From NCBI GenBank assembly GCA_026415985.1, contig JAOAGA010000006.1, forward strand, positions 1 through 38,910: a DNA stretch of 38,910 nt. Direction: 5' to 3'. Below the pieces are notes generated by a model. That model saw only the letters and a list, made by a program, of their open reading frames with translations, had not been told where the DNA came from and did not search any database. This document shows, piece by piece, positions 1 to 38,910 of the stretch. Source of the stretch: Pseudomonadota bacterium. Its GTDB lineage: Bacteria; CALINM01. Within the stretch, counting starts at the first letter, position 1, and the number at the start of each line of letters is the position of its first letter. The translations under genes were made by a program, and so were the position numbers.

Positions 1-2
1 AG

Positions 3-124
3 GTTACACCAGTCAGAGAAGTCGATGACAGAAAGATAGGAGAGGGTAAACCGGGACCAGTTACCAAAAAGATTCAAAAGCTTTTTTTTGATATCGTTAA
101 GGGCAAGGTCAAGAAATACAGAGA

Positions 125-143
<19 letters not shown>
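3..143 (+). CDS. ilvE: Branched-chain amino acid aminotransferase, C-terminal end (partial)
   Basis: Only the last 46 codons are inside the window; the gene enters from the left. The reading frame beginning at base 3 gives [19 protein letters not shown], then a helix-rich tail ending in REWLEKV and a TAA at 141-143. The conserved [11 protein letters not shown] stretch and the terminal Y-R-E-W pattern are what I know from the end of class IV PLP aminotransferases of the IlvE type, which transaminate the keto acids of Leu, Ile and Val. The catalytic lysine lies upstream and cannot be checked. Its stop lies 19 bases inside the next gene, so the two are probably co-transcribed. The family call rests on a short stretch; D-amino acid aminotransferase relatives are less likely. 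Confidence 0.8.
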
Positions 144-2459
<2,316 letters not shown>

Positions 2460-2462
2460 GCT

Positions 2463-4019
2463 ATGAAAAAGGATAAACTTCATCAGGAAAGAGTTATTAT
2501 ACTTGATTTTGGTTCTCAATATACACAGCTAATAGCAAGGCGGGTTAGAGAGTCTAAGGTATACTGTGAGATATTTCCATACTCCGTATCACTGGAAGAA
2601 ATAAAAAATTTCAGTCCGAAAGGTATAATCCTTTCCGGTGGGCCTAAAAGCGTTTATGACAATGATGCACCTCTTGTCTCAAAGGATATATTTAATCTTA
2701 ATATACCTATCCTTGGCATCTGCTACGGAATGCAACTTATTACTCATCTTTTAGGTGGCAAGGTAGCAAGAGCAAAAGAGAGGGAGTATGGCTTTGCAAC
2801 CTTAAAAATCAAGGAAAAGGAAGATATTTTTTCCTATATTATAGAAGATGAAATACCCGTTTGGATGAGTCACGGTGATAGAATAGAAAAGCTTCCAAAA
2901 GGGTTTATTAGTATTGCTAAAACATCCAACTCCCCCTATGCGGGCATTAAAAACAAAAAAGGTAATGTTTTTGGAGTGCAGTTTCATCCTGAGGTTTACC
3001 ATACACCTCTTGGCAAGGATATAATCAGGGCATTTCTCTATAAGGTTTGCGGACTTAGGGGTCTCTGGAATATGCACTCTTTTGTGGAGAAAAGTATAGA
3101 AGAAATTAAGAAAACTGTTGGCAATAAAAAGGTCCTTTGTGCCCTTAGTGGCGGTGTTGACTCATCTGTTACAGCAGTTCTTATTAATGAGGCCATTGGT
3201 AAGAATCTATATTGTATCTTTGTTGATAATGGGCTTCTCAGAAAAAACGAAGCTCACAATGTTTTGCGTATGTTCAGGGATAACTTTGATATTAATCTGA
3301 AACTGGTCGATGCAAAGAACCTCTTTTTAAAAAGGCTGAAAAATATAATAGATCCCGAGCAAAAAAGGAAGATTATCGGACATACCTTTATTGAGGTATT
3401 CGAAAAAGAGGCAAAAAAAATTGGCAAGGTTGATTATCTGGCGCAGGGAACTTTGTACCCCGATGTTATTGAAAGTGTATCATTTAAGGGACCTTCTGCA
3501 GTAATTAAGAGTCATCATAATGTCGGAGGTCTTCCGGAGAAAATGAATCTTAAACTCATTGAACCATTGAGGGAGCTTTTCAAGGATGAGGTTAGAGAAG
3601 TTGGCAGAGAACTCGGTATCGGAGATGATATCATACTAAGACAACCATTCCCCGGACCGGGACTTGCGGTTAGGATTTTAGGTGAAGTGACAGAAGATAA
3701 GGTAAGGATATTACAGGATGTGGATGAGATAGTTGAAGAAGAGATGAAAAAAAGCGGTTATTACTGGAAGGTATGGCAATCTTTTCCTGTTTTACTACCC
3801 ATAAAAACTGTAGGTGTTATGGGCGACGAGAGAACCTATGATAATGTTATTGCTTTGAGGGTTGTAGAAAGCATGGACGGTATGACCGCAGACTGGGCAA
3901 GACTACCCTATGATTTGCTGGGTGAGATTTCCCGAAGAATTATCAATGAAGTCAAAGGCGTTAACAGGGTTGCCTACGATATAAGTTCAAAACCGCCAAG
4001 CACAATTGAGTGGGAGTAG
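2463..4019 (+). CDS. guaA: GMP synthase (glutamine-hydrolysing)
   Basis: Converts XMP to GMP using ATP and glutamine. The 518 residues carry both standard halves. The N-terminal class I glutamine amidotransferase has LGICYGMQL with nucleophile Cys87 and the His-x-Glu of the triad in QFHPEVYHT. The ATP pyrophosphatase half has the PP-loop SGGVDSS starting at Ser229, and the C-terminal dimerisation domain ends in the conserved KPPSTIEWE. The start lies three bases after the guaB stop with only a weak ribosome binding site, which suggests translational coupling. Nothing is missing or unusual in the protein. The adjacent dnaE begins six bases after its stop, extending the operon. Confidence 0.98.
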
Positions 4020-4025
4020 TAGAAG

Positions 4026-7000
4026 ATGGCTTTTTCGGATTTTGTTCACTTGCATTTACATACCGAGTATAGCCTGCTGGATGGTGCTATAAGAGTAGAA
4101 GATGCCATAAAAAGGGCTGTTGAGTTTAATATGCCTGCCCTTGCCATAACAGACCATTCAAATATTTTTGGCTCCTACGAGTTTTTTGAAACAGCCCAAA
4201 ATGCGGGCATAAAGGCTATACTTGGTTGTGAAGTATATGTTGCTCCTGAAAGCAGGTTCAAAAAACAGCAAGGGACAGAGGGCGAAGGAAGTTCCTATCA
4301 TTTAGTATTACTCGTAAAAAATAATCAGGGTTATTCTAACCTCTGCAAACTTCTTACCTTAGCAAATTTTGAAGGATTTTTTTATAAGCCGAGAGTTGAC
4401 AAAGAAATTCTTGCTAAATACTCAGAAGGGTTGATAGCACTTTCTGCCTGTCTTAAGGGAGAGGTTGGTTTTCATATTGTAAAAGGTAAATATGATGAGG
4501 CAAAAAAACGTGCATTAGAATATAAAAATATTTTCGGAGAGGACTATTATTTAGAAATACAGGAAAACGGGCTCAAAGAACAGACCATTGCTAACGAGGG
4601 TATTATAAGGATATCAAAGGAGCTTAATATACCGCTTGTTGCTACCAATGATTGTCATTATTTACGGAAGGAAGATGCAAAGTTTCACGATGTACTTTTG
4701 TGTATTCAGACTCAAAAAACAATTGATGATCCCAAAAGGCTGAAAATGGAGAGTGATGAGTTTTATTTTAAATCTCCCGATGAGATGAAAAAAAGCTTTG
4801 CCCATATACCATCTGCTATAGAAAATACCGTCAAGATAGCAGACAAATGTTACTTTCAGTTTGAAGATACAGGGTATCATTTCCCTAATATAGGTATCCC
4901 TGAGGAAGAGATTGATAAAAAATTTACAGAGCTTGTCAGAAAGGGTTTTAACGATAAGATAGATAAATTACTTAAAGATAACGGTGGAAAATATACCCGA
5001 AAGGATTATGAAGACAGACTTGACTATGAGATTAGTATCATAAAAAAGATGGGTTTTGCCAGTTATTTTATTATTGTCTATGACTTTATCAATTTTGCTA
5101 AAGAAAACGATATCCCTGTTGGGCCGGGGAGAGGCTCTGCGGCGGGCAGTCTTGTTGCCTATTTTTTAGGTATTACAAATCTCGATCCCCTGAAATATAA
5201 TCTGCTTTTCGAGAGGTTTCTAAATGTAGACAGGGCGTCTATGCCTGATGTGGATGTTGATTTCTGTCATGACAGAAGAGATGAGGTAATAAACTATATC
5301 AAAAACAAGTATGGACAGGACATGGTTGCCCAGATAATAACCTTCGGAGCTATGAAGGCTAAGCAGGTTATAAAGGATGTGGCAAGGGCAATGAACAGGT
5401 CCTTTCAGGAGACAAATCTTATAACCAAGATGATGGGCAATGCCCCTACCATTCAGGATGCCCTGGAGAAAGAAGAAAATTTCAAAAAGGTCTATGAAGC
5501 AAGCCCTGAAAACAAAGAACTTATTGATTTTTCAATGGCGTTAGAGAAGTTACCAAGACATACATCAGTTCATGCGGCGGGGATAGTCATAGCGGATAAG
5601 CCCCTGGTTGAGTATATGCCTCTTCACAGGGGTAAAAATGAAGATGAAAGATTAACACAGTTTCCCATGAAATATATTGAAAAATTAGGTCTTATTAAGT
5701 TTGACATACTTGGTATCAAGACTCTTACCGCCATAAAAAATACTGTTGATATGGTCTATAAGAACAGAGGGATAAAGATTGATATAGATGCCCTTGATTT
5801 AAAAGATCCTAAAGTATATGAACTCCTTTCTCAGGGTGATACTACCGGTGTATTCCAGCTTGAAAGTAGCGGGATGAAAGAATATTTAAGGAAACTTAAA
5901 CCTACTGTCTTTGAAGAGATAATAGCCATGAATGCCCTTTACAGGCCCGGCCCGTTGGGAAGCGGAATGGTGGAAAGCTTTATCCTAAGAAAGCATGGAA
6001 AAGAGAAGGTTGATTACGATTTTCCTGAACTAAAAGATATTCTTTCTGATACATATGGCGTTATTGTATATCAGGAACAGGCTATGCAGATAGCATCGAG
6101 GATAGGTGGTTTTTCAAAGGGAGAAGCAGATAATTTAAGAAAGGTTATCAGTAAAAAGAAGGTTTCTGAGCTTCCGAAAATTAAGGAAGAGTTTTTAAAA
6201 AGGGCTGTTGAGAAAGGGTTTGAGAGAGGAAAGGCTGAAAAATTATTTGAAAAAATTGAAAAGTTCGGTGAGTATGGCTTCAACAAATCTCACTCTGCTG
6301 CTTATGCACTTGTGGCCTATCAGACTGCCTATTTAAAAGCCTATTATCCTGCGGAGTTCATTTCTTCCCTTATGAACATAGAAATTGATAAGAGCGAGAG
6401 AATTGTTGTTTATATAAACGAGTGTAAGAAGAAAGGCATAGAGGTCCTTCCTCCGGATATAAATGAAAGTCTGGAAAGTTTTACCGTTACAAAAGATGGT
6501 AAGATCAGGTTTGGATTAACTGCCATAAAAAATGTAGGTAAATCAGCTGTATTAGATATACTGGAAGAGAGAAAAAACGGTATCTTTAAGGATTTTGTGG
6601 ATTTTCTAAAAAGGATTTCCGGCAGAAAGATTAACAAGAGCGTTATTGAAAGCCTTATAAAAAGCGGAGCTATGGATTGTTTGGGCGGGCACAGAGGTCA
6701 GCTTTTAGAGCATTATGAGGCAATTCTTGATAAATTATCTCAGCGAAAAGGTAAAAGTCAGCCGGGTATGATGAATATCTTTTTTGAAGACGAAGTTGTA
6801 GAGGAAAATATTTTTCTGCCCGATTCTCCTGAGTTATCGAGATCTCAGATACTCTCCTTTGAAAAGGATGTATTGGGTTTTTATTTTTCTGGCCATCCGC
6901 TTCTTGACTATCAGGAACAGATAGAAAGCCTTTCAGATGTAACAGTATCTAAGATACATAACTATGAGAACAACAGAAGTGTTTCGATAGTTGGGTCGGT

Positions 7001-7508
7001 ACTGACACTTTCGGAAAAAAAGATAAAAAAGAATAACAGAAAGTTTGCCATTCTGAACTTTGAAGATCTTACAGGCAACATTGAGGTGGCGGTATACTCA
7101 GAGCCTTATGAAAAATATAAAAAAATTCTTTTTAGTGATAAACCTATATATATTAAAGGTTTTGTCAGTAAGGAAGACAACAAGACTAAGATCATCGCAA
7201 ATGTTATTATGTCAATAGAAGAGGCGTGGGCTAAGGAGATTAAAGGAGTCAGAGTAAATCTAAACAAAGAAAGTTTAGACGAAAATATTCTCAGGGAGCT
7301 GAAAACCTTCTTGAAAACCTATAAAGGCTCAAACAATGTTCCTGTTACCATATCGGTACCTATTGAGGATAATAAAGAGGCAGATATATTAATACCAGAG
7401 GAGTACTGGATAGAGCCATCACCAAGTTTTTACGAAAATTTCAGGACCTGTTTTAAAAACGGTTATGCTACGTTTACAAAAGAAGAGGTATTTTTAAATG
7501 GGCGATAA
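4026..7508 (+). CDS. dnaE: DNA polymerase III alpha subunit, with intact PHP metal site
   Basis: Replicative DNA polymerase catalytic subunit, 1160 residues, full length for a DnaE1. An N-terminal PHP domain (about 5-290) is followed by the palm with GPGRGSAAGSLVAY and the catalytic aspartates D408 and D410 in PDVDVDF, with the third, D560, in KFDILGIKTL. Then come fingers, the (HhH)2 region and an OB fold (about 985-1070, SIVGSVLTLSEKK to GNIEVAVYSE). All nine PHP ligand positions I can align are metal-binding: H10, H12, D19, H44, E69, H92, C142, D209 and H211. Several of these are lost in E. coli DnaE, so this enzyme may carry its own Zn-dependent proofreading exonuclease, as shown for Thermus. 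The 3' end overlaps pheA by 11 bases. Confidence 0.97.
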   Translation: MAFSDFVHLHLHTEYSLLDGAIRVEDAIKRAVEFNMPALAITDHSNIFGSYEFFETAQNAGIKAILGCEVYVAPESRFKKQQGTEGEGSSYHLVLLVKNNQGYSNLCKLLTLANFEGFFYKPRVDKEILAKYSEGLIALSACLKGEVGFHIVKGKYDEAKKRALEYKNIFGEDYYLEIQENGLKEQTIANEGIIRISKELNIPLVATNDCHYLRKEDAKFHDVLLCIQTQKTIDDPKRLKMESDEFYFKSPDEMKKSFAHIPSAIENTVKIADKCYFQFEDTGYHFPNIGIPEEEIDKKFTELVRKGFNDKIDKLLKDNGGKYTRKDYEDRLDYEISIIKKMGFASYFIIVYDFINFAKENDIPVGPGRGSAAGSLVAYFLGITNLDPLKYNLLFERFLNVDRASMPDVDVDFCHDRRDEVINYIKNKYGQDMVAQIITFGAMKAKQVIKDVARAMNRSFQETNLITKMMGNAPTIQDALEKEENFKKVYEASPENKELIDFSMALEKLPRHTSVHAAGIVIADKPLVEYMPLHRGKNEDERLTQFPMKYIEKLGLIKFDILGIKTLTAIKNTVDMVYKNRGIKIDIDALDLKDPKVYELLSQGDTTGVFQLESSGMKEYLRKLKPTVFEEIIAMNALYRPGPLGSGMVESFILRKHGKEKVDYDFPELKDILSDTYGVIVYQEQAMQIASRIGGFSKGEADNLRKVISKKKVSELPKIKEEFLKRAVEKGFERGKAEKLFEKIEKFGEYGFNKSHSAAYALVAYQTAYLKAYYPAEFISSLMNIEIDKSERIVVYINECKKKGIEVLPPDINESLESFTVTKDGKIRFGLTAIKNVGKSAVLDILEERKNGIFKDFVDFLKRISGRKINKSVIESLIKSGAMDCLGGHRGQLLEHYEAILDKLSQRKGKSQPGMMNIFFEDEVVEENIFLPDSPELSRSQILSFEKDVLGFYFSGHPLLDYQEQIESLSDVTVSKIHNYENNRSVSIVGSVLTLSEKKIKKNNRKFAILNFEDLTGNIEVAVYSEPYEKYKKILFSDKPIYIKGFVSKEDNKTKIIANVIMSIEEAWAKEIKGVRVNLNKESLDENILRELKTFLKTYKGSNNVPVTISVPIEDNKEADILIPEEYWIEPSPSFYENFRTCFKNGYATFTKEEVFLNGR

Positions 7509-8592
7509 TCAGAGTAAAGAGCTTAAAAAAGTCAGAGATGAGATAGATAAGATTGATGATAGTATTCTTGATTTGCTCGAAAAGAGGGCAAGGCTTGTTA
7601 AAGAGGTTGCAAAGATTAAGAAAAAGATTAAGTCAGGGTTTTATGTCCCCCATAGAGAGGAAGAGATAATAAAACGACTTACAGAAAAGAGCAAAGGTTA
7701 TTTTCCAAAAAATGCAATCAAACCAGTCTTCAGAGAAATTATCTCTGCCTGTTTGTCTTTGGAAAAGCCTCTTAAAGTGGCCTTTTTAGGCCCGTCTGCT
7801 ACATTTACCCACGATGCAGCACTCAGATATTTTGGTCAGAACGCTCAATACGTTCCCTTAAGGGCTATATCTGATATATTCGACGATGTTGCAAAGGGAA
7901 GATCTGACTTGGGAGTTGTCCCTGTAGAAAATTCCACCGAAGGAGTTGTTTCCTATACCCTTGATATGTTTCTGAAATATGATCTTCTTATAAGTGGAGA
8001 GATAATATTACCTATAACTCATTGTCTTATCTCAAGGCTCACAAAAAAAGAGGAGATCAGAAAAATTTATTCTCACCCTCAGGCCTTTGCTCAATGCAGA
8101 CAGTGGATAGAAAAAAACCTGCCTAATTGTGTGTTAATTGAGGTTAACAGCACCGCAGAGGCTGCTGAGATGGCAAAAAAGGATGAGGATGCCTCATCGG
8201 CTATAGCGGGGGAGTCTGCTTCAAAAATTTATGATTTGAATATTGTTGAGAGAAATATTCAGGACATTAATGAAAACTCAACAAGGTTTCTTATTATAGG
8301 TAAGATTAAACACAAAAAGACCGGTAATGACAAGACAAGCATTCTTTTCTCTATAAAAGATGAGCCCGGTGCCCTTTACAATATGCTGTCACCATTTGCA
8401 AAAAGGAATATCAATCTCACCAAGATAGAATCAAGGCCGGTTAAGACCAAAGCCTGGGAGTATGTCTTTTTTGTTGATCTTGACGGGCACATAGATGAAA
8501 AAATTGTCTTTGAAGCAGTTGAAGAGTTGAGAGAAAAAAGTGTTTTCTTAAAGGTTATAGGTTCTTATCCAAAATTTAAAAGGGAGGAATAA
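7498..8592 (+). CDS. pheA: Bifunctional chorismate mutase / prephenate dehydratase (P-protein)
   Basis: Makes phenylpyruvate from chorismate in two steps. Residues 1-90 are an AroQ-type all-helical chorismate mutase (RDEIDKIDDSILDLLEKRA, then VPHREEEII). Residues 92-270 are the dehydratase (VAFLGPSATFTHDAAL, VPVENSTEG), with the catalytic threonine in NSTRF at T262-R263-F264. Residues 280-360 are an ACT domain with GALYNML and the ESRP motif that forms the phenylalanine feedback site in this family. The 364-residue length is typical of the P-protein. It overlaps dnaE by 11 bases and hisC starts three bases after its stop, so it heads an aromatic amino-acid block. Phenylalanine feedback inhibition is expected from the intact ESRP motif. 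Confidence 0.97.
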   Translation: MGDNQSKELKKVRDEIDKIDDSILDLLEKRARLVKEVAKIKKKIKSGFYVPHREEEIIKRLTEKSKGYFPKNAIKPVFREIISACLSLEKPLKVAFLGPSATFTHDAALRYFGQNAQYVPLRAISDIFDDVAKGRSDLGVVPVENSTEGVVSYTLDMFLKYDLLISGEIILPITHCLISRLTKKEEIRKIYSHPQAFAQCRQWIEKNLPNCVLIEVNSTAEAAEMAKKDEDASSAIAGESASKIYDLNIVERNIQDINENSTRFLIIGKIKHKKTGNDKTSILFSIKDEPGALYNMLSPFAKRNINLTKIESRPVKTKAWEYVFFVDLDGHIDEKIVFEAVEELREKSVFLKVIGSYPKFKREE

Positions 8593-8595
8593 CAG

Positions 8596-9681
8596 ATGAA
8601 GGTTGGAAGCCACATTGAAAAGTTAATACCCTACATTCCGGGAAAGCCGGTGGAGGAGCTGGAAAGAGAGTTGGGAATTAAGTCTGCGGTGAAGCTTGCA
8701 AGCAATGAAAATCCGCTGGGACCATCAAAAAAGGGTATTGCTATGATGAAAAAATATATCAACAGCCTTCATCGATACCCCGAAGGGGGTTGCTATTATT
8801 TAGCTAAGAAATTATCAGAAAAAATAAAGGTTCCTATGGAAAACATAATGTTTGGTAATGGTTCCAATGAAGTTCTTGAGATTATCGGCAGGACCTTCTA
8901 TGAATCAGGTGATGAGATAATTTTTTCTCAATATGCCTTTATTGTTTATAAATTGGTTGCACAGGCATTGGGTGCTAAATATTATGAAGTTCCCGCAAAG
9001 GGGCTTGCTCATGATTTGGATAAGATTGGGGAACATATTACAAAAAAGACAAAGATAATATATCTGGCTAACCCAAACAACCCTACGGGAACGATGTTTG
9101 GCAGAAAAGAGTTTGAAGGTTTTATGAAAAAGGTTCCGGAAAATATATTAGTTGTGCTTGATGAGGCATATAGTGAGTATGTGGAAGATAAAAATTATCC
9201 CGATGGTTTAAGTTATCTTAAAAGATATAAAAATCTTATTGTAGTAAGGACCTTTTCAAAAATTTACGGTCTTGCAGGACTGCGGGTTGGCTATGCCGTT
9301 GCTGAAAAGGGAATTATTGATTATATGAACAGGGTCAGGGAACCCTTTAATGTAAATACCCTTGCTCAGTTTGCAGCATTAGGTGCCCTCGATGATGAGG
9401 ACCATATAAAAAGGACGAAGGATCTTACAAAAGAAGGACTGGAATATCTTTATAAAGAGTTTAAAAAGCTAAAAATAGACTATGAAAAATCCTACGGAAA
9501 TTTCGTTCTTATGAAATCGCCGGTAAACTCAATGGAGCTTTACAATAAACTTCTTAAAGAAGGTGTCATTGTAAGACCTGTAGGTGGTTACGGATTGCCG
9601 GAATATCTGAGAGTTTCTGTAGGTTTGATGGAAGAAAACAAAAAATTTATTAAGGCTTTAAAGAAAATATTGAAAAACTGA
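8596..9681 (+). CDS. hisC: Histidinol-phosphate / aromatic aminotransferase
   Basis: A fold-type I PLP aminotransferase of 361 residues in the HisC family. Seen: [12 protein letters not shown] near the N-terminus, [19 protein letters not shown], and the Schiff-base lysine K222 in [15 protein letters not shown]. The last conserved arginine lies in the segment [15 protein letters not shown] at 8581-8587 sits eight bases before the ATG. It lies between the genes for phenylpyruvate formation and DAHP synthase rather than in a his operon. I infer that its main job here is the last transamination step to Phe and Tyr, perhaps with histidinol-phosphate as a second substrate, as known for Bacillus subtilis HisC. 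Sequence alone does not decide specificity. Confidence 0.9.
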
Positions 9682-9700
9682 TAAACAGGAGGAATCCTTT

Positions 9701-10717
9701 ATGATATTTGTAATGAAAAAAGATGCAACAGATAAGGAAATACAGGATGTAATAGAGTTAATTCAGAAATATGGTTTAAAACCACATCTCTCAAAGGGTG
9801 AAGAAAGAACAATAATCGGTGCTATCGGAGATGAGTCAAAAATCCGAAATCTGCCCTTTGAGTCTTTTCCGGGAATTGAAAATGCTGTTCCGATTTTAAA
9901 ACCATACAAACTTGTCAGCAGAGATTTTCAAAAAGAAGATACAATAATAGACGTAGAAGGCATTAGTATCGGAGGTAAAAACATTGTTGTCGTCGCGGGT
10001 CCCTGTGCTGTTGAGAACAGGGAGATACTTTTTGAAACTGCCCGGGAAGTTAAAGAGGGGGGAGCCAGATTTTTAAGAGGCGGTGCCTATAAACCAAGAA
10101 CTTCTCCTTACACCTTTCAGGGACTTGGTGAGGAGGGTCTGAAATTATTATATGAAGCAAAAATGGAGTTTGGACTCCCTGTAATTACCGAGCTTATGGA
10201 TCCCCGGGATACAGACCTTTTATGCAAATATGCAGATATCATCCAGATTGGCGCAAGAAATATGCAGAACTTCAGATTATTATTAGAGGTTGGAAAGATA
10301 GATAAGCCCGTAATACTGAAAAGAGGACTAAGCTCTACGATTAATGAGCTTCTCATGGCAGCGGAATACATTGCCTCGGAAGGCAACAAAAAGATTATCC
10401 TTTGTGAAAGAGGTATCAGAACCTTTGAGACCGCTACGCGAAACACCTTAGACCTCTCCGCTATTCCATTAATAAAAAAATTGAGTCATCTGCCGGTTTT
10501 TGTTGATCCAAGTCACGGAACAGGTCACTGGGATTTAGTAGCTCCTATGTCTCTTTCAGCTATAGCCTGCGGTGCCGATGGTCTTATGATAGAGGTTCAT
10601 CCCCAGCCTGATAAGGCATTAAGTGACGGCTCCCAGTCACTTAAACCAAAAAAATTTGCAGATCTGATGAAAAAAATAAGAGAAATTGCTAAACTGGTGG
10701 ACAGAAGCTGTGAATGA
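9701..10717 (+). CDS. aroF: 3-deoxy-7-phosphoheptulonate (DAHP) synthase, class I-beta with regulatory N-domain
   Basis: First enzyme of the shikimate pathway, condensing phosphoenolpyruvate and erythrose 4-phosphate. At 338 residues it has the length I recall for the Thermotoga maritima enzyme and the same layout. An N-terminal ferredoxin/ACT-like domain (1-70, [19 protein letters not shown]) is followed by a TIM barrel with AGPCAVE (metal-binding Cys), [40 protein letters not shown] and VDPSHGTGH. In T. maritima the N-domain binds tyrosine and shuts the active site; the same control is inferred here. AGGAGG at 9687-9692 lies eight bases before the ATG. The downstream tyrA start overlaps its end. 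Confidence 0.97.
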
Positions 10718-11567
10718 GCCCCGATTTAACAGGTTAGGAGTAATTGGAGTAGGACTCATCGGTGCCTCCTTTGCCTTAGCTTTCAGGGAGAGAAAGCTAT
10801 GTAAAGAGATATGGGGATACTCCTTATCCGGTAACTCTGCAATAAAGGCATCAGAGCTTGGTATTATAGATAGAAAAATTGACACTATAAAAGAAATAGG
10901 GGAGGGGTGTGATATTATAGTTGTATCCACCCCCGTTTTAACTATCCCTGATATACTAAGAGAGTTATCTCTTTATGTTTCCAAAGATACGATTGTAACT
11001 GACGGAGGTAGTGTAAAAAATTTTGTCATCAATGCAGAAAAATTTTTTAAGTATAAAAACTATGTTGGTGCCCATCCTATAGCAGGCACTGAGAAATCGG
11101 GACCAGAAGCAGGTTTTTCAAGTCTTTTTGATGGAAGTCTTTGTATAGTTGTAGAGACTAAAAATACATCAAAGAAATATCTGAAACGTGTAGTTCAAAT
11201 CTGGGAAAGTGTGGGAATGACAGTAGAAATTACTTCTCCCGAAACCCATGATGAGATAATGGCTTATGTCAGTCATATGCCCCATACGATATCTTTCAGT
11301 TTGGCCTTTTCTGTTAAAGACAAGTTATATAACGGTAAAAAACTTATCAAATATGCAGGAGGAGGCTTCAGAGATTTTACCAGAATTGCAAAAAGCGATG
11401 CCAGAATGTGGACCGATATTTTTCTTTCTAACAAAGGCAACGTTTTAAAAGCCATAGATGATTTTCAGAAAAGTCTTGAAGAGCTTAAAAAAATGATTGA
11501 AAATTCCAGTGAAAGTGATATATTTAAATTTCTTGATAGCTCCAAAAGGGCTCTTTTGGAAAGGTAA
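10710..11567 (+). CDS. tyrA: Prephenate dehydrogenase
   Basis: Oxidatively decarboxylates prephenate to 4-hydroxyphenylpyruvate, the tyrosine branch. It opens with a Rossmann motif [16 protein letters not shown] and shows [15 protein letters not shown] and the helical C-terminal half with [12 protein letters not shown], both typical of the TyrA family. I chose the GTG at 10710, which overlaps the aroF stop by eight bases and puts nine residues before the dinucleotide-binding strand (285 residues). A longer reading from TTG 10686 would add eight residues inside aroF and is less likely. No ACT domain is present. It closes the pheA-hisC-aroF-tyrA block. EPSP synthase, which often follows tyrA in related gene orders, is absent; the next gene is a response regulator. 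Confidence 0.93.
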
Positions 11568-11588
11568 AGGACTTATTTTTTTAATTTA

Positions 11589-11609
11589 ATTGTGATACAA
11601 TATCACAAT
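11589..11609. promoter_or_regulatory. 21-bp palindrome with TGTGA/TCACA half-sites upstream of the response regulator
   Basis: Arms ATTGTGATA (11589-11597) and TATCACAAT (11601-11609) are perfect inverted copies around a three-base centre. A TACAAT hexamer (11596-11601) inside it could be a -10 element, although a good -35 is not seen. The half-sites look like those of CRP or Rex. The gap between TGTGA and TCACA is seven bases, one more than either consensus, so the binder is uncertain. It could instead act as an RNA hairpin upstream of the ribosome binding site. Confidence 0.55.
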
Positions 11610-11634
11610 CAGATTAAAACAGTGGAGGAGAAAG

Positions 11635-12306
11635 ATGAAAATATTGTTGGTTGAAGATGAAAAAAAGGTTGCCAATCTTATAAAAAAGGGCTTTGAAGAA
11701 GAAGGCCTTTCCGTAGATGTTGCAGAAGATGGCAACAAGGCAGTAGATTTTGTAAACTCCAATGATTATGATCTTATAATACTCGATATAATGCTTCCCG
11801 GTAAGGACGGGTATCAGGTTCTAAAGGAGATAAAAAACAGAGGTATTGTTAAACCCATTATGATGCTTACCGCAAAGGATACAACTCAGGATAAGGTTAT
11901 GGGGCTTGACGCCGGAGCGGATGACTACATGACAAAACCTTTTGCCTTTGAAGAGCTCCTTGCAAGGGTGAGAGCTCTCTTAAGAAGAGGACATGCCATA
12001 GAGAAGGCTTTGCCAATCCAGATTCATGACCTCGTAATAGATCCCGTTACGAGAAAGGTAACAAGGGCGGGTAAAGAGATAGAACTTACCTCGAAAGAAT
12101 ATGGTTTGCTTGAGTATATGGCAAGAAACAAGAACAGAATACTTACAAGAACAATGATAGCTGAAAATGTATGGGAGTATCAGTTTGATAGTCTTACCAA
12201 TATAATCGATGTCTATATAAACTACCTCAGAAGAAAGATAGATAAGGATAGCTCAAGAAAACTTATCCACACAGTCCGCGGTGTGGGATATATGTTAAAA
12301 GATTAG
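11635..12306 (+). CDS. Response regulator, OmpR/PhoB family
   Basis: Two-component transcription factor of 223 residues. The receiver domain (1-115) has the acidic pair E7-D8, phospho-acceptor D51 in LIILDIMLPG, T79 and K101 in YMTKPF. A winged-helix DNA-binding domain (about 128-223) shows ELTSKEYGLLEYMARN and the recognition-helix region LTNIIDVYINYLRRKID, ending VRGVGYML as usual for this family. GGAGGAG at 11624-11630 lies four bases before the ATG. The histidine kinase follows 15 bases downstream. The target genes are unknown. The palindrome at 11589-11609 lies directly upstream; OmpR-type regulators bind direct repeats, so it is more likely a site for another regulator. Confidence 0.95.
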   Translation: MKILLVEDEKKVANLIKKGFEEEGLSVDVAEDGNKAVDFVNSNDYDLIILDIMLPGKDGYQVLKEIKNRGIVKPIMMLTAKDTTQDKVMGLDAGADDYMTKPFAFEELLARVRALLRRGHAIEKALPIQIHDLVIDPVTRKVTRAGKEIELTSKEYGLLEYMARNKNRILTRTMIAENVWEYQFDSLTNIIDVYINYLRRKIDKDSSRKLIHTVRGVGYMLKD

Positions 12307-12321
12307 TTTTTTATAAACATA

Positions 12322-13734
12322 ATGAATCTCCGAACAAAAATAGCCATCTGGTTTAATGCCTTCAATGTTCTTGTCTTGTTTTTTTTCGCAGGAGGTATGT
12401 ATCTCGGCATAACTCATAGTGTCGAAGAAGGCATTAACAACAGGCTTTACTCTACTGCAGAAGCCACATACTATATCATTGAAAAGCCTTTAAGCACCGG
12501 TAACTTTGCCATAACCACAAAAGATTTCGAAAATATCCTCCGGGCCTTTCTGGGATTCAGTGGTGCCGAAGGATATGTAAGAATTGTAAGGGATGACGGT
12601 AAGGTTATCTCTGCAACACAAAACGTATTTTTTCAAAATTTAAAATTAGATTATGAGTCCATAAAAATCTTAAGCAGTAATCGTGAAATACTGAGAGATT
12701 TTCCCGCCCCCAAAGGCTTCAAGGAAAAGAAGATCAGAGTTCTTTTTTATCCCATTGTATTAAATGGTAAGTTAATCGCTTATATTGAAGTTGCATCTTC
12801 TTTGCAAAGGCTTGAAAATATACAAAGCTCTATAATTCAGTTATTTTTGATAATAATACCCGTTGCATTAGCCATATCAAATATCGGCGGGCTGTTTATT
12901 TTTAATAGAGGGTTGAAACCACTGTCTATTCTTAATAAGGAGTTAAAAAATATATCGGCAAAGAACCCCACGAAGTTACCCAGATGGGACAAAGATGATG
13001 AGTTCAGGGAGCTTTTTGAATCCATCAACGATATGCTTGACAGATTTAATAAGACCTGTATTCAGACCGCCCAGTTTAGCGCCGATGCATCTCATGAACT
13101 CAGGACACCCCTTACAATAATAAAAGGTTTGATTGAGGTATCTTTAAGAAGCGAGAGAACAGTTGAGGAATATCAGGATACGCTTGTAAGCATATTGGAG
13201 GAGATTGAAAGAATGGTTAGAATAGTGGAAGACCTACTCCTCATATCAAAAAGCGAGGCGGGAGAGGTTTTAATAGAGAAGAGAGAGGTAAATATTAAAA
13301 CTCTTCTGACAGAGCTTTGTGAGCAACTTTCTTTTTTTGCGGAAGACAAAAATATTGAGTTAATCTACACTGACATTGAGGATATAATTATAATGGCAGA
13401 TGCCTTAAGATTAAGACAGGTATTCACTAACCTCATAGAGAATGCAATAAAATACAATAAAGATCAGGGCAAGGTTTTTGTTTATACAAAAAGGGAGAAT
13501 GAAGGATTATCGATATATGTGGAAGATACAGGGATAGGCATTAAGGAAGAAGATATCCCCCATATATTTGATAGGTTTTTCAGGGCCGATAAGTCAAGAA
13601 AGCGTGAGATAGGAGGAGCGGGCTTAGGACTTAGTATATGTAAATGGATTATAGAAGGCCACAATGGTTACATTAACGTATCAAGCAGGTTTGGAGAGGG
13701 GACGACCTTTAAGGTTTGGTTGCCCTTTAAATAA
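12322..13734 (+). CDS. Membrane sensor histidine kinase
   Basis: Partner of the preceding response regulator. The 470 residues comprise a first membrane helix (about 8-29, NAFNVLVLFFFAGGMYLGI), a periplasmic sensor region of about 140 residues without a recognised fold, and a second helix (about 172-195). A HAMP linker follows. The HisKA dimerisation domain carries phospho-acceptor His258 in SADASHELRTPLTIIKG. The ATPase domain has N, G1 and G2 boxes (LIENAIKYN, DTGIGIKEEDIPHIF, GGAGLGLSICKWI). No obvious ribosome binding site precedes the ATG, so translation may depend on coupling to the upstream gene. The signal sensed cannot be inferred from the sequence. Confidence 0.95.
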   Translation: MNLRTKIAIWFNAFNVLVLFFFAGGMYLGITHSVEEGINNRLYSTAEATYYIIEKPLSTGNFAITTKDFENILRAFLGFSGAEGYVRIVRDDGKVISATQNVFFQNLKLDYESIKILSSNREILRDFPAPKGFKEKKIRVLFYPIVLNGKLIAYIEVASSLQRLENIQSSIIQLFLIIIPVALAISNIGGLFIFNRGLKPLSILNKELKNISAKNPTKLPRWDKDDEFRELFESINDMLDRFNKTCIQTAQFSADASHELRTPLTIIKGLIEVSLRSERTVEEYQDTLVSILEEIERMVRIVEDLLLISKSEAGEVLIEKREVNIKTLLTELCEQLSFFAEDKNIELIYTDIEDIIIMADALRLRQVFTNLIENAIKYNKDQGKVFVYTKRENEGLSIYVEDTGIGIKEEDIPHIFDRFFRADKSRKREIGGAGLGLSICKWIIEGHNGYINVSSRFGEGTTFKVWLPFK

Positions 13735-13776
13735 TTTTTCTTTTTTATAAATAAATTTTTTGTTAACTTAATTGTT

Positions 13777-14028
13777 ATGAAAGAGACCAAAAATTTTGAA
13801 AATGCGCTAAAAAAATTGGAGAACATAACAAGGAAATTAGAGAACGAGGATATCTCCCTTGATGAGTCCATTGAACTATTCGAGGAGGGGGTTAAACTTG
13901 TCAGGTTTCTTCAGACAAAGCTTAACGAGGTAGAGAGAAAGGTTGAGATACTTATTAAAGAAACAGAGGAAAAGTTCAAATTGGAAGATTATAAAGAAGA
14001 CATTGAAGAAGATATAGAGGAAGTTTAG
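13777..14028 (+). CDS. xseB: Exodeoxyribonuclease VII small subunit
   Basis: An 83-residue, almost wholly helical and acidic protein with the family pattern FENALKKLENITRKLENED, then SLDESIELFEEGVKLV and a second coiled helix. This is the small subunit that decorates XseA in exonuclease VII. The C-terminal tail is unusually rich in Glu and Asp, as is common in this family. xseA is not in the window. The 42 bases before it are A/T-rich, include TATAAA at 13746-13751 and lack a Shine-Dalgarno sequence. It starts the xseB-ispA-dxs-tlyA order, an arrangement seen in many bacteria; ispA begins four bases after its stop. Confidence 0.93.
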   Translation: MKETKNFENALKKLENITRKLENEDISLDESIELFEEGVKLVRFLQTKLNEVERKVEILIKETEEKFKLEDYKEDIEEDIEEV

Positions 14029-14032
14029 GGTT

Positions 14033-14920
14033 ATGAATCTTAATCGTTATCTGAAATCAAGAAAAGAGATAGTGGAAGAGGAGCTAAAAAAATATTTTCC
14101 TGAGGAATTATATCCGGAAGTATTGGCAAACTCAATACGATACAGCCTTCTTGATGGCGGTAAAAGAGTAAGACCTGTTCTTGTCCTTGCGGTGGCAGAT
14201 TTATTTAATACGCCCTATGAAAAGGTTCTGCCCTTTGCCTGTGCCATAGAGATGATCCATACCTATACCTTAATTCACGATGACTTGCCCGCTATGGATA
14301 ATGATGACTACAGGAGGGGAAAACTTACCAATCATAAGGTCTATGGTGACGCCATAGCAATACTTGCAGGAGATGCCCTGCTTACAGAGGCCTTCAGGAT
14401 AATGTCAGAAGAAAGTCTTGCAAAGGGGATAGAACCCAAGAAGGCGCTCAAGGCAATTTATGAGATTGCCTTCAGGTGCGGAATCAGTGGTGTTGTCGGT
14501 GGTCAGGTGATGGATATAATTTCTGAAAATAGAGATATCGATATGGCAACGATTGAGTATATCCATACACACAAGACAGGTGCCTTAATTCTTGCATCCA
14601 TAAGAGTAGGTGCAATCTTGTCGAGGACCACCAGCAAAGATATAGATAGATTAACAAATTACGGTAAAAAAATTGGTTTAGCCTTTCAGATAATGGATGA
14701 TATATTAGATATCGAAAGCTCCTTTGAGAAATTAGGGAAAAAGACAGGGGCAGATATTGAAAAGAAAAAAAATACCTATCCTTCAGTAATAGGTCTAAGA
14801 GAATCTAAGGAACTGCTAAACGATTTAACCGAAGATGCCATAGATGCGATAAGTTTTTATGGTGAAAGGGCAAAAATTTTGAAAGATTTTGCAATATATT
14901 TGAGGGATAGACAAAACTAA
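14033..14920 (+). CDS. ispA: Polyprenyl synthetase (farnesyl / geranylgeranyl diphosphate synthase)
   Basis: Condenses isopentenyl diphosphate with allylic diphosphates. The first aspartate-rich motif is of the bacterial type DDxxxxD (D83, D84, D89 in HDDLPAMDND). The second motif is DDILD at 222-226. GGKRVRP and GGQVMDI are also present, as is the KTGALI segment. The 295 residues are normal. The residues before the first motif (MIHTYTLI) fit a short-chain C15-C20 product, but chain length should not be taken as settled. It lies between xseB and dxs, so supply of C5 units and their elongation are co-transcribed. Its stop codon shares one base with the dxs start (TAATG). Confidence 0.93.
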   Translation: MNLNRYLKSRKEIVEEELKKYFPEELYPEVLANSIRYSLLDGGKRVRPVLVLAVADLFNTPYEKVLPFACAIEMIHTYTLIHDDLPAMDNDDYRRGKLTNHKVYGDAIAILAGDALLTEAFRIMSEESLAKGIEPKKALKAIYEIAFRCGISGVVGGQVMDIISENRDIDMATIEYIHTHKTGALILASIRVGAILSRTTSKDIDRLTNYGKKIGLAFQIMDDILDIESSFEKLGKKTGADIEKKKNTYPSVIGLRESKELLNDLTEDAIDAISFYGERAKILKDFAIYLRDRQN

Positions 14921-16785
14921 TGTCCGTAATAAGTAAGGTTAATTACCCTTCAGATTTAAAATCTTTGAGTTTGGATGAGTTAAAAACCCTTGCCGATGAG
15001 ATAAGGGAGATAATAGTAGATACGGTCTCTAAAAACGGCGGTCATTTAGCTTCAAGCTTAGGGGCTGTCGAGCTTGCCATTGCAATTCATAGCGTTTTTA
15101 ATGCACCCGAAGACAAGATAATCTGGGATGTGGGACATCAGGCCTATGCCCATAAAATACTTACCGGCAGAAAAGAGGTTTTTCATACGTTAAGAACCTA
15201 TGGTGGTATATCCGGCTTTCCGAAAAGAGAAGAAAGTATTTATGATGTTGCAACCTGTGGTCATAGCTCTACTTCTATATCTCTTGCTTTAGGGCTTGCC
15301 TGTGGCAGGGATTTGAAGAATAAAGATAACAAAGTAGTGGCAGTTATAGGCGATGGCTCTCTTACAGCGGGGTTAGCCCTTGAAGGCATTAATAACGCAG
15401 GTCATCTGGATAAAAATCTGATAATAATTCTCAATGATAATGATATGTCAATCTCAGAAAATGTTGGTGCCCTTTCCTCCTATCTTTCGAGAATTCTTAC
15501 CGGTCAGTTCTATACAAGGTTTAGAAAGGATTTGGAAAAACTCCTTCTTTCAATTCCAAGAATTGGTTCTTCTCTTCTTAAGATAGCCAAAAGGGCTGAA
15601 GAGATGATGAAAAGTATAATTACGCCGGGGATAATTTTTGAGGAGTTAGGGCTTAAGTATGTTGGACCGATTAACGGGCATGACCTTCATAATCTTATAG
15701 AAACTTTCAAAAATTTAAAAAATTTAGAGGGACCCATACTTGTTCATACCTATACAAAAAAGGGTAAAGGCTATAAACCAGCTGAAGATGAAGCGGAGTT
15801 TTTTCATGGAGTTCCACCTTTTGATAAGGAGTCAGGAAGGGTTTTGAAGCCTAAGGAGTTGAGCTTTACCGATGTTTTTGGTGAGACTTTAACAAAACTT
15901 GCCGATGAAGATGAAAGGATTGTTGCCATAACTGCAGCAATGAGGTCCGGGACGGGACTTAAAACCTTTGCAGATAAGCATAAAAACAGATTTTTTGATG
16001 TAGGCATTGCAGAACAACATGCAGTTACCTTCTCTGCCGGACTTGCCCTTGAAGGCTTCAGACCCTTTGTCGCCATCTATTCCACCTTCTTGCAGAGAAG
16101 TTTTGATATGATAGTCCATGATGTATGTCTTCAGGATCTGCCCATCTGCTTTGCCATAGATAGAGCAGGTCTTGTGGGAGAAGATGGACCGACCCATCAT
16201 GGTCAGTTTGATCTCTCTTATCTAAGATGCATACCCAATATAGTTGTTTCTGCCCCAAAGGACGATAAAGAACTAATATCTTTAATGAAATCGAGCCTTA
16301 GATGGAGTAAACCATCTTGTATAAGGTATCCCCGTGGTTCTGTGATAGTATCAGAAGAACCAGTTGAGGATATAGAAATAGGAAAGGGAAAATTTTTAAA
16401 GGAAGGAAAAGATATAGCGGTAATCGCCATCGGACCGGTTCTTTATGAAGTGTTAAAGGCGTCAGAAATACTTGAGAAGGAAGGTATTGACATAACTGTT
16501 TTTAACGCCCGGTTCATCAAACCCCTTGATGAAGAGAATATCTCAAAAATATTGGATAAACACAGATTAATAGTAACAGTGGAAGAAAATACGATAGTTG
16601 GTGGTTTTGGCAGTGCAATCCTTGAATTTGCAAGTCGGAGAGAGATAAAAAAAGAGATTAAGTCATTGGGCTTACCGGACAAGTTTGTTGAGCAAGGACC
16701 TCTTAATATCCTTAAAGAAAAATATTGTCTCACCTCTGAAAAAATCTGTGAATATATTAAAAATCAGCTGAATAAGCCGGATTAG
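14920..16785 (+). CDS. dxs: 1-deoxy-D-xylulose-5-phosphate synthase
   Basis: Thiamine-diphosphate enzyme that joins pyruvate and glyceraldehyde 3-phosphate, the entry step of the MEP isoprenoid pathway. The 621 residues are full length. Seen: HLASSLGAVELAIAIH and the GHQAYAHKILTGR loop, the thiamine-binding GDGSLTAGLALEGINNAG with the following NDNDMSIS, the catalytic glutamate E365 in VGIAEQHAVTF, and DRAGLVGEDGPTHHG in the second half. The C-terminal transketolase domain is complete. The ATG overlaps the ispA stop by one base. The tlyA ATG directly follows its TAG, which indicates tight translational coupling across the operon. Confidence 0.97.
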   Translation: MSVISKVNYPSDLKSLSLDELKTLADEIREIIVDTVSKNGGHLASSLGAVELAIAIHSVFNAPEDKIIWDVGHQAYAHKILTGRKEVFHTLRTYGGISGFPKREESIYDVATCGHSSTSISLALGLACGRDLKNKDNKVVAVIGDGSLTAGLALEGINNAGHLDKNLIIILNDNDMSISENVGALSSYLSRILTGQFYTRFRKDLEKLLLSIPRIGSSLLKIAKRAEEMMKSIITPGIIFEELGLKYVGPINGHDLHNLIETFKNLKNLEGPILVHTYTKKGKGYKPAEDEAEFFHGVPPFDKESGRVLKPKELSFTDVFGETLTKLADEDERIVAITAAMRSGTGLKTFADKHKNRFFDVGIAEQHAVTFSAGLALEGFRPFVAIYSTFLQRSFDMIVHDVCLQDLPICFAIDRAGLVGEDGPTHHGQFDLSYLRCIPNIVVSAPKDDKELISLMKSSLRWSKPSCIRYPRGSVIVSEEPVEDIEIGKGKFLKEGKDIAVIAIGPVLYEVLKASEILEKEGIDITVFNARFIKPLDEENISKILDKHRLIVTVEENTIVGGFGSAILEFASRREIKKEIKSLGLPDKFVEQGPLNILKEKYCLTSEKICEYIKNQLNKPD

Positions 16786-17517
16786 ATGAAAAAAATCAGG
16801 GCTGATGAACTGCTTTTTCAGAAAGGTTTGGTAGAATCAAGAAGCAGGGCAAAAACCCTCATTATGATGGGAAAGGTCTATGCAAATGGTGTTAAAGTAG
16901 AAAAGGCAGGAGACAATCTGAATACCGATAGTGAGATTGAGATAAAAGAAGATTTGCCCTATGTCAGTAGAGGTGGGTTAAAACTGGAATCTGCCATAAA
17001 GCACTTTAATATTGATATTAAAAATAAGATTGCCCTCGATATAGGAGCATCAACAGGTGGTTTTACCGATTGTTTATTAAAGTATGGTGCGAAAAAGGTT
17101 TATGCAGTTGATGTCGGATATGGGATACTTGATAACAGACTTCGAGAGGACAAAAGGGTTATAAACATAGAAAAAACAAATTTCAGATATATTGATAAGA
17201 GTCTTATCCCGGAAATAGTTGATTTTATAAGCATTGATGTATCCTTTATCTCCCTTACCCTGATTATTCCCAAGGCATTGGAATTTTTAAAAAAAAATGG
17301 CGAGATTGTTGCCCTGATCAAACCTCAGTTTGAACTTACGCCTAAAGAGGTGGGGAAAGGTGGTGTTGTAAGAGATGAAAAGTTAAGGGAGAAAGCGGTA
17401 GATAAGATAAAAAATTTTTCCCAATCATTAGGCTTAACTATCATTGGGATTATCCCCTCCCCTGTTTCAGGGCAGAAAGGCAACAAAGAATTTTTGTTAT
17501 ATGCGGTCAATATTTAA
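16786..17517 (+). CDS. tlyA: TlyA family rRNA (cytidine-2'-O)-methyltransferase
   Basis: 243 residues with an N-terminal S4 RNA-binding domain (about 1-62, RADELLFQKGLVESRSRAKT) and a C-terminal Rossmann methyltransferase. The SAM-binding motif is ALDIGASTGGFTDCLL, followed by DVGYG and a SIDVSFISL segment; KPQFE lies near the end. TlyA proteins methylate ribose of 16S and/or 23S rRNA, and older annotation calls them hemolysins. It begins immediately after the dxs stop. Its 3' end overlaps by 11 bases the end of the converging minus-strand oligosaccharyltransferase gene, so there is no room for an intergenic terminator between the two operons. Confidence 0.93.
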   Translation: MKKIRADELLFQKGLVESRSRAKTLIMMGKVYANGVKVEKAGDNLNTDSEIEIKEDLPYVSRGGLKLESAIKHFNIDIKNKIALDIGASTGGFTDCLLKYGAKKVYAVDVGYGILDNRLREDKRVINIEKTNFRYIDKSLIPEIVDFISIDVSFISLTLIIPKALEFLKKNGEIVALIKPQFELTPKEVGKGGVVRDEKLREKAVDKIKNFSQSLGLTIIGIIPSPVSGQKGNKEFLLYAVNI

Positions 17518-19570
17518 TCTCTATAGTTTTACCTTCTGTTACATCTTCTTCTTTTATGTTTAGGGGTATTTTACTGCCGTTTAGTTCAAGGTTGACTAAC
17601 TCTGCCTTTACAGGGTAGGGGCTGTCTAAACTGTAGGGGACATTAAAGATCCTCCCGTTTTCAGCGGGTTCTCCCAAACTTATGTAAAAAAAGGTGTTGT
17701 ATGGAGTTTTTATCAGCATTTTCAGTAGGGGGTTTTTGTTTCCTCTGTATATTATTTTGGCAGATTTTACTCTTTCAAATATTTTTATATTTTTCTTCTT
17801 GGAAGATTCGTATATGAGTCTCAAATTTTTGGGGGTATTCTGAAAGGGTGGAGTAATGCCATAAAAATGGTACAGATTAAAAAGAAAAAGTTCTGATGCC
17901 TTTGAGTTGATGTTTTTGTTTTTATCAATATAGGGATTTTTCTCACTGCTTATGGCATACCAGTCAGTTATTATATTCTCATCGGGATTTTCAAGGATAA
18001 GGTATCTGCTTTTATTCCTGTCAATAATTTTTAATACCTCATCTTCTCTCTTTGAGAAAAGGGCATTGATAAACTCTTTCTCACCACTATTTATGGCAAC
18101 ATTGATAAAGTTATGGGCCACTGCTGGTCTTTTTGCTATCTCTATAATGTAATGACCTAAATGCCAGCTTGCAAGCACACCATAGGGAGTTTCACCCTTT
18201 TCGAATTTTTCCTTATACGGTGTTGTTTCTCTTAAAAAGATAAGGGAGTTTTTTATCTCTTCACTTAAAAACCTTTCGGAACTTGTTTTTAAATCTCTGT
18301 AAAATATTATTGAAGTTATAACTAAAAAAACTACGATTAAAATTTTAAGATGTTTCTCCAAAAGATCTTTTAAAACCACTGCTATCATAAAAGAATAGCC
18401 CAAAGTAAAAAAATATCCGAATCTGAGCTGAATAAGTGTTAACAGTAAAAAAAAGAGACAGTAGAAGAAAACTAAATCGGCGCCACGTTTTTTATAGTAT
18501 TTATAAATAAAATAGGGAGAAAGAAAGATAAAAGGGGTAAACAAGGAGATTGCCCTTTTTAGTTCATCGTAAAGACTATAAAATCTGCTAAAAAAAAGTG
18601 GGGAACTTTCCTCTATAAGTATCATTAACTTATCGCCCTTTGTAACGAACATAAGTCCTTTGAAAATCTCATAAAAGAGTCTATGGAACATAAGCCCAAT
18701 GATTATTGCATTACCGAGCCAGAGTAATAGCCTGTTTATCCTTTTTGTTTTGTGAAAGTAAAGGGTAATAAAGACAACCGATATAAAAAAACAGAAATCT
18801 CTCTGAAAGGCCGATAGAAACTTATATGAGTATGGTGGAAAATCATTGGTTTTTGTTATTTTTAAATATACAGCCATAACAATTGCTGTTATATGAAAGG
18901 CTACAAAAAGCCCTTTCAGTATTCTGTCATCAAGGTTTTCCTTAAGGAACTCATAAATTACAAACATAAAGACAGGAACAAAGTAAATTAAGGCACCGGG
19001 CCAGTTAAAGAATGATAAGACACAAAAAAATGAGAAGAGAAGAAGAGATGGGATATCTTTTTTTGTAAAGTATCTGAAAAAGGTCAGATAAAGGAGCGTT
19101 ATTATGAGTAACTCCATGGAATGATGGTCGAATCTGCCGAAGGATGTAAAAAGATATAGGATGCCTGTTATTGAAAGAAAAACTGATGTGGTCAGTGATG
19201 TTGTTATCCCTTCCTTTTTATAGACAGAGAAATAGATAATAGTAAGAGCAAGAAAAAAATAAAAAGGGTTAAGAAAAGGTATTATTCTTGTGTCAGAAAT
19301 AATCTTTGTTATTCCTGCCGATAAAAAATCATAGAAAGGCGGCCAGGGACAATAATCACCTCTCGGATACGACAGGAAGGGATCAAAATCAAGCATTTTG
19401 GGAAAGTTGTTTAGGGTATATAAAACCCTTCTTAAGTGATAATAACTGTCGGGGTCAATGAGATTCAGAAAATTATTCTCATAAACATAAGGATATGTTG
19501 AGAATCTTAATAAAAAATAGGATATGGTTACTATAAAAAATATGAAGTAATGACGATATTTCTCAACCAT
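17507..19570 (-). CDS. STT3/PglB-type oligosaccharyltransferase (GT66-like)
   Basis: A 687-residue polytopic membrane protein with about a dozen hydrophobic helices over the first 430 residues and a soluble C-terminal part. The first external loop has the metal-binding signature IDPDSYYHLRRV (D39, D41) expected of STT3/PglB enzymes, which move a lipid-linked glycan to asparagine on exported proteins. The residues occupying the WWDYG position appear to be SWHLGHYI (W469, H470, G472, H473), so the sequon-binding motif is altered. That is odd enough to leave acceptor specificity open. It is the last gene of a leftward operon with two glycosyltransferases; its ATG shares a base with the upstream stop (TAATG). 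A GT39-like enzyme with other acceptors is the alternative. Confidence 0.8.
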   Translation of the reverse strand: MVEKYRHYFIFFIVTISYFLLRFSTYPYVYENNFLNLIDPDSYYHLRRVLYTLNNFPKMLDFDPFLSYPRGDYCPWPPFYDFLSAGITKIISDTRIIPFLNPFYFFLALTIIYFSVYKKEGITTSLTTSVFLSITGILYLFTSFGRFDHHSMELLIITLLYLTFFRYFTKKDIPSLLLFSFFCVLSFFNWPGALIYFVPVFMFVIYEFLKENLDDRILKGLFVAFHITAIVMAVYLKITKTNDFPPYSYKFLSAFQRDFCFFISVVFITLYFHKTKRINRLLLWLGNAIIIGLMFHRLFYEIFKGLMFVTKGDKLMILIEESSPLFFSRFYSLYDELKRAISLFTPFIFLSPYFIYKYYKKRGADLVFFYCLFFLLLTLIQLRFGYFFTLGYSFMIAVVLKDLLEKHLKILIVVFLVITSIIFYRDLKTSSERFLSEEIKNSLIFLRETTPYKEKFEKGETPYGVLASWHLGHYIIEIAKRPAVAHNFINVAINSGEKEFINALFSKREDEVLKIIDRNKSRYLILENPDENIITDWYAISSEKNPYIDKNKNINSKASELFLFNLYHFYGITPPFQNTPKNLRLIYESSKKKNIKIFERVKSAKIIYRGNKNPLLKMLIKTPYNTFFYISLGEPAENGRIFNVPYSLDSPYPVKAELVNLELNGSKIPLNIKEEDVTEGKTIEIKY

Positions 19571-20127
19571 TACAGTGATTTTCCTAAAAGATAGGCCTGA
19601 TTAAGTATTTCGGGGTATTTTTCAATCTCTCCCTTTTCATCGACACCTCTTACAAGCACCGATTCCTTGAGAGTGCAGTCAAAGGTATCAAAAAAATATT
19701 TTACTGTCATTGTTATACCGTCAAAAAGTTTTGCCCCTTTTGTTGCACCGACGCTAAAAAGATAGCCTTCTTTTGGTTTTGTATTTTTTTCAAGAATATA
19801 TTTTTTTACCCAGAAAGACTGGCATCGGTCCATAAGTATTTTTGTATGGGCCGAAACGGTATAGAACATAACCGGTGTGGATAATGAGATTATATCGGCA
19901 TTCTCAATCATATCGTATATCTTCTGAAAATCATCATCTATGATACATCTTCCGTTTTCTTTGCATTTATATATTTCAAGACAGGGACTAATCTTTAAAT
20001 CCCTTAAAAAAATCTTCTCGATGTTATATCTCCTTGTTTCAGCGACACCTTTTAAAAAATGCTCCATAAGTATCTCTGTGTTACCCATTCTTCTGGGGCT
20101 ACCGAAAAAAGCAATCAAGTTTTTCAA
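19570..20127 (-). CDS. Flavodoxin-fold NAD(P)H-dependent FMN reductase, iron-sulfur flavoprotein-like
   Basis: 185 residues with the flavodoxin-like phosphate loop GSPRRMGNTEIL and the second flavin loop STPVMFYTVSA, as in the FMN_red / iron-sulfur flavoprotein family. A cysteine cluster C-x5-C-x5-C at about 53-65 (CLEIYKCKENGRC) sits where those flavoproteins carry their cluster or conserved cysteine loop, but the spacing is not the compact CX2CX2C form, so Fe-S binding is uncertain. Translation most likely starts at a TTG; AGGAGG lies seven bases upstream, which is strong support. It sits between a GT2 gene and the oligosaccharyltransferase gene. Its link with glycosylation is unclear and may be only positional. 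Confidence 0.82.
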   Translation of the reverse strand: MKNLIAFFGSPRRMGNTEILMEHFLKGVAETRRYNIEKIFLRDLKISPCLEIYKCKENGRCIIDDDFQKIYDMIENADIISLSTPVMFYTVSAHTKILMDRCQSFWVKKYILEKNTKPKEGYLFSVGATKGAKLFDGITMTVKYFFDTFDCTLKESVLVRGVDEKGEIEKYPEILNQAYLLGKSL

Positions 20128-20149
20128 TATTTAACCTCCTGATAATTGA

Positions 20150-21436
20150 TTACACAAACTTCATCTTTCTTGCGGCATATAAAGACATTTTTAATAATAT
20201 AGCTCCATCTCTCCATCTGTTAATATTTGTATCGCCGTATTTTCTTTCTCTGTACCTTATCGGTATCTCTCTGACCTTTAACCCCATCCTTACCGCACCA
20301 AAAATTATATCAAAATCTCCAAAGGGGTCAAAGTCACCGAAATAACCTCTTTCACGCATAATCAGATTATATTGCTCCTTAGTTAAGACCTTCGTCCCGC
20401 ATAGGGTATCTTTAAATCGCTGATTAAGAATGAAAGAAAAGGCGCCTGCAAAAAATTTATTGCCAATCATATTACAAAATCTCATTGCCCTTTCTTCCAT
20501 TGGATATACCAGTCTGCTTCCCATGACAAGCTCGCCTTTGTTTTCTGTGATGGCTCTGTAAAACAATGGAAGATCTTCCGGTGGCACAGTCAGATCTGCA
20601 TCTAAAATCATAAAGATATCTTTTGTTGCTAAGCTAAACCCCTTTCTTACCGCATCACCTTTTCCCTTTCCGTCTTGCTGAGCAATGATTATATTAAGCT
20701 CCTTATATTTTTCCTTAACTCTTTTAATCTCTTCCCATGTATTATCTTTGGAATGACCTTCTACGAATATAATTTCGTCGTCATCGCCCATCTTTGGGAT
20801 TCTTAATACCGCTTCTTCTATATTTTTCTCTTCGTTTCTTGCGGGGATTACTATTGAGACCGATGGCTTTTTATTAAATCGTTCCTTCAGAGGTCTTGCA
20901 ATTAATATATGCATAAGGTTTAAGTGCCTGATCAAAGGAAGTGGTGCTATATATCTGTTAAAAAAGTTTGATAAAAAAGGGATATATAGGGGAAACAAAA
21001 CCTTGGAATCGTCAAATACGGTCTCAAAATTTTCCAAAAAAAGGATATTTTTTATATCGTTAGGTGAAATCCAGTTTTTTTCAGGTGTCTTTTTTCTGAT
21101 ACCTATAAAGGTTGCAAAGTTTATCAATGGTTTCCATAGACTGCTGTAATAGGTAATTATTATCCTGCTTTCTGAAGAAGATTTCTTATATATTTTTTCA
21201 AAAAACCTGTTTAAATCCCTTTCATAGTGTATAATTCCGTTTAAAAGAAGGTGACTGAAATTGTCGGGCAGATTTTCTATATCATCGATTGCTTCCATAT
21301 TGATTTTTTTTCTGAATTTCTTCTTAATATCTTCTCCGGAAATACAATCGGGAGGGATATATTCAAAAAAACTTCCTGAGGAAGGCAGAAAGATGGATAT
21401 GTATTTGTAAAGTAAGGTGTAAAAATATCTTCTCAT
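20150..21436 (-). CDS. GT2 polyprenyl-phosphate glycosyltransferase fused to a degenerate methyltransferase domain
   Basis: 428 residues in two parts. Residues 1-185 align by memory with the N-terminal class I methyltransferase of the bifunctional methyltransferase/glycosyltransferase family (RIIITYYSSLWKPL, NWISPNDIKNIL, PLYIPFLSNFFNRYIAPLP). The SAM-binding loop that should read like GCGTG is absent; the corresponding region is SSGSFFEYIPPD. Residues 190-428 form a GT-A glycosyltransferase close to dolichol-phosphate sugar synthases: VSIVIPARNEEKNIEEA, DGKGKGDAVRKGF, DADLTVPPEDL (the DxD) and MGSRL. It probably loads a sugar onto polyprenyl phosphate at the inner membrane. The start overlaps the upstream gene by ATGA. 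Only the transferase half is likely active. Confidence 0.85.
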   Translation of the reverse strand: MRRYFYTLLYKYISIFLPSSGSFFEYIPPDCISGEDIKKKFRKKINMEAIDDIENLPDNFSHLLLNGIIHYERDLNRFFEKIYKKSSSESRIIITYYSSLWKPLINFATFIGIRKKTPEKNWISPNDIKNILFLENFETVFDDSKVLFPLYIPFLSNFFNRYIAPLPLIRHLNLMHILIARPLKERFNKKPSVSIVIPARNEEKNIEEAVLRIPKMGDDDEIIFVEGHSKDNTWEEIKRVKEKYKELNIIIAQQDGKGKGDAVRKGFSLATKDIFMILDADLTVPPEDLPLFYRAITENKGELVMGSRLVYPMEERAMRFCNMIGNKFFAGAFSFILNQRFKDTLCGTKVLTKEQYNLIMRERGYFGDFDPFGDFDIIFGAVRMGLKVREIPIRYRERKYGDTNINRWRDGAILLKMSLYAARKMKFV

Positions 21437-23052
21437 TTTATCTTGATAAATATCGCTGAGTAGTCTATGGGCTCAAATTTGCCTGTTTTATCCTGAATTT
21501 TTTCTCTGTATATACCTGCTATCTCGAAGAATGGTATTGTTGATATTTCACTTACTATTAGATTTTCTTCTTCTTTATTCTCGCCTTCTAAAACGAGATA
21601 ATCTACCTTATTTTTCTTTGAGTACCAGTAAAGGCGATTATAATCGGTCATTGGCAATAGTATCCATTTGCCTTCGAGAAAATACATCAGTTTTGACCAC
21701 GACATCATGTAGTTTGCTTCAGGTTTAAGAAATTTTTTAGCCCATTCTCCGGCATTTTTCTGAGCGGATACATAGTTTCCTTTCATTGATATGTAACTTG
21801 AAGGTTTGTTTTGGGTTTTATGGTATGAGTAAAAGGAGAAGATAAATATGCCTGCTGTAATAATAGACGTTAAATATTTAAAGTTAATCTTCTCCGATAA
21901 CTTATCAAAAAACTTTACAGAAAGGATAATAATAAAAGGTGAGTATGCCACTAAATACTTCCACCAAATTCCGGAAAGAATATTTAAAACAAAAAGCATA
22001 GGGAAAAATGAAAATAAAAAGACAGACTTAAGCCTTTCTTCATAATTTTTTAAGGATAACAGCAGAAATATCAGGGCTGGTATAAAGAAATACCAAGGAT
22101 AAACAGAAGGGTAAAAATCCATGCCCGATGCGTTAGGTATCTTCATTGTTACAATATATTTCAAACCGGTTTTATAGTTCTCCCATTGAGTTTTCGGGTC
22201 CTTTAACAAATAAAGAATCAAGTCTCTGACCCCCTTTTTTTCCTGCCAGGCAAACTTCCCCTTATCGGTGAGTTCCCAAAACTCCGGAACAGGCCTCCTT
22301 TTTTTTACATCATAAAAATATTGGTCTCCCCCGATCACTACATTACTGAATTTGGGTGATGTGACCCATCCTCCGTAGATGTCTTTTAGAAAAATTAGAT
22401 AGGGCAGGGCGGTAATAAAAAAAACTATTAATGTGATTCCGCTGATTTTCAGTTTCAGTTTCAAGTCTGATTTAACAAAGAAAAGTAGTGAGGTCATTGC
22501 TAAAAAAAAGACCAGCAAACCCTCTGAACGGGTTAAATATGCCAGTGCAGAAAAAAGTCCTGCAAAAACGGATACCCAGATTTTACTGTTTTTAAAGGAT
22601 AACCAGATTAGATAAAAAGAGAATATCTGTAAAACAATATAAAGCATTTCCGGCTCAACATATCCGTTGTTTTTCGCAATGTAGATAATATGAGGATGGA
22701 AGCAGGAGAGTACTGTTGAAAAAAAGGCTATTTTAAAATCAAAAAGCTCCCTTGCAAGAACAAAAACAGACAGAGGAAAAATAACAGCAAAAATTTTGGT
22801 AACCCATACCCCGCTTAAGGCTATATCTCCTGTTATCGGGTATAATAATGCCATAAAAATTGAATATAGCGGACAGGTAAAGGAACCTTCCCATCCTAAC
22901 TCAAAATTTTTTACGATATTTCTTGCCATGTGGAAGTAGTAAAGACCATCTGAAGATATGCCGGAAGGTCTCACCAAAGGGAGCGGGTAGAGAACATAGA
23001 TTGTCCACAATAACAGAAAAGAAGCCAGAAAAATATTGTCTTTCTTTGACAC
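21433..23052 (-). CDS. Polytopic membrane glycosyltransferase, GT39/ArnT-like
   Basis: 539 residues with about ten hydrophobic helices in the first 410 residues and a soluble tail. The first periplasmic loop has the acidic SSDGLYYFHMARNI, like the catalytic loop of PMT/ArnT-type (GT-C) enzymes that use polyprenyl-phosphate sugars. Further conserved-looking features are ARELFDFKIAFFS and YLTRSEGLLVF. It would use the lipid-linked sugar made by the next gene. The start is a GTG preceded by a run of six G residues. It is separated by 22 bases from the rfbD-like gene and overlaps the GT2 gene by four bases. The exact sugar and acceptor cannot be told. Confidence 0.78.
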   Translation of the reverse strand: MSKKDNIFLASFLLLWTIYVLYPLPLVRPSGISSDGLYYFHMARNIVKNFELGWEGSFTCPLYSIFMALLYPITGDIALSGVWVTKIFAVIFPLSVFVLARELFDFKIAFFSTVLSCFHPHIIYIAKNNGYVEPEMLYIVLQIFSFYLIWLSFKNSKIWVSVFAGLFSALAYLTRSEGLLVFFLAMTSLLFFVKSDLKLKLKISGITLIVFFITALPYLIFLKDIYGGWVTSPKFSNVVIGGDQYFYDVKKRRPVPEFWELTDKGKFAWQEKKGVRDLILYLLKDPKTQWENYKTGLKYIVTMKIPNASGMDFYPSVYPWYFFIPALIFLLLSLKNYEERLKSVFLFSFFPMLFVLNILSGIWWKYLVAYSPFIIILSVKFFDKLSEKINFKYLTSIITAGIFIFSFYSYHKTQNKPSSYISMKGNYVSAQKNAGEWAKKFLKPEANYMMSWSKLMYFLEGKWILLPMTDYNRLYWYSKKNKVDYLVLEGENKEEENLIVSEISTIPFFEIAGIYREKIQDKTGKFEPIDYSAIFIKIK

Positions 23053-23074
23053 AGTCCCCCCAAAAAATAAAAGT

Positions 23075-23920
23075 CTACATTCTTCTTTTCATCTCACCTA
23101 AACTTACTTCCCAGTAAGGCAGTCGCTCACCGATAATAAACTCTGTTGCCTCTATATCAAGGACCGAGTATGAAGGTCTTTTTGCCGGTCTTAAAAGCTC
23201 CGATGACTTAACCCCTTTGATAACTGTTTTTCTTTCAAAGACTTCCATTATTTTTTTAGCAAATGTATATAAGCTAATACCGTTTTTTGTCCTGTCTGTA
23301 ATATTATAAATACCTCGTCCTCCTTTATTTAGTAATGCTATAATGGTTTTTGACAGAGTGATTGTTGATGTTGGAGAGCTTATCTGATCGGTCTCAACGG
23401 TAATCTCATCTTTGCTCTCGCTTTTTTCCAATAATTTTAGAAAAAAGTTGTTTCCTTCGGTGCCGTAAAGCCAGCTTGTCCTTACTATCAGATAATCGCA
23501 TCCGGAATCTCTTATATAATTCTCACCGTAGAGTTTGCTTAGTCCGTAATAGTTTAAGGGAGAGGCGGTGTCAAAGGGGTGATAGGGGCTGGTTTTTTCG
23601 CCGGAAAATACATAATCGGTGCTTATGTAAGTTAAAAAAATCCCCTTTTCTCTGCATATTTTAGCTAAGTTAAAGACTGCCAGAGCGTTAACGGAAAAGG
23701 CTTTGTCTTTCTCTATCTCAGCCATATCTACTTTTGTATAGCCTGCACAGTTAATTATTGTGTCTGGTTTAACTTCATCAATTGCCTTGTTAAGCCTTTC
23801 GAGGTTTAAAATATTCAGTTGTTCTTTTGTATAGGCATAGAAGTTCTCTCTTTTTTGTTTTAGTATGTTTATAAAATCCTTTCCTAAGGTTCCACCACTG
23901 CCCAGTATCATTATCTTCAT
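23075..23920 (-). CDS. rfbD: dTDP-4-dehydrorhamnose reductase-like protein
   Basis: 281-residue short-chain dehydrogenase of the extended type. The NAD(P)-binding motif is ILGSGGTLGKDF. INCAGYTKVDMAE and ISTDYVFSGEKTSPYHP are typical of the RmlD family, and the catalytic Tyr-x3-Lys occurs in YYGLSKLYGE. In the rhamnose pathway it makes dTDP-L-rhamnose. The partner genes rmlA, rmlB and rmlC are not in the window, so the substrate could be another NDP-4-keto sugar. Its presence in the glycosyltransferase operon suggests it supplies a deoxysugar donor. The start overlaps the upstream Nudix gene by ATGA. Confidence 0.87.
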   Translation of the reverse strand: MKIMILGSGGTLGKDFINILKQKRENFYAYTKEQLNILNLERLNKAIDEVKPDTIINCAGYTKVDMAEIEKDKAFSVNALAVFNLAKICREKGIFLTYISTDYVFSGEKTSPYHPFDTASPLNYYGLSKLYGENYIRDSGCDYLIVRTSWLYGTEGNNFFLKLLEKSESKDEITVETDQISSPTSTITLSKTIIALLNKGGRGIYNITDRTKNGISLYTFAKKIMEVFERKTVIKGVKSSELLRPAKRPSYSVLDIEATEFIIGERLPYWEVSLGEMKRRM

Positions 23921-24438
23921 CTGAGAGAACCTCCCTTTTCTAAAAAGTTCTTTAAATGCTGAAGTTCCAAAAGAAAAAAGGGACTGAAGTCTTCATTGGC
24001 CTTTAAGTTAAAAAGAAAATCTTTACGGAATGCTTTTATTTCAATAACTTCACCTATATCTGGATTAAATATGCCGTCATAAAAGGTTGAGTATGTTTCC
24101 ACAAACTCTACCTCTGATGGGAGCAAGGCGGTATATCGGTATAAAAATTTAATTTCTGCAGGTTCAAAGCCCAACTCCTCTTTACATTCTCTGATACCAG
24201 CAGATATATAATCTTCTCCGATGGATAAATGTCCGCCAACTGATGTATCCCAGCAGAGAGGGTAGAGGTCTTTTCGGTGAGACCTTTTCTGTAAAAAAAT
24301 CTCATCTTCATTTTTAAAAACCAGTATATGAACTGCTTTATGGGCAATGTTAGGGTTTCTGTGGCATTCACTTCTTTTTCTCAGGCCCAGGAAATTTCCT
24401 TTCAGATCGAATGTTTCAAGGAGTTCGTCACTACTCAT
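23917..24438 (-). CDS. Nudix hydrolase, YfcD-like
   Basis: 173 residues with a complete Nudix box matching Gx5Ex7REUxEExGU (GHLSIGEDYISAGIRECKEELG, given here only as motif order; the key residues are the R-E-C-K-E-E run). The N-terminal part (ETFDLKGNFLGLRKRSECH) and the VHILVFKNEDEIFLQKRS strand resemble the YfcD branch, which is also related to isopentenyl-diphosphate isomerase. The reaction is hydrolysis of a nucleoside or isoprenoid diphosphate linked to another moiety. The substrate is unknown; the operon makes an NDP-sugar or lipid diphosphate conceivable. It overlaps the upstream chaperone gene by eight bases and the rfbD-like gene by four. Confidence 0.87.
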   Translation of the reverse strand: MSSDELLETFDLKGNFLGLRKRSECHRNPNIAHKAVHILVFKNEDEIFLQKRSHRKDLYPLCWDTSVGGHLSIGEDYISAGIRECKEELGFEPAEIKFLYRYTALLPSEVEFVETYSTFYDGIFNPDIGEVIEIKAFRKDFLFNLKANEDFSPFFLLELQHLKNFLEKGGSLR

Positions 24439-25321
24439 TCAAAAAGACCTTAATTGTGTATTTCTCTCTAAGGCTATCTATGTAGGCATCTAAAATTTTC
24501 TTAACTCTTATAATAGACAGATACCTCTTAGCTTCTTCTTTACCTGCTTCTTCCGGTAAAGGGTTAGTTAACTCTTTTTTGATGAGATAAAAAACTGATA
24601 ATTCATCGTCGGCTTCGTAAATTGGTGAGAAAGTCAATTCGTCAAGTTTTGTAAGAATATCTTTAAGCTCTCCAGGAAGGTTTTCAGAAGTCCTTTCATA
24701 ATGAGTAAAAACTATCTTTTCAATGAGCTGAGGTGAAGATTTCATTATCGATTCTGCCAAATCTTTTTCTATCTTTTTGTTAGCCACATTTATAAAGGCG
24801 CTCTTAAATTTTTCCTTCTCCGCTTCTGTAGGATTAGATATATAACAGACATAAAAATTAAACTTTGGCGGGTAGCAAAGCTTGTCTTTAACCTTATCAT
24901 AATAAGAATCAATCTCACTTTTTGAAGGTATAGGAATTCTTGAGATTATCTGTGCAACAAATCTCTCCTTTATTAACTGCTTTTTCATAACATTTTTAAA
25001 ATCTTCCAGAGAGATATTTCTTTCTAACAGGTATTCGCCGAAGGTATAGTCGCCAGAAAAACTGTTTATAAAATCGTTAACAGCCTTATCAACTTCAGTT
25101 TCTTCAATAGTATATCCCGCACTTAATGCCTCTGCAAAAAGTAACTCACTGGCAATAAGTTTATCAAGGGCCTCTTCTTTGCTTTCATTGTATTCAACGG
25201 GTGTAAGGTTAGCCAAATCCTTTTTTAGCACCTCTCTTGCGTAGCCAGCCATTGTGTCAAATAACTGCCATTCGTATATATGCTCTCCGTTAACCTCTGC
25301 TATCTCTTTTGGCCTTTCCAT
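24431..25321 (-). CDS. SurA/PpiD-like chaperone without signal peptide
   Basis: 296 residues. The N-terminal part (EIAEVNGEHIYEWQLFD, then EALDKLIASELLFAEALSAGY) is the SurA_N chaperone pattern, with the long helix and the VMKKQLIKERFVAQII segment that follows it. The C-terminal half has the length and position of a parvulin domain (KFNFYVCYISNPTEAEKEKF to VFYLIKKELTNPLPEE), but typical active-site residues are not clear, so isomerase activity is doubtful. The protein begins MERPKEIAEV with no hydrophobic leader. Either it is cytoplasmic or the true start is elsewhere; a stop-free upstream extension is not evident in the 61-base gap. It is the first gene of the leftward operon, with AAGGGA upstream of the ATG. 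Confidence 0.75.
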   Translation of the reverse strand: MERPKEIAEVNGEHIYEWQLFDTMAGYAREVLKKDLANLTPVEYNESKEEALDKLIASELLFAEALSAGYTIEETEVDKAVNDFINSFSGDYTFGEYLLERNISLEDFKNVMKKQLIKERFVAQIISRIPIPSKSEIDSYYDKVKDKLCYPPKFNFYVCYISNPTEAEKEKFKSAFINVANKKIEKDLAESIMKSSPQLIEKIVFTHYERTSENLPGELKDILTKLDELTFSPIYEADDELSVFYLIKKELTNPLPEEAGKEEAKRYLSIIRVKKILDAYIDSLREKYTIKVFLNE

Positions 25322-25341
25322 ATAGTTTCCCTTTTAAATTA

Positions 25342-25376
25342 TTTACTTCTATTTATCTACCCAAATATATTACATT
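25342..25376 (+). promoter_or_regulatory. Candidate promoter for rsmA, giving little or no 5' leader
   Basis: TTTACT (25342-25347), an 18-base gap and TATATT (25366-25371) make a moderate sigma70 match; TACATT (25371-25376) is an overlapping alternative -10. Either would start transcription within about five bases of the ATG at 25383, and no purine-rich ribosome binding site is present. The 61-base gap also serves the divergent operon beginning at 25321, for which no clear promoter stands out. Confidence 0.4.
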
Positions 25377-25382
25377 AATTTT

Positions 25383-26153
25383 ATGGGAAAAAGAAGACTT
25401 GGGCAACATTTTCTCTTTGATAAAAATATTTTACAAAAAATTATAAACTCCTTTGAACTAGATAAATCAAAAAATATTCTTGAGATAGGTGCGGGACGAG
25501 GTCCTCTTACTGAGTTGCTTGCCCTGAATTATAAAGAAGTTTTTGCTATCGAGTATGATAATTATCTTTACGATTTTCTTAAGGAAAAATTTAAGTATTT
25601 CAGGAATGTTCATATTATACAAAGCGATATACTTAATATTGATTTGGAGACAGTTCCCGTAAGTTTAGCGATAGGAAATATTCCCTATTATATTACCACT
25701 CCGATAATATTTAAACTAATTGATTCTGAAAATATAGTAAAGTTTGGGCTTCTTATTCAAAAGGAAGTGGCGGAAAGGATTGTCTCTCCTGCAGGGAGTA
25801 AAGATTACGGTATTTTAACGGTTATGTGTAATTTTTATTGTCAGTGCAAAATTAATTTTACTGTGAAAAGAACTGTCTTTACTCCTCCTCCTAAGGTTGA
25901 TTCTTCATTTATTACTTTCATCAAGAAGGACGTTGATAGAAAAAAAGGGGTGGTATTAAGAGACATAGTAAAACATTCCTTCTCAATGAGAAGAAAAACC
26001 TTTTATAATAATATGAAAAGGCATTATAGCGACTTGGCTGATTGCCTGATGGAAAACTTTAGGATACCCAAAAACCAAAGGCCCGAAGAGATTGAAATTG
26101 TAACCTATGAGAAAATGGCAGAATTTATAATGAGTTTGTCAGAAGATGCTTAA
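25383..26153 (+). CDS. rsmA: 16S rRNA dimethyladenosine transferase
   Basis: Also known as KsgA; dimethylates two adjacent adenosines in helix 45 of 16S rRNA late in 30S assembly. 256 residues, normal length. Seen: RRLGQHFLFDKNILQKII at the N-terminus, SAM motif LEIGAGRGPLTELLA, acidic VFAIEYD, and the catalytic GNIPYYITTPI. The C-terminal helical domain has PPKVDSSF and FSMRRKTFYNNMK. It is the first gene of a rightward operon; slt overlaps its last eight bases. No Shine-Dalgarno sequence precedes the ATG, and the best promoter lies almost on top of it, which suggests a leaderless or near-leaderless transcript. Confidence 0.97.
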   Translation: MGKRRLGQHFLFDKNILQKIINSFELDKSKNILEIGAGRGPLTELLALNYKEVFAIEYDNYLYDFLKEKFKYFRNVHIIQSDILNIDLETVPVSLAIGNIPYYITTPIIFKLIDSENIVKFGLLIQKEVAERIVSPAGSKDYGILTVMCNFYCQCKINFTVKRTVFTPPPKVDSSFITFIKKDVDRKKGVVLRDIVKHSFSMRRKTFYNNMKRHYSDLADCLMENFRIPKNQRPEEIEIVTYEKMAEFIMSLSEDA

Positions 26154-27900
26154 AAAAATTGTTCTCACTTTATTTTTTATTTTAACCTGTCAAAATCTTT
26201 ATTCTTTATCTTTAGGAAATAAGATTAACTTTGAAAACATTACTTCCATAGAGTTTAAAAAGGCAAAAGAGAGGGTATCAGATTACTTTTTGATGAAAGA
26301 AGCAAAACTTTTGGAAGAGAAAAACGAGGATGAGGCAATAAGGATATACGAGACAATTATAAACAATTATGCAAATACCCCAAACTATAAAAAGGCCTTA
26401 AGAAGGCTTATTGAGATAAAACTTAAAAGAAATGACGAAGACTTGCTTTACTACTCTGAAAAATATATCTCCAAATTTTCTGACCATGATTTGATGTATA
26501 AATTAGCAGGCTATTTTTTAGCCGTTGGTAAAAAGGAAAGGGCCATAGAACTTTTTAGATATATCTTTAATTCATCGGATCTTTACTCGGTCAGGGCTTT
26601 AAAGAGACTTAAAGAGCTGAATACAGATGTTAGTGACAGAGAAAGGCAAAATGTGGTTATGAGGCTTTATGAAAAACAGCTCTTTGATGAGATAATAGAG
26701 TTAAATAAGATAAGCGGTTTTTTTAGCAAGGAAGAAAGGATGGCTTTGATAAAGAGCCTGTTCAGGACAAAAAGATATAAAAATGTAGCAGAACTTACAA
26801 GGAATGAAACCGAATGGTCTTTGAAGGAGATGTATCTTCTGAGTATTTTGAGAATGGGTCAAAAGGAAGATTTTATCAAAGAAGTGGAGGAACTTTTCAG
26901 AAAAGGCGAAAAGGCATTCTTTAATTTATATCTTCTTTATGCTGATATTAAAAAACGAGACGAAGAGTTTGATGAGGCTCTGAAATTTTTAAATCAACTG
27001 AAGGAGTTTTTTCCTGACAAGAAGGAGCTTATTTCCTGGGAAGAAGCACTAATCTTAATAAGAACGGGTGATTTCAGGAGGGCAGAAGAGATTTTATCTG
27101 ATTTATCAGATAAATATCAAAGTAACAGGTATCTTTTTTGGCTTGGCAAAGTAATGGATTATCAGGGCAAAGATGGAAGTCCTTACTACAATATGATGAA
27201 AGATGAGGAGGACTACTATTATCTGAAAAAGAAAAAATTAAACAATAAAGAAAAGAAATCTTATCCGTCAAAAAAGGATGAGAGAATATCAGCCCTTCTC
27301 TTGTTGGATATGAAAGAAGAGGCAAGGGAAGAGCTAACTTATTATTTAAGTAAAAATAGTAATGATGAGTTACTCTTTGTTGATTATTTAAAAAGACTTG
27401 AGCTTTACAACTATTTGCTTAAAATAGGCACGAAACAAAACGATATTTACCTTAAGTATCCTCTTGCCTATTATGAACTGATTTTTGATATTTCAGAAAG
27501 ACATAATATTGATCCTCTTATTGCCCTTGCGGTTATGAGAGAAGAGAGTCATTTCAGAAAAAATGCGGTTTCATCCGCAAAGGCTTATGGTCTTATGCAG
27601 ATTATCTATCCGACGGCAAAGAAGTTTAATAAAAATATTACAGAAGACGGGCTCTTTGCTGAGGAAAAAAATATTGATATCGGCGTTAGATATCTGGCTT
27701 TTCTTCTTAAGAAGTTTAAAAACAAAGAAACCGCCATTTGTGCCTACAATGCGGGAGAGCACAATGTAGAGAAATGGCTTAATAATGGCTATAAAGATAT
27801 CGATGAGTTTATTGAAAACATCCCCTTTCTCGAGACAAGAGGTTATGTAAAAAAGGTTATGAGATCCTATTATATCTATAAAGGTCTATATGGAAGGTAA
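26146..27900 (+). CDS. slt: Soluble lytic murein transglycosylase
   Basis: 584-residue periplasmic enzyme that cleaves the MurNAc-GlcNAc bond with formation of 1,6-anhydro ends. Residues 1-20 form a signal peptide (KKIVLTLFFILTC then LYSL). A long helical, TPR-like superhelix spans about 35-440, built from repeats such as EDEAIRIYETIINNYANTP. The catalytic SLT domain occupies about 445-575: DPLIALAVMREESHF with catalytic Glu467, SAKAYGLMQIIYPTA and AICAYNAGEHNV. TCQN near residue 15 is not a clear lipobox, so it is probably soluble. It overlaps rsmA at the start and nfo at the end, so the three genes are one unit. A second, MltD-like transglycosylase lies 3 kb downstream. Confidence 0.94.
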   Translation: MLKKIVLTLFFILTCQNLYSLSLGNKINFENITSIEFKKAKERVSDYFLMKEAKLLEEKNEDEAIRIYETIINNYANTPNYKKALRRLIEIKLKRNDEDLLYYSEKYISKFSDHDLMYKLAGYFLAVGKKERAIELFRYIFNSSDLYSVRALKRLKELNTDVSDRERQNVVMRLYEKQLFDEIIELNKISGFFSKEERMALIKSLFRTKRYKNVAELTRNETEWSLKEMYLLSILRMGQKEDFIKEVEELFRKGEKAFFNLYLLYADIKKRDEEFDEALKFLNQLKEFFPDKKELISWEEALILIRTGDFRRAEEILSDLSDKYQSNRYLFWLGKVMDYQGKDGSPYYNMMKDEEDYYYLKKKKLNNKEKKSYPSKKDERISALLLLDMKEEAREELTYYLSKNSNDELLFVDYLKRLELYNYLLKIGTKQNDIYLKYPLAYYELIFDISERHNIDPLIALAVMREESHFRKNAVSSAKAYGLMQIIYPTAKKFNKNITEDGLFAEEKNIDIGVRYLAFLLKKFKNKETAICAYNAGEHNVEKWLNNGYKDIDEFIENIPFLETRGYVKKVMRSYYIYKGLYGR

Positions 27901-28735
27901 TAAACCTTTGATAGGAGTTCATCTTTCAATAGGCGGTGGCTTTAAAAAACTCTTTTCAACGGCAAAAAGGCTAAAAATTAATGTCTTTCAGTTTTTTCTC
28001 AGCTCTCCGGTAGTTTGGAAGAATATAGAAATAACTGATGAAGATGCAAAATTATTTAATAGTTTTTCCGACAGGTTTAAGTTTATAACTGCCCATTCAC
28101 CCTATCTGGTAAATCTTGCTTCCTCTGACACAAACCTGAGAAAGAAGTCAATAAACAGGGTTCTTTCTGACCTGAAAGAGCTTGAGAAGCTATCTGTCTT
28201 TAATTATGTGATACACATAGGTAGCAACGAAAATTTAAAAGAAGGGACGGAGAATGTAAGAAACTCTCTGAAAGATATATTTTCTTGTTTTCCCATGGCA
28301 AGAATAATTCTTGAAAACTCTGCGGGCAGGAAGAATGATATAGGAAAAAATCTTGACGAGATTAAGAAGATCACCATAGGCTTTGAGGAGAATATCGGTA
28401 TTTGCATTGATAGTTGTCATCTCTTTGCCAGTGGCATTGATATTAGAATGAAAGACGAATTAGACAGATATTATCAAAGTTTAACAAGTTATTCGCTTAT
28501 TGATAATGTTTGCTTAATTCATCTGAACGATTCAAAATACCCTGCCGGGTCAAATAAAGACAGGCATTGGCATATTGGTAAAGGAGAGATCGGGATAAAA
28601 GGCTTTTCTAACTTACTGACCCATAACTTTTTTTCTAAACTACCTTTAATATTGGAGACACCGAAGGAAGATGATATGGATCCTGTAAATATAGAAACTG
28701 TTAAAAAGATTTTTGCCAAAAGAAGAGTATTTTAG
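27890..28735 (+). CDS. nfo: Endonuclease IV (AP endonuclease)
   Basis: 281 residues, a TIM-barrel Zn enzyme that nicks DNA 5' of abasic sites in base excision repair. Family marks seen in order: GVHLSIGGG, TAHSPYLVNLAS, VIHIGS, ILENSAG (the metal-binding glutamate), ICIDSCHLFASGID, CLIHLNDSK followed by DRHWHIGKGEIG, and LETPKE near the end. These supply the usual His, Glu and Asp ligands for three zinc ions. It starts 11 bases inside slt. The C-terminal NIETVKKIF is short but normal. About 117 bases without a gene follow before the next start. Confidence 0.96.
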   Translation: MEGNKPLIGVHLSIGGGFKKLFSTAKRLKINVFQFFLSSPVVWKNIEITDEDAKLFNSFSDRFKFITAHSPYLVNLASSDTNLRKKSINRVLSDLKELEKLSVFNYVIHIGSNENLKEGTENVRNSLKDIFSCFPMARIILENSAGRKNDIGKNLDEIKKITIGFEENIGICIDSCHLFASGIDIRMKDELDRYYQSLTSYSLIDNVCLIHLNDSKYPAGSNKDRHWHIGKGEIGIKGFSNLLTHNFFSKLPLILETPKEDDMDPVNIETVKKIFAKRRVF

Positions 28736-28852
28736 AATTATATGTTCTCGCCGTTTTCTACTCTTTAATCCTGTCTAAAATTTTTTTTCATTTTTAACTG
28801 ATTTTTTATGTGTTAAAATTTAAACAAAACTGTGTTTTAAAACCGAAATTTT
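28736..28852 (+). promoter_or_regulatory. A/T-rich intergenic region with possible promoter and palindrome
   Basis: The gap between nfo and the metallohydrolase gene holds TGTGTTAAAAT (28809-28819), which would serve as an extended -10 (TAAAAT at 28814-28819) without a good -35. It also holds a perfect 10-bp palindrome GTTTTAAAAC at 28834-28843, close before the upstream start. T-runs near 28781-28795 do not follow a clear stem, so I see no terminator for nfo. Confidence 0.3.
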
Positions 28853-29548
28853 ATGAAAAGGTTTTTTATTACCATCTTTGTTGTTTTTCTTTTTTTTAAT
28901 CATGCTTATTCAAAGGAGGTAATGACTATGGTAGACAATATATACTGGCTTGGCCATTCTTCTTTTAAAATCAAATATCTGAGTAAGGTTATCTATATCG
29001 ATCCTTTCAAACTGAAGGAAGGGGAAGAGAAGGCTGATATTATTTTAATGACTCACCCTCATTTTGACCACACTTCAGAGGAAGATGTAAAAAAGATATT
29101 AAAAGATGATACCGTTCTTGTTGGTGTTGAAGAAAGCCTTGCAAAGTTTAGAGGCAATAAAAAAGCGTTAAAGGTTGGTGATAAGATTAATATTGATAAT
29201 ATAGAGATATTTTCTGTTCCCGCCTATAATGTAGATAAGAAATTTCATCCTAAATCAAACGGATGGCTCGGCTTTATATTAAACTTAGGTGGTGTTAAGA
29301 TATATCACACAGGAGATACGGACAGAATCCCGGAAATGAAAAATATTAAGGTAAATATTGCTTTATTACCCGTATCAGGGACCTATGTAATGTCTGCTGA
29401 TGAAGCTGTTCAGTCTGCTATTGATATAAAGCCAGATATTGCAATACCAATGCATTATGGTGAAATAGTTGGTTCTCTCGATGACGCCTTAAAATTTAAA
29501 AAGGCTCTTGAAGGAAAGATTAAGGTTATAATCAAAGAAAAAAATTAA
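28853..29548 (+). CDS. Metal-dependent hydrolase, UPF0173-like (metallo-beta-lactamase fold), two possible starts
   Basis: A metallo-beta-lactamase-fold hydrolase: YWLGHSSFKI, the metal motif MTHPHFDHTSEED, the bridging aspartate in HTGDTDRIPE, and the last His in AIPMHYGE. This layout matches the UPF0173/YtkL group, whose substrate is unknown. Two starts are possible. ATG 28853 adds a convincing 20-residue signal peptide (RFFITIFVVFLFF, cleavage after AYS) but has no ribosome binding site. ATG 28928 has AAAGGAGGT ending eight bases upstream and gives the usual cytoplasmic form of 206 residues. I list the long form but consider both real possibilities. The CRP-like gene starts 12 bases after its stop. 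Confidence 0.85.
   Translation: MKRFFITIFVVFLFFNHAYSKEVMTMVDNIYWLGHSSFKIKYLSKVIYIDPFKLKEGEEKADIILMTHPHFDHTSEEDVKKILKDDTVLVGVEESLAKFRGNKKALKVGDKINIDNIEIFSVPAYNVDKKFHPKSNGWLGFILNLGGVKIYHTGDTDRIPEMKNIKVNIALLPVSGTYVMSADEAVQSAIDIKPDIAIPMHYGEIVGSLDDALKFKKALEGKIKVIIKEKN
28912..28919 (+). promoter_or_regulatory. Strong internal Shine-Dalgarno inside the signal-peptide coding region
   Basis: AAAGGAGG, the best ribosome binding site in this part of the window, lies inside the first 23 codons of the metallohydrolase reading frame. It is two bases before ATG 28922 and eight bases before ATG 28928, so the latter is the likely internal start. It codes Ser-Lys-Glu-Val at the predicted signal peptidase site, so chance composition of A/G codons remains possible. 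Confidence 0.6.
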
Positions 29549-29560
29549 TGGAGAGTGATC

Positions 29561-30190
29561 GTGAACTGTGTAACTAATTTTTCCTATGATATGAAAGAAC
29601 TTTTCGTTAAAAAAGGCACTTTAAAAACCTATGAGAAGGATATGCCGATATTTTACAAAGACGATGAAGGCAACAAGGTATATCTTATTGATAGTGGCAC
29701 AATTAAGATAGTTAACTACTCAGAAGACGGCAAAGAACTCATATTTGCTATATTTCAGGAAGGAGATATCTTTGGAGAGATGTCTGTTTTTGATAAAAAA
29801 AGCAGGTCTGCCTGTGCAATACCAATGAAGACTTCCAGGGTTTATGAGTTAGACGGCAGTATTTTCATAGATTTTTTGAGACAGAAACCCGATATGCTCC
29901 TACATATAATAAAAATTTTTTCAAATAGAATCAGGGAGTTAAACGATTTTCTGGAAGACACTATCTTTTCAAATCTAACCTCAAGGGTTTTGAATAAACT
30001 TATAAAGTTATCGAGAATTAAGGGGGTTGACAGGGGGAGTTTCTTTGAACTAAAAGCAGATTTTACACAGGGTGATCTGGCAGGTTTTATAGGTTGCACG
30101 AGGGAAAATCTTAACAGAGAGCTTAAGCATCTTAAAGACAAGGGATTTATAGATTACGATAAACATAGCATTAAGGTTTTTATAAAATGA
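29561..30190 (+). CDS. CRP/FNR-family transcription regulator, CRP-like
   Basis: 209 residues from the GTG at 29561, chosen because GGAG (29550-29553) is seven bases upstream; the GTG at 29555 would sit on the ribosome binding site. The cyclic-nucleotide domain shows LIDSGTIKIV, GDIFGEMSVF and RSACAI, where Arg82-Ser83 match the cAMP-phosphate-binding residues of E. coli CRP. The helix-turn-helix TQGDLAGFIGCTRENLNREL has Arg, Glu and Arg at the three base-reading positions of CRP (R180, E181, R185 there). It lacks the N-terminal cysteine cluster of FNR. It therefore probably binds a TGTGA-type half-site and a cyclic nucleotide. It overlaps a hairpin at its stop codon and is followed by a cysteine hydrolase. 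Confidence 0.9.
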   Translation: MNCVTNFSYDMKELFVKKGTLKTYEKDMPIFYKDDEGNKVYLIDSGTIKIVNYSEDGKELIFAIFQEGDIFGEMSVFDKKSRSACAIPMKTSRVYELDGSIFIDFLRQKPDMLLHIIKIFSNRIRELNDFLEDTIFSNLTSRVLNKLIKLSRIKGVDRGSFFELKADFTQGDLAGFIGCTRENLNRELKHLKDKGFIDYDKHSIKVFIK

Positions 30191-30222
30191 GGTTAAGGTT
30201 TAGATAAGCTTAGCCTTAACCT
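30190..30222 (+). repeat. Inverted repeat starting in the CRP-like stop codon
   Basis: AGGTTAAGG (30190-30198) and CCTTAACCT (30214-30222) are perfect inverted copies. In RNA the stem could extend by a U-G and a U-A pair, leaving a loop of about 11 bases. No U-run follows, so it is not a standard intrinsic terminator. It lies 12 bases before the AGGGAGG ribosome binding site of the next gene and could be an operator or an RNA processing or protection hairpin. Confidence 0.6.
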
Positions 30223-30241
30223 GATTGAAAAGGGAGGGTTT

Positions 30242-30808
30242 ATGGAATTAAAAAACTTTTTTCCGGAAAAGGAAAATCTTGCCTTAATCGTTGTTGATAT
30301 TCAGGATAACCTTCTGAAAGCCTTTAAGGATGAGATAAAAGATAAAATTATTCAAAAGGCTTCACTAATCATAAGGTATTTTAAACACAAAAACTATCCA
30401 ATCATTGTTTTTGAGCAATATCCTAAAGGCATTGGTCCAACTAACGAAACAATAAAAGAAGCCTTAGGCGATAGCTATCAACCAATTGTTAAAAACTGCT
30501 TTTCCGGTGTCTGCGCTGAAGGTTTTGAGGATAAGCTAAGCTCGGTGAACAAAAGAGACATTGTTCTCATTGGTATAGAGGCACATATCTGTGTTCTTCA
30601 GACGTGTTACGACTTAATCCTGAAAGGGAAAAATGTCTATGTCCCTGCCGATGCGGTAGGAAGTCGGTTTAAGGTTGACTGGCAGTTTGGACTCAGGGCT
30701 ATGGAAAACATGTCAGCCAATATATTATCAACAGAAATTTTAATTTTTAAACTTCTTGAGAAGGCAGGGACAGAGGATTTTAAGTTTATGTTGCCCTATC
30801 TTAAATAA
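30242..30808 (+). CDS. Isochorismatase-family cysteine hydrolase
   Basis: 188 residues. The catalytic triad of the family is readable: Asp19 in ALIVVDIQDNLL, Lys84 in PIVKNCFSG and Cys117 in GIEAHICVLQTC. The strand EAHICVLQT carries the usual cis-peptide turn region before the nucleophile, and the VPADAVGS segment follows. This is the YcaC / nicotinamidase-like superfamily; members hydrolyse amides or the isochorismate ether, and the substrate here is not predictable. AGGGAGG lies just before the ATG. It may share a transcript with the CRP-like gene, with the inverted repeat between them. The next gene has its own promoter. Confidence 0.87.
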   Translation: MELKNFFPEKENLALIVVDIQDNLLKAFKDEIKDKIIQKASLIIRYFKHKNYPIIVFEQYPKGIGPTNETIKEALGDSYQPIVKNCFSGVCAEGFEDKLSSVNKRDIVLIGIEAHICVLQTCYDLILKGKNVYVPADAVGSRFKVDWQFGLRAMENMSANILSTEILIFKLLEKAGTEDFKFMLPYLK

Positions 30809-30827
30809 GATATTGATATTGTTAGAA

Positions 30828-30851
30828 AAAAGTCTTAAAAGGTTGACTTTT
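30828..30851. repeat. Dyad overlapping the -35 element of mltD
   Basis: AAAAGTC (30828-30834) and GACTTTT (30845-30851) are inverted copies separated by 10 bases. The right arm covers most of the -35 hexamer at 30843-30848, a placement expected of a repressor site. In A/T-rich DNA a seven-base dyad can also arise by chance. Confidence 0.35.
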
Positions 30852-30872
30852 GAGTTTCTGTTAAGTTACAAT
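30843..30872 (+). promoter_or_regulatory. Sigma70-type promoter for mltD, predicted leaderless transcript
   Basis: TTGACT (30843-30848) and TACAAT (30867-30872) are separated by 18 bases; each differs from consensus at one position. Initiation would fall at about 30879-30880, directly before the ATG at 30881. The intervening bases CAGTCCCT contain no ribosome binding site, so the message should be leaderless. Confidence 0.7.
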
Positions 30873-30880
30873 CAGTCCCT

Positions 30881-32011
30881 ATGAAGAAGATAATAATATT
30901 GATGCAGTTTTTTATATTAGTTTGTTTTTCACCTGCCTTTGCGGTTAATAATGAAGATTTAACTAAGGTGATTAAGGAAGACCATTCAGATAAATCAGAA
31001 GAGGTCTTTACTTACGACAAAATGATAAACTTTGATAACGGTATTTCTGCCAAGTCATACTCAGAAAAGGAAGAAAGAAAAAGAGATAACCTCGATATCA
31101 TCGTAGAATCTATTTTTTGGGGTGTAAACAGTAATCCAAAGGTCAATCACTTTGTAAATTATTACAGGGAAAAGGCAAGAGAGCGTTTTGGTATATGGCT
31201 TTCCCGTGCGGGGAAGTATCTCCCCATAATAAGCAAAATATTTGAAGAAAACGGGCTTGCAGAAGAGCTTGTATTTTTACCTCTCATAGAAAGTGGGTTC
31301 TCGCCCTATGCTACCTCACGGGCTCAGGCAGTTGGCATCTGGCAGTTTATGAAGGGAACAGCAAAAAACTATGGTTTAAGGGTTGATAAGTTTATAGACG
31401 AGAGAAGAGATCCGGAGAAGTCTACCATAGCAGCAGCCAGTTATCTGAAAGATCTTTATGAAAGGTTTGGTTCCTGGGATTTTGCCCTTGCAGCATACAA
31501 TGCGGGAGAAGGAAAGATTAGCAGGATTCAGAGCTCAACAGGATATAAGAGCTTTTGGGATGTAATCTCACACAGAAAGGTTAAAAGGGAAACAAGGGAG
31601 TATGTCCCGAGATTTGTTGCAGCAACCTTAATTGCAAAAAATCCCGAAGAGTTCGGCTTTGAAAATATTCAGAAAGACCCGGTTTTAGAAGACACCGAAA
31701 AGATTATGTTGCCTGCAAAAACAACATTAAAATCAATTGCTGAAGCAATAGAGGTAGATGAGCAGACCATAAAGGATTTAAACCCAGCTATAAAAAATGG
31801 TTTTCTTCCACCTGACGGACCTTATCTTGTAAGAATACCAAAAGACAAGACAGATCTGCTTTTATCAAAGATAGATGAACTAAAAAGAGCAGATGAAAAA
31901 TCAATCAGGAAGGCCTTCCTTAAGAAGGAACCAAGAGGAAGAAGTTATACAAAAAAATCAAAAAGACCAGCCAAAAAGATAGCAGATGCTAAAAGAGCAA
32001 ATCTCAGTTAA
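30881..32011 (+). CDS. mltD: Membrane-bound-type lytic murein transglycosylase with LysM domain
   Basis: 376 residues. A signal peptide (KKIIILMQFFILVCFSPAFA) is followed by an acidic linker and the SLT catalytic domain at about 120-265. This has VFLPLIESGFSPYATSRA with catalytic Glu137, AVGIWQFMKGTAKNYGL and LAAYNAGEGKISR. One LysM-like peptidoglycan-binding repeat follows at about 285-335 (LPAKTTLKSIAEAIEVDEQT). The end is strikingly basic (RGRSYTKKSKRPAKK). Cys15 sits in FILVCFSP, not a convincing lipobox, so membrane anchoring is uncertain. It cleaves glycan strands in the periplasm. No Shine-Dalgarno precedes the ATG. The moeA frame begins 26 bases before its stop. Confidence 0.92.
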   Translation: MKKIIILMQFFILVCFSPAFAVNNEDLTKVIKEDHSDKSEEVFTYDKMINFDNGISAKSYSEKEERKRDNLDIIVESIFWGVNSNPKVNHFVNYYREKARERFGIWLSRAGKYLPIISKIFEENGLAEELVFLPLIESGFSPYATSRAQAVGIWQFMKGTAKNYGLRVDKFIDERRDPEKSTIAAASYLKDLYERFGSWDFALAAYNAGEGKISRIQSSTGYKSFWDVISHRKVKRETREYVPRFVAATLIAKNPEEFGFENIQKDPVLEDTEKIMLPAKTTLKSIAEAIEVDEQTIKDLNPAIKNGFLPPDGPYLVRIPKDKTDLLLSKIDELKRADEKSIRKAFLKKEPRGRSYTKKSKRPAKKIADAKRANLS

Positions 32012-33206
32012 AGAAGCTAAAAGTATTATTCTTAGCCAAACTTATGAAACTGAGGAAGAAGAAATTATATTTTCACAATCCTTAGGAAGATATACAAGCA
32101 GAGAAATAAAATCACCCTTTAATATCCCCAATTTTGACAACTCAGCAATGGATGGTTTTGCTGTTAAATCATCAATACTCTCATCGGCATCACCGGAAAA
32201 TCCTGTTAAACTTAAGATTGTCGATGAAATATGGGCAGGTAAAATACCTAAGGTAAGTATCAGTTCAGAAAACTGTGTGAAAATTTATACCGGTGCCATT
32301 GTGCCGGAAGGTGCCGATGCCATTGTCAGAAAAGAAGATGTATCCGTTGACGGAGATATGGCTTTATTTAAAAGTCCTGTGGAAAAAGGTTACGATATAC
32401 GAAAGGAAGGAGAAGAGATAAAAAAGGGAGAGATAGTCATTAATAAAGGTTATAAAATAACTTCTTCTGCAATAGGACTACTTGCCTCATTGATGATAAA
32501 AAAGATAAGAGTTTTCAGAAAACCAAAAGTTTTAATAATTGCCACAGGTTCGGAACTCATAGATATTGAGGAGTCATTTTCTTACGGAAAAATTGTTAAT
32601 AGTAACAGCTACGCTCTTATCTCTATGACCTCAGAATATGGTGCAGAGCCTGTAAACGGCGGAATAGTAAAAGACAGCAGGCAGTCTCTGAAGGAGTGTT
32701 TTAAGAAGATTGATATGGCAGATGTAGTTATTACCACCGGAGGTGTCTCTGTAGGCGACTATGACCTTGTTAAAGATGTCTTTGGTGAACTCGGTGTTAA
32801 CTGGCATTTCTGGAAGGTTAGAATGCGCCCCGGACATCCGGTAGCCTTTGGAACTTACCAAAAAAAGCTTTTTTTTGCCCTGCCGGGTAACCCGGTGTCT
32901 GCAATGGTAACTTATGATCAGTTTGTTTTGCCTGCTATAAAGAAGATGCTTGGGGTGGAAAATTATCAGAGAAAAACTCTCTATGCTATAGTTACCGATG
33001 ATATTAAAAAAAAGGCAGACAGAACACATTTTTTAAGAGGCAAGTTTTATACAAAAGATGGACAATTGTATGTTGATGTTTTTCCAAATCAGTCTTCTTC
33101 TGCAATAAGTTCTATGATTAACTCAAACTGTTATGTTATACTTGAAGAGGGTAACACAAGAATAAAGAGAGGTGAGAAGGCTCTCATTGAGCTGTTTGAA
33201 AGTTGA
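31986..33206 (+). CDS. moeA: Molybdopterin molybdenumtransferase
   Basis: Inserts molybdenum into adenylylated molybdopterin to form Mo cofactor (the same fold can act with tungsten). 406 residues, typical length. Marks seen: FDNSAMDGFAV, TGAIVPEGADAIVRKEDV, the substrate-binding TTGGVSVGDYD, RPGHPVAFG and LPGNPVSAMVTYDQFVLPA, plus a C-terminal beta domain (LRGKFYTKDGQLYVDVFPNQ). The first in-frame ATG lies 26 bases inside mltD and puts the conserved SVKEAKSII at the expected distance. Presence of MoeA implies Mo- or W-enzymes in this organism. The next gene starts on its stop codon. Confidence 0.95.
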   Translation: MLKEQISVKEAKSIILSQTYETEEEEIIFSQSLGRYTSREIKSPFNIPNFDNSAMDGFAVKSSILSSASPENPVKLKIVDEIWAGKIPKVSISSENCVKIYTGAIVPEGADAIVRKEDVSVDGDMALFKSPVEKGYDIRKEGEEIKKGEIVINKGYKITSSAIGLLASLMIKKIRVFRKPKVLIIATGSELIDIEESFSYGKIVNSNSYALISMTSEYGAEPVNGGIVKDSRQSLKECFKKIDMADVVITTGGVSVGDYDLVKDVFGELGVNWHFWKVRMRPGHPVAFGTYQKKLFFALPGNPVSAMVTYDQFVLPAIKKMLGVENYQRKTLYAIVTDDIKKKADRTHFLRGKFYTKDGQLYVDVFPNQSSSAISSMINSNCYVILEEGNTRIKRGEKALIELFES

Positions 33207-33961
33207 CAGAAAGAGCATATTTCATAGAAGACAAGCAAGCTTTTTCCTTACTACCAAAAACTGCAGACAGAATATATACGGGTTCTGATTATTGTATAAA
33301 AGCTTTTCCAAAATACTTTTCCTCTTTTTTGAAATTACTGAAAAAGACAGCCCCTGTGAGCCTGCTTATACCACCGCTATTGGAAAGCGAGATTAAACTT
33401 TTTCATAAATATTTAGAAAAATTTACAGATCTGGCTAATGAAGAAGACGAGATTATCTGTAACGATCTCGGTGCCTTAAAGGTCTTGAGCTCTTTGAGTA
33501 TAAGAGACAGGTTTAAAATCGGGTTGGGCAGGTTTTACTCCTACCAAAAAAGGGGTGTTCAGAAACTCTATGATGCAGTTAAAGCAGAAGATTTGATGGA
33601 TATTCCGATACTTGATCCCAAAACAATAATTTTTTTAAAAAGTTTAGGCGTTGAAAGGGTAGAAATTGATGCAGTTCCTTATGGTATAAACATTCCGGAT
33701 GATATTGATATAAAAATAAGTCTTTATGAAGATAACCTACTTACCAGTTATACGATAAACTGCCCCCATACCTTTAACGGTAGATACTGGGGTAGGGAGT
33801 GCAAAAGACAATGCATGCTCTCATATATTATGGTTCTTTCTTCAGAAGAGATAACAGCTAAAATAGTTGAGCGGGGTAAGGCATATTACCAAAATACTGA
33901 GCCAACAAAGTCTGATAAAATTGATAGAATAGTTAGGTTCATGTGGAAGAATATCAAATAA
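33203..33961 (+). CDS. Peptidase U32-family protein, UbiV-like, predicted [4Fe-4S] protein
   Basis: 252 residues, start probably the TTG at 33203 that overlaps the moeA stop. Four cysteines are placed as in UbiV: Cys31 in RIYTGSDYC, then Cys187-x12-Cys200-x3-Cys204 (CPHTFNGRYWGRECKRQC). E. coli UbiV binds a [4Fe-4S] cluster through C39, C180, C193 and C197 with the same x12 and x3 spacing, and its first cysteine follows a similar IYLGEAVC. The middle part has the U32-type IICNDLGALKVLSS. U32 proteins work in anaerobic quinone hydroxylation and in RNA hydroxylation rather than as proteases. A UbiU partner is not visible next to it, so the substrate is open. Confidence 0.72.
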   Translation: MTERAYFIEDKQAFSLLPKTADRIYTGSDYCIKAFPKYFSSFLKLLKKTAPVSLLIPPLLESEIKLFHKYLEKFTDLANEEDEIICNDLGALKVLSSLSIRDRFKIGLGRFYSYQKRGVQKLYDAVKAEDLMDIPILDPKTIIFLKSLGVERVEIDAVPYGINIPDDIDIKISLYEDNLLTSYTINCPHTFNGRYWGRECKRQCMLSYIMVLSSEEITAKIVERGKAYYQNTEPTKSDKIDRIVRFMWKNIK

Positions 33962-34689
33962 CCGAGATAACTCAAAGGATAATCTCAGTAACCGACAGGA
34001 AACTGAGAGCATTTATTTTATCTGAGAAATTCCAGACACTTAATATTGATGAGATAAAGGATTTTCTTGAGAAAACCGTTATTGATGTATTTGAAAACAA
34101 AACATCTGCATTACAGATAGTTTTTACATTTGTTGATATACTTGAAAGGGTATATGAGATTGAGATAAAAAAAAGTTTTTATGAAAAATTAGAAAAGATC
34201 AGCACTGAAAATAAGATACTGAACTTGTTGATTGACCCACCTCTGCCACACAAATTTCTGAAAAGAGGAGAGGTTCATACTACAGATATAATGATGGATT
34301 ATCTGCCTTTGGGCATAAAAAGAAGTTTCGCAAAAAAGCTCGACAGGATATTAATAAGGAGAATGTTACTCGAAAAGGATCCCTATGTGGTTAAATATCT
34401 TCTCTCAAATCCTATAATCACAGAAAAAGATGTATTAAAGATAGCATCAGGACGACCGACTAAAGAAGAAGTTATAAAAGTAATATATACATTTGATAAA
34501 TGGATAAATCTCTACTCCGTTAAAGAAGCAATAGTTAAAAACCCCTATTCTCCCTTCAGACTGTCTCTGTTAATGCTTTTTTTTATGCAACAAAGGGAGC
34601 TTAGGACAATACATTCTGACAATACCCTGCATCCTGTAATAAGAGAAATCGCAAAAGAGATAATAGACAGGCGAAACTATTTAAAATAG
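33943..34689 (+). CDS. HEAT-like helical repeat protein of unknown function
   Basis: 248 residues from a GTG that overlaps the upstream gene by 19 bases. No signal peptide or membrane helix. The N-terminal half is helical without clear motifs. The C-terminal half has two helical-repeat units, KDPYVVKYLLSNPIITEKDV and VKEAIVKNPYSPFRLSLLML, with RPTKEEVIKVI between them. The repeated NP turns, the RPT element and the closing LHPVIREIAKEII are a pattern I recall from uncharacterised HEAT-like proteins of deltaproteobacteria, usually single-copy and next to housekeeping genes. It is probably a protein-binding scaffold. Nothing indicates the partner, and a functional tie to the U32 protein is only positional. 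Confidence 0.65.
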   Translation: MEEYQITEITQRIISVTDRKLRAFILSEKFQTLNIDEIKDFLEKTVIDVFENKTSALQIVFTFVDILERVYEIEIKKSFYEKLEKISTENKILNLLIDPPLPHKFLKRGEVHTTDIMMDYLPLGIKRSFAKKLDRILIRRMLLEKDPYVVKYLLSNPIITEKDVLKIASGRPTKEEVIKVIYTFDKWINLYSVKEAIVKNPYSPFRLSLLMLFFMQQRELRTIHSDNTLHPVIREIAKEIIDRRNYLK

Positions 34690-34698
34690 AATTTCTAT

Positions 34699-34968
34699 AT
34701 GAAAAAAACAAAACAAAAAATGTTAGATGAGTTCGATAAATTCATGCTTGATGAGGAGTTTAGTTTTTACACTATAGCCTTTATGGTAAAACTTTTAGGT
34801 GAAGAATACTATAAAGACTTAATAAAAGACTCTCCTATTGCTCAGGCAGTATTCAACAAATATAAAAAATTACCTGTGAAAAGAAGATTAAAATATGAGA
34901 CAAACATCTATGACAAATATATAAAAGAGATAATGAAACGTAAAAAAACTTTTACCGGTGACAATTAA
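34699..34968 (+). CDS. Small protein of unknown function
   Basis: 89 residues, very rich in Lys, Glu and aromatic residues (FDKFMLDEEFSFYTIAFMVK, KYKKLPVKRRLKYETNIYDK). Mostly helical by appearance, basic at the C-terminus, no signal peptide, membrane helix or cysteine. It begins nine bases after the HEAT-like gene, so it probably belongs to that transcript, although no ribosome binding site is evident before the ATG. I do not recognise a family. It is the last gene before the change of character at about 35 kb. Confidence 0.55.
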   Translation: MKKTKQKMLDEFDKFMLDEEFSFYTIAFMVKLLGEEYYKDLIKDSPIAQAVFNKYKKLPVKRRLKYETNIYDKYIKEIMKRKKTFTGDN

Positions 34969-35271
34969 ATTTTTGAAATATTTCAGTTCAGGATTTTTTT
35001 TTATAATGGCACTTGACATAGAAAAAAAAGTGATTATATTTTTACTTAGTGATTTTTTCATCTCGAGAGCTCATATCTTCTCTTGATTCATGTCTTATCG
35101 TCTGCGTAGACTAATTATTTCAGGCTGAAAAAATAAGATATAAGATTTTTCCATATTCAAAAAAACATTATCTTTGGTTTACAGACGGGGACATTTTGTA
35201 AAAGATTCTTATTCTTTCTATTCTTTCAAAAATTTTTTTAAAGATCAAAATTTAATAAAAAAGGGGTTAAT
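34969..35271 (+). promoter_or_regulatory. 303-base intergenic region: promoter plus long leader
   Basis: A consensus -35 TTGACA (35013-35018), a 16-base gap and TATATT (35035-35040) form the best sigma70 match in the window. Transcription would start near 35047 and leave a leader of about 225 bases before the ATG at 35272. The leader holds a small hairpin (GTCT/AGAC, 35100-35111), an inverted pair TTTACA/TGTAAA (35178-35202) around GACGGGGACATT, and a C/T tract (35205-35227). I cannot match it to a known riboswitch. No tRNA is seen. Confidence 0.55.
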
Positions 35272-36000
35272 ATGCTAAAGCCAATTACTTTAAAAGAGGT
35301 AGTAAGGTTATTTGAAGAGCATATCCCGCAGACTGAGGGCTGGCGTTATTTTAAAAGTGAGACCTATGGTGGGTTTAATATTACTGAAGACATTTCAGAT
35401 AAGCCCTTAAAGCGTGTGTTATATTGTGTTACTGCGTCTGAAGAGCTTGGCAGGTATAGTTTAGAGCACGGTTATGATTTATTATTTGCCCATCATCCTT
35501 TTGTCATACCTGGTGTGCCTATGTTTATAGCCCATACGCCGTTGGATTGTTGTGAGGGCGGGCTGAATGACATATTAGCGGATATTGTAGGTCTAAAAAA
35601 GGAAAGGCATATTGTGGACAATTTAGGCTGGTACGGACATTTAGATGAACCTGATGGGGTTGTGATAGACGAGATAATTGCAAGATTGGAAAGGCATAGT
35701 ATCCCAATAAAGGGCAACATTATCCTTGATGGCAACAGGAATGTTAAAACTGGTGTTGTTTGTAGCGGGCTTGGTGGGCTAATATCAGATGAGGTTATTG
35801 ATTTAAAGCCGGACTTATATGTAACAGGCCAGTTGTCGTATAAGATTTTTCAGATGAATGTTATAGAGTTAGGTCATACGAACAGTGAGCAGATAGGGGT
35901 ATATACCTTAAGAAATATTTTATCTGGCTATGATATAACGGTGGATCTGGCGCCGGTTGAGTTGGATGTTTTTGGCAATGAAATTTTGTCGAGAAACTAA
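35272..36000 (+). CDS. NIF3 (YbgI)-family dinuclear metal protein
   Basis: 242 residues, cytoplasmic. It carries all six ligands of the NIF3/YbgI dinuclear site: His74 and His75 in FAHHPFVIPG, His88 and Asp92 in IAHTPLDCC, and His202 and Glu206 in LGHTNSEQIG. Other family marks are CVTASEE near residue 52 and YVTGQLSYK before the last pair. The family is widespread, of unsettled function, and often mislabelled GTP cyclohydrolase. AAGGGG lies six bases before the ATG. It is preceded by the strongest promoter in the window and heads a set of unknown genes; nothing in housekeeping context adjoins it. The surroundings suggest an accessory copy, but a chromosomal single copy is not excluded. Confidence 0.8.
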   Translation: MLKPITLKEVVRLFEEHIPQTEGWRYFKSETYGGFNITEDISDKPLKRVLYCVTASEELGRYSLEHGYDLLFAHHPFVIPGVPMFIAHTPLDCCEGGLNDILADIVGLKKERHIVDNLGWYGHLDEPDGVVIDEIIARLERHSIPIKGNIILDGNRNVKTGVVCSGLGGLISDEVIDLKPDLYVTGQLSYKIFQMNVIELGHTNSEQIGVYTLRNILSGYDITVDLAPVELDVFGNEILSRN

Positions 36001-36044
36001 ATTTTAGCTAAAAAAAAATTTAAAGATATTAAAGGGGCAAAAAC

Positions 36045-36755
36045 ATGAATACCAACTATCAATATCAGTCAGGGGAATCGAGGCACTATAATGTCAGTTA
36101 TAACAGTAAGGATTATAATGTTGATTTACATATAACCGGGCGGGTTGTATCTAATTTGAATAAAGATCGGGTTATCCCGCCGGATTTTTTTTATAGGAAG
36201 CTTGATGAGGCAATACCTTATATCGTTGAGATTTATGATGCCTTCAGAGAGGATCCAGAGAAGGCGTCAATCAAATATGAATATGCTATGGCAAGTGGCA
36301 GTAACAAAGATTTTTTGAAATTAGATTTAATTGGCAAGAGCAAATCAACTAATATAAACTTCGTTTTTGGGGTGCAGACAGAAGGTGGTGTGGAGGATAA
36401 CAAAATTTTGGTTAAGTTAGTAACGGCGGTGATGAAAGAGAATTACTACCACAAGGAAAATGACTGTGTTTTACCGGAGAAGTTTGGTTCAGTCAGACCT
36501 GATTTTGAGATTGTAATACGTTCAGAGGTATTAGATATGATAGAACCAGGGCTTTACTATGTTCTTAAAGAGTTTATAACAACCGACAAGGTCTTTTATT
36601 ATATTGACAGAAGTAAGCCGGGTGCGTATCTGCTTAAAGATAAAAATGCTTATTATATGATAGATTATGAGGTGGAAGGCGATAAAAAATATTTATATAT
36701 AGACGATGTTAGCTGGCGTTATTATCCGTCTTTTCTTGTATTTGAGACGGAATAA
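36045..36755 (+). CDS. Protein of unknown function downstream of the NIF3-like gene
   Basis: 236 residues that I do not recognise. Tyrosine-rich, with an N-terminal beta-rich stretch (NVSYNSKDYNVDLHITGRVV), a central mixed part and a C-terminal beta-rich region with repeated aromatic pairs (YYMIDYEVEGDKKYLYIDD). No signal peptide, membrane segment or cysteine motif; the only cysteine is in NDCVLPEKFG. AAAGGGG precedes the ATG at a normal distance, and the gap to the NIF3-like gene is 44 bases, so the two are probably co-transcribed. Composition is A/T-rich like the chromosome. It may form a small operon with the NIF3-like gene and the next short gene. Confidence 0.6.
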   Translation: MNTNYQYQSGESRHYNVSYNSKDYNVDLHITGRVVSNLNKDRVIPPDFFYRKLDEAIPYIVEIYDAFREDPEKASIKYEYAMASGSNKDFLKLDLIGKSKSTNINFVFGVQTEGGVEDNKILVKLVTAVMKENYYHKENDCVLPEKFGSVRPDFEIVIRSEVLDMIEPGLYYVLKEFITTDKVFYYIDRSKPGAYLLKDKNAYYMIDYEVEGDKKYLYIDDVSWRYYPSFLVFETE

Positions 36756-36779
36756 AATAAATTTAGAAAGGGGGGTTTA

Positions 36780-37067
36780 ATGAATGCCGAAGTGTTAAAG
36801 AAACAGATTTTTGATAATTTCAATAATGCTCAAGGCATTTATTTGTTTAAAAGGTTCGGGTCGCTAATTATTAAGGAATACTATTATAGAAAAAATAACA
36901 AGAAAGTAATTATTATCTATGACAGAAACCGAAATATTGCTACTACAACGGTAAGGCAGTTTAACATAGAAGAACTTAAAGATTATGATACAGAAGGGAT
37001 AGTCAGGATTAAACCGATAGGGCTAAAAGGTGCCAATGAAGGTAGAATTTCACAGAATAATCGCTGA
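36780..37067 (+). CDS. Small protein of unknown function
   Basis: 95 residues, basic (many Lys and Arg), beta-rich by appearance: QGIYLFKRFGSLIIKEYYY, KKVIIIYDRNRNIATTTV, EGIVRIKPIGLKG. No signal peptide, membrane helix or cysteine. A strong ribosome binding site, AAAGGGGGG, lies just before the ATG, 24 bases after the previous stop. Its 3' end overlaps by 32 bases the start of a broken reading frame in another frame, so the original C-terminus may have been altered by a frameshift. Family unknown. Confidence 0.55.
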   Translation: MNAEVLKKQIFDNFNNAQGIYLFKRFGSLIIKEYYYRKNNKKVIIIYDRNRNIATTTVRQFNIEELKDYDTEGIVRIKPIGLKGANEGRISQNNR

Positions 37068-37337
37068 TCGTGTCATTTTATCAGAAAATTGTTCCTGTCT
37101 TTTACGTATATGCCAATCTATTGCAACCATATCTGAGAAGGTATTAAGATGCTTTGGATGAGCTTGACTTATCTATCATTCTGTTCTCACAGTTAATACG
37201 AAGAATTGAAACTAAGCCAGAGCACAGAATATTTTTTAAAAAGGTATATCTACGAGATGCAGAGTTTTTTTTCTGAAAACTCTCTGAAACAGACACCATC
37301 TCCAATCTTAAGTTACGTTCTGGGGCATCGGTTGTAA
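37036..37337 (+). pseudogene. Broken reading frame with two frameshifts
   Basis: Three overlapping open pieces in different frames read as one protein-like sequence. The first runs from ATG 37036 (MKVEFHRIIADRVILSENC) to SEKVL near 37146. The second starts at 37148 with DALDELDLSIILFSQLIRR and continues through KPEHRIFFKKVYLRDAEFF. The third continues after a run of eight T (37265-37272) with SENSLKQTPSPILSYVLGH to a stop at 37335-37337. Frame changes occur near 37147 and in the T-run. It matches no family I know. Chance cannot be excluded for the outer pieces; the middle one is the most gene-like. Confidence 0.4.
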
Positions 37338-37429
37338 ATTTAAGTGTTTTTTCGTAATCGGTATTAACGGGTAGCAATGTGATATCAAGTTGTTGTTTTA
37401 GTATAAATAAAAAATATAAGGGGGACAAG

Positions 37430-37894
37430 ATGAAACACTACGATCCTACAGAACCAGGTATAATAGCAAAAATATTTAGATGGCTCTGCTGGCTTCTACT
37501 GATATGTTTCTTCATGCAAATCTATATTTACCACATTGAGCCTTTAGCCTATAACCCTAAAGTAGTTAAATTCTTCTATAACTCCCAAAACTTCACCATA
37601 ATTATGTTCGTTATACTTTTCCCTATTGCGGTTCTCCTAATTGCTATTATACTTGAACTAATTACAAATATAGTCAAAATCATCGCTACTAAAATATTCA
37701 ATCCTGACGAACCAATTAAATATACTAAACAACTATTTAGCTTATCAAACACAAAAGACCTATCTATTAGCCTTCTTCACGCTTATAAAGTAGCCGGGAA
37801 AACCTTCGCCATCGCCGTAATGACCGCTGTTGTCATCGGGGTCTTGGATACTATCGCAAGGCAGTTTAGAGAACTTGATAGAAAACAAGATTAA
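37430..37894 (+). CDS. Small integral membrane protein of unknown function
   Basis: 154 residues. I chose the ATG at 37430 because AAGGGGG (37418-37424 region) precedes it; an in-frame ATG at 37379 has no such site. Three hydrophobic segments: about 17-34 (WLCWLLLICFFMQIYIY), a long one at about 53-78 (IIMFVILFPIAVLLIAIILEL) and about 124-139 (FAIAVMTAVVIGVLD). The C-terminus is charged and probably cytoplasmic. No catalytic motif is visible. Codon choice is richer in C-ending and CTA/CTC codons than in the core genes. It lies between broken frames on both sides and appears intact, so it may be under selection. Function unknown. Confidence 0.6.
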   Translation: MKHYDPTEPGIIAKIFRWLCWLLLICFFMQIYIYHIEPLAYNPKVVKFFYNSQNFTIIMFVILFPIAVLLIAIILELITNIVKIIATKIFNPDEPIKYTKQLFSLSNTKDLSISLLHAYKVAGKTFAIAVMTAVVIGVLDTIARQFRELDRKQD

Positions 37895-38192
37895 AACTAA
37901 ACCATTCAAGATGGGGTTTAAATTCCTACGCCAGATCGAGCCTGAAACTGGTTGTTCTCTATAATTATGCTGACCTGTTATATGACGGACACTTAGCATG
38001 TTTAATTTTAAAAGTAAACTCGTCGTTTAATATGGCGTAAGTAAGGACATACTTAATAGCAAAGTTTTTAAAGATATCATTGTCAATAACATTGACGGTA
38101 AAAAAATTAAGGCATTTCCGGATTTGCTTAGAGGCATGCCAATCCAAAATGAGTATTTCGGCGATATCGTAAAGTTAATCAAAAGATCTTAA
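37882..38192 (+). pseudogene. Broken gene with one frameshift
   Basis: One frame is open from 37882 to a stop at 38038-38040 and reads SSLKLVVLYNYADLLYDGH, then LACLILKVNSSFN. A second frame open from 38031 continues YGVSKDILNSKVFKDIIVNN, IDGKKIKAFPDLLRGMP and IQNEYFGDIVKLIKRS to the TAA at 38190-38192. A single extra base near 38028-38031 would join them into one protein of at least 95 residues. No start codon or ribosome binding site remains at the 5' end, so that end is damaged too. The family is not recognised. A phage structural origin was considered but not supported. Confidence 0.6.
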
Positions 38193-38221
38193 ATCTTAAA
38201 AATTTATATAGTAAGGTCAGT

Positions 38222-38250
38222 TTGACTTATAAAATAAGTTGCTATAAAAT
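38222..38250 (+). promoter_or_regulatory. Sigma70-type promoter
   Basis: TTGACT (38222-38227), 17 bases, TAAAAT (38245-38250): one mismatch to consensus in each box. It lies 30 bases after the preceding broken gene and would start transcription near 38257, at the beginning of the next open frame, which has no normal start codon there. It would also transcribe the intact gene at 38568. Confidence 0.55.
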
Positions 38251-38256
38251 ACATAA

Positions 38257-38556
38257 TCTAATATTGTTCAAGTTACTACACGAATATTTAAAGAAAAGGA
38301 CGATATCAAAAATTTTAAGAAAATGACAAGAATTGTATTCTATCTTCTGCGTCCTGATCGCGATAATTCTATCGATAAAATCAATGATCTTGTTTGGGAT
38401 GCAAAAGAGTAGGGAATTTTAGATATGGTTCTCGAAGAAATTGATAAAGAATTCGGTTTTTTTCATAATAATTTAGTTAAAATATTCCAGAAAAACACAT
38501 TTGTGGTCCCACTAACAGAAAAAATAAAAAATGCAGTACAACTACAACTATTATAG
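38257..38556 (+). pseudogene. Reading frame interrupted by an in-frame amber codon
   Basis: The frame open from 38257 reads VTTRIFKEKDDIKNFKK, MTRIVFYLLRPDRDN and SIDKINDLVWDAKE, then meets TAG at 38410-38412. It continues in the same frame as GILDMVLEEIDKEFGFF to IKNAVQLQLL and a second TAG at 38554-38556. Both halves look like one acidic, helical protein of about 97 residues. Only ATT 38263 or the internal ATG 38323 are available as starts, neither with a ribosome binding site. The family is not recognised. Most likely a nonsense mutation in a decaying gene; readthrough is the less likely alternative. Confidence 0.55.
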
Positions 38557-38567
38557 GGGAATGTATT

Positions 38568-38910
38568 ATGGACGAAAAACAGAAGAAAAAATTGATGAGA
38601 AAAATTAAGATTATGAACAGTATCAACAGCACTCCTGTAATTAAGACTCTGTTCGTTATCTTTAATGATATCTTGAATGCTATCTTAAATACCAGAAAAT
38701 CCAGCCTAACACTCGAGTTTACTATACTGCGGTATCGGTACTACCTGCCCGAATCGGTCAACAGAAAAGCACTGTATAAAGCCCTGATCGAACACGGTCT
38801 GCTACCGCAAAACGCTAACGAGATCGTAGATAAACACATCAACAACACAATTAAACCAGAAATAAAGGAAAAGGGAATTCTTAATCTGCTTATCTTTTCT
38901 CCTGTACATA
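38568..38910 (+). CDS. Unknown protein, partial (runs off the right end)
   Basis: 114 codons without a stop from ATG 38568 to the window end. AGGGGA (38555-38560) lies seven bases before the ATG, overlapping the stop of the preceding broken frame. The N-terminus is basic (MDEKQKKKLMRKIKIMN), followed by a hydrophobic-amphipathic stretch (IKTLFVIFNDILNAIL) and a helical region with ESVNRKALYKALIEHGLLP and NANEIVDKHINN. Codon use is unlike the core genes: 7 of 15 leucines are CTG and 8 of 15 isoleucines are ATC, with CGG arginines. This points to foreign origin. No family recognised. Confidence 0.6.
   Translation, partial: MDEKQKKKLMRKIKIMNSINSTPVIKTLFVIFNDILNAILNTRKSSLTLEFTILRYRYYLPESVNRKALYKALIEHGLLPQNANEIVDKHINNTIKPEIKEKGILNLLIFSPVH

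Follow-up and report, generated by a model that had tools for sequence, protein, structure and literature searches.

A horizontally acquired gene block with a compact DUF34/NIF3 protein at a synteny breakpoint of a Pseudomonadota bacterium

We show, short of read-level proof, that a contig of a Pseudomonadota bacterium ends in a horizontally acquired block, which takes up all of it beyond about 35.0 kb and starts at a synteny breakpoint. The window, i.e., the whole stretch of DNA that was analysed, is the entire contig of 38,910 bases (C128), taken from a genome of 1.57 Mb in 161 contigs that is 84% complete. Its last position, 38910, is an assembly end inside the block and no biological boundary. 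Most likely, the block belongs to a large element derived from a tailed phage, an origin to which we give about even credence and which is deduced mainly from one gene, encoding a protein of the DUF34/NIF3 family. The features of the block and of the gene before it are as follows.

34699-34968, + strand: last host-like gene, 89 aa, no assigned function (codon score in the host range)
34969-35271: AT-rich junction and intergenic stretch, 25% GC (composition)
35272-36000, + strand: compact DUF34/NIF3 protein of 242 aa, the genome's second copy (PF01784, alignments, tree)
36045-36755, + strand: orphan protein, 236 aa (intact frame, GGGG site)
36780-37067, + strand: orphan protein, 95 aa (intact frame, G-rich ribosome site)
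37068-37429: gap of 362 bases without a convincing + strand gene (frame statistics)
37430-37894, + strand: orphan small membrane protein, 154 aa, from the ATG at 37430 to a stop that ends at 37894 (intact frame)
37895-38567: gap of 673 bases, containing the second and third of the frames earlier taken as broken (frame statistics)
38568-38910 and beyond, + strand: orphan protein of at least 114 aa, open past the contig end (intact frame)

Composition and genomic context of the block

The preliminary description of this DNA had noticed a change of character from about 35 kb, which is borne out by both codon usage and translation starts. With codon statistics learnt from 334 genes on a subset of the host contigs, each of the five block genes scores below every length-matched host gene (percentile 0.0), and their mean score (0.012) is lower than that of any of the 195 stretches of five adjacent host genes, the lowest of which reaches 0.087. 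The motif GGGG is found upstream of the start in 5/5 block genes (e.g., AAAAAAGGGGTTAAT-ATG and TTAAAGGGGCAAAAAC-ATG) against 23/334 host genes (Fisher p=2.7e-6), the host starts being placed by a first-ATG rule and hence approximate, which mainly touches the background rate of these sites. That this start signature is common to the five genes suggests one shared source. The same description had listed the NIF3-like gene, the genes at 36045 and 36780 and the membrane protein as intact, with strong ribosome sites. We find the same, the sites being G-rich, and a fifth frame (38568-38910 and onwards) is also open.

A comparison with related genomes had been proposed as a check, and the block is indeed missing at the locus in the two genomes compared (G001 and G002), which are of the same family and another genus. 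The unknown genes at 33203 and 33943 are present in the same order in both; G002 also has an mltC-like gene and moeA, and in G001 the contig starts within the first shared unknown gene. After these genes, the sister genomes encode tatA, tRNA-Sec, cobQ and xerC (in G002 also hslV and hslU) instead of the block, and the conserved locus has no gene of the segment in either genome. The last host-like gene (34699-34968) has no tblastn match at the sister-genus loci. The host's cobQ-xerC-hslVU opens another contig (C95), behind a fragment resembling a nucleotide-sugar epimerase or GDP-fucose synthase, and its tatA and tRNA-Sec are on a third one (C143), adjoining a Sua5-like gene. Since the relatives differ here and the host tatA, tRNA-Sec and cobQ are on other contigs, the start of the block is a synteny breakpoint of the lineage. 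The segment is both missing in close relatives and compositionally foreign, the two marks by which we recognise a horizontal block.

Some observations concern the rest of the window and of the host genome. tatA with tRNA-Sec (L050:424-730) and cobQ (L034:1-558) are on separate host contigs and have other neighbours than in the sister genus, i.e., there is a lineage-specific rearrangement around tRNA-Sec in the host. The gene at 33943-34689 has a weak second relative in the host and in both sister genomes (24-27% identity over the C-terminal 105 residues), and possibly represents a lineage-specific family without a Pfam match. The sole tRNA predicted in the window, a tRNA-Val of 95 nt (17574-17668), is inside a minus-strand gene for a 687-aa membrane protein (17507-19570); this length is unusual for a tRNA-Val, and the prediction may be false.

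A compact NIF3 protein and its relative in a jumbo phage

Proteins of the DUF34/NIF3 family occur almost universally and their function is disputed; two bound metal ions and a hexameric toroid are marks of the family. The product of 35272-36000 matches its profile (PF01784, DUF34_NIF3) with E=3e-28 and 99.6 bits, against a gathering score of 23.4, and family alignments indicate that the metal ligands H74, H75, D92, H202 and E206 are kept. Its score for the YbgI/SA1388 equivalog (TIGR00486) is 79.4 bits, under the cut-off of 130.55. It has the same domain and the same dinuclear metal ligands as YbgI and the HcgD/MJ0927 type, but is about 30% identical to them over parts and is devoid of the stretch between HHP and HTPLD. 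The host's own canonical NIF3, encoded on contig C83, is of the same Pfam family, but it is 362 aa long, bears a central PII-like insert, as in both sister genomes, and is far from the window copy in the tree. This tree, built from 24 NIF3 proteins, places the host copy with the sister genus (100/100) and unites the window and phage copies on a long stem, also with 100/100 support.

The NIF3 of the window is a rare compact form. Cellular relatives among the genomes sampled are about 30-40% identical over parts, the sampling consisting of 386 genomes searched by profile and of all GTDB r220 searched by exact 8-residue patterns only. Compact second paralogs are found in two bacteria (G012 and G299) and are not close to the window copy in the tree. 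In two genomes of one bacterial family (L006:1345-2049 and L073:1144-1854), a compact second NIF3 of another divergent branch is part of a conserved four-gene cluster that includes a ThiF/MoeB-like protein. The window NIF3 has no PHROG match. A Pseudomonas match to its N-terminus, covering 31 residues without a corresponding gene, was set aside as chance, and the matches in GenBank phages are weak (E of 3e-5 or worse), concern unannotated fragments or YbgI, and are probably chromosomal DNA.

The search of IMG/VR, with a profile made using two short bacterial forms, gave one good relative (42% identity, E=2e-37), encoded in a contig of 236 kb (IMGVR_UViG_3300045125_000168, L079). No other close relative of the window copy emerged within the sampling done. 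The two proteins are 45-46% identical in two aligned pieces and have in common the motifs GYDLLxxHHPF, LDCCEGGLND and GHTNSE, the first two of which occur nowhere else in the 2.9-million-contig collection. The viral contig encodes a major head protein, a baseplate wedge, a tail fibre and HNH endonucleases, and the presence of head, baseplate and tail genes on 236 kb identifies it as a jumbo tailed phage. In the region L079:4902-6766, its NIF3 directly follows a CobT-VWA gene, and a CbbQ/NorQ/CobS-type AAA+ gene is about 3 kb from the NIF3. As deposited, the phage CobT and NIF3 are each split across frames, and the NIF3 pieces were used for comparison only. The phage contig differs from the block in its 47% GC, in having NIF3 beside CobT- and CobS/NorQ-like genes, and in lacking the block's other four genes; the GGGG start style, present in 3/79 of its genes, is not common to phage and block either.

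Profile searches of the four intact products had been suggested earlier, and among these NIF3 matches PF01784 and the other three have no match. Together with the fifth gene, these orphans (36045, 36780, 37430 and 38568) are without a relative in Pfam, PHROGs, NCBIfam, PADLOC and PDB, and without one in IMG/VR by exact-pattern search. The gene at 36045 has no relative in GenBank phages or plasmids, that at 37430 no clear one in plasmids, those at 38568 and 36780 none in GenBank phages, and those at 36045 and 37430 none in the sampled genomes. The 36780 product is modelled, with modest confidence, as a helix and four strands, for which fold searches gave no match at E<=0.001; the model of 36045 was discarded (pLDDT 38). 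A weak similarity between 38568 and a frame on host contig C100, over 33 residues beside CRISPR-type genes, was taken as chance. This contig carries cas6-, cas1- and type III-associated CRISPR-like genes, judged by eye (L061:8433-14913). Spacers against the segment were also considered, and the contigs examined contain no CRISPR array.

NIF3 alone thus links the block to the phage, and we infer the phage origin of the whole from this one gene, which does not prove it. Alternatively, the block could be a small set of genes that came from a bacterium or archaeon not yet sampled, i.e., an ordinary genomic island, the phage having gained its NIF3 subfamily independently. This single tie and the existence of compact second paralogs in bacteria, even if distant in the tree, agree with such an island, but the phage NIF3 is by far the closest found and the neighbouring genes are small orphans without a bacterial relative in the samples searched, so that we regard the island as a possible but doubtful source and favour the phage-derived element.

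The left junction and the gaps between genes

There are no attachment repeats of note at the left junction (the right side is outside the assembly), tRNA prediction places no tRNA there, and no match to Rfam reaches the gathering threshold. The assembly is fragmented, the composition shifts sharply at a single point close to a contig end, and the block genes have no second location in the rest of the host genome. These facts would fit a chimeric contig, in which a fragment of a phage or of another organism was joined to host DNA near 35.0 kb. We think this unlikely because a complete gene precedes the junction, itself unremarkable AT-rich intergenic DNA, and because gene order in the relatives also departs at the breakpoint, a coincidence not required of a random chimera. 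An acquisition by the host lineage, most likely in a phage-derived element, remains our preferred reading.

The preliminary description had seen three broken frames (37036-37337, 37882-38192 and 38257-38556) and, from them, a decaying mobile element that keeps a few selected genes. We took 1,000 dinucleotide shuffles as the null for frame lengths. In the larger gap (37895-38567), neither the longest open frame (p=0.30) nor the longest with one inner stop (p=0.17) exceeds the chance level. The smaller gap (37068-37429) has its longest frame on the minus strand (37144-37428, 94 codons, p=0.01 against the shuffles), unlike the + strand frame that had been named. The frame at 38257-38556 is interrupted by a single TAG, at 38410. 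Recoding of TAG or TGA was tried for the broken frames: TAG as glutamine opens 38257-38595, but it was rejected because the next TAG is in the ribosome site of the following gene and the frame runs through its start. The gap fragments have no match to any family.

What stands of the mobile element is its acquired nature, given the codon usage, the ribosome-site signature, the synteny breakpoint and the extra phage-like NIF3. Decay with survivors kept by selection is improbable among the readings weighed here, since the two gaps, the one minus-strand frame longer than chance and the frame with one TAG, which speak for it, are set against frames at chance length in the larger gap, fragments that match nothing, and a stop that glutamine does not rescue. 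Nor is there an integrase, transposase, terminase or structural gene in the 4-kb segment, where the contig stops inside the block.

A possible role in metal insertion

The genes at 35272-37067 resemble a short operon, whose transcription may start from a promoter-like site (TTGACA-16-TATATT, 35013-35040) that lies upstream of the NIF3 gene and has 11/12 positions in common with the consensus, as a consensus match only. Near-consensus promoters had been reported for the segment, but the overall number of promoter-like sites, 24, is no higher than expected (19.1 +/- 4.2).

CobS/CobT-like AAA+/VWA pairs insert metals, as in cobaltochelatase and related systems. The kept ligands make it likely that the NIF3-like protein has the same metal role as the rest of the DUF34 family: by extension from the family, it probably binds a pair of metal ions with H74/H75/D92/H202/E206 and passes metal on to a metalloprotein or cofactor, as a chaperone or insertase. 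The CobT/CobS neighbourhood of the phage copy fits metal insertion driven by the AAA+/VWA pair. Members of DUF34, which hold two metal ions, have been put forward as metal insertases, chaperones or cofactor maturases, a proposal with biochemical support from the methanogen HcgD (PMC8469502). A survey in 2021 retrieved a single viral DUF34/NIF3 protein, that of a eukaryotic giant virus (PMC8469502).

If the block is part of a tailed-phage-derived element, we can tentatively envisage that a virus-borne DUF34/NIF3 subfamily and CobS/CobT-like AAA+/VWA proteins constitute a metal-insertion module of large phages, brought here with orphans that act together with it, although we hold this to be rather less probable than the phage origin itself. 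NIF3 aside, the segment is a horizontally acquired block of the ordinary kind, made up of orphan genes. The recipient bacterium also keeps its own NIF3, and the compact phage NIF3 beside CobT/CobS-like genes, together with the bacterial sister copy, provides a small testable system for the metal-insertase role of the family.
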